A DNA stretch of 59,765 bases, from NCBI GenBank assembly GCA_947448135.1, contig CANFLZ010000012.1:1-59765 (forward strand), given 5' to 3'. Under the pieces are notes generated by a model that saw nothing but the letters and a program-made list of their open reading frames with translations, did not search any database and had not been told where the DNA came from. Each line of letters starts with the position of its first letter. Position 1 is the stretch's first letter. The DNA comes from Flavobacteriales bacterium (lineage in GTDB: Bacteria > Bacteroidota > Bacteroidia > Flavobacteriales_D > Sanyastnellaceae). Made by a program: the position numbers and the translations under genes. Positions 1-59,765 of this stretch are shown one piece after another.

Positions 1-2
1 CC

Positions 3-1229
3 ATGAATAAAATTAAAGTTGCCAATCCCATCGTTGAGATGGACGGGGATGAAATGACCCGTATCATTTGGAAACACATCAAGGATAAGTTGATTTTCCC
101 ATACTTGGATTTGGATATCAAGTATTTTGATTTGGGAATGGAAAACCGTGACGCAACAGATGACCAAGTGACTGTTGATGCGGCAGAGGCAACTTTAAAG
201 TACAATGTGGCTGTGAAATGTGCAACCATCACGCCAGATGAAGCACGAGTGAAGGAATTTGGATTAAAGAAAATGTGGAAATCTCCCAATGGTACCATTC
301 GTAACATTGTGGGAGGAACCGTTTTCCGTGAGCCCATCATTTGTTCCAACGTTCCTCGTTTGGTGCCCGGATGGACAAAGCCCATCAACATCGGACGTCA
401 CGCTTTTGGTGATCAATACCGTGCTACAGATACCGTTATCAAAGGAAAGGGTAAATTGACCATGACTTTTACTCCAGAAGATGGAAGTGAAGCCAAGACT
501 TGGGACATTTACAACTACCAAGGTGATGGCGTGGGAATGGCGATGTACAATACGGATGAAAGTATTTACGGTTTCGCTCGTTCTTGTTTCAATCAAGCTT
601 TGATGCGCAATTGGAATTTGTATTTCTCTTCCAAAAACACCATCTTGAAAGCCTATGATGGACGTTTCAAAGACATCTTCCAAGAGGTATACGAAAAGGA
701 GTATACAGAGAAATTTGCAGCAGCAGGAATTACCTATGAGCACCGATTGATTGATGATATGGTAGCTTATTGCTTAAAAAGCGAAGGTGGTTTTGTATGG
801 GCTTGCAAGAATTACGATGGTGATGTTCAGTCTGATATTGTCGCGCAGGGATTTGGTTCTTTGGGATTGATGACTTCAGCCTTGATCACGCCTGACGGAA
901 AAACCATGGAGGCTGAAGCTGCGCATGGCACTGTAACCCGTCACTACCGCCAGCACCAACAAGGTAAAAAGACTTCAACCAATCCAATTGCTTCTATTTT
1001 TGCGTGGACACAAGGATTGGCCTTCCGAGGTAAGTTGGATGGCAATGAAGATTTGATTCGTTTTGCAAAGACTTTGGAAAAAGTTTGTGTGGATGTTGTC
1101 GAGTCTGGAAAAATGACCAAAGATTTGGCTGTATGTATTCATGGTGATAAAGTACAACCTGAACATTTCATGTATACAGAAGATTTCTTGGATGCGATTG
1201 ATGCAGAATTGAAATCGAGAATGGCTTAA
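3..1229 (+). CDS. icd: NADP-dependent isocitrate dehydrogenase, eukaryotic-type homodimeric
   Basis: Oxidatively decarboxylates isocitrate to 2-oxoglutarate in the TCA cycle, producing NADPH in the cytoplasm. The 408-residue protein starts with the segment [16 protein letters not shown] and contains the substrate-binding stretch [20 protein letters not shown] (about residues 93-112) and the NADP-contact region [17 protein letters not shown] near residue 302. These are hallmarks of the eukaryotic/mitochondrial-type IDH, not the E. coli Icd type. Length is normal and the gene looks complete; only two bases of upstream sequence are in the window, so its promoter cannot be seen. A strong terminator follows at 1248-1273. 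Confidence 0.96.
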
Positions 1230-1247
1230 GTCATTTTACGAATATTG

Positions 1248-1273
1248 AAAAGGAGGCACTGGCCTCCTTTTTT
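1248..1273 (+). terminator. Rho-independent terminator of icd
   Basis: Nine-base-pair stem (1248-1256 with 1263-1271, plus one inner pair) with a short loop and a T-run continuing to 1273. It lies 18 bases after the icd stop. A TTG at 1245 just before the hairpin could open the next reading frame, but it is not a plausible start. Confidence 0.9.
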
Positions 1274-1307
1274 ATTTTACTTTTACTTGATTGAAAATAA
1301 ATTGCTC

Positions 1308-3107
1308 ATGCGAAAAATGATATTGGCTGTTTTAGTTTTTGGATTTTCACAATCCTTGTTCTCTCAGGATTGTGTGAACTACATTTTGCACTTTCAATCC
1401 GATGTGGCCAACGGAGGACCCAATGCAGTTTATTACAATATTAGCGCGGCAAACTTGTCTATCGGTTCAGGTAGCGCATTGTTTGATGTAAATCAGCAGG
1501 AGCAGTGGGATACGCTTTGCATGATGGCGGGATGCAATTTGTCGTTATCAATCGACCCCAGCACTTTTCCGATCGGGAATAGTTTTGATTTTGAAATCAT
1601 ATTGGATGGACAGCCACTTCAATTGTTAACATACGATGCTTCCAACGGATATTATGCGGCTACTTTCTGCTCAACCATTACTTGCCCCAATCAAATTCAA
1701 TCGCAAGTGATCGATTGCAACTCATTTGATTTTTATGTCAACAATTACGCAGGAACGGTGAATTGGAATTTTGGAGATATGTCCAACGATCCTACAGGAA
1801 ATTACCAGCAACATTCCTATTTCGCCAATGGCCAATACGCTGTGCAGGCTTATGTCAATGCTCCGGGATGTGGTGCTGAGTATGTTTTGGAATTGCCTAT
1901 TCAAGTGAATTGCGATACCTCAGCGATTTGCCCATCTCAATTGCTCTTGGAACCTTTGAATTGTCACGATTATTATTTGCATTTTAATGTTCCCGTGCCG
2001 GGTTTGGTGGAGTGGCAAATTGATGGAGTTGCAATGAATACAGGTTTTTCTGAAGTGTACGTCAATTGGGACAATGGGACCCACGAAGTTATTGCGGTAT
2101 ATTATCCAACCGGAACCGAAGGTTGCCCCAATAATTCCCCGATTACATTTTGGGATACGACAACAGTGGCTTGCATAGATTGCCAGGAAGTTTACATGGG
2201 TATTTCATCGGTACTCGACTTAGGAGGACCAGAGTCTTTGAATATTACTTTTTCAAAATTGGATAATTCTTTTTTTATTCAGGATTACTTGACATTTACG
2301 CCGACAGATCCAGTGGCGGATTTATCCTACTGTTTGGCTGATGGATGTTATTTGTTGCATATTTGTTCACCTACGCCAATGGCAGATTCTAATTTGGTGG
2401 TGGATGTTGTGGATCCGTTGCTCATTTATAGTCATGAGAATTTCTTTGTAGAGTCTTGCTATGGTCGAGATGTGATTATCTCCCTCAATAGTGATTGTAC
2501 ACCCATCACTTGTGACGGGAGTTGGATGAAGTTTTCTACCGAGGCTACTTACTTGACGGTTCCTCCTTTTTTTAGTCCTGACACACTCGTTTGGTCGGTT
2601 TCTTCTGCTGGTAATATTTTGTTGGAAGGTAATTATTATTTCGCCGACACCAGTGCTATCCGTCAAGATTCGGTTTGTATAACCAATCCAAATGACTGTT
2701 ATACGTTAACCGTAAATGTTGCTGATGAATTGTGGGGAATGACTTATCTAAATTTTGAATGGTCAATGCTTTCTGATACAATTTCTAATTTTATGAATCC
2801 CAATCAAAATAATCTTACCATGTCCTATAATTTCTTTTCCCAATTGGATTGCCAATTAGGAGTGGAAGAGAATCAGCAGTCACAATGTTTGTTGTATCCC
2901 AATCCAGCCAATGGCACGATACATCTCGGAAAGGTTGCCAATGGGAGTAGTTGTTCATGGCAGGCGTACAACATGAATGGAGTGTTGATCGGTCAGGGCG
3001 CAAGCAACGACTCTACAATAGATTGTTCACAGTGGAGCAGTGGTCTGTATTGTATTGTTGTTCAATTAGAAGATGTTTGGAAGCGGGAATTGATTTTTGT
3101 CAATTAA
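1308..3107 (+). CDS. T9SS type A sorting-domain protein, secreted, function unknown
   Basis: The ATG at 1308 is chosen because it begins a signal peptide (MRKMILAVLVFGFSQSLFSQ); the reading frame extends upstream only into the icd terminator. The 599-residue protein is Cys-rich, with a PKD-like segment (WNFGDMSNDPTG, then an H-Y..NG.Y..Q pattern) near residues 150-180. It ends in a T9SS type A C-terminal domain: LYPNPANG about 70 residues from the end, a conserved middle strand pair and a final KRELIFVN. It should cross the inner membrane by Sec and the outer membrane by the type IX system. The body resembles no enzyme I recognise; adhesin or surface protein is a guess. It stands alone between icd and the next T9SS gene. 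Confidence 0.85.
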   Translation: MRKMILAVLVFGFSQSLFSQDCVNYILHFQSDVANGGPNAVYYNISAANLSIGSGSALFDVNQQEQWDTLCMMAGCNLSLSIDPSTFPIGNSFDFEIILDGQPLQLLTYDASNGYYAATFCSTITCPNQIQSQVIDCNSFDFYVNNYAGTVNWNFGDMSNDPTGNYQQHSYFANGQYAVQAYVNAPGCGAEYVLELPIQVNCDTSAICPSQLLLEPLNCHDYYLHFNVPVPGLVEWQIDGVAMNTGFSEVYVNWDNGTHEVIAVYYPTGTEGCPNNSPITFWDTTTVACIDCQEVYMGISSVLDLGGPESLNITFSKLDNSFFIQDYLTFTPTDPVADLSYCLADGCYLLHICSPTPMADSNLVVDVVDPLLIYSHENFFVESCYGRDVIISLNSDCTPITCDGSWMKFSTEATYLTVPPFFSPDTLVWSVSSAGNILLEGNYYFADTSAIRQDSVCITNPNDCYTLTVNVADELWGMTYLNFEWSMLSDTISNFMNPNQNNLTMSYNFFSQLDCQLGVEENQQSQCLLYPNPANGTIHLGKVANGSSCSWQAYNMNGVLIGQGASNDSTIDCSQWSSGLYCIVVQLEDVWKRELIFVN

Positions 3108-3128
3108 TAGTTTTCTCGATGTTAAAAA

Positions 3129-3160
3129 TTTGATTCGGGTATCTTTCAATCTTATTCTTG
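3129..3160 (+). promoter_or_regulatory. Predicted Bacteroidetes-type promoter
   Basis: TTTG at 3129-3132, a 20-base spacer, then TATTCTTG at 3153-3160, one base off the TAnnTTTG -7 consensus. Start codon is at 3180, giving a leader of roughly 15 bases. Confidence 0.5.
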
Positions 3161-3179
3161 CAGGACCTAAATCAAAACA

Positions 3180-5015
3180 ATGAAAATTAGAAATTTATTC
3201 TTTCAATTGGGAATGATAGCCATTCTCTTTTTGGGAGTGGCTGCGGCCAGTGAAAATCCTGGCGGAAAGGCCGGCAAGACAGGATCTCCAGGAGAAGGAG
3301 ATTGTACAGATTGTCATTCATCATACGCTTTAAATTCCGGTTCTGGAAGCGTTGTTATTTCTAGTAGTAATTTGACCAATTGGGAATATGTTCCGGGCAA
3401 TACTTACAGCATCACCGTGACAGTTTCTCACAGTGGTCGTTCAGCCTTTGGTATTGGTTTCGAAGCCTTGAAATCCAATGGCGCCAATGCGGGAACTTTA
3501 ACTGCTGGAACAGGAACCCATGCAGCCAGTGCAACAGTCAGTGGAAACTCAAGAACGAATATTGTTCAATCTTCTGGTGGAGGAACAGGTACTACGGGGT
3601 CGCACACCTTTAATTTCACATGGACAGCGCCGGCCACCGATGTTGGTGCAGTTACTTTTTATTGTGTGGGCATGGCGGCCAATTCTACAACAGGAAACAG
3701 CAATGAGGCGAGTGACTATGTTTATTCCACTTCACAAGTTGTTCAGCCTTTTGTAGCGCAAGTTCAAGGTTGCACGGATCAATCAGCTTGTAATTATGAC
3801 CCAGCGGCCAACATCAATGTTGGTTGTGTTTATCCACAACAATACTATGATTGCAGCGGTAATTGCTTGGTAGATGTGGACAATGATGGATTGTGTGATC
3901 AATTCGAAATCTTGGGCTGCACGGATGCATCTGCTTGTAACTACAATGCTAACGCTGGGTTGAATGACAACTCTTGTTATTTCCCCAACCAATCTTGTAA
4001 TGACCAAAACCCCAATACTGTTGGGGATACTTGGGACAATTCCTGCACTTGCCTGGGATTGGATTCCACAACACAATGTGTTGGATTCAATGTGCAATCA
4101 ACCGTTAACCAATTGGTTTGCTCGGGCGATAATATCGGAAGTGTTGCATTGACATCGAATGCCCCAGGCCTCACATACACATGGGGAAATGGATCGACGG
4201 CTTCTTCTATTTCAGGATTGGCTCCTGGTGATTATTACGTTGTTATTTCTGATGGCGTTTGTCAAGAGAATAAAGGATTTACTATTCAATCTTTGAACCC
4301 CATTGCATTTACTTCTCAGGTGACCAACGTAAGTTGCAACGGAGGAAATGACGGAATGGTCATGATTCAGCCCACAGGTGGTGTCGCGCCATATAGTGTT
4401 GCTGGTGATGCCATGATGAATTTGGCTGCGGGCAATTACAATTGGATCATCACTGATGCATTGGGATGTACACATTCTGCAACAGCCACAGTAGTAGAAC
4501 CGGCGGCCATGAATGTTTCAGTTGGTGGACTTGCTACTGTTACAGCCAATTCTTCTCACTTCTATTCCACACCAACCATTGCAGGTGCAACCTATGTTTG
4601 GTCAGCATCTGGGGCAACGATCACCAGCGGTCAAGGAACGGCAAGTTGTGTTTTCCAATTTGGAAATGATGCAGTGGCAACCTTGATGTTGACGGTAACG
4701 AATGGTGCTGGTTGTTCAATGTCCGACACCTTGGTGGTGGATGTGACGGGCACTTTAGGTGTATCGGAATTGCAAAATACCAACGCGTTTATTTTCCCGA
4801 ATCCAGCTTCTTCTGAAATTGTCATTTCTTCAACGCAAGCTGAAAACCAAACTATTGAGATTTACAATGTTTCAGGTGAGTTGATTTACAAAAACAACTT
4901 GAATGGAAAAATGGTTTTATCAGTTGTTGATTGGCCCGCAGGATACTATTCAGTGCGTTGGTCTGTCAATGGAAAGAAAATTCAGACACAAAGATTTATC
5001 AAAGAAAACCGTTAA
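3180..5015 (+). CDS. T9SS secreted protein with CxxCH haem motif, SprB repeat and Cys-rich repeats
   Basis: A 611-residue exported protein with a signal peptide (about residues 1-23). The mature N-terminus has the pattern GKTGSPGEGDCTDCHSS, where C42, C45 and H46 form a CxxCH motif like that of c-type cytochromes. It is followed by an immunoglobulin-like Reelin/choice-of-anchor-V-type domain (residues about 50-190). Two GCTD..ACNY repeats follow (about 196-275), separated by a DVDNDGLCDQFE calcium-loop-like segment, then an SprB-type repeat (VSCNGGNDGMVMIQPTGG) near residue 385. The C-terminus is a T9SS type A sorting domain starting at IFPNPASSE. Function is unknown; a surface electron-transfer or adhesive role is inference. 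The domain order is common in Bacteroidetes secreted proteins. Confidence 0.85.
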   Translation: MKIRNLFFQLGMIAILFLGVAAASENPGGKAGKTGSPGEGDCTDCHSSYALNSGSGSVVISSSNLTNWEYVPGNTYSITVTVSHSGRSAFGIGFEALKSNGANAGTLTAGTGTHAASATVSGNSRTNIVQSSGGGTGTTGSHTFNFTWTAPATDVGAVTFYCVGMAANSTTGNSNEASDYVYSTSQVVQPFVAQVQGCTDQSACNYDPAANINVGCVYPQQYYDCSGNCLVDVDNDGLCDQFEILGCTDASACNYNANAGLNDNSCYFPNQSCNDQNPNTVGDTWDNSCTCLGLDSTTQCVGFNVQSTVNQLVCSGDNIGSVALTSNAPGLTYTWGNGSTASSISGLAPGDYYVVISDGVCQENKGFTIQSLNPIAFTSQVTNVSCNGGNDGMVMIQPTGGVAPYSVAGDAMMNLAAGNYNWIITDALGCTHSATATVVEPAAMNVSVGGLATVTANSSHFYSTPTIAGATYVWSASGATITSGQGTASCVFQFGNDAVATLMLTVTNGAGCSMSDTLVVDVTGTLGVSELQNTNAFIFPNPASSEIVISSTQAENQTIEIYNVSGELIYKNNLNGKMVLSVVDWPAGYYSVRWSVNGKKIQTQRFIKENR

Positions 5016-5039
5016 TATTTAACGACAATTCATCATTCG

Positions 5040-5064
5040 AAAAGGCCTCAATTTGAGGCCTTTT
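5040..5064 (+). terminator. Rho-independent terminator, strong hairpin
   Basis: Eleven-base-pair perfect stem (5040-5050 with 5054-5064) with a 3-base loop; the 3' arm ends in TTTT. It ends transcription of the upstream T9SS gene. Because the 5' arm begins with AAAA it may work in both directions, but no minus-strand gene abuts it. Confidence 0.88.
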
Positions 5065-5068
5065 CGCT

Positions 5069-5076
5069 TATCTTCG
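5069..5076 (+). promoter_or_regulatory. -7 box for the DUF2723 gene
   Basis: TATCTTCG followed by C, the TTCG variant of TAnnTTTG, 22 bases before the ATG at 5098 and immediately after the terminator. No clear TTG at the -33 position, which would fall inside the terminator stem. Confidence 0.5.
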
Positions 5077-5097
5077 CCATCGTACTTTTTGAAAATT

Positions 5098-8000
5098 ATG
5101 GCATACAACAAACTGAATGTGATCTTAGGTTGGGCGATGTTTATTATCGCTACCGTTGTTTATACGTTAACCCTTGAGCCGACCATGCCCTTTTGGGATT
5201 GTGGTGAGTTCATCGCTTCTGCATACAAGCTGGAAGTTGGGCATCCTCCAGGAGCGCCTTTGTTTATGATGATCGCGCGTTTGTTTTCTGCATTTGTAGA
5301 TCCTTCTCAAGTGCCATTCATGGTTAACTTTTTGTCAGCCTTGAGTTCCGGTGCGACCATCATGTTTTTGTTTTGGTCGATTACCCACCTCGCCAAAAAG
5401 ATGGCGGGTCGTGATGCGGAGTCTGACAAAGGGAAAATGTGGGCCGTATTGGGTTCAGGTATCATTGGTGGTTTGATTTACACTTTCAGCGATACTTTCT
5501 GGTTCAGCGCTGTGGAAGGTGAGGTTTATGCCATGTCATCATTGTTCACCGCTTTGGTTTTCTGGGCCATTCTCAAATGGGAGTCGGTGGTGACCAAAGA
5601 AGACAACGAGCTACGTTGGATTGTTTTGATCGCCTATTTGATGGGTCTTTCCATCGGAGTCCATTTATTGAACTTGTTGGCTATTCCTGCCATTTGTTTT
5701 GTTTACTATTTCAAAAAATACGATATTACCATCAAAGGGATGATTTACACGTTACTGATCTCCTTGGGATTGTTGACTTTGATGCAAACGGGAATTATCA
5801 TCTATTTTGTGAAACTCGCGGCATTCTTCGAAAAGCTTTTTGTTAATTCTTTTGGAATGCCTTTCAACACAGGAGTGATCTTCTATTTGATTTTGGTGAT
5901 TGCGCTTATTTCGCTCGGTTTGATTTATTTCAAAAAGAAAGGCAAGTTAGCGATTCATACTTTGATTTTGGGAATTGCAATGGCACTGATTGGATATACA
6001 ACATTCGCAGTAATCATTGTTCGCTCTCAAGCCAACACGCCGATGGATGAAAACAATCCTGAGAATATGTTTGCATTGTTGAGTTACTTGAATCGTGAGC
6101 AATATGGCGATCGTCCTTTGTTGTTTGGGCAATATTTCAACACCCCTGAAGATGTTACCAATCCATATTCGGATGGTTCAGAAGTTTGGATCCCTTCATT
6201 CAGTGTTCGTGACGGAAGAAGCAAATTGGTGGTTTCTTGTCGTGAGCAATATCAAGCGCAAGAATACATTGATGCGCACAAAGATCAGAAGTTGACTTTG
6301 GTTCAAGAATATATCGAAACAGGTGAGAAGAAGCAATCAGTGGTGAATTACAGAAAAGAGTTTTCTGGATTTTTACCGCGTATGCACAGTTCTCAACCGA
6401 ACCACATTCAGGAATACAAGAAATGGTCAAATTTCCATGACTGGAACACGCCAGCGGGTGAAGAGAAAATCAGAAGGAAAGAGGCTCAGATTGCTCAAAT
6501 GGAAGCGCAATGCCAACAAGCGGAATCACGCAGTGAATTGAATATGATGATGCGATCTTTGGATCGCCTCTATGGAGATATGAAACCTACAGCCATGGAG
6601 GATTACCGTTTCTTCATGTCGTACCAAATCAATTGGATGTATTGGAGATACTTCATGTGGAATTTCGCAGGTCGTCAAGATGACAGCCAAGGACATGGAG
6701 ATTTCGTGGATGGTAACTGGATGTCAGGGATCAGCATGGTGGATGAAGCAAGATTAGGTAGTCAAGAGAAAATCACCGATATCGAAAAGAATAACCGCGG
6801 TCGTAATTTCTTTTATTTCCTTCCATTGGTTTTGGGATTGATCGGTTTGATTTATCAATTGATCAAAAACTACAAGGATTTTATCGTTGTTGGATTGTTG
6901 TTCTTCTTAACTGGATTTGCGATTTTGGTCTATTTGAACCAAACACCATTTCAACCTCGTGAGCGTGATTATGCTTATGCGGGTTCATTCTATGCATTTG
7001 CAATTTGGATTGGATTGGGTGTTTATGCATTGTATTATGCGGCAACTCAATTGGATTGGAAAGGATTGTCCAAATGTTTGAGTTACGCTGGCGCAGGATC
7101 GATTGGATTTTATATCATTGAATTGATAGCTGGCAGTGAACATGGTATTTCATACAGCTTGATTTTTATAACGCTGATTGGTGCTATTTGGTTGTTGTTG
7201 TCTTGGGCCATGCAAAAGGTGCAATTGCCTACCAGTGCAAAGGCTTGGATTGTCATTGCTTTGACACTTCCAGTTCCATACATCATGGCCAAAGACGGAT
7301 GGGATGATCATGATAGGGCCAATCGTCGCACAGGTTTGGATATGGCCATCAACTATCTTCAGAGTTTGGCGCCCAATGCAATTATTTTTACCAATGGTGA
7401 CAATGATACATTCCCATTGTGGTATGCACAAGAAGTAGAGGGTATCCGCACTGACGTTCGTGTAGTGAATATGTCTTTGCTCAACACAGATTGGTATATC
7501 GATCAAATGAAACGTAGAGCGTATGAAAGCTCGCCTGTTCCTTTTAAAATGACTGAGCAGAAGTATCGTCAAGGTACGCGTGACATCATCTACATCCAAG
7601 GGAAGAAGGAGAATCCTGGTTTTATGCGCCTGAAGGATGCCATGAACTTCGCTTTAAGTGATGATAAATCGGACATGTTAGACTTCGGTAGTCGTCATGT
7701 CAATTATTTGCCCAACCATCGCCTATCTTTCAAAGTAGATTCTTTGTCATCAGAATCTTTCCGTGGAATGATGAATCCAGGCGACAGCCTTGTTCGCGAC
7801 ATCAATTTCCAATTGGTGGATGAGCGCGGACGTCCTCGCCGTTATGTAACCAAGTCTCAAATGATGATTTTGGATTTGTTAAGCAACATGGATTGGAAAC
7901 GCCCTGTTTACTTTGCTGTAACAACGGGAAGCGATACCTACTTGGGATTAGAGCCTTATTTCCAATTGGAAGGATTGGCGTACAGATTAACGCCCATCTT

Positions 8001-8643
8001 GCACAAGAAAGCTTTGAATCCATATGTGGATGGAGGAGTGAATGCTGATATCATGTACCAAAACATGATGACAAAATTCCAATTCGGAAACATGGACAAA
8101 GGCAACATTTACTTGGACGAAAACAACCGACGAATGGTCACCAACTTACGCTTGCAATTCTCTCACCTAGCGGAGCAATTGATTGAGCAAGGCGATAAGA
8201 AACGCGCGGTAGAGGTATTGGACAAGTGCATGACTGTTATGCCTGAAAACATTGCACCTCACGAGCAGTCACAAATCTTGTGGAGATTGTCAGAGTTGTA
8301 TTTTGATGCAGGTGACAAAGAGAAAGGTTTGCAATGGGCCAAGCGTTTGGTGGAATTGAATCAGCAGGAGTTGGATTATTTCCAATCGTTGAACAAGGAA
8401 AGACAAGACATCCTAGAGCAAGATATCCAAACCCGTGTTCAAATCAATGACAGGATGATTCAAAAGGCTTTGGAAATTGATCCGAGTAACAGCGAGTTCA
8501 AACAATTCAAGTCAGACAATGAATCTTTGATGAAAGAATTGGGTTTTGAGATTCAGCAGACTCCCCGTCCAATGCCAAAGGCAAAGCCAATTCAGGATAC
8601 AACAACTCCGAAAAATGTCAAGAAAGATTCAGTGAAATTTTAA
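5098..8643 (+). CDS. DUF2723 (TMEM260-like) membrane glycosyltransferase
   Basis: The ATG at 5098 is preferred; upstream in-frame sequence runs into the terminator hairpin. This 1181-residue protein begins with the family's signature N-terminus: a membrane span, then LEPTMPFWDCGEFIASAYKL (residues 25-44) and a VGHPPGAPLF loop. The acidic W-D-x-G-E motif resembles the catalytic loop of GT-C fold enzymes. About a dozen hydrophobic segments occupy residues 1-330 and 580-740. A soluble region contains FTNGDNDTFPLWY (about 764-776) and a TPR-like helical C-terminus. DUF2723 proteins are the bacterial relatives of human TMEM260, a protein O-mannosyltransferase; in Bacteroidetes they are thought to glycosylate surface or secreted proteins. 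The exact sugar is not predictable from sequence. Confidence 0.88.
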   Translation: MAYNKLNVILGWAMFIIATVVYTLTLEPTMPFWDCGEFIASAYKLEVGHPPGAPLFMMIARLFSAFVDPSQVPFMVNFLSALSSGATIMFLFWSITHLAKKMAGRDAESDKGKMWAVLGSGIIGGLIYTFSDTFWFSAVEGEVYAMSSLFTALVFWAILKWESVVTKEDNELRWIVLIAYLMGLSIGVHLLNLLAIPAICFVYYFKKYDITIKGMIYTLLISLGLLTLMQTGIIIYFVKLAAFFEKLFVNSFGMPFNTGVIFYLILVIALISLGLIYFKKKGKLAIHTLILGIAMALIGYTTFAVIIVRSQANTPMDENNPENMFALLSYLNREQYGDRPLLFGQYFNTPEDVTNPYSDGSEVWIPSFSVRDGRSKLVVSCREQYQAQEYIDAHKDQKLTLVQEYIETGEKKQSVVNYRKEFSGFLPRMHSSQPNHIQEYKKWSNFHDWNTPAGEEKIRRKEAQIAQMEAQCQQAESRSELNMMMRSLDRLYGDMKPTAMEDYRFFMSYQINWMYWRYFMWNFAGRQDDSQGHGDFVDGNWMSGISMVDEARLGSQEKITDIEKNNRGRNFFYFLPLVLGLIGLIYQLIKNYKDFIVVGLLFFLTGFAILVYLNQTPFQPRERDYAYAGSFYAFAIWIGLGVYALYYAATQLDWKGLSKCLSYAGAGSIGFYIIELIAGSEHGISYSLIFITLIGAIWLLLSWAMQKVQLPTSAKAWIVIALTLPVPYIMAKDGWDDHDRANRRTGLDMAINYLQSLAPNAIIFTNGDNDTFPLWYAQEVEGIRTDVRVVNMSLLNTDWYIDQMKRRAYESSPVPFKMTEQKYRQGTRDIIYIQGKKENPGFMRLKDAMNFALSDDKSDMLDFGSRHVNYLPNHRLSFKVDSLSSESFRGMMNPGDSLVRDINFQLVDERGRPRRYVTKSQMMILDLLSNMDWKRPVYFAVTTGSDTYLGLEPYFQLEGLAYRLTPILHKKALNPYVDGGVNADIMYQNMMTKFQFGNMDKGNIYLDENNRRMVTNLRLQFSHLAEQLIEQGDKKRAVEVLDKCMTVMPENIAPHEQSQILWRLSELYFDAGDKEKGLQWAKRLVELNQQELDYFQSLNKERQDILEQDIQTRVQINDRMIQKALEIDPSNSEFKQFKSDNESLMKELGFEIQQTPRPMPKAKPIQDTTTPKNVKKDSVKF

Positions 8644-8650
8644 TTCAATA

Positions 8651-8679
8651 TGGGTTGGCGCAGTGTTTGCGTCAACCCA
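8651..8679 (+). terminator. Intergenic hairpin, possible terminator
   Basis: A 12-base-pair stem (8651-8662 with 8668-8679, one G-T pair) with a 5-base loop lies between the DUF2723 gene and the small MORN gene. The T-tract after it is poor (TTAAATTG), so it may be a weak terminator or an RNA-processing signal giving partial read-through into the next gene. Confidence 0.5.
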
Positions 8680-8692
8680 TTAAATTGAATCC

Positions 8693-9064
8693 ATGAAATA
8701 TCTACTTATCGCCATTAGCCTCATTTGTTTGGCATTTCAAGATCCCAATTGGAGTCGTGAAGTAATGCGCAAGCATCCCAATGGTCAACCTTATGTGGTG
8801 ATGTACTTCGATGCCAAAAGCCAAAAGATGATGCGTGAAGAGGTCTATTTTACCAATGGCAAGTTACAGTGGGAAGGCAATTACAAGAATCAATTGGAAG
8901 ATGGCAAGTGGGTCTATTATTACGAGTCAGGAGTTGTGAAGTCTGTTCAATATTATACCAAGGGAAAAGAGAATGGGGTTTGCTTAGATTACGACAGCAA
9001 AGGCAAGTTGGTCAAAGAAAGCACTTGGGTCAATGGCAAAGAGGTAAAAGTGGTGAAGCACTAA
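8693..9064 (+). CDS. Exported MORN/YwqK-like repeat protein
   Basis: A 123-residue protein with a short signal peptide (about MKYLLIAISLICLAFQ) and consecutive MORN-like repeats with the pattern YFTNGKLQWEGNYKNQLEDG, then W-x-Y-Y-x-S-G-x-x-K-S-x-x-x-Y-x-x-G-K. Such repeats occur in the YwqK family, sometimes annotated as antitoxins on slim evidence; here no toxin partner is adjacent and the signal peptide argues for an envelope location. Its stop codon overlaps that of the converging lycopene cyclase gene in the 4-base string CTAA (9061-9064). Confidence 0.75.
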   Translation: MKYLLIAISLICLAFQDPNWSREVMRKHPNGQPYVVMYFDAKSQKMMREEVYFTNGKLQWEGNYKNQLEDGKWVYYYESGVVKSVQYYTKGKENGVCLDYDSKGKLVKESTWVNGKEVKVVKH

Positions 9065-9795
9065 TCTTTCCAATTCAACACGGATATCCAAAAGAATCCA
9101 ATTCCATAAAAGAAATCTTCTAATGGCACTGACCAAATTCTGATGCCGCAATTTTCTTCATTGTTATAGATGACAACTGCATTTTGGATCGCATTTGAGT
9201 GTGTGTTCCAAAAGGGATATTCCCAAAAATGAAGACCTGTCAATATCCCATTGCAGATATAAAAAGGTATTAATAGAACCATCCAACTGACAACTGCTTG
9301 CGTGAAGGAGAGCGAAGATAATTTTTTATAGGCAATGGTGGTCGTGATGAGTGCCGCCAATATAGCGCTGGACGTGTACCATCCAGTGGGTTTTAGCATC
9401 AAAACCAATATAGAAAGACCGATCAAAACCAGCCATCCTATTTTGGCAGATGTTTGATAATCTCCGAAAATGTGATGACTCGATATCTTGGACCAATGGT
9501 ATTGAAAGGAGGCAAAGGAGAACAAACAAGCAAAGGGTGTCGTTACAAAAAACAAGACTTCCTCCAAAGGCAAATTAAAAAGGAATATTCCTAGTATGTA
9601 ATTTGTATTAAAGGACCATACACCATAATAAGTTTTAACGATATCCCAGGGAATATAAATCAATGCAATCCAAAAAAGGCCGGTGGCAATTTTACGCCAT
9701 TGTCGATTGAAGTCCACGGAAGGATGAAACCCCAAAATAAAAGGAGCTGTGAAGGTAATAGCTAGGACAAAGGAATAAGTAAAATGACCGAACAT
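9061..9795 (-). CDS. crtY: Lycopene beta-cyclase (CrtYcd-type membrane cyclase)
   Basis: Cyclises the ends of lycopene to beta-carotene in the membrane. The 244-residue protein has about seven hydrophobic helices and the repeated motif of fused heterodimeric-type cyclases. The first copy has IPWDIVKTYYGVWSFN and then NLPLEEVLFF; the second copy has GIRIWSVPLEDFFYG near the C-terminus. The conserved acidic pairs (PLEE, PLED) are the proposed catalytic residues of the family. The ATG at 9795 is chosen because it overlaps the crtZ stop codon as TAATG, typical translational coupling; an upstream in-frame start would lie well inside crtZ. It is last in the carotenoid operon. Confidence 0.9.
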   Translation of the reverse strand: MFGHFTYSFVLAITFTAPFILGFHPSVDFNRQWRKIATGLFWIALIYIPWDIVKTYYGVWSFNTNYILGIFLFNLPLEEVLFFVTTPFACLFSFASFQYHWSKISSHHIFGDYQTSAKIGWLVLIGLSILVLMLKPTGWYTSSAILAALITTTIAYKKLSSLSFTQAVVSWMVLLIPFYICNGILTGLHFWEYPFWNTHSNAIQNAVVIYNNEENCGIRIWSVPLEDFFYGIGFFWISVLNWKD

Positions 9796-10250
9796 TATGG
9801 CTGACTGGCTTTTTGTGCTTCCTTGTAATATTTCAGAGGAACCCACAACATGCCAAAGCATTTACCCTCGTGCTTCCCCATGTTTTTGTGGTGAACTTTA
9901 TGCGCTTTTCGAATCGCTCGAAAATACCAGTTGTCGATGTTATCAAACCACTTCAATCGGCGATGAATCAGCACTTCGTGAACCAAGAAATAGGCGATTC
10001 CATATACCAAGATTCCTAGTCCAATGTATAATTTGAAATCATTCCCATTCATCATTCCGAACATGATGAGTAACCAACTGGGTATGGCATAGATTAAAAA
10101 GAAAATATCGTTCCGTTCAATTTTCTTGTTGTGCGGGCGATGATGGTCTTCATGGAAATACCACATGGCTCCATGCATCAAAAATCGGTGGGAAAGCCAT
10201 GCCATTCCTTCCATCACAATAAAAGTGGCGAGCGTAATGATTATACCCAT
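9795..10250 (-). CDS. crtZ: Beta-carotene hydroxylase
   Basis: Adds hydroxyl groups at C3/C3' of beta-carotene to give zeaxanthin, using a membrane di-iron centre. The 151-residue protein shows the histidine clusters of the fatty-acid hydroxylase/sterol desaturase superfamily in order: HRFLMH (residues 21-26), HEDHH (33-37), a later HEVLIHRR, and HKVHH near residue 118. It also has several membrane segments. The start overlaps the end of idi by 10 bases and the stop overlaps the crtY start by one base, so it is translated from the same operon mRNA. The normal CrtZ length supports a complete gene. Confidence 0.95.
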   Translation of the reverse strand: MGIIITLATFIVMEGMAWLSHRFLMHGAMWYFHEDHHRPHNKKIERNDIFFLIYAIPSWLLIMFGMMNGNDFKLYIGLGILVYGIAYFLVHEVLIHRRLKWFDNIDNWYFRAIRKAHKVHHKNMGKHEGKCFGMLWVPLKYYKEAQKASQP

Positions 10251-10768
10251 GATCTTTTGAATTTCAAGTGTTGGACAATTTTGGGTAAAGCAATAATAAA
10301 CCAGATGGTAAATTCCTCTGGAAATTCTTCCACGCGTTTCTCAAGTTCGTGAATTTTCATGTATTGAAATTCAGAAACCTCTTCAGGGTTGGGATGCGGT
10401 TTGTCATCCGAAAATCCAAAATAAACGTGATCCAATTCGTGTTCGATTAATCCTTGATCAAGTTCTCCTTTGTACAAAAATTGAAAAGCGAATTCTAAAG
10501 GACATGTCATACCCATTTCAAATAGCAAGCGCTCTTGAAGCGTTTCTTCAATAGGGATGTTGAATATAGGGTGTGAGCAACAAGCGTTGGTCCATAGACC
10601 ACCGCTATGGTATTTACTCAAGGCTCTTTTGTGAATGAGCATTTCTCCTGAGCGATTGAAAATGAAAATAGAAAAAGCACGGTGTAAATGCCCTTTTTGA
10701 TGGGCTTCCATTTTTTCACAGGTCCCCAATATTTCGTCTTTCTCTGAAACTAAAATTACTTCTTGCAT
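10241..10768 (-). CDS. idi: Isopentenyl-diphosphate delta-isomerase, type I (Nudix)
   Basis: Interconverts IPP and DMAPP, balancing precursors for geranylgeranyl diphosphate and hence carotenoids. The 175-residue protein has the type I signature: HLHRAFSIFIFN with metal-binding His, WTNACCSHP with the catalytic Cys (63 or 64), the Nudix-like helix EETLQERLLFEMG, and HELDHVYFG carrying the catalytic Glu region. It sits inside the crt operon, overlapping the unknown gene upstream by 13 bases and crtZ downstream by 10. The organism also encodes dxr (52-53 kb), so IPP and DMAPP both come from the MEP pathway and Idi acts as a balancing enzyme, not an essential one. Confidence 0.96.
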   Translation of the reverse strand: MQEVILVSEKDEILGTCEKMEAHQKGHLHRAFSIFIFNRSGEMLIHKRALSKYHSGGLWTNACCSHPIFNIPIEETLQERLLFEMGMTCPLEFAFQFLYKGELDQGLIEHELDHVYFGFSDDKPHPNPEEVSEFQYMKIHELEKRVEEFPEEFTIWFIIALPKIVQHLKFKRSWV

Positions 10769-11250
10769 GTCAATTTTTTTTTCAAATGGTCAGGAACATG
10801 GGGGTGACTTAAAATGAAGTGAATGGCTCTTTTCCAAAATGGATTTTCAGCTCGAATATAATTCAAATTCAAATGATCGATGATAACTTGGGTGTCTTCG
10901 TTGATATTATCGTGATAATCAAGGAACCATGGAGCTTGGCATTGAATAGTCAATCGAATGAATCTAATTTCTGTATTCCAGGGATCTTGATTCAGACAGT
11001 TTTCGAGTTCCGATTTACCTTGACCAAATAGGCTCAGTTGGGTTGTGGGCAATATGGCTAAATCGGCTTCTATCATCTTGGATGCAGCTATATATGCCCT
11101 ATCCAACCAATTTTTATAGGCGCAGTTTTTACATGCGGAAATATAATTTTCTTTTCCTTCCTTTGAATTGAGTTCAAACCAAAAATCCCTTGGGTGCCCT
11201 TTGGCGATTGAAAATATGGTGACACAAAAAAGGAGGAGAAAAAAACGCAT
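10756..11250 (-). CDS. Unknown exported protein within the carotenoid operon
   Basis: I do not recognise this family with certainty. The 164-residue product has a clear signal peptide (MRFFLLLFCVTIFSIAKG) and a mature helical domain containing a C-x-x-C pair (ACKNCAYKNW) and a repeating pattern reminiscent of short helical repeats (LNQDPWNTEIRFIRLTIQ..AP.F..Y..N). It lies 5 bases after crtB and overlaps idi by 13 bases, so it is certainly part of the operon. A role in carotenoid placement in the envelope or in regulation is only inference from context; a TPR-like scaffold is another possibility. Confidence 0.75.
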   Translation of the reverse strand: MRFFLLLFCVTIFSIAKGHPRDFWFELNSKEGKENYISACKNCAYKNWLDRAYIAASKMIEADLAILPTTQLSLFGQGKSELENCLNQDPWNTEIRFIRLTIQCQAPWFLDYHDNINEDTQVIIDHLNLNYIRAENPFWKRAIHFILSHPHVPDHLKKKLTCKK

Positions 11251-11255
11251 TTGGG

Positions 11256-12098
11256 TTAAAGCAAATTGAAGTTGTGTTTCAAATATGATCCAAACATAAG
11301 GGTCAATTTCTTTGGATTGGGTATTCGCACACGCTCTTTTAAAATGGTAGAAGCGGGCAGGATGCGTATTTTTTCGAATAACCGAACATAATAAGTGTAG
11401 GATAAATAGACGCCATATCGCGCTTCTCTGGGCAACAATAGAATTCCTTTGTAAGCTTCTCTAAAATCGCTTTCAATCTCCTTTTCTAAAAGCTTTTTGG
11501 TTGTATCATTGAATTCAGTCATGTCAATGTTGGGGAAGTACACCCGACCCAAATCTTGGTAATCGTCTTTTAAGTCACGAAGGAAATTGATTTTCTGAAA
11601 TGCAGCGCCCAATCGCATCGCTGAAGGCTTCAAATGTTGGTATTGCGTCTCGTCTCCTCTCGTAAAAACGCGCAAGCACATAAGCCCAACCACTTCAGCT
11701 GATCCTAAAATATATGTTTCGTACTCGGATTGATCATAAACACGATCTTCCAAATCCATCTCCATGCTTTTTAAAAATGTCTCTACTAGAACCCATTCAA
11801 TATTGTACTGATGAACAACTTGAATAAAAGAGTTAATGATGGGATTCAATGAGATGCCTTGCTCAATCGCTTCGATGGTATCCATTTTGAATTTCTCCAA
11901 AAGGTAGGCTTTATCAAATCCATGAAAAGTGTCGACAATCTCGTCTGCAAAACGGACATATCCATAGATGGCATAAATGGGGTTTCTAAATTCCTTGGAT
12001 AATGTTCTAATCCCCAAGCCAAAACTCGTGGAATAACGGTGTGTGGTCAGCTTACTGCATTCAACTGATACTTGGTCAAAAAGACTTTTGTTGTTCAT
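11256..12098 (-). CDS. crtB: Phytoene synthase
   Basis: Condenses two geranylgeranyl diphosphates head-to-head to phytoene, the first committed carotenoid step. The 280-residue protein has the two Asp-rich Mg-diphosphate sites of trans-isoprenyl synthases: FADEIVDTF (about residues 52-60) and FLRDLKDDYQDLGRVYFP (about 172-189). The squalene/phytoene synthase motif Y-I-L-G-S-A-E-V-V-G-L-M lies between them. The gap to crtI is 6 bases, so the two are co-translated. The start ATG (12098) gives the usual family N-terminus, including the HRYSTSFGLG substrate motif. Confidence 0.96.
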   Translation of the reverse strand: MNNKSLFDQVSVECSKLTTHRYSTSFGLGIRTLSKEFRNPIYAIYGYVRFADEIVDTFHGFDKAYLLEKFKMDTIEAIEQGISLNPIINSFIQVVHQYNIEWVLVETFLKSMEMDLEDRVYDQSEYETYILGSAEVVGLMCLRVFTRGDETQYQHLKPSAMRLGAAFQKINFLRDLKDDYQDLGRVYFPNIDMTEFNDTTKKLLEKEIESDFREAYKGILLLPREARYGVYLSYTYYVRLFEKIRILPASTILKERVRIPNPKKLTLMFGSYLKHNFNLL

Positions 12099-12104
12099 GA
12101 GTAT

Positions 12105-13586
12105 TTACTTGATGATTTTCGCAATTTCATTGGCAGCCAATTGACCACTGATAATACCAGGAGGCATACCAGGGCCGGGAACTGTTAATTGTCCAGCGTA
12201 AAATAAATTGTTGAGTTTACTGCTTTTCATTTTGGGTTTCAGAAAAGCAGTTTGTCTTAGTGTATTGGCTAGTCCGTATGCGTTCCCTTTGTAAGAGTTG
12301 TACTCCGATACAAATTCTTCGTGCGCAAAACTTCTTTTATAAACGACGTGTGGCTTAATATCCATTCCTGTTTTTCGCATCACTGCTTCACAAAGCAAAT
12401 CCCAATAGCGGTCTCTTAGATTTTCTTCAGAGGCCAAGTCGGGCGCTACGGGTATCAAGAAGAATAAATTCTCATGGTTTTGTGGAGCAACGGAGTCATC
12501 GGTTTTCGAAGGACAACATAAGTAGAAAAGGGGCTGTGATGGCCACTGGGGATTGACATAAATCTCCTCGGCGTGTTTATCAAATGAAGATTCAAAAAAT
12601 AAATTGTGGTGTTCCAAACCAGGAACCATGGTGTCCAACCCCACATAAAAAATCAAAGATGATGGCGACATTGTTCGAGAAGACCAATAGGCCTCATCAT
12701 ATTGTCTGAATTTTTTAGGCAGAAGGGACTGCTCAACGTGATGGTAGTCTGCGCTGGCAATAACACCGTCAATCTTTAAAGTTTGCGTGTTGGTTATGAT
12801 GGCAGTTATGTTGTCATCATCGAATTCAAAACCCTGTACGTTTTGATCGGTTTGAATTTCCACGCCTAAAGATAAGGCAAGTTCGATCATCGCCTCTGGA
12901 ATTCTTGCCATACCACCGATGGGATACCAAGTGCCTAGTTTTAAATCCGCATGATTCATCAAGCTATACAAGGCTGGAGTCTTGGATGGTTGCGCCCCCA
13001 GAAACAATACAGGAAATTCCAATAGCTGCAATAAAATTGGATTCTTGAAATAAGATTTGAGATGTGATCTCATATTTGTAAAAAGTTGAATTTGAAAAAG
13101 AGCTTTCATTAAGTCCCATTCAGCAAATTCAATGAAGGAGTGAGAGGGTTTGTGAACAAACTTTCCCATTCCAGTAGAGTACTTATTTTCAGCTTCCTTC
13201 AAAAAACGTTCTAGCGCTTCCCCGGCGCCTTGCTCAATGCTTTCAAATAGTTCTTTGATTTTTTCAAACTGCGCAGAAATATCCAGTGCGTTGTCTTTTA
13301 AGAATACTCGATATCCAGGGTCTAATCGTTTCAGTTGATAATAATCTTGGGTACTTTTTCCAAATGATCGGAAGAAATTCTCCATTATTTCTGGCATCCA
13401 ATACCAACTTGGACCCATGTCAAAAGTGAATCCATTGGCAGAAAAACTTCTCCCTCTACCACCAGCTTTTTCATTTTTCTCAAGGATGGTTACTTTGTAT
13501 CCTTTTTGGGCAAGCGAGCATGCCGCAGCCAGACCGCTGAATCCCGAACCGATAACACCAATGTGTTTTGTTTTATTTTCTCCCAC
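12105..13586 (-). CDS. crtI: Phytoene desaturase (CrtI-type)
   Basis: FAD-dependent enzyme that introduces four double bonds into phytoene to form lycopene. The 493-residue protein opens with the dinucleotide-binding motif GVIGSGFSGLAAACSLAQKG and the adjacent LEKNEKAGGRGRSF. It ends with the carotenoid-desaturase signature LFYAGQLTVPGPGMPPGII. The start is GTG (13586); no in-frame ATG exists before the FAD motif. It is the first biosynthetic gene of the crt operon and lies 41 bases after the M23 peptidase gene on the same strand. No clear -7 box was found in that gap, so the operon may be read from the peptidase promoter. Confidence 0.96.
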   Translation of the reverse strand: MGENKTKHIGVIGSGFSGLAAACSLAQKGYKVTILEKNEKAGGRGRSFSANGFTFDMGPSWYWMPEIMENFFRSFGKSTQDYYQLKRLDPGYRVFLKDNALDISAQFEKIKELFESIEQGAGEALERFLKEAENKYSTGMGKFVHKPSHSFIEFAEWDLMKALFQIQLFTNMRSHLKSYFKNPILLQLLEFPVLFLGAQPSKTPALYSLMNHADLKLGTWYPIGGMARIPEAMIELALSLGVEIQTDQNVQGFEFDDDNITAIITNTQTLKIDGVIASADYHHVEQSLLPKKFRQYDEAYWSSRTMSPSSLIFYVGLDTMVPGLEHHNLFFESSFDKHAEEIYVNPQWPSQPLFYLCCPSKTDDSVAPQNHENLFFLIPVAPDLASEENLRDRYWDLLCEAVMRKTGMDIKPHVVYKRSFAHEEFVSEYNSYKGNAYGLANTLRQTAFLKPKMKSSKLNNLFYAGQLTVPGPGMPPGIISGQLAANEIAKIIK

Positions 13587-13627
13587 GTAACATAAAACAA
13601 TTAATGAGAAGAATGGTTCACAAGAAA

Positions 13628-14638
13628 TTAGCGAACTCGAATTTTTTGTCCAACTCTTAATTTTGAATTAGGACGAAGGCGATTCAGTTTGCAAATCTTG
13701 CTCACGGAAGTGCCGTGTTTGCGGGCAATAGAAGATAAAGTGTCACCTCTTTTCACACTGTGGTATTTTCCACCTTTGGTTTTAGCTTTGGATTGGCTCA
13801 CTGGGGGTGGAACCTTAGCAATGGATTTGGTCAGGTGAAACATCGGGTTTTTGATGTTGGCCTGAGGAACATTCAAAATAAGGGCTGGATCTATCGCATT
13901 CCCCTTGTATCTAATTTCAAAATGCAAATGCGCACCGAATGACCGGCCTGTATTTCCCCCTAAACCTATAATTTGTCCATTTTGAATCCATTGTCCTGGT
14001 CGAACAAATCGGGCCTCCATATGGGCATACAATGTTTCTAAACCATTCTTGTGTCTGATGACAACGACATTACCGTAAGATGGGCTAAAATGTGAAATTC
14101 TCACCATTCCTTCAAAGGCCGCCACGACAGGCTCTCCGGTTCGTAAACCTAAATCCAATCCTTTGTGCGTGCGTCCCCATCTGGGTCCAAAAGGTGACGT
14201 AACCCTAGGATATTGAGTAGGAAAGGAAAAATCGCAACTGTCCATCGCCAATTGAAATGACAAGGTGTCAATGTCCCAATCAATCTCTTCAACCTGATGA
14301 ATGGCTTTCATATCCCAGCGGTCGTCCATGTCATAGCCAGGGATGATATCCAATGAATCCTCGTATGTGGACATGCGCAGGTCCATTGGCGGAGCAGCCT
14401 CGAACGTGTAAATGTTATCAAATAAATTGAGGTCAACTTCTGAAAGCAATTGCGCAGGCTGCAAAAGCGAAACTTGGATAATGCTATCTTCCTCTTCTTC
14501 ACCAGGTTCTGTTATCAAAGTTGTACAGTGATTCAACCAATGCAAAGAATCTTCCATCAACTCAATAGCAGACTCCACTTGACCAAAAATCGAGTGGGTG
14601 ATGAGCATTAAGCAGATAGTGAATAATGATTTCCGCAT
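13628..14638 (-). CDS. Exported M23 metallopeptidase with C-terminal LysM domain
   Basis: Predicted murein endopeptidase cutting peptide cross-links. The ATG at 14638 begins a signal peptide (MRKSLFTICLMLITHSIFGQ); the alternative upstream start lacks one and crosses the promoter. The 336-residue protein has an acidic linker and then the M23/LytM core: FGPRWGRTHKGLDLG (first zinc His), YAHMEARFVRPGQW, and GRSFGAHLHFEIR (HxH). A LysM domain for glycan binding ends the protein (KYHSVKRGDTLSSIARKHG onward). A -7 box sits 6 bases before the start. Co-transcription with the downstream crt genes is plausible. Confidence 0.93.
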   Translation of the reverse strand: MRKSLFTICLMLITHSIFGQVESAIELMEDSLHWLNHCTTLITEPGEEEEDSIIQVSLLQPAQLLSEVDLNLFDNIYTFEAAPPMDLRMSTYEDSLDIIPGYDMDDRWDMKAIHQVEEIDWDIDTLSFQLAMDSCDFSFPTQYPRVTSPFGPRWGRTHKGLDLGLRTGEPVVAAFEGMVRISHFSPSYGNVVVIRHKNGLETLYAHMEARFVRPGQWIQNGQIIGLGGNTGRSFGAHLHFEIRYKGNAIDPALILNVPQANIKNPMFHLTKSIAKVPPPVSQSKAKTKGGKYHSVKRGDTLSSIARKHGTSVSKICKLNRLRPNSKLRVGQKIRVR

Positions 14639-14643
14639 TGTTA

Positions 14644-14651
14644 CAAAAATA
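14644..14651 (-). promoter_or_regulatory. -7 box of the M23 peptidase (and perhaps crt operon)
   Basis: On the minus strand TATTTTTG ends 6 bases before the ATG at 14638. With a transcription start about 5 bases after the box, the mRNA would be leaderless or nearly so. No TTG at the expected -33 spacing. Confidence 0.5.
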
Positions 14652-14719
14652 GGCCAAGGAATCAATGAATGGATGATGTGTTGATTAGTTTCCTTCAAGT
14701 AATTGTTAATGAATTATCC

Positions 14720-14727
14720 TATTTTTG
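14720..14727 (+). promoter_or_regulatory. -7 box of bshB1
   Basis: TATTTTTG, a perfect TAnnTTTG, with its G five bases before the A of the ATG at 14732. The geometry predicts a leaderless transcript. A TTG at 14703 is only 14 bases upstream, so the -33 element is weak. Confidence 0.55.
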
Positions 14728-14731
14728 TTTC

Positions 14732-15439
14732 ATGAATGAATTCAAAGTAGACATTTTGGCGATAGCTGCGCACCCCGATGATGTGGAGATTTCAGCGGGC
14801 GGCACAGTTGCGAAGCATATCGCCGAAGGGAAAAAAGTAGCTATAGTAGATTTGACACAAGGAGAATTAGGCAGCCGAGGATCGGGTCCTTTGCGTCTGA
14901 TAGAGGCAGAAAATGCACGTCAAATTTTAGGGGCTCATTTCAGAGAAAATTTGGGTTTGCGTGATGGTTTTTTTAAATACGATGACGAATCGTTGCTTCA
15001 AATTATTGAAGTTGTTCGGAAATACCAACCAGAGATCGTATTGACCAATGCTTTAAAAGACCGTCATCCGGATCATGCTCGCGCCGCCAAATTGGTCAGT
15101 GATGCATGTTTTTACAGCGGATTGAATAAAATTCCAGGAGCACCAATCTGGCGTCCTAAAGCGGTTTATCACTTCAATCAAGATTTCTACAATGAACCAG
15201 ATTTTGTTGTCGATGTTACTGATTTTTGGAAAGTGAAAATGGATTCTTTAATGGCCTACAAAAGTCAGTTTCATGATCCCAACTCAAAGGAACCTGAAAC
15301 ACCTATTTCGGGAGAAGGCTTTTTTGAATATTTGAAAGCCAGGTCCATAGACTTTGGTCGTCCTGCAGGAATGACGTTAGCGGAAGGCTTCCAAGTTGGA
15401 AGAACTTTGGGTGTGAAGAATCTTTTTGATTTAGTTTAA
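14732..15439 (+). CDS. bshB1: Bacillithiol biosynthesis deacetylase BshB1
   Basis: Removes the acetyl group from GlcNAc-malate during bacillithiol synthesis, a zinc-dependent cytoplasmic step. The ATG at 14732 gives MNEFKVDILAIAAHPDDVE, with the LmbE/PIG-L metal motif HPDD at residues 14-17 and a second metal region KDRHPDHARAA around residue 110. The 235-residue length and the ending EGFQVGRTLGVKNLFDL match the BshB1 subfamily well, separating it from other LmbE-like deacetylases. It is divergent from the M23 peptidase. The gene implies that bacillithiol is this organism's major small thiol. Confidence 0.94.
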   Translation: MNEFKVDILAIAAHPDDVEISAGGTVAKHIAEGKKVAIVDLTQGELGSRGSGPLRLIEAENARQILGAHFRENLGLRDGFFKYDDESLLQIIEVVRKYQPEIVLTNALKDRHPDHARAAKLVSDACFYSGLNKIPGAPIWRPKAVYHFNQDFYNEPDFVVDVTDFWKVKMDSLMAYKSQFHDPNSKEPETPISGEGFFEYLKARSIDFGRPAGMTLAEGFQVGRTLGVKNLFDLV

Positions 15440-15447
15440 AATTTATT

Positions 15448-15477
15448 TTGCAATTGCGGATTTATGTATTTTCTTTG
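15448..15477 (+). promoter_or_regulatory. Predicted promoter of tRNA-His
   Basis: TTG at 15448-15450 (within TTTTG), a 19-base spacer and TTTCTTTG at 15470-15477, one base off TAnnTTTG. Predicted start lies several bases before the tRNA. Confidence 0.45.
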
Positions 15478-15490
15478 CAGCCGCTTACAC

Positions 15491-15565
15491 GGTGGTCTTA
15501 GCTCAGTTGGTTAGAGCATCAGATTGTGGTTCTGAGGGTCGTGGGTTCGAACCCCATAGATCACC
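15491..15565 (+). tRNA. tRNA-His (GTG anticodon)
   Basis: A full cloverleaf can be drawn by eye: acceptor stem 15492-15498 with 15558-15564, D-arm with AGCTCAGTTGGTTAGAGC, anticodon loop TTGTGGT giving GTG, and T-arm with GTTCGAACC. The extra G at 15491 facing C at 15565 is the G-1 identity element specific to histidine tRNA. CCA is not encoded. A terminator follows directly. Confidence 0.97.
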
Positions 15566-15574
15566 CGAAAATAA

Positions 15575-15600
15575 AAGACTTCACACGAAGTCTTTTTTTT
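15575..15600. terminator. Bidirectional terminator between tRNA-His and alkB
   Basis: Seven-base-pair stem (15576-15582 with 15587-15593), 4-base loop ACAC. Eight T follow on the plus strand, and the minus strand shows a TTTTATTTT tract, so it can end both the tRNA transcript and the converging alkB transcript, whose stop codon is at 15599-15601. Confidence 0.85.
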
Positions 15601-16180
15601 ATGCCTTGATTTTTCTGAAAGTTAGATTGAGTCTAGGCAGCGAATTTTTTACTTTGGGTATTTCGTGACTCCAGTTGTCTTGAAAATTTTGCATCAACAA
15701 GAGGTCTCCATGGTGCAATGAAAGGACGATTTTTTCACCGGTGTGTATGTGAGTGAATTTTATTTTGCGCGTTGCTCCAAAAGAAATAGAGGCAATGACA
15801 CGGGTATCCATTTCCTTTTCATTGTCACGGTGTTTTCCCATGCTGTCTTGACCGTGTCTGTAATAATTGAACAAACATGAATTGAACTGGAATTCTACTG
15901 TTTCTTCCAATCTGTTTTTAAGAGAAACAATCGGTTCGTGAAATGGGGTAGGTTCCCATTGAATATTGCTGTATCGGTATGCTGGGCCCATCCATGCCGT
16001 TAGGCGAGGCTCTAAATGCTGTTTGCCAAACACAGTGATCGTGTTTTGTCGCCAGACAATGGATTGAAAAATTTCTGATTGTTCGATGTCTTCAGAAGCA
16101 ACGTATTTTTCGAATAGGCGAGGGAAGAGAATAAGCTTTTCGTCGTTTTGGTGAAAGATGACGAACTCTTGAGACTTCAT
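15599..16180 (-). CDS. alkB: AlkB-like 2-oxoglutarate/Fe(II) dioxygenase
   Basis: Predicted oxidative demethylase repairing alkylated bases in single-stranded DNA or RNA. The 193-residue protein carries the double-stranded beta-helix motifs of the family: KHRDNE (His and Asp iron ligands, HxD), the downstream WSHEIPK His ligand, and the 2-oxoglutarate/substrate-binding ending RLNLTFRK. PAYRYSNIQWEPTPFHEP matches the substrate lid of the ALKBH2/3-like group. Its ATG overlaps the tatA stop by one base (TAATG), so it is translationally coupled to tatA; this pairing has no obvious functional logic. Confidence 0.9.
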   Translation of the reverse strand: MKSQEFVIFHQNDEKLILFPRLFEKYVASEDIEQSEIFQSIVWRQNTITVFGKQHLEPRLTAWMGPAYRYSNIQWEPTPFHEPIVSLKNRLEETVEFQFNSCLFNYYRHGQDSMGKHRDNEKEMDTRVIASISFGATRKIKFTHIHTGEKIVLSLHHGDLLLMQNFQDNWSHEIPKVKNSLPRLNLTFRKIKA

Positions 16181-16479
16181 TATTTTTCAGAACCTTCAGT
16201 TGGCACCTCGTTGTGTTCATCCGATACTTTTGGACCTCCTGTTACAGGCGTCTCTCGTTTCGAAGGTGCAGAAGTGTCGATGTCCATTTGATCCAAAGGA
16301 ACTCTGGCTTCTTTTCGAATGTCATTGGCACCTTTCATGATTTCATCTTGAACGTCCTTGGCAGCATTACGGAATTGATAGACTGCTTTACCCATTGTTT
16401 GGGCCAAGCTCGGAATCCCTTTTGCTCCAAAGAACAACAAGTACACAAACAATATGATAATGATTTCTCCTGAACTCAT
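16180..16479 (-). CDS. tatA: Twin-arginine translocase subunit TatA/TatB-like
   Basis: Small component of the Tat system exporting folded proteins. The 99-residue product has one N-terminal membrane helix (about residues 4-19), the hinge FFGAKGIPSLAQTMG, an amphipathic helix with FRNAAKDVQDEI, and a charged disordered tail. F-G-x-x-x-x-P is the standard TatA/Hcf106 motif; the Gly-then-Pro arrangement fits either TatA or TatB, and the shortness suits TatA. No tatC is in the window. Its promoter appears to overlap the secDF terminator. Confidence 0.88.
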   Translation of the reverse strand: MSSGEIIIILFVYLLFFGAKGIPSLAQTMGKAVYQFRNAAKDVQDEIMKGANDIRKEARVPLDQMDIDTSAPSKRETPVTGGPKVSDEHNEVPTEGSEK

Positions 16480-16483
16480 AGGG

Positions 16484-16512
16484 CAAAAATAAGGGGCTCT
16501 TGTGAGCCCCTT
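16484..16512 (-). terminator. secDF terminator overlapping the tatA -7 box
   Basis: Perfect 9-base-pair stem (16491-16499 with 16504-16512), 4-base loop, followed on the minus strand by ATTTTT. The same bases form TATTTTTG (16491 to 16484), a perfect -7 box whose G is five bases before the tatA ATG at 16479. One sequence therefore seems to end secDF transcription and start tatA transcription. Confidence 0.75.
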
Positions 16513-16533
16513 ACTATTTTTAAGAAATAAATC

Positions 16534-19521
16534 TTATTTTTCTTTTTTGCTCAACCAGTTACGCATATCAACTACGATTGGTGTTGCAATAAACAATGTT
16601 GAATAAACCCCAGAGATAACTCCGATAATCATCGCAAAACAGAAACCTTTGATGTCATCACTTCCGAAGAAGAACATCACCAACAAGGTCAACAACACAG
16701 TCATAGACGTGTTGATTGAACGACCTAAGGTAGAGTTCAATGCATCGTTTATAGTTGATTTTAATTCTGGGTTTTTGCGTGTGTTGAAGTATTCACGGAT
16801 ACGGTCAAAGATAACCACCGTATCGTTGATTGAATATCCAATTACAGTCAAGATAGCTCCAATGAAGTTTTGATTGACTTCCATGGAGAAAGGAACAAAT
16901 CCATTCAGCAAAGTGAAAGCTGAAACAACCACCAAAGCATCATGCAACAAGGCTGCAGAAGCGCCGATGGCAAAATCCCATTTTTGGAAACGGATGAAGA
17001 TATAAATACCAACCAAAATCAATCCGATAATGGTTGACCAAAAAGCTTCAGCTCTGAAGTCATCAGACATCGTAGCGTCTACTTTGTATGAAGAATCTAT
17101 CGTGTAATCTTGAGAAACTTGAGACAATCCAGTATTCACTTTTTCTGTAACCACTTCATCAATATTGGCAGCATCGCTATCCATCATGAAGTTGGTGGTG
17201 ATTTTGAATGTTTTGTTATCATTACCGATACTTTGAACAGAAACAGCAGCGGCATTTCCATTTTCTTCAATCAAGGAAGAACTCATGGCTGCACGAATAT
17301 TTTCTGCATCAACCGGCATTGTGTAGGTTACTTTATATGAAGTACCACCTGCAAAGTCAACACCCATATTGAATCCACGAGTTACCCAAGAAACCATACC
17401 TGCTCCAATAACGATGATCGAAATAGCATAATATACTTTACGCTTAGAAACGAAGTCATAATTTACTTTGGTGAACCAGTTCTTAGTCAAATTGCTGTAG
17501 AAGGTAATAGGCTTCTTGCTATCCAAACGCTTGTACAAAATCAAACGAGAGATGATGATTGCCGTAAATAGAGTGGTGAAAATACCGATGATCAAAGTAG
17601 TCGCGAATCCTTTGATTGGACCTGTACCGATGACCAATAATACGATACCTGTAATCAATGTTGTTGCGTTACCATCGATGATCGCGCTAACGGCTTTCAA
17701 GAATCCATCATTCATCGCAGCGCTAATCGGTTTGCCCAAGCGCAACTCTTCTTTCACACGCTCATAGATCAATACGTTTGCGTCAACCGCCATACCCATG
17801 GTCAAAACGATACCAGCGATACCCGGCAGTGTCAATGATCCCCCGATAGAAATCAATGCGCCAATCATGAAGAACAAGTTGGCAATCAAGGCCACGTTAG
17901 CAGCCCAACCAGCCCAAGCATAATAGAATACCATGTAAATGAGGATGACCAAGAAAGCCATTCCAAAAGACCACAAACCAGCACTGATATTCTCTTCTCC
18001 AAGAGTTGGTCCTACAGTTACTTCGTCAATGATTTTAGCTGGAGCAGGCAAAGACCCCGCTTTTAATAAACCTGCCAAATCTTTTGCTTCTTCGATTTGT
18101 TTATCGCGAGCACCAGTACCCAAGGTAATAACGGAACGACCATTGGGAATTTCGGAATTAACAGAAGGTGCAGAGTAAACCAAATTATCCATCACGATTG
18201 CGATAGCACGCTTGTTATCAGCAGCATTTTTCTTGGTCATGTCTCTCCAAACTGGAGTACCCACTTCTGGATCCATGGTCATTTCTACCGTGACATCTCC
18301 TGTTGTTGGATCAAAATCTTGACGCGCATCGATGATGGACTTGCCATCCAATTGCGCTTTTCCTTTTAACGAAGGATCTTTGATTGCATGAAGCGTAACA
18401 ACGTTAGCCATAGGCTTAGCACTCCACAACAAACGCAATTCTGGTTTTGCAGCCATCGCACGTTTTGATTCAGGACGTGCCAATAATTTGTTGATAGCGG
18501 AAGTGTCAGAAACACGCGCCATACCCACTATGCTGTTGCCTGATTGTACACGAGGATCCAACAATGAGAACAAAGGATTCTTTTTACGAGACTCCTCACG
18601 AGTCAACAAGCTATCCGCTTTGATCTTGGTGGAGTCAACAGATGCGGTCAAAGCCGAGTCAGAAACTACGGTGTCTTTCTTAGCGGCCAATCCGAACAAT
18701 TCAGGAGCAATTTCTTTACCCAAATTCTCGTTGATTTTAACAACAACGTCAAAAATTTCTGTATTGAAATAAGTATCCCAAAATTCTAGGTTAGCTGTCG
18801 ACTTTAAATTTTTGCGCACACGCTCACGATCGCTTACTCCTGGCAATTCAACAATGATACGACCGCTCAACGATTGTTTTTGAACGTTGGGTTGCGTTAC
18901 ACCGAATTGGTCAATACGCTTGCGAATGATGTTCTCTGTGTTATCAATGGCATCGTTTGCCTCTTTTCTCAAAGCTTTGATCACATCACTATCGGATGCT
19001 TTTGCAGGGAATTTGTCTTTGTTCTCATAATTGCTGAACAAAGTCCATAACTCAATATTGGAGTTTTGGTTCTTCCAAGATTTTTCAAACAATGAAATGA
19101 AATCCTCCGTTGAGTTACGCTGCGCGGCAACAGCCTCTTTGATTGCGTTGGTAAATGCAGGGGTTTCGTTGTAGTCAGACAATGCAACAACCAAGTCTGG
19201 AATAGATACTTCCAAAGTAACAGACATACCACCTTTTAAGTCAAGTCCTAAACTCAACTCGTGTTGCTTCAAATAATTGTACGTATGATCAAATAGCGGA
19301 TAAGCTTTTGCTTCCGAACTATCGCGTAACATTTTACGCTCTAAATCATAAATGGCAATATCGGCAGCCTCTCCTTGAAGCTTGGTATTGGCGATCGAAT
19401 CAACCGCAAGTTGGTGGATGTTTTTCTCATATTGAGATGCCACCCATCCGAATGACAAAGAATACAACACAGCCACCGCAAGTAGGATGACAAAGGTCCA
19501 AAGAATCGATCTATTCCTCAT
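16534..19521 (-). CDS. secDF: Fused SecDF protein translocase subunit
   Basis: Proton-driven partner of SecYEG that pulls proteins across the inner membrane. The 995-residue protein joins SecD (residues about 1-650) and SecF (about 660-995), the usual state in Bacteroidetes. Visible features are an N-terminal span, the D1 motif LGLDLKGGMSVTLEV (about 91-105), the periplasmic P1 domain with a long lineage-specific insert, and the SecD membrane motif MAVDANVLIYERVKEELR. The SecF motifs are GVDFAGGTSYKV and YSINDTVVIFDRIREY. A -7 box TATATTTG lies 34 bases upstream and a hairpin terminator follows. Confidence 0.97.
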   Translation of the reverse strand: MRNRSILWTFVILLAVAVLYSLSFGWVASQYEKNIHQLAVDSIANTKLQGEAADIAIYDLERKMLRDSSEAKAYPLFDHTYNYLKQHELSLGLDLKGGMSVTLEVSIPDLVVALSDYNETPAFTNAIKEAVAAQRNSTEDFISLFEKSWKNQNSNIELWTLFSNYENKDKFPAKASDSDVIKALRKEANDAIDNTENIIRKRIDQFGVTQPNVQKQSLSGRIIVELPGVSDRERVRKNLKSTANLEFWDTYFNTEIFDVVVKINENLGKEIAPELFGLAAKKDTVVSDSALTASVDSTKIKADSLLTREESRKKNPLFSLLDPRVQSGNSIVGMARVSDTSAINKLLARPESKRAMAAKPELRLLWSAKPMANVVTLHAIKDPSLKGKAQLDGKSIIDARQDFDPTTGDVTVEMTMDPEVGTPVWRDMTKKNAADNKRAIAIVMDNLVYSAPSVNSEIPNGRSVITLGTGARDKQIEEAKDLAGLLKAGSLPAPAKIIDEVTVGPTLGEENISAGLWSFGMAFLVILIYMVFYYAWAGWAANVALIANLFFMIGALISIGGSLTLPGIAGIVLTMGMAVDANVLIYERVKEELRLGKPISAAMNDGFLKAVSAIIDGNATTLITGIVLLVIGTGPIKGFATTLIIGIFTTLFTAIIISRLILYKRLDSKKPITFYSNLTKNWFTKVNYDFVSKRKVYYAISIIVIGAGMVSWVTRGFNMGVDFAGGTSYKVTYTMPVDAENIRAAMSSSLIEENGNAAAVSVQSIGNDNKTFKITTNFMMDSDAANIDEVVTEKVNTGLSQVSQDYTIDSSYKVDATMSDDFRAEAFWSTIIGLILVGIYIFIRFQKWDFAIGASAALLHDALVVVSAFTLLNGFVPFSMEVNQNFIGAILTVIGYSINDTVVIFDRIREYFNTRKNPELKSTINDALNSTLGRSINTSMTVLLTLLVMFFFGSDDIKGFCFAMIIGVISGVYSTLFIATPIVVDMRNWLSKKEK

Positions 19522-19554
19522 GTAACGTTAATTTATTCTGATTAAGTAAGGTAG

Positions 19555-19562
19555 CAAATATA
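19555..19562 (-). promoter_or_regulatory. -7 box of secDF
   Basis: Minus-strand TATATTTG followed by C, a perfect consensus box, 34 bases before the ATG at 19521. The -33 element is not obvious at normal spacing. Confidence 0.6.
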
Positions 19563-19586
19563 ATAAAGTCGCGTCTATTTGACGGG

Positions 19587-19613
19587 CAAAAAAAAACCGG
19601 CAAATTGCCGGTT
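19587..19613 (-). terminator. Terminator of rpmB
   Basis: GC-rich stem ACCGGC/GCCGGT (19596-19601 with 19607-19612) and, on the minus strand, a T-run of about ten bases. It lies 36 bases after the rpmB stop and isolates rpmB from secDF. Confidence 0.88.
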
Positions 19614-19648
19614 CAATTTTCGGCCTGTAAGAGGCGTCAAATTTTTAA

Positions 19649-19885
19649 TTAGGCCATCAAACCGTTGGCTTTGGCTTGCTTCATAGCAGCGGCTAATCCA
19701 ATCTTGTTGATCGTTTTCATTCCTTTCGGAGTTACACGCAACTCAATAAAGCGTTGCTCTTCCTCTGACCAAAACTTCTTGTATTGCAAGTTAGGATAAA
19801 ACTTACGACGAGTCTTGATATTAGAGTGAGAAACATTGTTTCCTGAAATGGTTTTCTTACCGGTAATTTGACAAACGCGTGGCAT
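19649..19885 (-). CDS. rpmB: 50S ribosomal protein L28
   Basis: Large-subunit ribosomal protein of 78 residues. The beginning MPRVCQITGKKTISGNNVSHS and the ending with TPKGMKTINKIGL are diagnostic of bacterial L28. It is monocistronic here: a promoter box lies 34 bases upstream and a strong terminator 36 bases downstream. In many Bacteroidetes rpmB is followed by rpmG (L33) and a DUF4295 gene; neither is present here. Confidence 0.97.
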   Translation of the reverse strand: MPRVCQITGKKTISGNNVSHSNIKTRRKFYPNLQYKKFWSEEEQRFIELRVTPKGMKTINKIGLAAAMKQAKANGLMA

Positions 19886-19912
19886 ATTCTTCTTTTTTTA
19901 AATTCGAAATAA

Positions 19913-19926
19913 GGAGTGCAAATATA
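19913..19926 (-). promoter_or_regulatory. Promoter -7 region of rpmB
   Basis: Minus-strand TATATTTGCACTCC; the first eight bases are a perfect -7 box. The same 14 bases occur upstream of rpsT at 54451-54464. Only the -7 side is recognisable; the -33 region is AT-rich without TTG. Confidence 0.65.
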
Positions 19927-19949
19927 GTAATTTTTTTACTATTCCGATG

Positions 19950-21215
19950 TTAATTATTAAAATAATTGGCTCTAAGTAAGTTAGCAGCTTGTAAACAAGC
20001 GTTTTGGATGTTTCTAACGCGATTTGTTCCCAATCTCAGAGTACTGGAAAAGGTGGTTTCACCATTTGAAACAGCTATGCAAATGGTTCCAACGGGAATG
20101 TTGGGGTCATTGCTGGTGGGTCCAGCGTACCCTGTGGTGGCTATAGCAAAATCGGTATGGAAGAGTTTTCTACAGTTTTCTGCCATTTCCTTAGCTACGG
20201 CCTCACTCACGACATTGTTTTTTTCGATTGTCGATTCATGTACATTTAAAATGCTTGTTTTTACTTCGGTCCAATAACTGGTGATTCCTCCTTTAAAATA
20301 GTCACTGGCCTGTGCCTCTTGTGTGAGAATGCTCTGTAAAGCCCCGCCGGTGCAGCTTTCAGCTATGCTTAACGTTTTATTGGATTGTCGACAGAATTGG
20401 GCAATGACCTGGTAGATGCTCGTTTCGGTGTTGCTGAATATGTATTCACCGATCAATTGGTGCATTTTCCCAACAAAAATGTCCATTTTCTGTTGAGCAC
20501 CCTCATTGTCCCAATTGCCATAGCTGGAAAGTCGAAGTTTCACGCAGCCCGGAGATGGCAAATAAGCGAGTGCAATCTCGGCTTGAGCGATTTCCTCTTC
20601 AAAAGGAGCTAGTTTTTCTGCAAGGAAGCTTTCTCCCACACCAATGGTCATGATGGTGCGGTGAATGATATTGGGCAATGAAAAAGCGTTTTGAATTTTA
20701 TCCCAAACGAAGCTTTCCATGATCCCTTTCATTTCATAAGGCACGCCAGGCATAGAAACCAACACGTGCCCATTTTTTTCGAACCACATGCCTGGGGCTG
20801 TCCCCTGAAGATTAGGAAGGACTTGGCATTTGGATGGAACCATACTTTGCCCATCATTGCTGGCCAATACAGGAAGGTTTCGCTGTGCAAAAAAACGATT
20901 GACTCGTTCTTGGGTTTCGATATCACGGACAAGCACGTCCTGAAAATAATGGGCAATTGTTTTTTTTGTGATGTCGTCTTTCGTTGGGCCGAGTCCTCCT
21001 GTGACTAGGGTAACTTGAGCTTCTGTCATGCTGGTTTCTATTTCTCTCAAAATAGCATCCTGTTGATCGGGGATCGAAATGACTCTGCGAACGCGTAATC
21101 CGTGCTGATTGCATTGCGCACCCAGCCAAGTGGCATTGGTGTTGACAGTCTGACCAATCAATAGTTCATCACCAATTGATAATATATCCACCCAAACATT
21201 TTTATTGTATTCCAT
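19950..21215 (-). CDS. cinA: CinA family protein (NMN deamidase-type, MoCF-like plus PncC domain)
   Basis: Predicted pyridine-nucleotide recycling enzyme. The 421-residue protein has an N-terminal MoCF/MogA-like domain (ILSIGDELLIGQTVNTNATWLG, then TGGLGPTKDDITKK, about residues 74-87). Its C-terminal CinA/PncC domain (LSIAESCTGGALQSILT near residue 282, and IATTGYAGPTSNDPNIPVGT) is the catalytic part that deamidates nicotinamide mononucleotide in characterised members. Length and two-domain order are typical. It is divergent from the Asp-box T9SS gene; a TAAATTTG box on the minus strand at 21245-21238 is a candidate promoter. Confidence 0.94.
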   Translation of the reverse strand: MEYNKNVWVDILSIGDELLIGQTVNTNATWLGAQCNQHGLRVRRVISIPDQQDAILREIETSMTEAQVTLVTGGLGPTKDDITKKTIAHYFQDVLVRDIETQERVNRFFAQRNLPVLASNDGQSMVPSKCQVLPNLQGTAPGMWFEKNGHVLVSMPGVPYEMKGIMESFVWDKIQNAFSLPNIIHRTIMTIGVGESFLAEKLAPFEEEIAQAEIALAYLPSPGCVKLRLSSYGNWDNEGAQQKMDIFVGKMHQLIGEYIFSNTETSIYQVIAQFCRQSNKTLSIAESCTGGALQSILTQEAQASDYFKGGITSYWTEVKTSILNVHESTIEKNNVVSEAVAKEMAENCRKLFHTDFAIATTGYAGPTSNDPNIPVGTICIAVSNGETTFSSTLRLGTNRVRNIQNACLQAANLLRANYFNN

Positions 21216-21222
21216 CTTCTTT

Positions 21223-21245
21223 TATATTCGCTTGAAACAAATTTA
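21223..21245. promoter_or_regulatory. Divergent promoter region between cinA and a T9SS gene
   Basis: Plus-strand TATATTCG at 21223-21230 (38 bases before the ATG at 21268) and minus-strand TAAATTTG at 21245-21238 (23 bases before the cinA ATG) lie back to back. Both fit the -7 box; the -33 elements are unclear. Confidence 0.45.
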
Positions 21246-21267
21246 TTTTATACTTAACCAAAAGCCC

Positions 21268-23592
21268 ATGAAAAAGTTCTATTCATTCGGTTTAATGTTG
21301 GCGATTGCTGGCTCAATGTCAGCTCAGAGTCAAATTAAACATAGCCCTGGCAATAGCCCCTCGGCTAAGTACAATCCTTACAAGGATGAAGTTATTCAAC
21401 AAGTGTTGTCTCAGAAGACAAAGCATCCAATGATTCCAGGTGCTGCAAAAAGTGCATCTACGGAAGAGGAATTGGGAGTGTCCGTCTATGATTTGCAATC
21501 CAATGGATCGATCTGTCCACGCATCGTGGCCGATGACAATGGAGTGGCAGCGACATTTACTTTCTCAGCTTTGGAAGGTGGTGGAACCTACACAGATCGC
21601 GGAACAGGATACAACTTTAGAAACCCATCTACCAATCAATGGGATGATTTTCCTTCTTCTCGCATTGAAACGATGAGAACGGGTTGGTCTAACTTGATGC
21701 ATTTGGCCAATGGAAGCGAAGTAGTTTTGGCTCACTCTGGTACAGGTGGTGTTAAAATGACTTCTCGTTCAGCTGTGGGTACTGGAACTTGGAATACTAC
21801 CTCTGAAATTCCTACCAATACTGGCGAGGCGATGTTGTGGCCTCGTGCTTGCAATGTTGGCAATACGATTCATATGATCGCAATTACGGATCCAAATGAC
21901 GCTACTCCTTACAACGGATTAGAGAGTTGTTTGTTGTACTATCGTTCTCAAGATGGTGGTGCTACCTGGGATGTAGTAGACGGAAATTTGCCAGAAGTAA
22001 ATTCCAATTTTATTACCAATGTTACTGCTGATACATACGCTATCCACGCTCGCGGGAACACCGTTGCGATTGCTGTATTTGGTGAGTTACAAGATACTTA
22101 TGTTTTGGTATCAGAAGATGGTGGTTCAACTTGGACCAAAACAATAGTTTGGGATTTTCCTATTGATAATTACGTAGTAGATATGGGAACGGATGTTGGC
22201 AATGACGGTATTCAAGATACGATCATGTCAACTGAAGGTACAGGAGCAATTTATGTTGATGCGAGCAATGCGTTGCATGTTGCTTTTGGTACCATGTTCT
22301 ACACAGATGATTTGGGAGTTGTGGATTCTGTATACTCTTATTTCCCTTTGACAGGAAGCATTGCTTATTGGAATAGTGGAATGACACCAACCGTAACAGG
22401 CGTTGACAGTGTTTGGGTAGGTCAAGATTCTACTTTCTTGTACAATGAGATTGTCTATTCAAACGAGATTGATTTGGTAAACTCTACTTATGTTATGTCT
22501 GATTACTCAGATCCATATGATATGGGTTCGGGTCCAATCATGGTGGGTTCTGTTGCTGGTGCTCCAGCCGGAATTTCTTGGTCTACTGCTCAGTTAAATT
22601 TTGATGATGTGAATTTGGCCGGTGCCATTTTGGATATCAACGGAAATTCAATGTTGTTGCCAGTATCAGGTGTTGTGGATATTTCACAATGGGGCTTGGG
22701 TAGTAGTTTTGACTATACCATCTCTTCTGCAATTGATAGTGTATTGACCAATGTCAATATCACCTTCAATGGTACTTACAACACGGGTGAGATTTTGGAT
22801 ACCGTTTATGTTATCGCTTCTATTACACCAATCTATTCCTACACCGACATTTACAATTATGTAGATGTATTGAGCTTCAATGATGTTGTTTTGCAAATAG
22901 GTGTTTCTCCAGATAATGATACCACTATTCCAGCTTCAGGAACTGAAGTAGGACAATATGGTAATTCAGGTATCGCTTCTCATCCACAATTGGCGGGAGA
23001 TGCCAATGGAAATGTATATTGTACTTACTCTGCTATCAATGAGAACTTCTTCAATGGTCAAGAGTATTTGCGTCACGTATATGCTGTGAAATCAGCAGAC
23101 GGTGGAGCATCATGGTCAACTGAGGTGGATATCACTCCTGACTTAGCTGGAACAGGATGGGAATACATGTATGCATCATTGGCGCATGAAATGTACAATG
23201 ACCGTTTGCATTTGGTTATTCAAAAGGATGAAGAGCCAGGAATTCACGTACAACCAGAAACTGTTGCTGATCCAGTAGCAGACAATTTGCAAATCTACTT
23301 GGCTGTAACAAGTGACTTGGTTGCTACTTTCAACGAGAGTGTTTCTGATGTTGATGCAGTTGAGACGATGGCAGTTTATCCAAATCCTTCAACTAGCGTA
23401 GTTAACGTTATTACAGAGAACTGGATGGGCGGTCAATTGCAAGTGTTTGATTTGACAGGTCGTCAAGTGATCAATCAAAATATTACTGCTGGTCGTGCAA
23501 CCCTCAATGTTTCTGAATGGAACTCAGGATTGTACCAAGTTGTAGTTTTGAGCAAAGGTCAAAAAGTGGTTTCTACTTTGGTGGTAGAATAA
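21268..23592 (+). CDS. T9SS-secreted Asp-box (sialidase/BNR-like) repeat protein
   Basis: The ATG at 21268 gives a signal peptide (MKKFYSFGLMLAIAGSMSAQ). The 774-residue protein carries three Asp-box motifs: SQDGGATW (about residue 226), SEDGGSTW (about 281) and SADGGASW (about 608), which mark beta-propeller blades as in sialidases and BNR proteins. A 300-residue Thr/Asp/Tyr-rich insert lies between the second and third. No sialidase FRIP motif or catalytic Tyr/Glu pair is evident, so enzymatic activity is doubtful. The C-terminus is a T9SS type A sorting domain (VYPNPSTSVVNV, ending KVVSTLVVE). A terminator follows. Confidence 0.88.
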   Translation: MKKFYSFGLMLAIAGSMSAQSQIKHSPGNSPSAKYNPYKDEVIQQVLSQKTKHPMIPGAAKSASTEEELGVSVYDLQSNGSICPRIVADDNGVAATFTFSALEGGGTYTDRGTGYNFRNPSTNQWDDFPSSRIETMRTGWSNLMHLANGSEVVLAHSGTGGVKMTSRSAVGTGTWNTTSEIPTNTGEAMLWPRACNVGNTIHMIAITDPNDATPYNGLESCLLYYRSQDGGATWDVVDGNLPEVNSNFITNVTADTYAIHARGNTVAIAVFGELQDTYVLVSEDGGSTWTKTIVWDFPIDNYVVDMGTDVGNDGIQDTIMSTEGTGAIYVDASNALHVAFGTMFYTDDLGVVDSVYSYFPLTGSIAYWNSGMTPTVTGVDSVWVGQDSTFLYNEIVYSNEIDLVNSTYVMSDYSDPYDMGSGPIMVGSVAGAPAGISWSTAQLNFDDVNLAGAILDINGNSMLLPVSGVVDISQWGLGSSFDYTISSAIDSVLTNVNITFNGTYNTGEILDTVYVIASITPIYSYTDIYNYVDVLSFNDVVLQIGVSPDNDTTIPASGTEVGQYGNSGIASHPQLAGDANGNVYCTYSAINENFFNGQEYLRHVYAVKSADGGASWSTEVDITPDLAGTGWEYMYASLAHEMYNDRLHLVIQKDEEPGIHVQPETVADPVADNLQIYLAVTSDLVATFNESVSDVDAVETMAVYPNPSTSVVNVITENWMGGQLQVFDLTGRQVINQNITAGRATLNVSEWNSGLYQVVVLSKGQKVVSTLVVE

Positions 23593-23609
23593 TACAAAAT
23601 AGATAGAAT

Positions 23610-23637
23610 AAAAAACCCCGCGTTAGCGGGGTTTTTT
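23610..23637. terminator. Bidirectional terminator between T9SS gene and secA
   Basis: Twelve-base-pair perfect stem (23610-23621 with 23626-23637), loop GTTA, with A-run and T-run built into the arms. It can end both the plus-strand T9SS transcript and the converging secA transcript. Confidence 0.93.
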
Positions 23638-23657
23638 GTTGAACGAAAAATCAAAAT

Positions 23658-26600
23658 TTATAGTCCTCCAGCCAATCCGTGACAAGACTTGTATTTTTTC
23701 CCAGAGCCACAAGGACATGGATCATTGCGACCTATTTTAGGATCGACACGCAAAGGCTCATTTCTTACTGGAGCACTTTCTTGCATGGCTTGTTGCTGAT
23801 TTCTTTCAGCAGTATTCAATACATCTGGTTTGTTGGTTGAAGTCTTGGGTTGCTGAGCAACTGGCTCTTGTCTTAGTGCAGCAGGACCGCTGTTATCAGC
23901 AATCTTGCAAGTCAATAAGAACTGAATGATTTCACCATTGATTTTGGCCAAGATGTTTTTAAACAATTCATAGCTTTCCAATTTGTAAATCAACAGCGGA
24001 TCTTTTTGTTCGTGAGAGGCAAACTGCACGTTGTGACGCAAATCATCCATGTCTCTCAAATGTTCTTTCCAATACAAATCAATGATGGCTAACGTAATGG
24101 ATTTTTCCAGGGTGTCGATGATTTCTTTGCCTTGGGTCTCCATTGCTTTGGTCATATTGACACCGATCTGAAGATTTTTTCTACCATCACTCAATGGGAT
24201 CGCAATATTTTGATACCCCTGATTGCTTTGATATATGTTCTGAATAACAGGAAGTGCTTGTTGCTTCAAAGCATTCATACGGTGGTTGTATCCATGTACA
24301 ATCTCATCATACAGATTGTGCGTTAGATTTTCGGATTTTTCTCGCAGGAATGTGTCTTGAGAAATATTGGTATCGATTCCGAACAGTCGCAGACTTTCCA
24401 GACGGAAGGCTTCGTAATTTTTGTCGGTGTAATAGAAATCAACCACATGAGCGGCCAAATCAAACATCATATTGTCGATGTCTAATTGGAGGCGCTCTCC
24501 AAATAAAGCATGTTTTCTGCGTTTGTAAATTACCTCACGTTGCGCATTCATCACATCGTCAAATTCCAATAGACGCTTTCTCACGCCAAAGTGATTTTCT
24601 TCCACTTTTTTCTGAGCACGCTCGATAGAAGAGGTAATCATGGAATGTTGAATCACTTCACCTTCTTCAAGTCCTAGTCTATCCATCATTTTGGCAATTC
24701 GATCCGATCCGAACAAACGCATCAAATCATCTTCCAATGAAACATAGAACTGTGAAGAACCTGGATCTCCTTGGCGTCCAGAACGACCTCGCAACTGGCG
24801 GTCGACGCGACGTGAATCATGGCGTTCTGTTCCAATAATGGCGAGACCTTTGTCTTTTACACCATCACCTAGCTTGATATCTGTACCACGACCCGCCATA
24901 TTGGTGGCGATAGTGACGGTACCTGCTTGACCGGCCAATGCCACAATCTCGGCTTCTTTTTGGTGAAGCTTAGCATTCAATACTTGGTGGGCAATATTTC
25001 TTTGCTTTAACATACGAGAAAGCAATTCAGAAACCTCGACAGTCGTTGTTCCTACAAGAACAGGACGGCCTTCGGCTTGTAACTGCGCAACCTCGTCGAT
25101 AATTGCGTTGTATTTCTCACGTTTGGTTTTGTAAACCTTATCGTTTTCGTCTTTTCGTTGAATGTTGCGATGTGTTGGAATGACCATTACATCCAATTTG
25201 TAAATACTCCAAAATTCACCGGCTTCTGTTTCCGCAGTTCCGGTCATACCCGCCAACTTGTGGTACATGCGGAAGTAATTTTGAAGGGTGATGGTGGCAT
25301 AGGTTTGCGTCGCGGCTTCCACGCGAACATTCTCCTTGGCCTCAATCGCCTGGTGCAGACCATCAGAATATCGACGGCCTTCCATGATACGTCCTGTTTG
25401 CTCATCAACGATTTTGACTTTGTTATCCATGACAACATAGTCTACATCTTTTTCAAAAAGCGCGTAGGCTTTTAAAAGTTGGTTGATGGTGTGAATGCGT
25501 TCACTTTTAACGGCGTAGTCGCGCTGAAGAGCTTCTACTCGCTGTAATTTCTCCTCCTCGGTTTGAGCCGTTTGCTCAATTTGCGCCAATTCACTTCCCA
25601 AATCGGGTAAGACAAAGAAATGGTCGTCTTCCATATTATTGGAAAGAAGGGCAATTCCTTTATCGGTTAACTCAATTTGGTTGTTTTTTTCTTCGATCAC
25701 AAAAAACAATTCCTCGTTAACCTTCGGCATTTCACGCTGATTGTCTTGTAAGAAATGGCCTTCCGTTTTGAGCAATTGGGCTTTCATTCCCTCTTCGCTC
25801 AATAGTTTGATCAAAGCCTTGCTCTTTGGAAAAGAGCGATAAGCGCGGAATAACGCAAGACCACCTTCTTCGATATCACTCTTAGAAGGCGCGCCCGAGG
25901 CGGGCTGCAATTTTTTCTTCGCATCGTTTAAGAATTCATTGAATGCGGTTTTTTGCGCATTGATAATGACTTGAACACGAGGCTTGAGGTTGTCAAATTC
26001 ATGTTGATCACCTTTTGGGGTTGGACCAGAAATAATCAACGGAGTACGTGCCTCATCAATTAAAACAGAATCCACCTCATCGACAATCGCAAAGTGATGT
26101 TTTCTTTGAACCAATTGGCCGCTTTCAGTGGCCATGTTGTCGCGGAGGTAATCAAAACCGAATTCATTGTTTGTTCCAAAAGTAATGTCCGCTAAATAGG
26201 CGTTTCTTCTTGCATTGCTGTTGGGTTGGTGTCTGTCGATGCAATCAACAGTAAGTCCATGAAATTGATACAACGGACCCATCCATTCAGAGTCACGCTT
26301 GGCCAAATAATCGTTTACGGTGACCAAGTGAACACCGCGACCAGCAAGGGCATTCAAGAAAACTGGAAGCGTTGCTACCAAAGTTTTTCCTTCCCCTGTG
26401 GCCATTTCGGCAACTTTTCCAGAATGAAGTGCGATACCACCGATCAGCTGAACATTGTAATGTACCATGTTCCATTTGACCATCGTTCCGGCAGCATTCC
26501 ATTCGGTACTCCAAATGGCTTGGTCGCCTTGAATCGAAACAAAATCTTTGCCTTGAGCGGCAAGATCACGGTCGAGGTCAGATGCAGTGACTTGTATTTG

Positions 26601-26990
26601 TGGGTTTTGGGAAAAACGCTTGGATGTTTCTTTGATCAATGCAAAAGCGGTAGGTAAAATTTCCAATAGGGTAGCCTCCAGGACTTCCAGGTTTTGTTTT
26701 TCCAGGCCATCCACTTGCGCAAATAATCCTTCCTTTTTTTCTAATTCTTCGTTGGGAAGATTTTCGGCTTCGGCTTTGAGCTGATCGATTTGTTGTTGAA
26801 TCGGATCGAGCGCCAGACGGATTTTATTTTTAAGATCGGAAGAGCATTGACGAAGCGCGTCAATGGAGATGCTCTCCAATTTTTTTTCTTCGGCTAAAAC
26901 CGCCTCTACCAAGGGTTGTACGGCTTTTAAATCGTTCTGCGCTTTGTCTCCGACAATTTTTTTCAGAATGCTTTGAATCGCTTTAATCAT
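23658..26990 (-). CDS. secA: Preprotein translocase ATPase SecA
   Basis: Motor ATPase driving Sec-dependent export. The 1110-residue protein has Walker A MATGEGKT (about residue 197), the helicase motif [18 protein letters not shown], the GTDIKLG region and the arginine-rich motif [18 protein letters not shown]. The C-terminal zinc-binding SEC-C motif is [14 protein letters not shown]. It is longer than E. coli SecA (901 residues) because of inserts in the N-terminal region and around residues 330-480, as commonly seen in Bacteroidetes. A -7 box lies 38 bases upstream and the short leader contains a hairpin. Confidence 0.97.
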
Positions 26991-27004
26991 AGTCTAAAAA
27001 TAAG

Positions 27005-27035
27005 GCTGCTTTCTCGGCAGCGTCGGGCAAAGGTA
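27005..27035 (-). promoter_or_regulatory. secA promoter and leader hairpin
   Basis: Minus-strand TACCTTTG (27035 to 27028) is a perfect TAnnTTTG. The predicted transcript starts near 27022 and its first bases form a 5-base-pair stem (27017-27021 with 27005-27009, 7-base loop), followed by CTTATTTTT and then the ATG at 26990. Confidence 0.5.
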
Positions 27036-27143
27036 ATTCAAATCAATGCAAGAGAACACCAAATAATGTTATCGAAAATTGAAAGGAGTTGTTTAATTTT
27101 TGGAGGCAGGATTCCAAAAAAAACCAGGTTATGTTTTGAACAA

Positions 27144-27190
27144 TTTTCAACACTTTTTCACATGTTAATAAAGTTGAATATGTTGTTAAC
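27144..27190 (+). promoter_or_regulatory. Cluster of DnaA-box-like sequences upstream of nrdBA
   Basis: The 293-base gap between secA and nrdB holds, close together, TTTTCAACA (27144-27152), TTTTTCACA (27154-27162) and TGTTAATAA (27163-27171, reverse orientation). Each is one or two bases from the DnaA box TTATNCACA. Two further GTT-rich words follow (GTTGAATATGTTGTTAAC, 27173-27190). A 14-base inverted repeat, ATAGG-TAAT-CCTAT, is at 27238-27251. No canonical -7 box for nrdB was found. Confidence 0.4.
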
Positions 27191-27283
27191 TGTTTTGCGT
27201 CGGGTTGAAGCAGAAAAACGTTGAATTTTGAAAACCGATAGGTAATCCTATGGTCAACACACAATCAAAACAGTATCAGCAAG

Positions 27284-28312
27284 ATGGACAATAATTTATT
27301 TGAAGGAGCAGCAATTACTGGAGGAAATACTTCGAGCGTAAGTCACGAAGAACCGATTCTAAAGGAAAATCCGGATAGGTTTGTTTTGTTTCCGATTGTT
27401 CATCAGGACATCTGGCATTACTACAAAAAATCAGAGGCCAACTTTTGGACGGCGGAGGAGATTGATTTAGAGGCCGACTTGGTGGATTGGAATTCTAAAT
27501 TAAATGACGATGAGCGTCATTTTGTGAAGCATGTTTTGGCTTTTTTCGCAGCGAGTGATGGTATTGTGAACGAGAATTTAGCGGAGAATTTTGTTCGTGA
27601 AGTTCAGTATACAGAAGCTAAATTCTTTTACGGTTTCCAAATTATGATGGAGAATATCCATTCAGAAACCTACTCACTTTTGATTGATACCTATATCAAG
27701 GATAGCGCAGAGAAGAGTTATTTGTTCAAGGCAATCGACACATTGGATTGCGTGAAGAAAAAGGCTGACTGGGCTTTGCGTTGGATTAAAAATGGAAGTT
27801 TTGCTGAGCGATTGGTTGCCTTTGCAGCCGTAGAAGGAATATTTTTTAGCGGAAGTTTCTGCAGTATTTTTTGGCTAAAGAAGCGCGGGTTAATGCCTGG
27901 TTTGAGTTTTAGTAACGAGTTGATCAGCCGTGACGAAGGGTTGCATTGTGACTTTGCTTGTTTGTTATACAATAGCCACATTGTCAACAAACTTCCCAAG
28001 CAAAGAATTCAAGACATCATTGTCAATGCTGTGGAAATTGAGAAAGAGTTTATCATTGACGCGCTTCCTGTCAAATTGATTGGCATGAATAGCGATTTGA
28101 TGGCGCAGTACATTGAGTTTGTTGCGGATCGTTTGTTGGTGGAATTGGGAAATGATAAAGTGTACAATGTTACCAATCCATTTGATTTCATGGAAATGAT
28201 TTCATTACAAGGAAAAACCAATTTCTTTGAGAAGCGCGTGGGCGAGTATCAAAAGGCAGGGGTAATGTCAGGAAAGGAAAGTTCTTCGTTCACATTGGAT
28301 GCAGATTTTTAA
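27284..28312 (+). CDS. nrdB: Ribonucleoside-diphosphate reductase beta subunit (class Ia)
   Basis: Carries the di-iron tyrosyl radical that starts nucleotide reduction. The 342-residue protein has ferritin-like helices with metal-ligand motifs [11 protein letters not shown] and [18 protein letters not shown] (E..H, followed by the Tyr/Ile-Asp segment), then a second E..H set around [16 protein letters not shown]. It ends with FTLDADF, the same C-terminal tail that eukaryotic R2 uses to dock onto R1, so it belongs to the eukaryote-like branch. It precedes nrdA by 31 bases in a two-gene operon. Upstream lie DnaA-box-like sequences. Confidence 0.96.
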
Positions 28313-28343
28313 ATAGAAAAATAAGTTTATAATACAATAGATA

Positions 28344-30743
28344 ATGTTTGTAGTAAAAAGAGATGGTAGAAAAGAGTCAGTGAAGTTTGACAAAATCACG
28401 GCCCGTATTTCTAAAATGTGTTATGGTTTGAATCCTGCTGTTGATTCTGTTAAAATAGCCATGAAGGTTATTGAAGGAGTATATGATGGGGTAACCACAA
28501 TTGAATTGGATAATTTGGCGGCAGAGATAGCGGCAACGAATGCAGCGACTCACCCTGATTATGCTCAATTGGCTTCTCGCATTGCGGTGAGCAATTTGCA
28601 CAAGAATACCAAAAAGTCATTCTCACAAACCATCCATGATTTGTACACCTACGTTGATCCTAAAACAGGTCAAAACGCTGGAATGATTGCAGATGATGTG
28701 TATAAAATCGTACAGGAGAATGCTCCATTGTTGGATAGTACAATCATTTATGATCGTGACTTTGCATTTGATTACTTTGGCTTCAAGACTTTGGAGAGAA
28801 GTTATCTTTTGAAGCTTAACGGCAAAGTTGCAGAGCGTCCACAGCATTTGTTTATGCGTGTTGCGGTAGGAATTCACAAAGGTGATTTGAATGAAGTCAT
28901 CAAGACTTACAACATGATCAGCGAGGGTTGGTTCACACATGCTACCCCAACGCTATTCAATGCGGGTACTCCTAAACCTCAAATGTCCTCTTGCTTTTTA
29001 TTGCAAATGAAAGACGATAGCATCAATGGTATTTATGATACATTGAAGCAAACAGCATTGATTTCACAAAGCGCAGGTGGAATTGGTTTAAGCATCCACA
29101 ACGTAAGAGCAAAAGGTTCATATATCAAAGGAACCAATGGAACGAGCAATGGAATCGTTCCGATGTTGCGTGTATTCAATGATACAGCGCGTTATGTGGA
29201 CCAAGGTGGTGGAAAGCGAAAAGGTTCTTTCGCTATTTATCTTGAGCCATGGCATGCAGATGTATATGACTTCTTGGAATTGAAGAAGAATCATGGTAAG
29301 GAAGAAGCTCGTGCGCGTGATTTGTTTTATGCGATGTGGATTCCGGATTTGTTCATGCAACGTGTAAAAGAGAATGGTCAGTGGACATTGATGTGTCCCA
29401 ACGAGTGTCCTGGTTTGGCGGATGTATGGGGTCCTGAATTTGAGGCGTTGTACACACGCTATGAGTCCGAAGGACGTGGTCGTAGAACAATCAGCGCGCA
29501 AGATTTGTGGTATAAAATTGTAGAGTCTCAAATTGAAACGGGGACACCTTATATGCTGTATAAGGATGCGGCCAATAGCAAGAGCAATCAGCAAAATTTG
29601 GGAACAATCAAGTCATCCAATCTTTGCACAGAAATCATCGAGTACACAGCTCCTGACGAGATTGCAGTTTGTAATTTGGGATCTATTGCGTTGCCGAAGT
29701 TTGTAAAAGACAAGCAATTTGATCATCAACGTTTGTTTGAAGTCGCCTACCAGTTGACCATCAATTTGAACAAAATTATTGATGCCAATTATTATCCAGT
29801 TCCAGAGACGAGAAAGTCAAACATGCGCCATCGTCCAATTGGTATTGGAGTTCAGGGATTGGCTGATGCCTTTATCTTGATGCGTTTCCCATTTGACAGT
29901 GCTGAGGCACGTCAATTGAACAAAGAAGTATTTGAAACCATTTATTATGCGGCCTGTACGGCTTCTAAAGACTTGGCGAAGCGCGATGGTTCGTATGAAA
30001 CTTTTGCTGGTTCACCTGCGTCGATGGGAAGATTGCAGTTCGATATGTGGGGTGTTACTCCGACCAATCGCTGGGAGTGGGATTTGTTGAAAGACGAAAT
30101 CAAAGAATTTGGAATGCGCAACTCTTTGTTGATGGCACCAATGCCAACAGCCTCAACTGCGCAGATCTTGGGTAATAACGAATGTTTCGAACCTTATACT
30201 TCCAATATCTACACACGTCGTGTATTGGCTGGAGAGTACATCATTGTCAATAAGCACTTATTAAAGGATTTGGTCAGCTTGGGTGTTTGGAATGAGGATG
30301 TGAAAAATAAGTTGATTGCTAATAACGGTTCTGTTCAGAACATCGCTGAAGTTCCAGATAATTTAAAAGCATTGTACAAGACTGCATGGGAGTTGTCACA
30401 AAAGGCAATCATTGACATGTCTGCCGATCGTGGTGCTTACATCTGTCAAAGTCAATCATTGAACATCTTCATGGAAAATGCCAATTTGGGTAAATTGACC
30501 TCCATGCACTTCTATGCTTGGGAAGCAGGATTGAAGACGGGAATGTATTATTTGCGTACCAAAGCGGCTACAGATGCGATTAAGTTTACTGTAGATAAAA
30601 AATACCAAGAAGCTCCAAAGGCGGCTTCAGCTCCAGTAGTAGCAGCTGTTCAAAATAAAACAGCTGACGAAATTGCTCTTGAGCAAGCGACAATTGCATG
30701 TTCATTGGATAATCCTGATGCATGCGAGATGTGCAGTGGATAG
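28344..30743 (+). CDS. nrdA: Ribonucleoside-diphosphate reductase alpha subunit (class Ia)
   Basis: Catalytic subunit converting ribonucleoside diphosphates to deoxy forms. The 799-residue protein opens with an ATP-cone ([20 protein letters not shown], residues 3-22), giving overall activity control by ATP/dATP. Core motifs include [16 protein letters not shown] (redox Cys), NLCTEI (the radical Cys region) and [19 protein letters not shown] (substrate loop). The end, CEMCSG, carries the thioredoxin-reducible Cys pair. N-terminus and tail are strikingly like eukaryotic R1. It is transcribed with nrdB and followed by a strong terminator. Confidence 0.97.
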
Positions 30744-30762
30744 ATTAAAATTTGTATTTGTT

Positions 30763-30793
30763 AAAAGGGCTCCTCAACGGGAGCCCTTTTTTT
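30763..30793. terminator. Terminator downstream of nrdA
   Basis: Ten-base-pair perfect stem plus inner pairs (30763-30774 with 30779-30790) and a T-run to 30793. A-rich 5' arm lets it serve the converging TPR gene, whose stop codon overlaps the T-run at 30792-30794. Confidence 0.9.
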
Positions 30794-32600
30794 ATGGTTG
30801 ATCATCACCGCGGAGACGTCGAAAACTTTTGCGGGCTTCGGTTACATATAAACTGCCGGGTTGCTCCGTCAGAATTTTCTCGTAATATTCCATAGCCTTT
30901 TGCTGATTGTGCAAATAAAACTCGTTCAGTTGACCAAGCTTCCAAATGGCATCGTCGTATTTGATTTCGGTGAAATGGAACTCAACGATTTCATTGAGCA
31001 GCTTTTCACATTTTGTCCAATCTTCTTTTTTCCACGCCATCATTGCCTTGAGATAAATCGCTTCATCTATGAGTGGATGACCAGGAAAAAGCGTCATGAT
31101 TGAATCTAAAGTCGTTTCAGCTTGTTCATCAAAGTTTTGAAAGCTGAGTAATTCAGCTCGCGCAAAAATTTCTAAAGGCTCTTGAATGCTGTCTTGAATA
31201 TTCTCAGTGATCAAAACGGAGAGATCAATCGCGTCGTTGGCGAGCAATTTTGAGGTGGATCCTTTTAATGCATCCAATTGCGATTGTGACCATCCAAAGT
31301 CGCCATTGTAAAAACTAACCTTGGCATTTTTAAAACGAGCTTCGTTTCCAATGATATCTTCTTTGTAATCTAATTCAACCTGCGAAAAAAGAAGTGAAGC
31401 TTCCCAAATGTTATTTTGGATAATCATCAAATCGCCGAGAAGTAATTTGATTTTGGCCTTCGTTTTTCCTGAATATCCAGCAGATTGGAGTTCTCCTTGC
31501 AAAAAGATCTCAGCGCTATCTACTTTGTGCAATTGAAATGCTTTGAGTTTGATGTAGTTTTCGATGAGCGGAAAAGCCTCGTCGTTGTGTGGGATGAGTT
31601 GTAGCGTTGATTCGAAGTTTTTTGTCAATTGAACCCAATCAGCGGAAGAGGTGGATTGCGTTTCGAATTTTTTTAATCTCGCATTGAGGACGCCCATCTG
31701 AGCCATGTAATAATAGGGAAATGCATTTCCTTTTTGGATGATGTATTCATACGCATTTGCTGCCACGTCAAATTGTTGGTCGTCGATGGCCACCTGAGCC
31801 AATTCAATAATGCGGAGACCATTCTCGCGGAGTCGTTTGTCTAGGCCAATGCTTTGCTGCAAAGCGCCGGTAAAATTCTTGGTTTGTAAATAATACCAAA
31901 TCATGAACTCACTGAGCGCACTATTGTCGGGATGCGCTTGAATGGCTTTTAATATTGAGATACGCAAAACATTACTTTGTTCAGGATTGTCTTCAAATTT
32001 GATCAGTCGGGAAATCAGCGTCTCGACAGTTGACAGGTAATGCGGCTCTTCTTGCAGCAAGATGATGAAGGAATCGATCATGGCTTGCATATCTCCCAGC
32101 ATCCCTTGCGCAGAAGCGATTTCGAAATTATAGAGATAGCCATCTTTGCCTTTTTTCTTTCCTTTTTCGTACGCTTGAATGGCGAAAGGATATTGTTGCA
32201 GCGCAATAAATTCATTGGCCAATCGTACAACAAAAGCGCGCGACGGCTCCACTTTGTCTATGGCCGATTGGAAATACTCTTTGGCTTCTTCAGTGTGGTT
32301 TTGCTCGAGCATGAGCTGGCCCCATTGCACATAAATCAATCCGTCCGCGGATTTTTGCTTGGCTCTTTTGCGAATGATTTCTTCAGCGGTTTCCCAATCT
32401 TTTAGATTGATCAAACATTTGAGATAATTGGGATAAACCAATTCTTTTTGATCCGAGTTGTACAATTTTTCATAGTACAATTTAGCCTCCGCAAACTTTC
32501 CTTGGTTGAAGTGATAGTCTGCTATTTCGCGATCGGACACTTGCGCGAAAATTGACAAGGGTAGAACGCTCAAGAGGAAAAGGCTAATCCAGAATTTCAT
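30792..32600 (-). CDS. Exported tetratricopeptide-repeat protein
   Basis: A 602-residue protein with a signal peptide (MKFWISLFLLSVLPLSIFAQ) followed by helical TPR units throughout, for example HFNQGKFAEAKLYYEKLYNS near the N-terminus and QQKAMEYYEKILTEQPGSLY near the C-terminus. It is likely periplasmic and a protein-protein interaction scaffold; no catalytic domain is visible. It starts 2 bases after the stop of the lipoprotein gene, so the two form an operon. The specific partner cannot be told from sequence. Confidence 0.85.
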   Translation of the reverse strand: MKFWISLFLLSVLPLSIFAQVSDREIADYHFNQGKFAEAKLYYEKLYNSDQKELVYPNYLKCLINLKDWETAEEIIRKRAKQKSADGLIYVQWGQLMLEQNHTEEAKEYFQSAIDKVEPSRAFVVRLANEFIALQQYPFAIQAYEKGKKKGKDGYLYNFEIASAQGMLGDMQAMIDSFIILLQEEPHYLSTVETLISRLIKFEDNPEQSNVLRISILKAIQAHPDNSALSEFMIWYYLQTKNFTGALQQSIGLDKRLRENGLRIIELAQVAIDDQQFDVAANAYEYIIQKGNAFPYYYMAQMGVLNARLKKFETQSTSSADWVQLTKNFESTLQLIPHNDEAFPLIENYIKLKAFQLHKVDSAEIFLQGELQSAGYSGKTKAKIKLLLGDLMIIQNNIWEASLLFSQVELDYKEDIIGNEARFKNAKVSFYNGDFGWSQSQLDALKGSTSKLLANDAIDLSVLITENIQDSIQEPLEIFARAELLSFQNFDEQAETTLDSIMTLFPGHPLIDEAIYLKAMMAWKKEDWTKCEKLLNEIVEFHFTEIKYDDAIWKLGQLNEFYLHNQQKAMEYYEKILTEQPGSLYVTEARKSFRRLRGDDQP

Positions 32601-32602
32601 GC

Positions 32603-33160
32603 TTAATTTTTAGAAGTCGAAATTTTTTGTTGAAACAAAGGGTACATCATTTTCAATTGTTCCAAAACTTTAAATCCGTCTTGCAATTGCACATTGATTA
32701 TGCTATTCAAGCTGTCTTGATGCGCGGTTTGGGCTTGAATAGCGAGGGGCCAATATTGATCTTGGATAACAGTTCCATTTCCATCTTGTGTTGCTCCAGA
32801 CTCCAATGCTGTTTTTAAATTATTGATATTGACCATATCGACATCATAGATTGTTTTCAGCGTTTGGTGTTGCTTCAATAATTTGTCAATATGATTGCCC
32901 ATTTCGAAATAGTTGGGGAACTCACGTTTTAATTTATTTTGCGCTGATGAATCCAAAATAGTATTCCAAGTATTTTGTTGGAGCATCCATTTTCCCTGCC
33001 AAGTTTGGAGGGAGTCGAAGACAGGATGAAAAATCCATTTTTCCTGCGCCATCAAGGAGAATCTCAACGAGTCGATGGACGATTGATTGTGCGAAGGTTT
33101 GGATGGAGAACACCCCAATCCAAACAATACAATACCACAGAAAAATGCGAATTTCCTCAT
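32603..33160 (-). CDS. Predicted lipoprotein, function unknown
   Basis: A 185-residue product with a lipoprotein signal peptide (VLFGLGCSPS; lipobox LGC, Cys about residue 17). The mature part is predicted to be mostly helical with heptad-like spacing and no recognised domain. It is the first gene of an operon with the TPR protein; both would sit at the periplasmic side, suggesting they form a complex (inference). Minus-strand TACATTTA at 33172-33165, one base off the -7 box, ends five bases before the ATG. Confidence 0.75.
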   Translation of the reverse strand: MRKFAFFCGIVLFGLGCSPSKPSHNQSSIDSLRFSLMAQEKWIFHPVFDSLQTWQGKWMLQQNTWNTILDSSAQNKLKREFPNYFEMGNHIDKLLKQHQTLKTIYDVDMVNINNLKTALESGATQDGNGTVIQDQYWPLAIQAQTAHQDSLNSIINVQLQDGFKVLEQLKMMYPLFQQKISTSKN

Positions 33161-33236
33161 GAGGTAAATGTACCAAAAAAAATGTGGTCGTGATTGACAA
33201 GAAATTCAAAATTCATCCGTTCTTTATGCATCCAAT

Positions 33237-34076
33237 ATGAAGAATTTTAAAAAGTTTTTTTTGAGAAGGATGATCTCACTCATCACACTGTTGACCGCAC
33301 TTCAAGCGAAAAGTCAATATGTGCATGAAATCACGCATCGTTTTTATTTTGATACTGATATTTCTAATCGACTCCGCGACGATATCGAATTACAATTTAC
33401 AGATGAAGATGATGGTTGGTTGAATGGCCAAATCACCCATATTAAAGTATTGGGTTACGCCGATTGCAGGGGAGATGTGAATTACAATCAAACATTATCG
33501 TTGGCTCGTGCAAAATTTGTGTCCGCTGGTTTGGTCAAGTTGGGCGTGGTGGATGAAAATTTCCCAATTGAAATCGTTGGTGCAGGTGAGTTGCCCTGTC
33601 TTTTAGTCGGAAAGCAAGGGGATCCAGAAAATCGACGAGTTGAGGTCGTCATGACTTATGTCGTGGAGTCGAATGAAGGAATGGCGGAAATACCAGCCGA
33701 AATAGTAGAGACGGGAAAAGTTGAATTGGTCGACGTTAATTTTCATCCCGGGCGCCATATACTGTTGGATGAATCCTATGTGCCATTGGATCGGTTTTAT
33801 GAGTTTTTAAAATCTCATCCCGCTTTCAAAATTGAATTGCAAGGACACATCTGCTGTCAACCATTTCCGGGAGATGGAATGGACAATGATACGGGAATAG
33901 AAAATTTGTCTGAGGCCAGAGCCAAGGCCATTTACGATTATTTGATTCAGCGCGGGATAGATGCTTCACGATTGCGGTACAAGGGAATGGGAAATTATTT
34001 TCCCAAAATCAACCCTGAACTTTCAGAGTCTGATCGCATTGCCAATCGCAGGGTAGAGGCTGTTTTGTGGGAATAG
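33237..34076 (+). CDS. Outer-membrane protein with two tandem OmpA-like domains
   Basis: The 279-residue protein has an N-terminal export signal (hydrophobic stretch about residues 10-26) and two OmpA-like peptidoglycan-binding segments. The first (about 35-145) has the core YADCRGDVNYNQTLSLARAK; the second (about 165-279) has LQGHICCQP, then NLSEARAKAIYDYL and a C-terminal NRRVEAVLWE. In ordinary OmpA proteins there is one domain; here the first copy lacks some peptidoglycan-contact residues (the usual TD..G is ADCRG). It probably tethers envelope to cell wall. Divergent from the lipoprotein/TPR operon. Confidence 0.82.
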   Translation: MKNFKKFFLRRMISLITLLTALQAKSQYVHEITHRFYFDTDISNRLRDDIELQFTDEDDGWLNGQITHIKVLGYADCRGDVNYNQTLSLARAKFVSAGLVKLGVVDENFPIEIVGAGELPCLLVGKQGDPENRRVEVVMTYVVESNEGMAEIPAEIVETGKVELVDVNFHPGRHILLDESYVPLDRFYEFLKSHPAFKIELQGHICCQPFPGDGMDNDTGIENLSEARAKAIYDYLIQRGIDASRLRYKGMGNYFPKINPELSESDRIANRRVEAVLWE

Positions 34077-34101
34077 TAGGATAACTTGTTGAAATTAAAA
34101 C

Positions 34102-34133
34102 TTGGCTAGGCCCCGGAACTCATCTTATTTTTG
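34102..34133 (+). promoter_or_regulatory. Predicted promoter of carB
   Basis: TTG at 34102-34104, 21-base spacer, perfect -7 box TATTTTTG at 34126-34133 followed by C. Predicted leader of about 60 bases to the ATG at 34197. Confidence 0.6.
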
Positions 34134-34196
34134 CCGCATACTTATTCAGTTTAGAAGGATTTCCTTGCTCTGGTGACGGAGCGAGATAAAAAAAAA

Positions 34197-37013
34197 ATGC
34201 CCAAAGACAAAAGCATTCAGTCGGTCCTCATCATTGGTTCTGGACCCATCGTTATCGGACAAGCATGTGAATTTGATTATAGCGGAAGCCAGGCTGCGCG
34301 CTCTTTGCGTGAGGAAGGCATTGAAGTGACATTGATCAACAGCAATCCCGCAACGATCATGACCGATCGAGTTGTTGCAGACAATGTGTATTTACTTCCA
34401 TTGGAACCTGCGAGCATTGAAACGATTTTAAACAATCACAAAATTGATGCGGTATTGCCTACCATGGGCGGTCAAACAGCTTTGAATTTAGCCATTCAGT
34501 GTGAGGAGATGGGATTGTGGAAGGATCACAACGTTCGAATGATTGGTGTTGATACGCAAGCCATTGAAATCACAGAGAATCGCGAGGCATTCAGAAATTT
34601 AATGGGCGAGATTGGTGTGCCAATGGCACCGCAGGCTACAGCCAAGTCATTTTTAGAAGGAAAGGAAATCGCACAGAAATTTGGATTCCCTCTTTGTATC
34701 CGTCCTTCCTATACGTTAGGCGGATCAGGTGCAGCATTGGTTCACAATCAAGCAGACTACGATAAATTGTTGCAGCGCGGATTGCATTTGTCTCCTATTC
34801 ACGAAGTCATGATCGACAAGGCTTTGATGGGTTGGAAGGAATTTGAGTTGGAATTGCTGCGCGATGCCAATGACAACGTCACCATTATTTGTAGCATTGA
34901 GAATTTTGACCCCATTGGAATTCATACCGGTGATAGCATCACTGTCGCGCCGGCGATGACTTTGAGCGATACCACCTATCAAAAGATGCGCGACATGGCC
35001 ATTAAGATGATGCGTGCGATCGGAAATTTTGCAGGAGGATGTAACGTTCAATTTGCAGTGAGTCCAGACGATCAAGAAGACATCATCGCGATTGAAATCA
35101 ACCCTCGCGTTTCTCGTTCTTCCGCTTTGGCATCTAAGGCAACAGGATATCCCATTGCTAAGATAGCCTCTAAGTTGGCCATCGGTTATCACTTGGATGA
35201 ATTGAAAAATCAAATCACAAAATCCACTTCGGCATTCTTTGAGCCGACATTGGATTATGTCATCGTTAAGATACCCCGTTGGAATTTTGACAAATTCCCC
35301 GGAAGCAACCGCGAGTTGGGATTGCAGATGAAGTCGGTTGGTGAAGTAATGGGAATTGGAAGAAGTTTTCAAGAGGCTTTGCAAAAGGCTTGTCAATCTT
35401 TGGAGATCAATCGAAACGGATTGGGAGCGGATGGAAAAGAGTTGAGAGATCAGGACCAAATATTGCATTCTTTGGAACATCCCAGTTGGAATCGCATCTT
35501 CCATATTTATGATGCCATTAAATTGGGTATTCCTTTCAAAACAATTTGTGAAAAGACCCGAATTGATATTTGGTTTTTAAAGCAAATTGAAGAGTTGATT
35601 CAGTTGGAGCGCAAGGTTGAAAAGCATAGCCTTCAGTCGATACCTGCTGATTTACTTTTTGAAGTAAAGCAAAAGGGATATGCAGACAGGCAAGTTGCGC
35701 ATTTGCTTCGCTGCTTAGAAAGTGAGGTGTATGCAAAGCGCGATGAATTGGGTATTCAACGTGTATATAAATTGGTCGATACTTGTGCTGCAGAGTTTGA
35801 AGCGCAAACGCCTTATTACTATTCGACATTTGAGATGGAGAATGAGAGTGTTGTCAGTGATAAAAAGAAAATTGTCGTCTTGGGAAGTGGACCGAATCGT
35901 ATCGGTCAAGGAATTGAGTTCGACTATAGTTGTGTTCACGGCGTATTGGCTGCAAAGGAATGTGGTTATGAGACCATCATGATCAATTGCAATCCAGAGA
36001 CGGTGTCTACAGATTTCGATACTGCTGACAAGTTGTATTTTGAACCTGTTTTTTGGGAACACATTTACGACATCATTCGACATGAAAAGCCAGAAGGTGT
36101 AATTGTTCAGTTGGGTGGTCAGACAGCTTTGAAATTGGCGGCCAAATTGGATCGTTATGGCATCAAGATCATTGGAACTTCATTTGATTCATTGGATTTG
36201 GCTGAGGATAGAGGTCGTTTTTCGAATTTATTGAAAGAGCAGAACATCCCTTATCCAAAGTTTGGTGTGGTGGAAAACGCAGAGCAGGCGATAGAGTTGA
36301 GCCGCGATTTGGGATTCCCGTTGTTGGTTCGTCCTTCTTACGTTTTGGGCGGGCAGAAGATGAAGATTGTGATCAACGAGCAAGAGTTGGAGCAGCATGT
36401 GGTGAATATTTTGCGCGACATGCCGGACAATCAAATTTTGCTCGATCATTTCTTGGAAGGCGCAACGGAAGCAGAGGCAGACGCTATCTGTGATGGAGAG
36501 GATGCATACATTATCGGCATTATGCAACATATCGAGCCGGCAGGTATACATTCTGGCGATTCTTATGCGGTATTGCCGCCTTATAACTTGGGTGATTTTG
36601 TGATGACACAAATAGAAGAGCATACCAAGAAAATAGCGAAGGCATTGGGCACTGTGGGATTGATCAATATTCAATTTGCCATCAAAGATGATGTGGTGTA
36701 TATCATCGAGGCCAATCCAAGAGCTTCTCGCACAGTTCCATTTATCGCAAAGGCATACGATGAGCCTTATGTGAATTACGCCACCAAAGTGATGTTGGGT
36801 GCTAAGAAGGTGAAAGATTTTAATTTCCAACCCAAGAGAAGTGGGTATGCCATAAAGATTCCAGTTTTTAGTTATGAGAAATTCCCTGAGGTCACCAAAG
36901 AATTGGGTCCTGAGATGAAGTCGACGGGAGAAGGGATTCGTTTCATCAAAGATTTGAAAGATCCGTTTTTCCGTCAGGTGTATTCAGAGCGCAATTTGTA
37001 TTTGAGCAAATAA
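34197..37013 (+). CDS. carB: Carbamoyl-phosphate synthase large subunit, lacking the MGS-like domain
   Basis: Makes carbamoyl phosphate from bicarbonate, ATP and glutamine-derived ammonia for pyrimidines and arginine. The ATG at 34197 (MPKDKSIQS) is preferred to an upstream GTG. The 938-residue protein contains two homologous ATP-grasp halves: the first opens with IIGSGPIVIGQACEFDYSG, the second near residue 556 with VLGSGPNRIGQGIEFDYS. Each has NPRVSRSSALASK or NPRASRTVPFIAK metal-site motifs. The chain stops after ERNLYLSK where E. coli CarB (about 1073 residues) continues into the allosteric MGS-like domain, so UMP/ornithine control through that domain is absent. The stop overlaps mazG (TAATG). 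Confidence 0.96.
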   Translation: MPKDKSIQSVLIIGSGPIVIGQACEFDYSGSQAARSLREEGIEVTLINSNPATIMTDRVVADNVYLLPLEPASIETILNNHKIDAVLPTMGGQTALNLAIQCEEMGLWKDHNVRMIGVDTQAIEITENREAFRNLMGEIGVPMAPQATAKSFLEGKEIAQKFGFPLCIRPSYTLGGSGAALVHNQADYDKLLQRGLHLSPIHEVMIDKALMGWKEFELELLRDANDNVTIICSIENFDPIGIHTGDSITVAPAMTLSDTTYQKMRDMAIKMMRAIGNFAGGCNVQFAVSPDDQEDIIAIEINPRVSRSSALASKATGYPIAKIASKLAIGYHLDELKNQITKSTSAFFEPTLDYVIVKIPRWNFDKFPGSNRELGLQMKSVGEVMGIGRSFQEALQKACQSLEINRNGLGADGKELRDQDQILHSLEHPSWNRIFHIYDAIKLGIPFKTICEKTRIDIWFLKQIEELIQLERKVEKHSLQSIPADLLFEVKQKGYADRQVAHLLRCLESEVYAKRDELGIQRVYKLVDTCAAEFEAQTPYYYSTFEMENESVVSDKKKIVVLGSGPNRIGQGIEFDYSCVHGVLAAKECGYETIMINCNPETVSTDFDTADKLYFEPVFWEHIYDIIRHEKPEGVIVQLGGQTALKLAAKLDRYGIKIIGTSFDSLDLAEDRGRFSNLLKEQNIPYPKFGVVENAEQAIELSRDLGFPLLVRPSYVLGGQKMKIVINEQELEQHVVNILRDMPDNQILLDHFLEGATEAEADAICDGEDAYIIGIMQHIEPAGIHSGDSYAVLPPYNLGDFVMTQIEEHTKKIAKALGTVGLINIQFAIKDDVVYIIEANPRASRTVPFIAKAYDEPYVNYATKVMLGAKKVKDFNFQPKRSGYAIKIPVFSYEKFPEVTKELGPEMKSTGEGIRFIKDLKDPFFRQVYSERNLYLSK

Positions 37014-37342
37014 TGACCATCGAGCAAGCCCAGCAAGTAGTTGATACTTGGATCAAAGAGCATGGCGTTCGTTACTTCAATGAGCTGACCAACATGGCCA
37101 TGCTCACAGAAGAAGTAGGGGAGGTAGCCCGCATCATCGCCAGGCGTTATGGCGAGCAGAGTGAAAAAGAAAGTGACAAGGCAAAAGACCTCGGTGATGA
37201 AATGGCCGATGTGTTGTTTGTTTTGATTTGCTTGGCCAATCAGACTGGAGTAAATCTAACGGAAGCATTGGAAAATAATTTGGCAAAAAAGACAAACCGA
37301 GATGCTCAGCGACACAAAGACAATGAGAAGTTGAGGGGATGA
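37013..37342 (+). CDS. MazG-like nucleotide pyrophosphohydrolase
   Basis: Predicted to hydrolyse (d)NTPs or noncanonical nucleotides to monophosphate and pyrophosphate. The 109-residue single-domain protein shows the MazG magnesium motif EEVGE (residues 33-37) followed 25 residues later by GDEMAD (E63 and D66), the EExxE...ExxD pattern. It is translationally coupled to carB by a one-base TAATG overlap, so nucleotide synthesis and nucleotide clean-up are co-expressed. Its stop codon lies inside a GGGATGAGG repeat element that also forms the terC stop region. Confidence 0.92.
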   Translation: MTIEQAQQVVDTWIKEHGVRYFNELTNMAMLTEEVGEVARIIARRYGEQSEKESDKAKDLGDEMADVLFVLICLANQTGVNLTEALENNLAKKTNRDAQRHKDNEKLRG

Positions 37343-37375
37343 GGAGAGGGAGGTGGAATTCCGTCCACGTGAATT
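37334..37375. repeat. Intergenic palindromic element, copy 1
   Basis: Begins GGGGATGAGGAGAG (the TGA is the mazG stop), then a hairpin GTGGA/TCCAC (37353-37357 with 37364-37368). It resembles 50119-50163 in order and sequence. It may act as a terminator for carB-mazG or be a small REP-like repeat. Confidence 0.4.
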
Positions 37376-37377
37376 CT

Positions 37378-37989
37378 TCAAGGAATTAGCTCTTCTAAGC
37401 CAGTCCAATTCGGTATGGAGGGCGATTGCCTTTTCGAAAGTTCAAGATCAATTTCTTCGAGTAAGAAATTCATTCGGCCATAATTGCATGGCGCGCAAGC
37501 GATGATCATGTTTTCTAATGTTGTCTTCCCTCCTCTAGCATGTGGAATGATGTGATCAAATTGTAGCCACATAGCTTGAAAAGCAGCGTGTTGATCGGAA
37601 TTGGTTTTTCCCCAAGGTAGTTCCAAAGGATATTGGTGATTCAATAAAGTGCGTATTTCTTTTCTCACGACTGGTATTCCGCAAAATCTGCAAAAATGGC
37701 CATCCCTTTCAATTAACTCACGTTCTAAATTTTTATTCGGCATCCTTTTAGGATCTCTTGATTTGGGATCTACAGTACTGGGTGTGCCAAGCTTTTTCTG
37801 TAGTTGATAATAGATGCCGTCTTTCCCCCACAAAGATTCCGTCCAATCACGAATTTTATTGTCATTGACAAGGGTCAATTTTTTTTTGACTTCGCTGTGA
37901 TTCCCAATATGATGTTCTTCAGCAGCTTTGATTAAAATTTCAGCAGCTTTGAAAATCTCTATGGGCGGGACTAAAAGACAATTTTTCAA
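37378..37989 (-). CDS. HNH endonuclease
   Basis: The 203-residue protein has a helical N-terminal half of unknown function and a C-terminal HNH nuclease. Zinc ligands are CRFCG (about 107-111) and CAPCN (about 167-171); the active site is FDHIIPHARGGKTTLENMI, with DH, the HARGG loop and Asn in the expected places. The only plausible start is TTG (37989), since the first internal ATG would remove the N-terminal half; this start is uncertain. It lies 16 bases after the GCS-like gene on the same strand, so it is likely the last gene of that small operon. It could act in DNA defence or be a mobile-nuclease remnant. Confidence 0.85.
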   Translation of the reverse strand: MKNCLLVPPIEIFKAAEILIKAAEEHHIGNHSEVKKKLTLVNDNKIRDWTESLWGKDGIYYQLQKKLGTPSTVDPKSRDPKRMPNKNLERELIERDGHFCRFCGIPVVRKEIRTLLNHQYPLELPWGKTNSDQHAAFQAMWLQFDHIIPHARGGKTTLENMIIACAPCNYGRMNFLLEEIDLELSKRQSPSIPNWTGLEELIP

Positions 37990-38005
37990 TTTATGAAAAT
38001 AAAAA

Positions 38006-39493
38006 TCAAATACTCTCCAGCTGCTTCAAATGCTGCTCTTGTTGGTGCAAATTGAAATTATCCCATATCGGTGATTCGGTGGGTACTTCTCCCATCAAAG
38101 CTTCTAAATAGAGGTGATCGTTTTGGTGGAGGGCATGCAAACGCGCGAGTATGCCAAAGAAGAATTCATCCAGTCTGACGCAGCCTGCCCATTCATTGGG
38201 TAATCCTTCTGTCGTTTGATCGATCAATTGCAAAGCAGCCAATATTTCTAATTTTTCGTCATCGGAAATTTCTGTGCTATACCCATCGCGAAGGGCTCTA
38301 AATACCAAGTTGTTCCAAACGATACTGTCATGCGCCCATTGCACGCTGCTGAACGTTTTGGAGTGCTCGCAAATTAAAACGATGGCATGCAATACAGCGG
38401 GTAAATGTTCGGCCGGGAATTCATCAAAGCTTCTGAACTCAAATCCACTTTGATACAATTTTTCTCGATTGAAATCCAAACCCAAGTCGGTGAGCAACTC
38501 ATAGGATAGCTCACTCTCTACTTGATCTCGCCACCAGATATTCTCTTCTTTGGAGAACTTCAATAATTTTCTAAATTCTTCAACGGGATAGGTCAAGATT
38601 TTACCCTTGGCCATGGACTGGTGATAGGTGCCTACTCCTGTATATCGTGACATGGCATTGCGCATGGAACCTGCCGCAAACTTTTCCTTCAAGTTGTTCT
38701 CATTGCTGATAATGGCCATGATGTCCGGACTTCCTAATGAGGCGATGAACAGTGGTTCAAACCATTGAAGTAAGTAGATGGCGTTGTTGTGCGCTTTGTC
38801 AAAAGCATCGTAATCGATGATTCTGCTGTCTTCTGTTAGCGTGGGCAATGTGAAATGGAAGTGTAAAGTGCCGTTGTTAAATAAGACCAAGTTCTTTTGA
38901 TTGGACATGAACATGTTGATCCCAATGTTGTATTCAGGAAATGTCAAAGGCCCTGGGAGAATTTTGGTCTCGTTTAATCGTTCCAAGAAAATTTTCTTGT
39001 TCACACGCATTTCATTGCAAGCTTCTTGGACGGTTCGATTTTCAAAGTATTTCGTGACAAATTCAATGGTGTCACCATCAAAAATGATACAACCCATCGG
39101 ATTGTTTTTTTGTGTGAACATGCTTTGAATGTGATACGGCTGTTTTTCTAAAAATAGCTCCAGTATTGATTTTCCTGCATAGTCTGGGTTATCCAATAAT
39201 GGTGGTGCCGATTGTATGGTCTTGTGTTGAAAGTGAATGTCTAACTTTTCAAGTGAGTGACTATTCATCATTTGACTGACGAGATAGTTTTTGCTGGAAT
39301 CAAAGGCGGCGCTCAATAGGGTTTCCAAAGTCCCTGCTTTGTAACATTTGAGATAATCGATGCTATAGCGCTCACGCCCCATTTTCTCTTGGATGAATTG
39401 CCCAGATACGATCAAAGACTCCTCGAATTGAAGATATGTTTCGTTTTCTAACCCAATGCCCCAGTACAATTTTCTTATCGGGTTATGTTCCAT
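38006..39493 (-). CDS. Predicted glutamate-cysteine-ligase-fold (carboxylate-amine ligase) protein
   Basis: No close family is recognised with certainty. The ATG at 39493 yields 495 residues starting at MEHNPIRKLYWGIGLENET; the upstream extension overlaps the neighbouring gene. Several motifs fit the glutamine-synthetase/GCS fold: an ExE pair (E16, E18) on a first strand, LHFHFTLPTL (about 210-219), LGSPD (253-257), SRYTGVGTYH (282-291) and FEFRSFDEF (351-359). In GCS these correspond in order to the metal-binding Glu pair, substrate strand, GSPD loop, turn and ERxxD strand. Since the organism appears to make bacillithiol, glutathione synthesis is unlikely; it may join another amine to a carboxylate. 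The fold assignment is inference. Confidence 0.55.
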   Translation of the reverse strand: MEHNPIRKLYWGIGLENETYLQFEESLIVSGQFIQEKMGRERYSIDYLKCYKAGTLETLLSAAFDSSKNYLVSQMMNSHSLEKLDIHFQHKTIQSAPPLLDNPDYAGKSILELFLEKQPYHIQSMFTQKNNPMGCIIFDGDTIEFVTKYFENRTVQEACNEMRVNKKIFLERLNETKILPGPLTFPEYNIGINMFMSNQKNLVLFNNGTLHFHFTLPTLTEDSRIIDYDAFDKAHNNAIYLLQWFEPLFIASLGSPDIMAIISNENNLKEKFAAGSMRNAMSRYTGVGTYHQSMAKGKILTYPVEEFRKLLKFSKEENIWWRDQVESELSYELLTDLGLDFNREKLYQSGFEFRSFDEFPAEHLPAVLHAIVLICEHSKTFSSVQWAHDSIVWNNLVFRALRDGYSTEISDDEKLEILAALQLIDQTTEGLPNEWAGCVRLDEFFFGILARLHALHQNDHLYLEALMGEVPTESPIWDNFNLHQQEQHLKQLESI

Positions 39494-39534
39494 GTTTTTG
39501 TGAATTTTTGAATGTTGCAAAGTTGTTATAAATA

Positions 39535-40236
39535 TCAATCGTGGTAATAAAAAACATGTGATGAGTAGCGAGGATGATTCCACCAATCTCGTCTTATACG
39601 AGCAAAGTAATTGTAGTTTAATTTCCCTGCTTGTGATTGCAATGGATAAATGACTTTACCATCTTCTCGAAAAGCTTTTTTCTTTTCTGTCTCGGGAACG
39701 ATGGGTACGATATGTCCAGAAAGGCCGACAATTTTTCTTTTTGCGCAAATGATTCCAACGCCTCCTTCTTCCGTTACTTTTTCTTGAAGTTTTGTGAGGT
39801 CTGTCATCCGATTCCAACCGTAACATTCACCCCATTTTAAAAACCAATCGTGGATGGCACTCGAATAAATCGGCATGACGGTTTCGTTAAAAATGGGTTG
39901 GACGTCCTCGCCTTTTTCAAGACGCTCAATGGCCTCATCAGTCCACCAAACTGTCGGTAAGTATACATTGCAATGAAAGCAATAGTCAAATGAATAGACA
40001 TTGCAATAGGTGTCTTCTGGCGTGCGCTGATAACGGGTGCTGTATTTGACATTGAGTTTCTTGATCAATCGTCGAATGCTTTTCCGTTTCGATTCAGCGG
40101 TAGACATATTGCGAAACGGGATGCTGTCATCTTGCATGGGATGAAATTTCCTTTCGTATGATTCCAAATTAGAATCACTATGTGGTGCTAAAATCGCAGG
40201 CTTTACGGCTTTGGTTTTGGGGATAACATCGTTCAT
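39535..40236 (-). CDS. Predicted papain/NlpC-P60-like hydrolase, partner of the GCS-like protein
   Basis: Not recognised as a named family. The 233-residue cytoplasmic-looking protein (no signal peptide) has a basic, disordered first 60 residues and a conserved-looking core. Candidate catalytic residues are Cys78 in TYCNVYSFDYC and His175 in LSGHIVPIVPE, with Gln200 or Gln202 in PLQSQAG as the third. This C...H...Q order matches NlpC/P60 and related papain-like amidases or peptidases. A motif DWFLKWGECYGW suggests an aromatic substrate or wall-fragment groove. It is first in an operon with the GCS-like ligase (41-base gap) and an HNH nuclease. Activity is inference. Confidence 0.5.
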   Translation of the reverse strand: MNDVIPKTKAVKPAILAPHSDSNLESYERKFHPMQDDSIPFRNMSTAESKRKSIRRLIKKLNVKYSTRYQRTPEDTYCNVYSFDYCFHCNVYLPTVWWTDEAIERLEKGEDVQPIFNETVMPIYSSAIHDWFLKWGECYGWNRMTDLTKLQEKVTEEGGVGIICAKRKIVGLSGHIVPIVPETEKKKAFREDGKVIYPLQSQAGKLNYNYFARIRRDWWNHPRYSSHVFYYHD

Positions 40237-40327
40237 CTGAACTAAATTTTAATTTTCAGTTTCATCATTCTTAGGGTCACCTGACGGCGAATGTAAGTAT
40301 AAAAGCGTTGACAAACGGGCAGAATAG

Positions 40328-42856
40328 CTAGGATTGGAATTTTGTTTTGAAGAACCAAATCTTGATTAAATCTGCGGTGATGATGTAGGTGAAGATAATT
40401 CCGAATAGAAGGAGGATGTATCCCAAAGGAAGTGCGACGAATCCCAAATCTGGTGCAAAAGGCAAATAGGGAATGGAAACCGTCAGAATCAGAGCGATTG
40501 CGCTGGTAATAAAAAGGTACTTGCCCGGTTTGCTTTTGAAAAAGTTCTTTCGGGTTCGGATCACGAATAAGATCAGCAGCTCTGTGATGATGGACTCTAT
40601 GAACCAACCTGTTTGAAAGGCTGTTTCTTGACATTTTAAAAAGAAATACAAAGTTAAGAAAGTAGTCAAGTCAAATATTGTGCTGTGCAGGCCAAAAATG
40701 ATCATGTAGGTGCGAACACTCTTGATGTTCCATTTTCCAGGTTGCTTGATTTGGTCGTCATCCACATTGTCGGAGCTTACCGACAAAAAGGGAAAGTCGG
40801 TCAGGAAATTGGTCAATAAAATTTGCTTGGGCAACATGGGCAGAAACGGCAAAATCAATGAGGCAGTAGCCATGCTGAACATATTGCCAAAGGTTGATCC
40901 TGTGTTGATGTAAATATATTTCAGCGTATTGGCGAAAGTTTTACGGCCTTCTTGAATGCCATTAATGACAACGGATAAATCCTTTTCTGTTAGCACGAAA
41001 TCCGCCGCTTCTCTCGCTACATCAACGGCGTTGGAAACGGAGATACCAACATCGGCTGCATGCAAGGCAGATACGTCGTTGATGCCATCCCCCATATAGG
41101 CTACGGAAAAGTTCTTTTTTAATGCAAGAATGATTCTCTCTTTTTGTTGTGGCTCAACTTCTGCAAAGACATGCACATCTTTGATTTGCACTTCCAAAGC
41201 TCCGGCGCTCAAAGCATTCAGCTCTTTTCCGGTCATGATCACGGGGGAGGAAAATCCAACTTGATGGGCAATGGAATGGACGATGTTGCTGTTGTCTCCT
41301 GTGATGATTTTTAAACCAACGTTCAATTTTTTTAGTGCGATTAGTGCTCGAGGAATGGATGGCTTGATGGGATCATTCATGAGAATGAAACCAGCGAAAA
41401 TCAATTCCGTTTCATCAGAATTTTGAATGGTCGGGGTGGAAATGTTTTTGTATCCTAATGCAATGACACGATTCCCTTCTTCTCCATAATTGGCATAAAG
41501 TTGATGGATGATGTCATCATAACGATCAATGTTCACGATGTGACCATTGCTCAACCTAATTTGGGTACAGATGCTTCTGATACTGTCGAAGGAACCTTTG
41601 CAAATCAGTAGCGATTCAGTAGGGTTTTTGACGGCGATACTCAGTCTTTTTCGGTGAAAGTCGTAGGGGATTTCGCCAATTTTGATCAGTTGAGGATCGA
41701 TGGTGAGATTTAAATTTTTAATAGCGGCATCAATGGGATTGGCGTATCCTGATTCGAACGAGGCATTCCAAAATGCCAATTGCTTCGCCAGAAGATCTTC
41801 ATTGCCCTCGCCATTGACTATTTTTGAAATGGTAATTTCGCCCAAGGTGATGGTTCCAGTTTTATCAGTGCAGAGCAAATCGATTTCACCAAGGTTTTGA
41901 ATTGAATTTAATTTCTTGACAATGACTTTTTTCTCGAGCAACCTTTTGGCTCCAGCGCTCATCGATATGGTATTGATGGCAGGCAATAGTTCCGGCGCCA
42001 TACCAATGGCCAAAGCCAATGAAAACATGGCCGCTTCGATGATGCTCGTGTGATTGAGCAAGTTGACCAATAGTACAAAAGAAGACAGGACGATGGTGAT
42101 TTTCATCAAGAAGAAACCAAAGTCTTTGATCCCTCTTTCGTAAGCCGTTTCAACGGGAGCAACTGAGCTCTCTTTGATTTTTCCGAAGATGGTTTGATCG
42201 CCAGTTTGAATCACCAAAGCTTTGGCATTTCCGCTGATGATATTGGTTCCTTCCCACAAACAATTGAATCGCTTCGAGAGTGGCGCATCGGCTGGGGTAG
42301 GTTGTATTTGCTTTTTAATGGGAAAAGATTCTCCCGTTAAACTGGATTCATTGACGTACAATTCATTGGCTTCAAAAATCAGTGCATCTGCTGGAATGAT
42401 GTCACCTGCTTTTAAGATGAGAATGTCTCCCGGAATGATAAATTTGGAGGCCAATGTTTTTTCTTTTCCTTCTCTTACAATCGTTGATTGAATGGCGATA
42501 AGTGCTTGCAGTTTTTCTACGATTTTACCCGCATTTCTCTCTTGAAAGAAGCTCATCAAACCGGTGGACATCACAATAAATGAGATGATGGCAACATCAG
42601 AAGTATCTCCCAAAAAACTGGAGATGATGATGGCGCCAATCAGCATCAGCATCAGTGGGCTTTTAAATTGTTGGAAGAAAAGGAGAATGACTTTTTTTAG
42701 TTTGTGTGATTTCTTTGGATGCACGCCAGATGCCGATAGGTGATCATGCGCTTGTTGTTCTGAAAGTCCATTCGGATGACTGTTCAAATTTTGAAACCAA
42801 GTTTCAACGGAATCATTCCAAAATGTATTTTGCCTGTTGTCTTGGTTGGAATTCAT
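40328..42856 (-). CDS. mgtA: Magnesium-translocating P-type ATPase (MgtA-like)
   Basis: Imports Mg2+ (P3B-type pump) across the inner membrane. The 842-residue protein has the actuator motif LTGES, phosphorylation site DKTGT near residue 332, and the hinge MGDGINDVSALHAADVGISVS. It has about ten membrane spans, including a C-terminal block from residue 650. The N-terminal segment GLSEQQAHDHL and the SPLMLMLIGAIIISSFLGD span fit the Mg/Ca-type subfamily more closely than copper pumps. It starts 10 bases after the SH3-like gene, leaving no room for an Mg-sensing leader of its own. Ca2+-type specificity cannot be fully excluded. Confidence 0.88.
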   Translation of the reverse strand: MNSNQDNRQNTFWNDSVETWFQNLNSHPNGLSEQQAHDHLSASGVHPKKSHKLKKVILLFFQQFKSPLMLMLIGAIIISSFLGDTSDVAIISFIVMSTGLMSFFQERNAGKIVEKLQALIAIQSTIVREGKEKTLASKFIIPGDILILKAGDIIPADALIFEANELYVNESSLTGESFPIKKQIQPTPADAPLSKRFNCLWEGTNIISGNAKALVIQTGDQTIFGKIKESSVAPVETAYERGIKDFGFFLMKITIVLSSFVLLVNLLNHTSIIEAAMFSLALAIGMAPELLPAINTISMSAGAKRLLEKKVIVKKLNSIQNLGEIDLLCTDKTGTITLGEITISKIVNGEGNEDLLAKQLAFWNASFESGYANPIDAAIKNLNLTIDPQLIKIGEIPYDFHRKRLSIAVKNPTESLLICKGSFDSIRSICTQIRLSNGHIVNIDRYDDIIHQLYANYGEEGNRVIALGYKNISTPTIQNSDETELIFAGFILMNDPIKPSIPRALIALKKLNVGLKIITGDNSNIVHSIAHQVGFSSPVIMTGKELNALSAGALEVQIKDVHVFAEVEPQQKERIILALKKNFSVAYMGDGINDVSALHAADVGISVSNAVDVAREAADFVLTEKDLSVVINGIQEGRKTFANTLKYIYINTGSTFGNMFSMATASLILPFLPMLPKQILLTNFLTDFPFLSVSSDNVDDDQIKQPGKWNIKSVRTYMIIFGLHSTIFDLTTFLTLYFFLKCQETAFQTGWFIESIITELLILFVIRTRKNFFKSKPGKYLFITSAIALILTVSIPYLPFAPDLGFVALPLGYILLLFGIIFTYIITADLIKIWFFKTKFQS

Positions 42857-42866
42857 ATTTGCCGAA

Positions 42867-43544
42867 TTAAAATCCGTAAAAGATCAATCTATCTTGATAT
42901 TGGCCTTGTTTGATTCTCCAAATTACAACATAACTACCAGCACCATCTCCATTTAACATGTAAATGTACAGGATTTGATTTTGTTCGTCGTAATGGGCGG
43001 CTGTTGAAGCAAGGTTGGGATTGTATAAATTCAATAGTGCAGATGAAGGAAGCACTATGTTTTTTCCATTCAAGGATATTTCCATTTTGTTGAATTCTTC
43101 TTGCGGAATATTCCCGTCGGTTCCCCAATACGGTTGGTCATCAATGTATAGTAGTCCTTGATCGGAATATTGCAAAGAATGGTTGGACTGAATGAAATCT
43201 TTTTCCTCAATTACGATGGAGATATTCTGATTAAAGATTTGAGCCTCCTTGCCATCGAAATTGATCAACGGAATTTGGGTGTAGTTTTCGATTGGCTCAA
43301 TCTGAGAGCAAGGAATAAAACCGTTTCGTATTTCATTTTCTTTTTCGTAATCGACGTTCATCCAATGGGCATTCTTTTCAAAGCAAAAAACGATTTGTTG
43401 ATTCGAAAGTGAGTCGATTACAGAGGATTGCTTTTGCGGCTCCTCATAGACAGCGCAATATACGGTCGAACTTTTTACCACAGCGAATTGCGCCAACGAA
43501 AATTGAGCACAAATGCAGCCAAGAACAATCAAAACGAATTTCAT
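42867..43544 (-). CDS. Exported protein with N-terminal SH3-like domain, function unknown
   Basis: A 225-residue protein with a signal peptide (MKFVLIVLGCICAQFSLAQ). The start of the mature part, including YCAVYEEPQKQSSVIDSL, resembles a bacterial SH3b fold, as in proteins that bind wall or peptide ligands. The C-terminal 120 residues (pattern Y.DD.PYWGTDG, then YIYMLNGDGAGSYVVIWRIK) are not recognised. It precedes mgtA by 10 bases, so the two are co-expressed, though a functional tie to Mg transport is not evident. Divergent from uvrD. Confidence 0.7.
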   Translation of the reverse strand: MKFVLIVLGCICAQFSLAQFAVVKSSTVYCAVYEEPQKQSSVIDSLSNQQIVFCFEKNAHWMNVDYEKENEIRNGFIPCSQIEPIENYTQIPLINFDGKEAQIFNQNISIVIEEKDFIQSNHSLQYSDQGLLYIDDQPYWGTDGNIPQEEFNKMEISLNGKNIVLPSSALLNLYNPNLASTAAHYDEQNQILYIYMLNGDGAGSYVVIWRIKQGQYQDRLIFYGF

Positions 43545-43657
43545 TTTTTTGAATGAGTGATGAATTGCGAATTTCGGACGTTTTCCTTGTTTATTTTCTT
43601 TTTAAATTCTGGGGTCGATTTCGATCCGTCCCAAAATATCAACAATGGAAAACTTTT

Positions 43658-43689
43658 TTGAACGTTGAGGTGGTCGCGGATTATTTTTG
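43658..43689 (+). promoter_or_regulatory. Promoter of uvrD/pcrA
   Basis: TTG at 43658-43660 (in a T-run), 21-base spacer and perfect -7 box TATTTTTG (43682-43689). ATG codons follow at 43692 and 43695, so the transcript is predicted to start at or within a base or two of the start codon. Confidence 0.6.
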
Positions 43690-43694
43690 TAATG

Positions 43695-46049
43695 ATGTCT
43701 TTTTTAAACGAATTAAATGATGCGCAACGCTCGGCAGTTACGCACATCAAAGGGCCATTGATGGTCATAGCGGGAGCAGGTTCAGGTAAAACACGTGTTT
43801 TGGCTTATCGCATTGCGCACTTGATACAAAATGGAGTGGATCCATTTCAGATTTTGTCTTTGACTTTTACCAATAAGGCTGCAGCTGAGATGAAACACCG
43901 TATCGCCTCTTTGGTCGGAGAATCGGATGCGCGAAATATTTGGATGGGAACGTTTCACTCCATTTTTGCCCGTATTCTCAGAACGGAAGCTGAGCGCATC
44001 AACTATTCTCGCAACTTTACCATTTATGATACGAGTGATGCCAAGTCGTTGATCAAAGATGTCTTGAAGGAATTGGGTTTGGATGATAAGATATACAAGC
44101 CAGGCAATGTGCTCAATCGAATTTCCTCATGCAAGAATAATTTGATTAGTCCAGAGGATTATCGCAACGATATTGATTTGATCAATGAAGATCAAATGAG
44201 TGGTAAATCCAAGATGGTGGAGATTTACGAGCGGTACAATCAAAAGCTCTTCAACTCGAGTGCGATGGATTTCGATGATTTGCTTTTTAAAACAAATATC
44301 TTGTTTCGTGATAATCCGGATCTTTTATTAAAGTACCAACACAAGTTTCAATACATTTTGGTGGATGAGTACCAGGATACCAACTTTAGTCAGTATCTCA
44401 TCGTGAAACAATTGGGCAAGATGCATGAAAATGTATGCGTGGTAGGTGATGATGCGCAAAGTATCTATTCTTTCCGTGGTGCAAACATTCAAAACATCCT
44501 CAATTTTAGAAGAGACTATCCAGATTATGCCTTGTATAAATTGGAGCAGAATTACCGGAGTACACAAACCATCGTGAAAGCGGCCAATGGCATCATTGCT
44601 AAGAACAAGGATCAAATTAAAAAAGATGTTTGGACATCCAATGATCACGGGTCTGCCATTGGATTGTACAGAGCCCTTTCGGACAACGAAGAGGGCGCTT
44701 ATGTGGCCAATCATATTTTCACGACAAAAAGAGAAGAAGGCGCGGCGTTCAATGATTTTGCGATTTTGTATCGAACCAATGCGCAGAGTAGATCGTTTGA
44801 GGAATCTTTGCGTAAGCTCAATATTCCCTATAAAATTTTTGGTGGAATGTCTTTCTATCAAAGACAGGAGATCAAAGATTTGTTGGCCTATTTTCGATTG
44901 GTGGCCAATCACAAGGATGAGGAGTCTTTGAAGCGAACCATCAATTACCCCGCCCGTGGAATTGGAAAAACGACGATCGAAAAGGTTCAAGTCTTGGCAG
45001 CAGAGCACAATGTAAGCATGTGGGATGTGATTTTGCAACCGGGGAACATTGGGGTGAATTCAGGTACAGCCAGTAAGTTGTCAGATTTTACAACCATGAT
45101 TCGCAGCTTCGCAGTCAACATGGAAACTGCCCCTGCGTATGAAGTGGCCAATCACATTGCTTCAAGCAGTGGATTGCTCAAAGAGTTGTACAATGATAAA
45201 ACACCAGAGGGTGTTGCCCGTTATGAGAACATTCAAGAGTTATTGAATGGTATTAAAGAATTTTCTGATAAGATTGATCCTGCTGATCCGCACAAAGTCA
45301 ACACACTCTCAGAATTTTTGATTGACGTTGCTTTGTTAACGGATGCGGATTCTGATGATGAGGCCGAGAAAGATCGAGTGAGTTTGATGACCATTCACGC
45401 CTCCAAGGGATTGGAGTTTCCTTATGTGTACATCGTTGGATTGGAAGAGAATTTATTTCCATCGATGATGGCATTGAATTCGAGAGAGGAGTTGGAGGAA
45501 GAGCGAAGATTGTTTTATGTCGCCTTGACTCGCGCAGAAAAGAAAGTTACTTTGAGTTATGCGACGACGCGCTATCGCTTTGGTCAGTTGACCTACGGAG
45601 AGCCATCGCGTTTCATTGAGGAGATTGACGAAGCGTACATTGATAAAAATTCACCGGCCTTCCAAAAGCCAATTGACCGAGGTGCTTCCCCTAAGATCGA
45701 CTTTCAGTCGGAGCGCAGAGGCTTTGGTCCGCAAGGAAGGGCACAAGAGCGTGAACCGAAATTTGTGCAACAGTCACCCAAAATCAACACACCATTTACA
45801 CCTCCAGCGCCCAAACCCGACCTGTTGTCTGGTAATTTTAAAAAGGTCGACAAAGCCAGTCCAGCAGCACCTGCGGGACCTTTGTTGAATTTGGAATCTG
45901 GAATGACTGTGTCTCATGAGAAATTTGGAAAAGGAAAAGTGTTGAAGGTAGAAGGAGAAGGAGCCGATGCCAAGGCGACAATTTTCTTCCCAAAAGAAGG
46001 ACAGAAACAATTACTACTTAAATTCGCCAAACTGACCATTATCGATTAG
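43695..46049 (+). CDS. pcrA: UvrD/PcrA-family superfamily 1 DNA helicase
   Basis: 3'-5' helicase for repair and replication restart. Two adjacent ATGs (43692, 43695) compete; the second gives MSFLNELNDAQRSAV, the standard PcrA start. The 784-residue protein has helicase motif I AGAGSGKTR (about 27-35), motif II VDEYQDTN, motif III GDDAQSIYSFRGA, motif IV near QNYRST and motif VI ALTRAEKK. It also has a C-terminal Tudor-like domain (MTVSHEKFGKGKVLKVEG) typical of PcrA, joined by a proline-rich linker. DUF4290 follows after 12 bases, likely co-transcribed. Confidence 0.95.
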   Translation: MSFLNELNDAQRSAVTHIKGPLMVIAGAGSGKTRVLAYRIAHLIQNGVDPFQILSLTFTNKAAAEMKHRIASLVGESDARNIWMGTFHSIFARILRTEAERINYSRNFTIYDTSDAKSLIKDVLKELGLDDKIYKPGNVLNRISSCKNNLISPEDYRNDIDLINEDQMSGKSKMVEIYERYNQKLFNSSAMDFDDLLFKTNILFRDNPDLLLKYQHKFQYILVDEYQDTNFSQYLIVKQLGKMHENVCVVGDDAQSIYSFRGANIQNILNFRRDYPDYALYKLEQNYRSTQTIVKAANGIIAKNKDQIKKDVWTSNDHGSAIGLYRALSDNEEGAYVANHIFTTKREEGAAFNDFAILYRTNAQSRSFEESLRKLNIPYKIFGGMSFYQRQEIKDLLAYFRLVANHKDEESLKRTINYPARGIGKTTIEKVQVLAAEHNVSMWDVILQPGNIGVNSGTASKLSDFTTMIRSFAVNMETAPAYEVANHIASSSGLLKELYNDKTPEGVARYENIQELLNGIKEFSDKIDPADPHKVNTLSEFLIDVALLTDADSDDEAEKDRVSLMTIHASKGLEFPYVYIVGLEENLFPSMMALNSREELEEERRLFYVALTRAEKKVTLSYATTRYRFGQLTYGEPSRFIEEIDEAYIDKNSPAFQKPIDRGASPKIDFQSERRGFGPQGRAQEREPKFVQQSPKINTPFTPPAPKPDLLSGNFKKVDKASPAAPAGPLLNLESGMTVSHEKFGKGKVLKVEGEGADAKATIFFPKEGQKQLLLKFAKLTIID

Positions 46050-46061
46050 GTCATTAATAAT

Positions 46062-46757
46062 ATGGAGAGAATGCGCGCATCCAGCTCTTTCAGAGAGCCA
46101 GGAGATCAATTAAATCCGCACGTTTTGGAAATTAACAGCTTGAGACAAGATCTCATGATTCCAGAATATGGTCGGAATATTCAAAAAATGGTAGAATATG
46201 CCATGACTTTAGAAGACCGCGAGCAACGAAACCAATGTTGCAAAGCGATTCTTTCTGTGATGGGGCAATTGTTCCCTTACTTGAGGGATATGGAGGATTT
46301 TCATCACAAGTTGTGGGTGCATTTGATGATCATGTCCGATTTTAAATTGGATGTTGATTGCCCTTATCCCATGCCGGGTCGTGAAGAATTAAAAGAGCGT
46401 CCGCAAGCCATGCCATATCCAACCGGTGAGGTGAAGTTTGGACACTACGGAAGATATGCGGAGAAATTGATAGAGAAGTGCGCACAATTGGAAGACGGTG
46501 AAGAGAAAAAGGCTTTTGCTCAGTCCATCGCCAATTTGATGAAGCAAAATGCATTGAACTGGAACCGAAATACCGTTACTGACGATGTTGTCCTCAAGGA
46601 TCTTCAGTATTTGAGCAAAGGAAAAATTGATGTCGCGGGAATCCAAGACCTCACAGCCGTCAAAACCATCCAAGGCAATAAATTAAATGATTTCTTGGAG
46701 GATGGATTTAGAAAGAAAATAAACAAGAATAAAAAACGCAAGTTCAAGAAACGATAG
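46062..46757 (+). CDS. DUF4290 family protein
   Basis: A 231-residue cytoplasmic protein of the Bacteroidetes-specific DUF4290 family, recognised from EYGRNIQKMVEYAMTLEDRE and GQLFPYLRDMEDFHHKLWVHL. The N-terminal 25 residues before this core are unusual and may be partly untranslated, but no better start is visible. The C-terminus is strongly basic (KINKNKKRKFKKR), suggesting nucleic-acid or ribosome contact (inference). Function is unknown. It follows pcrA by 12 bases; its stop lies in an inverted repeat that overlaps the next promoter. Confidence 0.85.
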   Translation: MERMRASSSFREPGDQLNPHVLEINSLRQDLMIPEYGRNIQKMVEYAMTLEDREQRNQCCKAILSVMGQLFPYLRDMEDFHHKLWVHLMIMSDFKLDVDCPYPMPGREELKERPQAMPYPTGEVKFGHYGRYAEKLIEKCAQLEDGEEKKAFAQSIANLMKQNALNWNRNTVTDDVVLKDLQYLSKGKIDVAGIQDLTAVKTIQGNKLNDFLEDGFRKKINKNKKRKFKKR

Positions 46758-46779
46758 GTCAACGGACCTATTAAATTTG
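46754..46779 (+). promoter_or_regulatory. yidD promoter with upstream inverted repeat
   Basis: Perfect inverted repeat ATAGGTC-AACG-GACCTAT at 46754-46771 (it includes the DUF4290 stop) is followed directly by TAAATTTG (46772-46779), a perfect -7 box, and the GTG start of yidD five bases later. The repeat occupies the -33 to -10 area, where a regulator or weak terminator would act. Confidence 0.5.
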
Positions 46780-46783
46780 CCGA

Positions 46784-47035
46784 GTGATAGCGAGATTTTT
46801 CATATTCCTGATACGCCTGTATCAAATGTATCTCTCGCCCTTGTTGGGTTCCAATTGTCGCTACCAGCCTACATGCAGCCGGTATACACAAGAAGCCATT
46901 CAAGAGTGGGGTGCATTCAAAGGAGCATGGATCGGAATAAAAAGAATATCACGTTGTCACCCTTGGGGCGGTTTTGGTTACGACCCCATCCCAAAAAGAA
47001 AAATTGAAACAAACAACAAAGAAAATAGCATATGA
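46784..47035 (+). CDS. yidD: Membrane protein insertion efficiency factor YidD
   Basis: Small membrane-associated helper of YidC. The 83-residue protein has [19 protein letters not shown] and the family signature [15 protein letters not shown], then [17 protein letters not shown] at 46784 is the start because the -7 box lies five bases upstream and no ATG precedes the conserved part. Its stop overlaps the following lipoprotein gene by four bases (ATGA). Confidence 0.95.
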
Positions 47036-47487
47036 AAAAGTTGAATTTATGGATGATAGCTGGCGTGATCATGATCATCGTAGCTTGCGGTTCTTCAGAG
47101 AGTGAAATGATGAAAGAAGCCCGCAACATACAAGCGGGATTGTTGAAGCAAAAGTCAAACTTGGACTCTACATTAACGGTTGAAGCAGGCAATGTAGAAA
47201 AAATGATTGCCGTGATGTCTCAGGATACGGCTTTGGCTGCGGATTCTATGAAGGTGCAAGAGTACACTTCCTTGATGAATAAAAAGACAGCGATCGAAGA
47301 AGCAAAAAGTAAATTGGCTGATTGGCAATCCAACAGCAAGCTATTGCCTTCAGAGGCAGAAATTAAAAATGGCGTTGAAAATCCATTTGGAGCTGATGCC
47401 AAGGATTTAGATGTATTAAAGGCGATCAAAGATGCACAAAGTGCTTTCAATGATTTGCGTTCTCAAATCGAATCAGAAATTCAGTAA
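47032..47487 (+). CDS. Predicted coiled-coil lipoprotein
   Basis: A 151-residue protein with a lipoprotein signal ([11 protein letters not shown]; lipobox VAC at about residue 19). The mature part is a predicted helical, charged coiled coil ([15 protein letters not shown], then [17 protein letters not shown]). It overlaps yidD by four bases and hemB by one base, so it is translated in a chain with them. It is reminiscent of small Bacteroidetes lipoproteins of unknown role. A role at the YidC/Sec site is speculative. Confidence 0.75.
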
Positions 47488-48452
47488 TGAACAGACCGAG
47501 AAGAAATAGAAAGTCGGAGTCAATCCGCACCATGGTAAGGGAAACACAGGTTTCCCTTTCTTCTTTGATATACCCTTTGTTTGTCTTCGAAGGTGGTGGA
47601 GAAAAAATTCCAATTGTTTCCATGCCGGGTATTTTTCGTTGGTCGCAACAAGAGGTGATCCGTGAGATAGAAGAATGCGTTCAATTGGGTATTCATCATT
47701 TTGTACTGTTCCCTGTATTCCCGGAATCAGCCAAAGATAAATTGGCCTCGAAAAGTTTTGCTGAGGACAATTTTTACTTGCATTTGATTCAACAATTAAA
47801 AGCACAATTTCCAAACATAACATTGATGAGTGACGTGGCCATGGATCCTTATTCGTCTGATGGTCATGATGGTTTGGTGATTGATGGGAAAATATTAAAT
47901 GATGAAACTTTGCCCATTTTGGGTAAAATGGCTGTTGCCCAAGCCCAAGCGGGAATTGATATTGTCGGGCCATCAGACATGATGGATGGTCGTGTGGATT
48001 TCATCCGAGAGGCATTGGATGAGGCGGGATATTCAGAAGTGAGCATCATGTCTTACACTGCGAAATATGCTAGCGCTTGTTATGGCCCATTCCGTGAAGC
48101 TTTGGATAGCGCACCAAGAAGCGGCGACAAGAAGACCTACCAAATGGATCCTGCCAATCGCATTGAAGCACTGCGCGAATTGGAATTGGATTTAATGGAA
48201 GGAGCGGATATGGTGATGGTCAAGCCCGCATTGCTCTATCTAGATATCATCAGTGATTTAAAGGCGCATAGCAATGTGCCTGTTGCGGCGTACAATGTGA
48301 GTGGTGAATACGCGATGGTTAAAGCCGCTGCTGAAAAAGGTTGGTTAGATGGAAATCGCATGATGAATGAAATGTTGACCAGCATCACAAGAGCCGGAGC
48401 GGATATAATCTTGACCTATTTCGCCAAGGAATTCGCACAGCAAGATAAATAA
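47487..48452 (+). CDS. hemB: Delta-aminolevulinic acid dehydratase (porphobilinogen synthase)
   Basis: Condenses two 5-aminolevulinates to porphobilinogen in tetrapyrrole and haem synthesis. The 321-residue protein contains the Schiff-base lysines in SYTAKYAS (about residue 190) and MVMVKPALLY (about residue 244). The metal site reads MDPYSSDGHDG, where Zn-type enzymes have clustered cysteines, so this is the Asp-rich, Mg/K-dependent type. It starts at the preceding stop (TAATG) and is followed after one base by the GH13-like gene. Confidence 0.97.
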   Translation: MNRPRRNRKSESIRTMVRETQVSLSSLIYPLFVFEGGGEKIPIVSMPGIFRWSQQEVIREIEECVQLGIHHFVLFPVFPESAKDKLASKSFAEDNFYLHLIQQLKAQFPNITLMSDVAMDPYSSDGHDGLVIDGKILNDETLPILGKMAVAQAQAGIDIVGPSDMMDGRVDFIREALDEAGYSEVSIMSYTAKYASACYGPFREALDSAPRSGDKKTYQMDPANRIEALRELELDLMEGADMVMVKPALLYLDIISDLKAHSNVPVAAYNVSGEYAMVKAAAEKGWLDGNRMMNEMLTSITRAGADIILTYFAKEFAQQDK

Positions 48453-48453
48453 G

Positions 48454-49329
48454 ATGATTGTATTAGAAGTCAATCGCGCATTATTGGGAGAGAAGAACCA
48501 ATGCCAGCAGTTGATTCGCTTGATACCACAATTAAAGGGCGTCGGTTTCGATGCCCTTTATTTATTACCCGTTGTGGAAAAGGGACGCGAAAAATCGGTC
48601 GGTTCTCCATACTGCATTCGAGATTTTTGGCGGTTGGATCCTGAATTTGGAACAGAGCAAGATTGGGAAGAATTGAGGGAAAGTTGTGTACAAAATCAAA
48701 TCGAGATTTGGATCGATTGGGTGATGAATCACACGGCATGGGATCATCCATGGATTCATGAGCATCCAGAATGGTATCAGTATTCAGCCGAAACGAAGAA
48801 AATTATTCATCCGCTGGGGACAAATTGGGAGGATGTTGCACAATTGGATTGGCAACATCCTGAACTTTTAAAGACCATGTCCGATATCGCGAATCGTTGG
48901 ATACACGAACGAGGCGTGAAAGGATTGCGATGCGATGCTTCGTATCGCATTGCATCAACCATCTGGAAGAATTGGATTGAAGATCTGAATTACAAATCGA
49001 ACGGTAGCACCCGTTGGATTGCGGATCGGGAAATTGAAAATTGGCAGGAAGTCAGTTTTACTGGATTTGCGGATGCTGGTCCTATGATTTCGGAAAGGCC
49101 AGGTGCTTGGAATAAGTTGTATGATCACGACCGCTCTGCTTTTGGGCCATTATGGAATGACGAAGACGAAGCAAGACTGGCCCATTTCAATCAAAGGAAT
49201 CCGAAGCTCAATTGGATTGTGGGCATGGGAATGATGGACAAATTGGCAAATGTCTCCTTTTTTAATGCGCAAAAATTTGATCAGTCCAAATGGGAGGCTT
49301 GGATATTGGGAATGTCTTTCGGTCATTGA
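48454..49329 (+). CDS. Short, divergent GH13 (alpha-amylase superfamily) protein
   Basis: A 291-residue intracellular protein built on a TIM-barrel like alpha-amylases. Region I is present as WIDWVMNHTAW (D88, N92, H93) and region II as GLRCDASYRIA (R159, nucleophile D161). The acid/base Glu of region III is uncertain (best candidate within ADREIEN), and the usual NHD of region IV is only loosely matched by YDHDRS (H224, D225). Normal GH13 enzymes exceed 400 residues; this one lacks the B and C domains. It may be a minimal hydrolase or an inactive regulator. It begins one base after hemB, an odd pairing. Confidence 0.7.
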   Translation: MIVLEVNRALLGEKNQCQQLIRLIPQLKGVGFDALYLLPVVEKGREKSVGSPYCIRDFWRLDPEFGTEQDWEELRESCVQNQIEIWIDWVMNHTAWDHPWIHEHPEWYQYSAETKKIIHPLGTNWEDVAQLDWQHPELLKTMSDIANRWIHERGVKGLRCDASYRIASTIWKNWIEDLNYKSNGSTRWIADREIENWQEVSFTGFADAGPMISERPGAWNKLYDHDRSAFGPLWNDEDEARLAHFNQRNPKLNWIVGMGMMDKLANVSFFNAQKFDQSKWEAWILGMSFGH

Positions 49330-49340
49330 CTTTTCAGTAT

Positions 49341-49348
49341 TATATTCG
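49341..49348 (+). promoter_or_regulatory. -7 box of terC
   Basis: TATATTCG followed by CAACCT and the ATG at 49355; the box G lies seven bases before the start codon. The TTCG variant also occurs at dxr, the DUF2723 gene and the Asp-box gene. Confidence 0.5.
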
Positions 49349-49354
49349 CAACCT

Positions 49355-50125
49355 ATGTCATTACAAGCTTTTATTGAACCCTTTCAGTCTATTTCAGGCA
49401 TTATCGATTTATTTACATTGATTTTGATGGAGATCGTATTGGGGATCGACAACATCATTTTCATCGCCATTATTTGCGGGCAAATTCCGAACAAGCAAGA
49501 AGCAGCGAGAGCACGTTTCTTCGGTTTGACCTTGGCCTTGGTTGTGCGAATTATTTTATTGTCAACGATTAGTTTCATTGCTCACATGGTAGATCCGCTC
49601 TTTCACTTGGGGCATATCGGAATTACCGGTCGCGGTTTGATTTTGTTTGGTGGTGGGGTTTTCTTGTTGGTAAAAACAACAAACGAGATTTATCACAAAT
49701 TCAAAGAAGCGGATAATGAAGAGAAACCCAATTCTCGCCAACTGTCATGGATTCAGGCCATTTTGCAAATCACATTGATTGATATTGTTTTTTCTTTCGA
49801 TAGCATCATTACAGCGGTAGGTCTTTCCAATAATGTGCCCATTATGGTCATGGCGGTGATTGTAGCGATGATTGTGATGTTGATGTTTGCGCCATACGTA
49901 AGCGATTTTATCGAGAAGTATCCAACTTTAAAAATGTTGGCATTGGCCTTCTTGGTCGTGATTGGTTTGATTTTGTTGTTGGAGTCATTGGAGGATGCGC
50001 ACATATTGCACATGCCAGAAGGTGTGGACATCAAGACCTATGCTTATATCGCCTTGGCATTTTCAGTTACCGTCGAAATGCTGAACATTCGATTGCATAA
50101 TGTCAAAATGAGGAAAAAGGGATGA
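49355..50125 (+). CDS. TerC family integral membrane protein
   Basis: ATG at 49355 (MSLQAFIEPF) fits the hydrophobic N-terminus and promoter; an upstream in-frame start would overlap the GH13-like gene. The 256-residue protein has about seven spans and the TerC signature LMEIVLGIDNIIFIAI (acidic pair within span 2) and IVFSFDSIITAVGLS (second acidic span). Family members export Mn2+ or other metals and support metalation of secreted proteins. Its stop codon lies at the head of an intergenic palindromic element similar to that after mazG. Confidence 0.9.
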   Translation: MSLQAFIEPFQSISGIIDLFTLILMEIVLGIDNIIFIAIICGQIPNKQEAARARFFGLTLALVVRIILLSTISFIAHMVDPLFHLGHIGITGRGLILFGGGVFLLVKTTNEIYHKFKEADNEEKPNSRQLSWIQAILQITLIDIVFSFDSIITAVGLSNNVPIMVMAVIVAMIVMLMFAPYVSDFIEKYPTLKMLALAFLVVIGLILLLESLEDAHILHMPEGVDIKTYAYIALAFSVTVEMLNIRLHNVKMRKKG

Positions 50126-50163
50126 GGGAGAGTATTGGAGGTGGGTCTTCGGCCCACCGAAAG
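50119..50163. repeat. Intergenic palindromic element, copy 2
   Basis: Begins GGGATGAGGGAGAG (the TGA is the terC stop), then GGAGGTGGG and a hairpin of about eight pairs (50139-50146 with 50150-50157) around CTTCG. It shares order and sequence with 37334-37375; it could also be a terminator, though no T-run follows. Confidence 0.4.
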
Positions 50164-50195
50164 GGAAATAGTTAGAGTATAAAAAAGTATTGAAG

Positions 50196-51713
50196 ATGCG
50201 TAAAGTCAGAGTAAGGTTTGCACCGAGTCCAACAGGTCCGTTGCACATGGGTGGGGTAAGAACTGCCTTGTACAATTATTTGTTCGCCAAGAAACACGGA
50301 GGTGATTTCTTGTTGCGCATTGAGGATACCGACCAAGGTCGTTTTGTGCCGGGTGCAGAACAATACATCATCGAGTCTTTGAAGTGGTGTGGTATCGAAC
50401 CCAATGAGGGTGTAGGATACGGTGGTGATTGTGCACCATATCGTCAAAGTGAGCGCAAGCCGATGTACAAGCCTTATGCGGAGCAGCTGGTAGAGAAAGG
50501 GTGGGCTTATTATGCTTTCGATACATCTGAAGATTTAGAAAACATCCGCAAGCAAGCGGAGTTGGCCAAGATGCCGAATTGGCAGTACAATTCAATCTCT
50601 CGAATGACGATGAAAAATTCTTTGACACTGCCTGCAGATGAAGTGCAAAGAAGATTGGCGGCTGGTGAGCCTTACGTGATTCGCTTTAAAATGCCTCGCA
50701 ATGAGGAGGTTCGATTTCAAGATTTGATTCGCGGTTGGGTTGTCTTTTCGACCAACGAATTGGATGACAAAGTTTTGTTCAAATCAGATGGAATGCCCAC
50801 CTATCATTTGGCCAATGTCGTGGACGATATGACCATGAACATCTCGCACGTTATTCGTGGTGAAGAGTGGTTGCCTAGTGCGCCGCTTCATGTGATGTTG
50901 TACAAGGCTTTCGAATTTGAAGCGCCATTATTTGCCCATTTGCCTTTGATATTAAAACCCGATGGCAATGGAAAGTTGAGCAAGCGTGATGGAGATCGAT
51001 TGGGATTCCCAGTTTTTCCTTTGGAATGGACAGACCCCGCGACGGGTGCCGTCTCCAGCGGTTATCGTGAGAATGGCTATTTCCCCAAGGCCTTTATCAA
51101 TATGCTTTTGCTATTGGGATGGGCTCCGGGCAACAACCAAGAAATTTTTACAGAGCAAGAGATGATCGACGCTTTTACCATTGAGCGCATTGGCAAAAGC
51201 GGATCGAAATTCGATCCAGATAAAACACGTTGGTTCAATCAACAATATTTACGCAACACACCTCTTCCAGAATTGGCTGATATGCTGATGCCTTTCTTGG
51301 AGGAAAAAGGTTATTCGGTAACCAAGAGTTACGCAGAGCAAGTAGCGCATTTGATGATGGAAAGAGCAGTATTTGTCAAGGATATGTTGGAAGGAGATTA
51401 TTTGTTTCAAGCTCCTGCTGATTATGACAAAGAAGCTGTGGCCAAACGTTGGAAGGCCAATGAATCAGGATTGTTGATGCAAGAGTGGGGTGCAATCATG
51501 CAAGGTATTTCTGAATTTAATGTAGAAAATATTGATGCGGCCTTGAAGCAATTTTTATCAGACAAAAGTTTGGGCATGGGTGCTGTAATGCCACTTTTTC
51601 GCTTGGTGTTGACGGGAACATTGACAGGTCCAGCAGCTGCTCAAGTAGCGGCCTTGATTGGGAAAGATGAAGTGATGGCTCGCATTCAAAAGGGCATTCA
51701 ACAATTGGGATAA
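50196..51713 (+). CDS. gltX: Glutamyl-tRNA synthetase
   Basis: Charges tRNA-Glu with glutamate. The ATG at 50196 gives MRKVRVRFAPSPTGPLHMGG, with the class I HIGH signature as HMGG; two codons upstream is a TTG that is not needed. The 505-residue protein has the KMSKR loop as KLSKRDGDRLG (about residue 261) and a helical anticodon-binding C-terminal domain. Length and order fit the discriminating or non-discriminating GluRS type equally; the bacterial usage cannot be determined here. FolB follows after 14 bases. Confidence 0.97.
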   Translation: MRKVRVRFAPSPTGPLHMGGVRTALYNYLFAKKHGGDFLLRIEDTDQGRFVPGAEQYIIESLKWCGIEPNEGVGYGGDCAPYRQSERKPMYKPYAEQLVEKGWAYYAFDTSEDLENIRKQAELAKMPNWQYNSISRMTMKNSLTLPADEVQRRLAAGEPYVIRFKMPRNEEVRFQDLIRGWVVFSTNELDDKVLFKSDGMPTYHLANVVDDMTMNISHVIRGEEWLPSAPLHVMLYKAFEFEAPLFAHLPLILKPDGNGKLSKRDGDRLGFPVFPLEWTDPATGAVSSGYRENGYFPKAFINMLLLLGWAPGNNQEIFTEQEMIDAFTIERIGKSGSKFDPDKTRWFNQQYLRNTPLPELADMLMPFLEEKGYSVTKSYAEQVAHLMMERAVFVKDMLEGDYLFQAPADYDKEAVAKRWKANESGLLMQEWGAIMQGISEFNVENIDAALKQFLSDKSLGMGAVMPLFRLVLTGTLTGPAAAQVAALIGKDEVMARIQKGIQQLG

Positions 51714-51715
51714 AG

Positions 51716-51723
51716 TAAAATTG
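51716..51723 (+). promoter_or_regulatory. Possible -7 box of folB
   Basis: TAAAATTG, one base off TAnnTTTG, then CAAC and the ATG at 51728 (five bases from box G to A). Same spacing and the same CAAC as in dxr. It may provide a leaderless folB mRNA in addition to read-through from gltX. Confidence 0.4.
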
Positions 51724-51727
51724 CAAC

Positions 51728-52081
51728 ATGGGAGTTATTTATGTAAACGATATCGAGGTATACGCCAACCATGGGTGTCTCGAGGAAGAAGCTGTGATTG
51801 GCGGTAAGTATGTGATAGACGCAGTTTTTCATGTCGACGTGAAGAAAGCGGCTCATGATGATGATTTGGATTTGACCATTGATTATGTCAAGGTTACAGA
51901 AATTATTCAGCGTGAAATGTCTATCCGTGCCAAATTGATAGAATCTGTTGGTTACCGCATGCTGCACGCATTGCAAGAACAATTCCCACAAGCGGAAAGT
52001 ATAAAAGTCACGTTGACCAAAATAGCACCACCGATTCCTGGTCAGGTAGGCAGCGTGAGTATCGAATTAAGAACCCACTAA
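51728..52081 (+). CDS. folB: Dihydroneopterin aldolase
   Basis: Converts dihydroneopterin to hydroxymethyl-dihydropterin and glycolaldehyde in folate synthesis. The 117-residue single-domain tunnelling-fold protein has IEVYANHGCLEEEAVIGGKY, containing the conserved His and Glu, and LTIDYVKVTEIIQ and IESVGYRM, plus the C-terminal TKIAPPIPGQVGSV (K for catalysis, P-P-I motif). No other folate gene lies nearby. It converges on dxr, with only seven bases between the two stops. Confidence 0.95.
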   Translation: MGVIYVNDIEVYANHGCLEEEAVIGGKYVIDAVFHVDVKKAAHDDDLDLTIDYVKVTEIIQREMSIRAKLIESVGYRMLHALQEQFPQAESIKVTLTKIAPPIPGQVGSVSIELRTH

Positions 52082-52088
52082 TTCTAGT

Positions 52089-53243
52089 TTAACCTCTGAT
52101 TTTGTGCAAGGCTGTTTCTCTTGCCCAACTGTCTGTTTCAAAATAATCTTCAATTTGAGGTTGCGCAATTACCGAATGATGTTGCATCACTTCTTCTACC
52201 AATTCTGCTATTTCTAAAAATCGAATTTCGTCGTTTAAAAACAGGGATACCGCAATTTCATTGGCTGCATTCATAACACAAGGCAATGTGCCTCCCACGT
52301 GCATTGCATCATAGGCCAGCGATAGGCAGCGAAAAGTATCTGTATCGGCTTTTTCAAAAGTCAATGATGGGAATTGAGAAAAGTCAAATCTTGGAAAATC
52401 AGATGGTAGTCTCTGCGGATAGCCCAAAGCGTATTGAATGGGGAGTTTCATATCTGGTAAACCCATTTGCGCTTTCATCGATCCATCGGTGAATTGCACC
52501 AAACTGTGAATGATGCTTTGTGGATGGACGATGGTTTCGATTTGATTGGGTTTTAAGTCAAACAACCATTGCGCTTCGATCACTTCAAGCCCTTTGTTCA
52601 TTAGTGTTGCCGAGTCGATAGTGATTTTAGCACCCATGGACCAATTGGGATGTTTCAGGGCTTGCGCTTTTGTAATTTGTGTCAACTCCTCTTTCTTTTT
52701 TCCACGGAACGGACCACCGCTGGCGGTCAGAATAATTTTCTCGATAGGATTGTGCCACTCACCAGCCAGGCATTGAAAAATGGCACTGTGCTCTGAATCT
52801 ACAGGGTAAAGATTGACACCATTTTGCTGCGCCAATTGGGTTACCAATTGGCCGGCCACCACCAAAGTTTCCTTGTTGGCCAATGCAATTTGTTTCTTGG
52901 CTTCTATAGCTTTGATGGTTGGTTGAAGCCCGGCAAATCCGACAAGAGCGGTGAGTACCACATCAATAGAATCCAGTTCTACTACTTGCGCCAGTGCGTC
53001 TACTCCAGCAAATACTTTGATATCCAGAGGATCAAGCGCATCTTTCACTTTTTGATATTGTGATACGTCAGCAATAACAACCGCATTGGGATTGAACACT
53101 TGTGATTGTGCGATCAATAAGTCTGCATTCGATTGCGCGGTCAACACTTCAACACTGAAATGATCGGGATGTGCGGCAATTACTTCTAATGCTTGCGTCC
53201 CAATCGATCCAGTTGATCCCAGAATAGCGATTCCTCTTTTCAT
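52089..53243 (-). CDS. dxr: 1-Deoxy-D-xylulose 5-phosphate reductoisomerase
   Basis: NADPH- and metal-dependent second step of the MEP isoprenoid pathway, supplying IPP/DMAPP for the crt operon elsewhere in the window. The 384-residue protein has the NADPH motif ILGSTGSIGTQALEVI (residues 6-21), the substrate motifs LANKETLVVAG and PVDSEHSAIFQCL, ILTASGGPFRG, and MGAKITIDSATLMNKGLEVIEA. The ATG at 53243 follows directly after a -7 box. The enzyme is the target of fosmidomycin in the family. Confidence 0.97.
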   Translation of the reverse strand: MKRGIAILGSTGSIGTQALEVIAAHPDHFSVEVLTAQSNADLLIAQSQVFNPNAVVIADVSQYQKVKDALDPLDIKVFAGVDALAQVVELDSIDVVLTALVGFAGLQPTIKAIEAKKQIALANKETLVVAGQLVTQLAQQNGVNLYPVDSEHSAIFQCLAGEWHNPIEKIILTASGGPFRGKKKEELTQITKAQALKHPNWSMGAKITIDSATLMNKGLEVIEAQWLFDLKPNQIETIVHPQSIIHSLVQFTDGSMKAQMGLPDMKLPIQYALGYPQRLPSDFPRFDFSQFPSLTFEKADTDTFRCLSLAYDAMHVGGTLPCVMNAANEIAVSLFLNDEIRFLEIAELVEEVMQHHSVIAQPQIEDYFETDSWARETALHKIRG

Positions 53244-53247
53244 GTTG

Positions 53248-53255
53248 CGAAAATA
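53248..53255 (-). promoter_or_regulatory. -7 box of dxr
   Basis: Minus-strand TATTTTCG followed by CAAC and the ATG (box G to A is five bases). It predicts a leaderless mRNA. The -33 element is not obvious. Confidence 0.55.
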
Positions 53256-53284
53256 GTTATTCTCTATGTACTAAAACACCGAAA

Positions 53285-53292
53285 TATCTTCG
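53285..53292 (+). promoter_or_regulatory. Possible -7 box for the SiaB-like gene
   Basis: TATCTTCG matches the TTCG form of the box; the start at 53351 would be about 55 bases downstream of transcription start. No TTG at the right distance, so this is tentative. Confidence 0.35.
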
Positions 53293-53350
53293 AGTATTTC
53301 GCCGCAAGAAGACTGGCTTGTGTTATTTTCTAGAATAATGGTTGTTCACA

Positions 53351-54409
53351 ATGCCTAAAATGCATAAATTCGCCAAAGCCGAAATGAAAAATTTTGAAAC
53401 CCCAAAAGGATGTTCTCGTGGTGAACAGCATTTAGAAGTGTTGTTCAAAACACATGAATTCTTTTCAAATGATATTTCTTTTTATTGCTATCGAGGAACC
53501 ATGTTGGAGCAGTTCACAGAGGCGATCATGGATTTGGGTGAGTTGGTCAAGAAGGGCAAAGGTGATGAAAAAGTAACCATTAAAAAACGTGCGCCCTACC
53601 TGATGGTGGAGTGTTTCCAAAATATCGTTCGTCATGGGGTGCAAGATCCTATGGGCGAAGCACGCGGATATTTCGGATTCTATTCGTCTTCCAATTATTT
53701 CACCATCAATACCATCAATGGAATCAGTGAAAGCTCTGTTTCAAATTTGAGACAATTGTTGGACGATATCAATTCGAGCACCGACGAAGAGAAGAAAGCG
53801 AGATACTTGGAAATTCTGCAAAACGAAAGTTTTGGTGATGAAGGGGGGGCTGGATTGGGATTATTGGAGATCTCCAGAAAGTCAGGTTCCAAACTCGAGT
53901 ACGAAATGGAGGACAAGGATGGCAAGAAAGCTTTTCATCAGCAAGTGACCATCCGATTTGATGAATCAAATGAATTGCCACCACAGATTCAATTCACCAA
54001 AATGATTGAAGCTTGGATGCAAGACAATAATTTGTCTTTGATATATTTTGGAGTATTGGATGGCAAAAATATTCAGCCTGTTATTGATATGATGAGCGGA
54101 ATCGACGGCGAAGGCAATTGGGAAAACATTGACAGATTGTTGAGAGCCTTACAGGGTATTCAAAATAATTTATTTGAAACGGACGAACATCGCGGTATCA
54201 TTATGTTGGGTGAGAATGAGGGGCAGAAATTTGTGCAGGTTGGTTTAGAAGTGAAACATGCCGAAAAGGAATCACTTTGTGATATAGCAAAACTACAATT
54301 CAAGGCTCAGTCTTGGAAATCGGATCATCCATTTCGACCTTTTGCGGCTTGCGTGGCTCGTCCCATCAGTGCAGAACGCGATTTGTTTAGTTTTCAAATG
54401 GTCCCTTAA
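53351..54409 (+). CDS. SiaB-like (DUF6272) protein kinase-type ATPase with C-terminal domain
   Basis: Predicted GHKL-fold signalling protein. The 352-residue product (ATG at 53351) has a [20 protein letters not shown] segment and the ATPase N-box region [14 protein letters not shown] (conserved Asn; about residues 81-94) followed by the G1-like loop [17 protein letters not shown] (about 165-181). These match SiaB-type anti-sigma-like kinases that act with a phosphatase and an antagonist protein. The second half (residues 215-352), which includes [17 protein letters not shown], is not recognised. No SiaA or SiaC partner lies nearby in the window. Phosphorylation of a partner protein is inferred, not shown. 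Confidence 0.7.
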
Positions 54410-54428
54410 ATAAATTCTGCACACAAAT

Positions 54429-54464
54429 TTGTTTATTCAACGGTATTGATTATATTTGCACTCC
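54429..54464 (+). promoter_or_regulatory. Promoter of rpsT
   Basis: TTG at 54429-54431 (within TTTG), 19-base spacer and perfect -7 box TATATTTG (54451-54458) continuing as CACTCC. This is the best Bacteroidetes promoter in the window; the box plus the next six bases equal those of rpmB. Confidence 0.8.
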
Positions 54465-54477
54465 AATTTTAGAAACA

Positions 54478-54732
54478 ATGGCAAATCATAAGTCTTCAAT
54501 TAAAAGAATTCGTTCAAACGATGCTAAGCGTGTTCGCAATCGTTATTATCATAAAACAACTCGTAATGCTTTACGCAAATTGCGCGCTATGACTTCAAAA
54601 GCTGAAGCTTCTGCTCTTGCTCCGAAGGTAGTTTCTATGTTGGATAAATTAGCGAAGAACAACGTTATTCACGACAACAAAGCTTCTAACTTGAAGAGTA
54701 GCATTGCTATCTTCTTGAATGGTTTGAAATAA
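54478..54732 (+). CDS. rpsT: 30S ribosomal protein S20
   Basis: Small-subunit protein that helps fold 16S rRNA. The 84-residue, very basic protein opens [20 protein letters not shown] and carries the helical repeats of S20 ([29 protein letters not shown]). It has its own canonical promoter and a strong terminator, so it is monocistronic. The length is typical. Confidence 0.97.
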
Positions 54733-54745
54733 TCAAGCATTAATT

Positions 54746-54760
54746 CCTATAATTTATAGG
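54746..54760 (+). other. AT-rich hairpin after rpsT
   Basis: CCTATA-TTTATT-type stem: CCTATA/TATAGG around a short loop between the rpsT stop and its terminator. Together with the terminator it forms a double hairpin at the 3' end of the rpsT mRNA. Confidence 0.5.
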
Positions 54761-54766
54761 AGAATT

Positions 54767-54800
54767 ATGCCCAGCTCTTTGAGTTGGGCATTTTTATTTT
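54767..54800 (+). terminator. Terminator of rpsT
   Basis: Seven-base-pair perfect stem ATGCCCA/TGGGCAT (54767-54773 with 54785-54791), extended inward by four pairs, with a TTT loop and a tract of TTTTTATTTT. The tail runs directly into the radC start region and may also serve as its -7 box (TATTTTG). Confidence 0.88.
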
Positions 54801-54806
54801 GTGCCG

Positions 54807-55502
54807 ATGGAAAAATCGGTAAAAATAAAGGCGTTGTCGACGGAGGAGCGACCACGCGAAAAAATGATAGGCAAGGGGCCTGGTTCATTGAGCAATGTTG
54901 AGTTGTTGGCTTTGTTGATAGGGAGTGGATATGCCGATAAATCGGCGATTGAATTGTCCCGTGATATTTTAGAAACTTATGATCATTATCTTCATCGATT
55001 GTCTCAATTGAACTTGATGGAATGGATGGAGGTGAAGGGTATAGGCGTGGGAAAAGCCTCGGTGCTGCAAGCCTGTTTTGAAATTGCCAGACGGTCACGG
55101 CAAGAAATCCAATTGGTGAGAAAGAAGGTAAGTTGTTCCCGAGATGCGTACGAGTATATTTTGCCTTATCTCGGGCATTTGCAGCATGAGGAATTTTGGA
55201 TCATGGTATTGAATCGAAGCAACATGGTGATGTCTGCACAACGAATCAGCGAAGGAGGAATATCATCTACTTTAGTGGATCCCAAAAAAGTGTTTGGATT
55301 GGCTTTGCGACAGCATGCATCAGCCATTATTTTGGCGCACAATCACCCCTCTGGAGCCATTGTTCCTAGCAGTGAAGATGAATTAATCACGCAACGGTTA
55401 AGAAGAGTAGGAAGAGATTTGGAATTAAATGTATTGGATCACTTAATCATCCATGCGAATGCTTATTTTAGCTTTGCAGATGAGGGAATTTTAGATCAAT
55501 GA
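54807..55502 (+). CDS. radC: DNA repair protein RadC (JAB/MPN domain)
   Basis: The ATG at 54807 (MEKSVKIKAL) is preferred; a GTG at 54801 two codons upstream is possible. The 231-residue protein has a helix-hairpin-helix segment (VKGIGVGKASVLQA) and the JAMM metal motif HNHPSGAIVPSSED (about 178-191). RadC's role in repair is doubtful in the family; JAB-domain activity may be a peptidase or nuclease. Its stop overlaps the wecB start by four bases (ATGA), making it the first gene of a four-gene operon. Confidence 0.93.
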   Translation: MEKSVKIKALSTEERPREKMIGKGPGSLSNVELLALLIGSGYADKSAIELSRDILETYDHYLHRLSQLNLMEWMEVKGIGVGKASVLQACFEIARRSRQEIQLVRKKVSCSRDAYEYILPYLGHLQHEEFWIMVLNRSNMVMSAQRISEGGISSTLVDPKKVFGLALRQHASAIILAHNHPSGAIVPSSEDELITQRLRRVGRDLELNVLDHLIIHANAYFSFADEGILDQ

Positions 55503-56632
55503 AGAAAATTATTACCATAGTGGGCGCTCGCCCGCAATTCATTAAAGCGGCAGCACTCAATCGTGTGTTTAGGCGTGATTATTCAGGACAAGTGAAAGAG
55601 CTGATTGTACATACCGGTCAACATTACGATGAAAGCATGTCTTCCGTGTTTTTTGAAGAAATGGATATTGATCCCCCTTTTGTAACGTTGCAATCAGGAA
55701 GTGGAACGCATGGGGTTCAAACCGGAAAAATGATGATAGCGCTCGAGGAGGTGCTGTTGAGTGAAAGGCCAGATGCTGTTCTCGTATACGGTGATACCAA
55801 TTCAACCATGGCGGGTGCATTGGTTGCATCCAAGTGCAATATTCCTTTGGTGCACGTAGAAGCGGGATTGCGCAGTTTTATGCGCACCATGCCTGAGGAA
55901 ATCAATCGCATTGTAACGGACCATGTTTCTACTTTGCTTTTTTCGCCAACGCAAAAGGGAATGGATAATTTGCAGAAGGAAGGAATGTCTTCCAATGGTC
56001 ATCGGCCTTTTCATCCAGAAAATCCAGGGGTGTTTTTGTGTGGTGATGTGATGTATGACAATGCCTTGTATTATGGAGGGAAGTCTGAAGTTGCTGCTGA
56101 GATTGCATTTTTGGAGGGGCGCAAATTTGTTTTGTCTACCATCCATCGCGATCACAATACCGATCATCCTGAAGTGTTGCGTGGGATTATTGAAACCCTA
56201 ATGCATTTAATTGATACCTATCAATTGGAGTGGGTATTGCCTGTTCACCCAAGGTTGAAAAAGAATTTAGAAGCACAGCCTGATCTGCTGGCTGCTTTGC
56301 AAAGTCATTCTAAAATCCATCTGATTCAGCCTGTGGGCTATATCGCGATGCTGCAATTGGAGAAGATGAGCCATATGATTGTGACAGATTCCGGTGGAGT
56401 ACAAAAAGAAGCTTATTTCGCGGAGCGACCTTGCTTGATATTGCGAGATACCACCGAATGGACTGAGATTGTTGAAACGGGAAGAGCAAAGCTAGTGGGC
56501 GCAGATCCTGAAAAAATTCGCACGGCTTTTGGCGAGATGGTCACCGCTCAATTTGCGGAATGGCCGCAACTGTATGGCGATGGCAAAGCCGCCGAAGCAA
56601 TCGCAGCTGAAATGATGGCGTTGATGCAATGA
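55499..56632 (+). CDS. wecB: UDP-N-acetylglucosamine 2-epimerase (non-hydrolysing)
   Basis: Interconverts UDP-GlcNAc and UDP-ManNAc for surface polysaccharide synthesis. The 377-residue protein opens with the Rossmann strand KKIITIVGARPQFIKAAAL, and has the motifs HTGQHYDESMS, VYGDTNSTMAG, HVEAGLRSF..MPEEINR and TDSGGVQKEAY, all diagnostic of WecB. It overlaps radC and the deacetylase gene by four bases each. The pathway that uses ManNAc is not visible in this window. Confidence 0.95.
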   Translation: MKKIITIVGARPQFIKAAALNRVFRRDYSGQVKELIVHTGQHYDESMSSVFFEEMDIDPPFVTLQSGSGTHGVQTGKMMIALEEVLLSERPDAVLVYGDTNSTMAGALVASKCNIPLVHVEAGLRSFMRTMPEEINRIVTDHVSTLLFSPTQKGMDNLQKEGMSSNGHRPFHPENPGVFLCGDVMYDNALYYGGKSEVAAEIAFLEGRKFVLSTIHRDHNTDHPEVLRGIIETLMHLIDTYQLEWVLPVHPRLKKNLEAQPDLLAALQSHSKIHLIQPVGYIAMLQLEKMSHMIVTDSGGVQKEAYFAERPCLILRDTTEWTEIVETGRAKLVGADPEKIRTAFGEMVTAQFAEWPQLYGDGKAAEAIAAEMMALMQ

Positions 56633-57876
56633 TTCAATTTTGTACATCGATAGATAGTTCAAGATTGCGCTATACAGTAGAGCAATTTTTTTCTCCTGTT
56701 TCTGTTCGTTGGATTTCTCATCCTTCGGATGTCGATGTTTCCATTCCTGTGATGTTTTATGGCATTGAGCATGATGGTGCAGTCGTGCCAATGTCCCCAA
56801 GGAAATGGTATGATAAGGGTTATCGATATTCGAAGAATGCCAAGACTTTCTTCCCTAAGGATTGGAAGGATTGGGGTCGTGTGGATTGGTTGGAGATCAT
56901 ATTTTATTTGTACGCTCGTGTCGACGAGTTGGGTACCCGTGCACTGGATGAGCATGGTCGAATTGAGCCGCAAAGTCTGGTTCAAAATGATTGGCAAGGA
57001 GTACAACTTCCTTATATCGATTTGTGGAGAAAGCAAGTTTTAGAAGAACTAAAAATCAAGGATAGCTATGTTTCAAGACAAGAGCTAACCATCGATGTAG
57101 ACAGTGCTTATGCTTATTTGCACAAAGGGTGGTTGCGCACATGGGGTGGATTTGCAAAGGATTTATTGCATGCGAATTGGAGCAATGCACGAGAGCGATT
57201 CCGTGTTTTATTTCAGGGAGATGCAGATCGATTTGATACCTATGATTATCTGCTTCAATGTCAAGCCAATTCGAATTGGCCTTTGAAAATGTTTTTTCTG
57301 TTGGCTGATCAATCCCCCAATAATATTGGATTAGATTATCGACAACCGAAGTTCCGTGAATTGATCAAACGCATGGATCGCCATACTGATGTGGGTATTC
57401 ATCCTGGGTATCACGAGCAAGAAGAGGAGCGACATTCACAAGAGGAGTTGTCCAGGTTGCAAGGAATTGTCGGTCATTCTGTTTCCATTTCGCGACAGCA
57501 TTTTTTGAAAATGACATTGCCTGAAACCTACAGAGCGCTCATTCAATTGGGAGTTCGTGAGGATTACACGATGGGATTTGCTCAGACCGTCGGCTATCGT
57601 GCGGGTACGAGCCGACCATTTTTTTGGTACGATTACGAGCGGGATGAAAAAACATCTTTGTCGATTGTCCCATTCTGGGGAATGGATACGGTTATTGTAC
57701 GACACATGGGATGGCAACCTGCAGATGCAAAGAAGAACATCGATCAGGCGATGAATGAAATAGAAGGTTTGGGCGATTGGCGCATGATCTGGCACAATGA
57801 AACCGTATGCGATCAGCGCGAATGGGCAGGTTGGAAAGCGGTATTTGAATTTCAATTTAAAAGAAAGAACGCATGA
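56629..57876 (+). CDS. Polysaccharide deacetylase-like protein with N-terminal DUF7033-type domain
   Basis: The 415-residue protein lacks a signal peptide. Residues about 1-110 fit the DUF7033 domain seen before NodB-like deacetylases. The catalytic half has LTIDVDSAYAYLHKGW (metal Asp) and TDVGIHPGYHEQEE (H-x-x-x-H-type metal ligands), then YRAGTSRPFFWYDYERD. These replace the standard NodB TFDDG and HS/THP motifs, so it belongs to a divergent, possibly cytoplasmic branch. It overlaps both neighbours by four bases, placing it between an amino-sugar epimerase and a transporter. Substrate unknown; an acetylated sugar or polysaccharide intermediate is a guess. Confidence 0.8.
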   Translation: MIQFCTSIDSSRLRYTVEQFFSPVSVRWISHPSDVDVSIPVMFYGIEHDGAVVPMSPRKWYDKGYRYSKNAKTFFPKDWKDWGRVDWLEIIFYLYARVDELGTRALDEHGRIEPQSLVQNDWQGVQLPYIDLWRKQVLEELKIKDSYVSRQELTIDVDSAYAYLHKGWLRTWGGFAKDLLHANWSNARERFRVLFQGDADRFDTYDYLLQCQANSNWPLKMFFLLADQSPNNIGLDYRQPKFRELIKRMDRHTDVGIHPGYHEQEEERHSQEELSRLQGIVGHSVSISRQHFLKMTLPETYRALIQLGVREDYTMGFAQTVGYRAGTSRPFFWYDYERDEKTSLSIVPFWGMDTVIVRHMGWQPADAKKNIDQAMNEIEGLGDWRMIWHNETVCDQREWAGWKAVFEFQFKRKNA

Positions 57877-59330
57877 GTATTTGGATTGCAATATTGTTGG
57901 TTGCCTATTTTTTGGTGTTGTGGGGCGTGAGCTATTGGACCTCTAAAGGGGCGGACAATCAATCATTCTTTCGCGCCAATCAAAGTGCGCCTTGGTATGT
58001 AGTTGCATTTGGAATGATTGGGACTTCGTTGTCTGGAGTGACTTTTATTTCTGTGCCTGGAACAGTTGGCGTGGTGGGATGGAGCTATTTTCAAGTTGTG
58101 CTCGGATTTTTTATCGGATACTTTGTGGTGGCTTATGTATTGCTGCCATTGTATTACCGATTGAACTTAACTTCCATCTATCGATATCTCGAATATCGAT
58201 TGGGTTTTCAAGCCTACCAATGGGGTGCAGGATTTTTCATTCTCTCAAGAACGTTGGGTGCAACTGTTCGTTTGTTTTTGGTGATCAATGTTTTGCAGTT
58301 GTTTGTCTTTGATGCGCTGCATATTCCATTTGCGGTGACCAGTTGCCTGGTGCTATTGATGATTTTGGTATACACATTCAAGGGCGGCGTAAAGACCATT
58401 GTTTGGACCGATACTTTGCAAACTACTTTTATGTTATTGGCATTGGTCGTCTGTGTTTTTACTTTGAAAAATTTGATGCAAAGTGATTGGAGCAAGCTGG
58501 TTTCTGACATGAACGATGGCGGGATGCTCAATTTATGGAATACGGATTTTTTGCACAAGAAATTTTTCTTGAAGCAGATTTTAGGTGGCGCATTTATCAC
58601 CATTACCATGACGGGAATGGATCAAGAAATGATGCAGAAGAACATCAGTGTTCGCTCGCTGAAAGAAGCGCAAAAGAACATGATTTGGTTCGCTTCAATT
58701 TTGGTAGTGGTCAATGCACTGTTTCTGTTCTTGGGCGGATTGTTGTACTTGTATGCCACCCAGCATCAATTGAATTATCTGCCGGATAATCTGTTTCCGG
58801 AGATAGTCATGGGGCAATTCCCGCAATGGGTATCGATCCTATTTATTTTGGGACTGATCTCCGCATTGTTTCCTTCTGTGGATGGCGCTATTACAGCACT
58901 GACATCTTCCTTTTGCATTGATATCATTGGCTTTCAACGCAAGGAACTCGGTGGCGAAGCAGCCAAGATGAAAATCCGCAAGCTGGTGCATTTGTCATTT
59001 GCGGTGGTGTTTTTGATTTTGGTATTTGTATTTCGCGCCATCAATGAAAAGAGTATCATCGACCTTTTGTTTGATATTGCTGGTTATACCTACGGACCGC
59101 TTTTGGGATTGTTCGCATTTGGAATTTTAACGCGGTATCAAATTCATGCGCGATATGTGGTTTACGTTTTATTGTTATCACCCATTTTGTCTTTTGTTTT
59201 GGACAAATACAGCACCGATTTTCTGGGAGGATATAAATTTGGATTTGAATTATTGATCGTCAATGGTGCATTGACCTTCATGGGCCTGTGGCTGATTCGC
59301 AGCAAAGAGCGATTCGTGGAAAATCACTAA
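57873..59330 (+). CDS. Sodium:solute symporter family transporter
   Basis: A 485-residue SSS-family carrier with about 13 membrane helices, starting MSIWIAILLVAYFLVLWG. Visible markers: SWxVVAFGMIGTSLSGVTFIS-type loop in span 1-2, GGVKTIVWTDTLQTTFML (about 164-181), MTGMDQEMMQKN and the LISALFPSVDGAITALTSS Na-site span. Substrates of this family range from sugars to vitamins. It is the last gene of the radC operon, so uptake of a sugar or amino sugar is inferred. Its TAA overlaps the converging lptD stop in CTAA (59327-59330). Confidence 0.9.
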   Translation: MSIWIAILLVAYFLVLWGVSYWTSKGADNQSFFRANQSAPWYVVAFGMIGTSLSGVTFISVPGTVGVVGWSYFQVVLGFFIGYFVVAYVLLPLYYRLNLTSIYRYLEYRLGFQAYQWGAGFFILSRTLGATVRLFLVINVLQLFVFDALHIPFAVTSCLVLLMILVYTFKGGVKTIVWTDTLQTTFMLLALVVCVFTLKNLMQSDWSKLVSDMNDGGMLNLWNTDFLHKKFFLKQILGGAFITITMTGMDQEMMQKNISVRSLKEAQKNMIWFASILVVVNALFLFLGGLLYLYATQHQLNYLPDNLFPEIVMGQFPQWVSILFILGLISALFPSVDGAITALTSSFCIDIIGFQRKELGGEAAKMKIRKLVHLSFAVVFLILVFVFRAINEKSIIDLLFDIAGYTYGPLLGLFAFGILTRYQIHARYVVYVLLLSPILSFVLDKYSTDFLGGYKFGFELLIVNGALTFMGLWLIRSKERFVENH

Positions 59331-59765
59331 TCCCAATAATTCTGATCGGTTCCCAAGCTGCCTCTTTTTTGCAGTTTTAAATCTTGCAAAATAGAAGCCT
59401 TGACGTTCAATTGAGCGAAGTATGATTTGCGCTCTCCGAAAGGAACCATGTTGAAAGAGAATTCCCAACAATGCAAGTCCCAATGGAATCCGACAATGGA
59501 TGGTGTAAATTTATCCGCCTTGAAGTCGTATCCGCTATTGACCGAGATAGCCCATTTTTTCATAATGGTGATATCTCCTACCAAGGTCACAGCTTGAATC
59601 AAAGCGGTAGTGTCTTTTTGTTGGGCCGCATTCCAAGTCTTGGCATAACGCAAGTTGTACTTCATGTTCAAATTCCAAGGTGTATTGAAATCGATGTTTT
59701 GACCATTGCTCGCCAACGAAGCTGTATTGGAATTTCCAAAAAGCGCTTTGTTATTCAATGCAACA
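59327..59765 (-). CDS. lptD: LPS-assembly protein LptD, C-terminal fragment (cut by window end)
   Basis: The reading frame stays open through the right edge, so at least 146 C-terminal residues are seen and the start is outside. The fragment shows beta-barrel strands with FNTPWNLNMKYNLRYAKTW, then FHWDLHCWEFSFNMVPFGE and SILQDLKLQKRGS, matching the C-terminal barrel of Bacteroidetes LptD. LptD inserts lipopolysaccharide into the outer membrane with LptE. It converges on the symporter gene, overlapping its stop codon by four bases. Confidence 0.75.
   Translation of the reverse strand, partial: VALNNKALFGNSNTASLASNGQNIDFNTPWNLNMKYNLRYAKTWNAAQQKDTTALIQAVTLVGDITIMKKWAISVNSGYDFKADKFTPSIVGFHWDLHCWEFSFNMVPFGERKSYFAQLNVKASILQDLKLQKRGSLGTDQNYWD

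Follow-up and report, generated by a model that had tools for sequence, protein, structure and literature searches.

The window (the whole stretch of DNA analysed here, 59,765 nucleotides) encodes a predicted hydrolase, HYD, and a predicted ligase, GCSL, whose genes are an obligate two-gene unit that is inherited together. With confidence evenly balanced for and against, we propose that the two proteins constitute an obligate two-enzyme system that makes and cuts an amide bond in a single peptide, either peptidoglycan-like or γ-glutamyl. The genes are separated by 41 bases, and a gap of 16 bases separates GCSL from a third ORF on the same strand. This arrangement is present in the window as the first-pass annotation described it:

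39535..40236, minus strand: HYD, predicted papain-like (Tae1/CHAP-like) amidase or peptidase; 233 aa, Cys78 and His175, without a signal peptide
38006..39493, minus strand: GCSL, predicted ATP-dependent carboxylate-amine ligase of the glutamine-synthetase/GCS fold; 495 aa, ATG at 39493; motifs E16xE18, H211xH213 and E352xR354x2D357
37378..37989, minus strand: HNH endonuclease ORF, TTG start; a neighbour only, not conserved with HYD-GCSL

Conservation of the HYD-GCSL pair

Within one Flavobacteriaceae genus, GCSL is encoded in 42 of 199 genomes and HYD in the same 42, neither gene occurring alone. The genes are collinear (HYD first) in 35 of these genomes, convergent in six, and split by 334 kb in one (G725). 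Agreement of this kind has a chance of ~10^-43 under independent placement, before allowing for relatedness, a value that overstates the pairing because the 199 genomes are related. The pair is kept despite the convergent inversion in six genomes and the 334 kb split, and thus the link cannot be attributed to mere proximity or operon structure. When 100 related genomes were searched with each protein, the same 15 were found to carry HYD and GCSL, adjacent to one another. A scan of 84,980 species genomes returned 141 ligase relatives, of which 80 were kept; together with three more, these provide 83 further loci. HYD adjoins GCSL in 82 of them, and at the single exception the sequence ends 246 bases upstream of GCSL. 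Genes flanking the pair vary between genomes. No third gene is common to the pair loci, the next most frequent neighbour being present at 16 of 85.

The HNH gene beside the pair is incidental. It was not found at any of the 15 relatives' loci or the 83 further pair loci, and it is absent from the other 61 of the 62 relative genomes searched, so that only the window's own genome has it. The domain itself is confidently identified (PF01844, E 3e-9, above the Pfam cut-off), as had been annotated. The HNH genes most similar to it are carried by unrelated plasmids and phages. Thus, the three-gene operon was rejected: only HYD and GCSL form the conserved unit, and the nuclease, absent beside the pair in relatives, is not part of the system in which it had been suggested as a possible effector. 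A Fic-like ORF is located directly downstream of GCSL in genomes of the window's genus (L043:6888-7442, L044:6929-7477 and L045:4441-4995), and is not conserved outside that genus. Two genes upstream of the pair, at window positions 42867-43544 (minus strand), is a gene whose product has an N-terminus resembling a signal peptide and looks SH3b-like; it matches no family above cut-off.

Trees of HYD and of GCSL both split the collinear from the convergent type. Support for the split is 100/100 on the ligase tree and 100/96 for the convergent group on the hydrolase tree; the ligase tree resolves little of the branching within the collinear group. In G725, HYD (L155:5701-6495) and GCSL (L154:5835-7379) are at separate loci. 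The HYD gene of this genome, with no ligase alongside, adjoins the GNAT-type gene found next to convergent pairs of other species. Its position suggests that the collinear and convergent pair types have exchanged places.

In Flavobacterium, HYD and GCSL are separated by a gap of ~430 bases (L093:5574-6000 and other loci), which contains no ORF and has no Rfam match. The candidate of a hidden third gene was therefore rejected. The gap aligns as moderately conserved, non-coding DNA and holds a Bacteroidetes-type promoter-like element (TTG...TAnTTTTGC). Possibly, it is a long leader of the ligase mRNA.

Predicted folds and relatives of the two proteins

HYD and GCSL have no Pfam match at E-values up to 10, and no NCBIfam or PADLOC match at E-values up to 1. 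The GCS2 (PF04107) and Amidoligase_2 (PF12224) profiles do not match GCSL at E-values up to 10, sequence searches of Pfam and PDB with this protein found nothing, and its PHROG matches are weak only. Alignment of GCSL with GCS2 and Amidoligase_2 using hhalign gave no signal, and the positive control was likewise without signal.

The fold of GCSL was predicted using AlphaFold2 (best model pLDDT 67.6 and pTM 0.75; the remaining four score near 52). The top Foldseek match of the model is YbdK, with poor E-values. In VIA-align 2, all 11 reported entries are glutamine-synthetase/GCS-class ligases or Dop. The best of these is 1tt4, with a Z-score of 12.4 over 270 residues, followed by YbdK (12.2), GshAB (11.5), Dop (9.9), PafA (9.5), plant glutamate-cysteine ligase (9.2), GshA (7.8) and glutamine synthetases (5.7-7.0).

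Members of the carboxylate-amine/ammonia ligase superfamily, which have the glutamine-synthetase (GS) fold, share the signatures Ex[EH] in core strand 1, [HD]x[NH] in strand 4 and Ex[RK]x2D in strand 6 (PMC2588565). Two arginines, one in strand 5 and one in the preceding loop, are further features (PMC2588565). All three signatures can be recognized in an alignment of 37 GCSL sequences. E16-N17-E18 (Ex[EH]) is invariant, as are the E, R and D of E352-F-R354-S-F-D357 (Ex[RK]x2D), whereas position 213 of H211x[H/N]213 ([HD]x[NH]) is H in 31 sequences and N in six. The three motifs occur in order in 87 of 99 GCSL ORFs, and all 489 other proteins encoded at these loci lack the ordered set. Also invariant are D139, D141 and E144, in a part of the model with pLDDT <50, and R278 and R283, for which strand assignment in the model is weak. 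These five residues are candidates for the remaining superfamily features. The motifs and the predicted structure, which is of modest confidence, support the prediction that GCSL has the glutamine-synthetase fold and acts as a carboxylate-amine ligase, and so back the GCS-type fold originally suggested.

The Cys/His assignment made for HYD in the first-pass annotation is well founded: Cys78 and His175 do not vary across an alignment of 40 paired homologues, and all five distant relatives have them too. In the HYD model, which is of moderate quality (pLDDT 77), C78 is at the start of a helix (residues 77-88) and H175 at the start of a strand (175-179). This order, cysteine and then histidine, is the papain-like arrangement and supports the papain/NlpC-type reading. 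Profiles for NlpC/P60, CHAP and DUF2272 (Tae1) do not match HYD, and two of its relatives have weak matches below cut-off to Peptidase_C39_2. The closest solved fold is that of Tae1/Tse1, an effector with peptidoglycan amidase activity (Foldseek E 0.015; VIA Z 7.0 over 89 residues, 3.1 Å), with pseudomurein endoisopeptidase PeiR (Z 4.3) and Gsp amidase (Z 3.6) lower. No fold match of HYD has E <0.001 or Z >=8, and a Z near 7 can reflect a common arrangement. C78 is poorly placed in the VIA alignment because this covers mainly residues 97-233. The likeness to Tae1/Tse1 is suggestive rather than conclusive. The synonymous distance between the window and L055 is saturated for HYD, and hence dN/dS was not used.

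The context of HYD relatives is stronger evidence than the fold match. Five distant relatives were identified (blastp E 1e-39 to 1e-43 in a search of a small set), and all five keep the [TF][YF]CN, GH and SQAG motifs. One is fused to endolysin-type GH19 and SH3b domains and adjoins an Amidase_2 gene, and another has a significant SH3_3 domain; in the remainder, SH3_3 matches are weaker or the N-terminal region looks lysozyme-like by eye. The paired HYD of the convergent type also retains an SH3_3 domain. Given these lysin-type domains, we conclude that the HYD domain most likely derives from a family that cuts peptidoglycan peptides. Two unannotated proteins, L151:4816-6498 (on an Azospirillum plasmid) and L147:3255-5006, combine a lysozyme-like N-terminal region, an SH3-like middle and a HYD domain, and are candidate new lysins. 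GCSL was not detected in the three genomes and two plasmid records that hold distant HYD relatives.

No hydrophobic signal or membrane segment was identified in 79 HYD and 80 GCSL proteins, and thus both are probably cytoplasmic. SH3b domains are usually found on enzymes that contact the cell wall, and their presence is a poor fit with a cytoplasmic HYD.

A proposed two-enzyme system and its rivals

An amide-forming ligase and an amide-cutting hydrolase, neither of which was seen alone in the surveyed genomes, suggest action on one bond or one peptide pool. In the proposed system, GCSL would activate a carboxylate at the expense of ATP and join it to an amine; enzymes of this superfamily usually act on the γ-carboxylate of a glutamate. 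HYD, as a cysteine amidase or endopeptidase of the kind that cuts stem peptides, would cleave such an amide bond. The pair may in this way recycle or edit a γ-glutamyl peptide or one derived from peptidoglycan. It could do so by cutting the peptide and then re-ligating it, or by adding, and later removing, an amide-linked group, much as glutathionylspermidine synthetase/amidase does in a single protein. The peptide pool could be cell-wall precursors, recycled muropeptides or a γ-glutamyl metabolite. We infer catalytic activity, a common substrate, the peptidoglycan-like character of that substrate and the direction of flow. A narrower version, which we advance only tentatively, is that in Bacteroidota a GS-fold amide ligase works with a cysteine amidase of lysin origin to edit the peptide of recycled muropeptides or of peptidoglycan precursors. 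Against the strictest form of the coupling, five HYD-domain relatives occur without a detected GCSL.

The main rival of this proposal, somewhat unlikely in our estimation, is that the pair serves as a weapon with self-protection. HYD, released by lysis or secretion, would cut cell walls, and GCSL would modify the peptidoglycan precursors of the producer. By analogy with the lysostaphin immunity factor, GCSL might add an amine or amino acid to these precursors. Lysostaphin is a cell-wall peptidase whose gene is inherited along with that of an enzyme altering the wall peptide, the immunity factor; unlike HYD and GCSL, however, lysostaphin is an exported metallopeptidase and its immunity factor a FemAB-type transferase. 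Lysin modules among the HYD relatives, the SH3b domain in one paired HYD type and Tae1, a type VI secretion system (T6SS) effector, as the closest solved fold of HYD are all consistent with an attack on walls. So too are the patchy spread within one genus (42 of 199 genomes) and the fact that paired-type HYD was never found without GCSL. However, lysin-type HYD relatives exist without GCSL, neither protein has a hydrophobic export signal, and immunity genes often persist as orphans, yet no GCSL without HYD was seen. Nor is a T6SS sheath gene (PF05591) present in any of the nine genomes that bear the pair, out of 62 relatives tested, although this model may miss divergent sheaths; a link to T6SS was rejected for this reason.

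The first-pass annotation had suggested a peptide or amide tag that is made and removed, or a defence-type system. The making and removal of an amide-linked group is possible, but the HYD relatives favour cell-wall peptides over a protein tag. A form of tagging like pupylation, with GCSL attaching a peptide or glutamate to proteins and HYD removing it, is improbable: the GCSL model aligns also with the pupylation enzymes Dop and PafA, but neither a small gene for a tag nor any other third gene is conserved beside the pair, and HYD relatives are lysin modules rather than deconjugases. We regard as scarcely credible a defence system of three genes in which the HNH nuclease acts as effector, a reading that would draw on the 16-base gap, the shared strand and the genuine HNH domain. 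The nuclease is missing from all related loci and the other relatives searched, its own kin are in unrelated plasmids and phages, and HYD and GCSL lack any PADLOC match. Defence also finds no backing from the pair itself, which has no known defence profile in PADLOC and whose neighbours vary between loci. HYD has no match in phage records, and its two plasmid relatives are without a ligase in those records. A viral or plasmid origin of the pair was rejected, as no GCSL relative was found in viral contigs or plasmids.

Likeness to known systems, distribution and significance

Coupling of an amide ligase to an amidase is of a known kind. Glutathionylspermidine synthetase/amidase likewise unites an ATP-dependent amide ligase with a papain-like amidase, and Gsp amidase is among the weaker structural matches of HYD. 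Unlike the pair, it is a single fused protein, it is found in different organisms, and its ligase part is not known to be of the GS/GCS fold. GCSL shares its fold, and the order of ExE, Hx[HN] and ExRx2D, with YbdK/GCS2, GshA, GshAB, PafA, Dop and Amidoligase_2. It differs from these ligases in having no Pfam GCS2 or Amidoligase_2 match, in its spacing, GxGxENE instead of GhExE, in being larger (~495 aa) and in always being paired with HYD. For HYD the best structural match is with Tae1/Tse1 (alongside NlpC/P60 and CHAP), with Cys at a helix start and His at a strand start. In contrast to Tae1/Tse1, HYD has no Pfam match, is ~100 residues longer and has a ligase partner instead of an immunity protein, and the tested pair-bearing relatives have no T6SS sheath gene. 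The HYD and GCSL families, their pairing and its strictness appear to be undescribed. Our literature search found no paper on the pair; the 2009 amidoligase survey by Iyer and colleagues was outside its reach and may mention the families.

Carriers are restricted to Bacteroidota in the 80 relatives kept from the 141 of the species-genome scan. The strict association of hydrolase and ligase anticipated at the outset is thus observed, but its expected spread across many phyla is not. Transfer to Gammaproteobacteria was considered for one record, 'Glaciecola amylolytica' (L075, CP034120.1), and rejected, as this record looks like Bacteroidota. It encodes 18 PorP-family proteins of the type IX secretion system (T9SS) over cut-off, and a neighbour gene is 97% identical to one in a Flavobacteriales genome. 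On these grounds CP034120.1 is probably a misnamed Bacteroidota genome.

The significance of the pair is that two families without Pfam or NCBIfam models are locked together in presence and absence even when unlinked, which is a strong functional clue. Many species of Flavobacterium carry the pair, among them several named strains in culture, in which knock-outs should be possible. The pairing makes the cell-wall and γ-glutamyl ideas both directly testable. If the substrate is a cell-wall peptide, the pair would represent a new peptidoglycan modification or recycling step, and if lysin-derived editing is correct, a new modification of the cell wall served by a dedicated hydrolase. If instead the substrate is a small γ-glutamyl peptide, these bacteria would have a new metabolite pathway.
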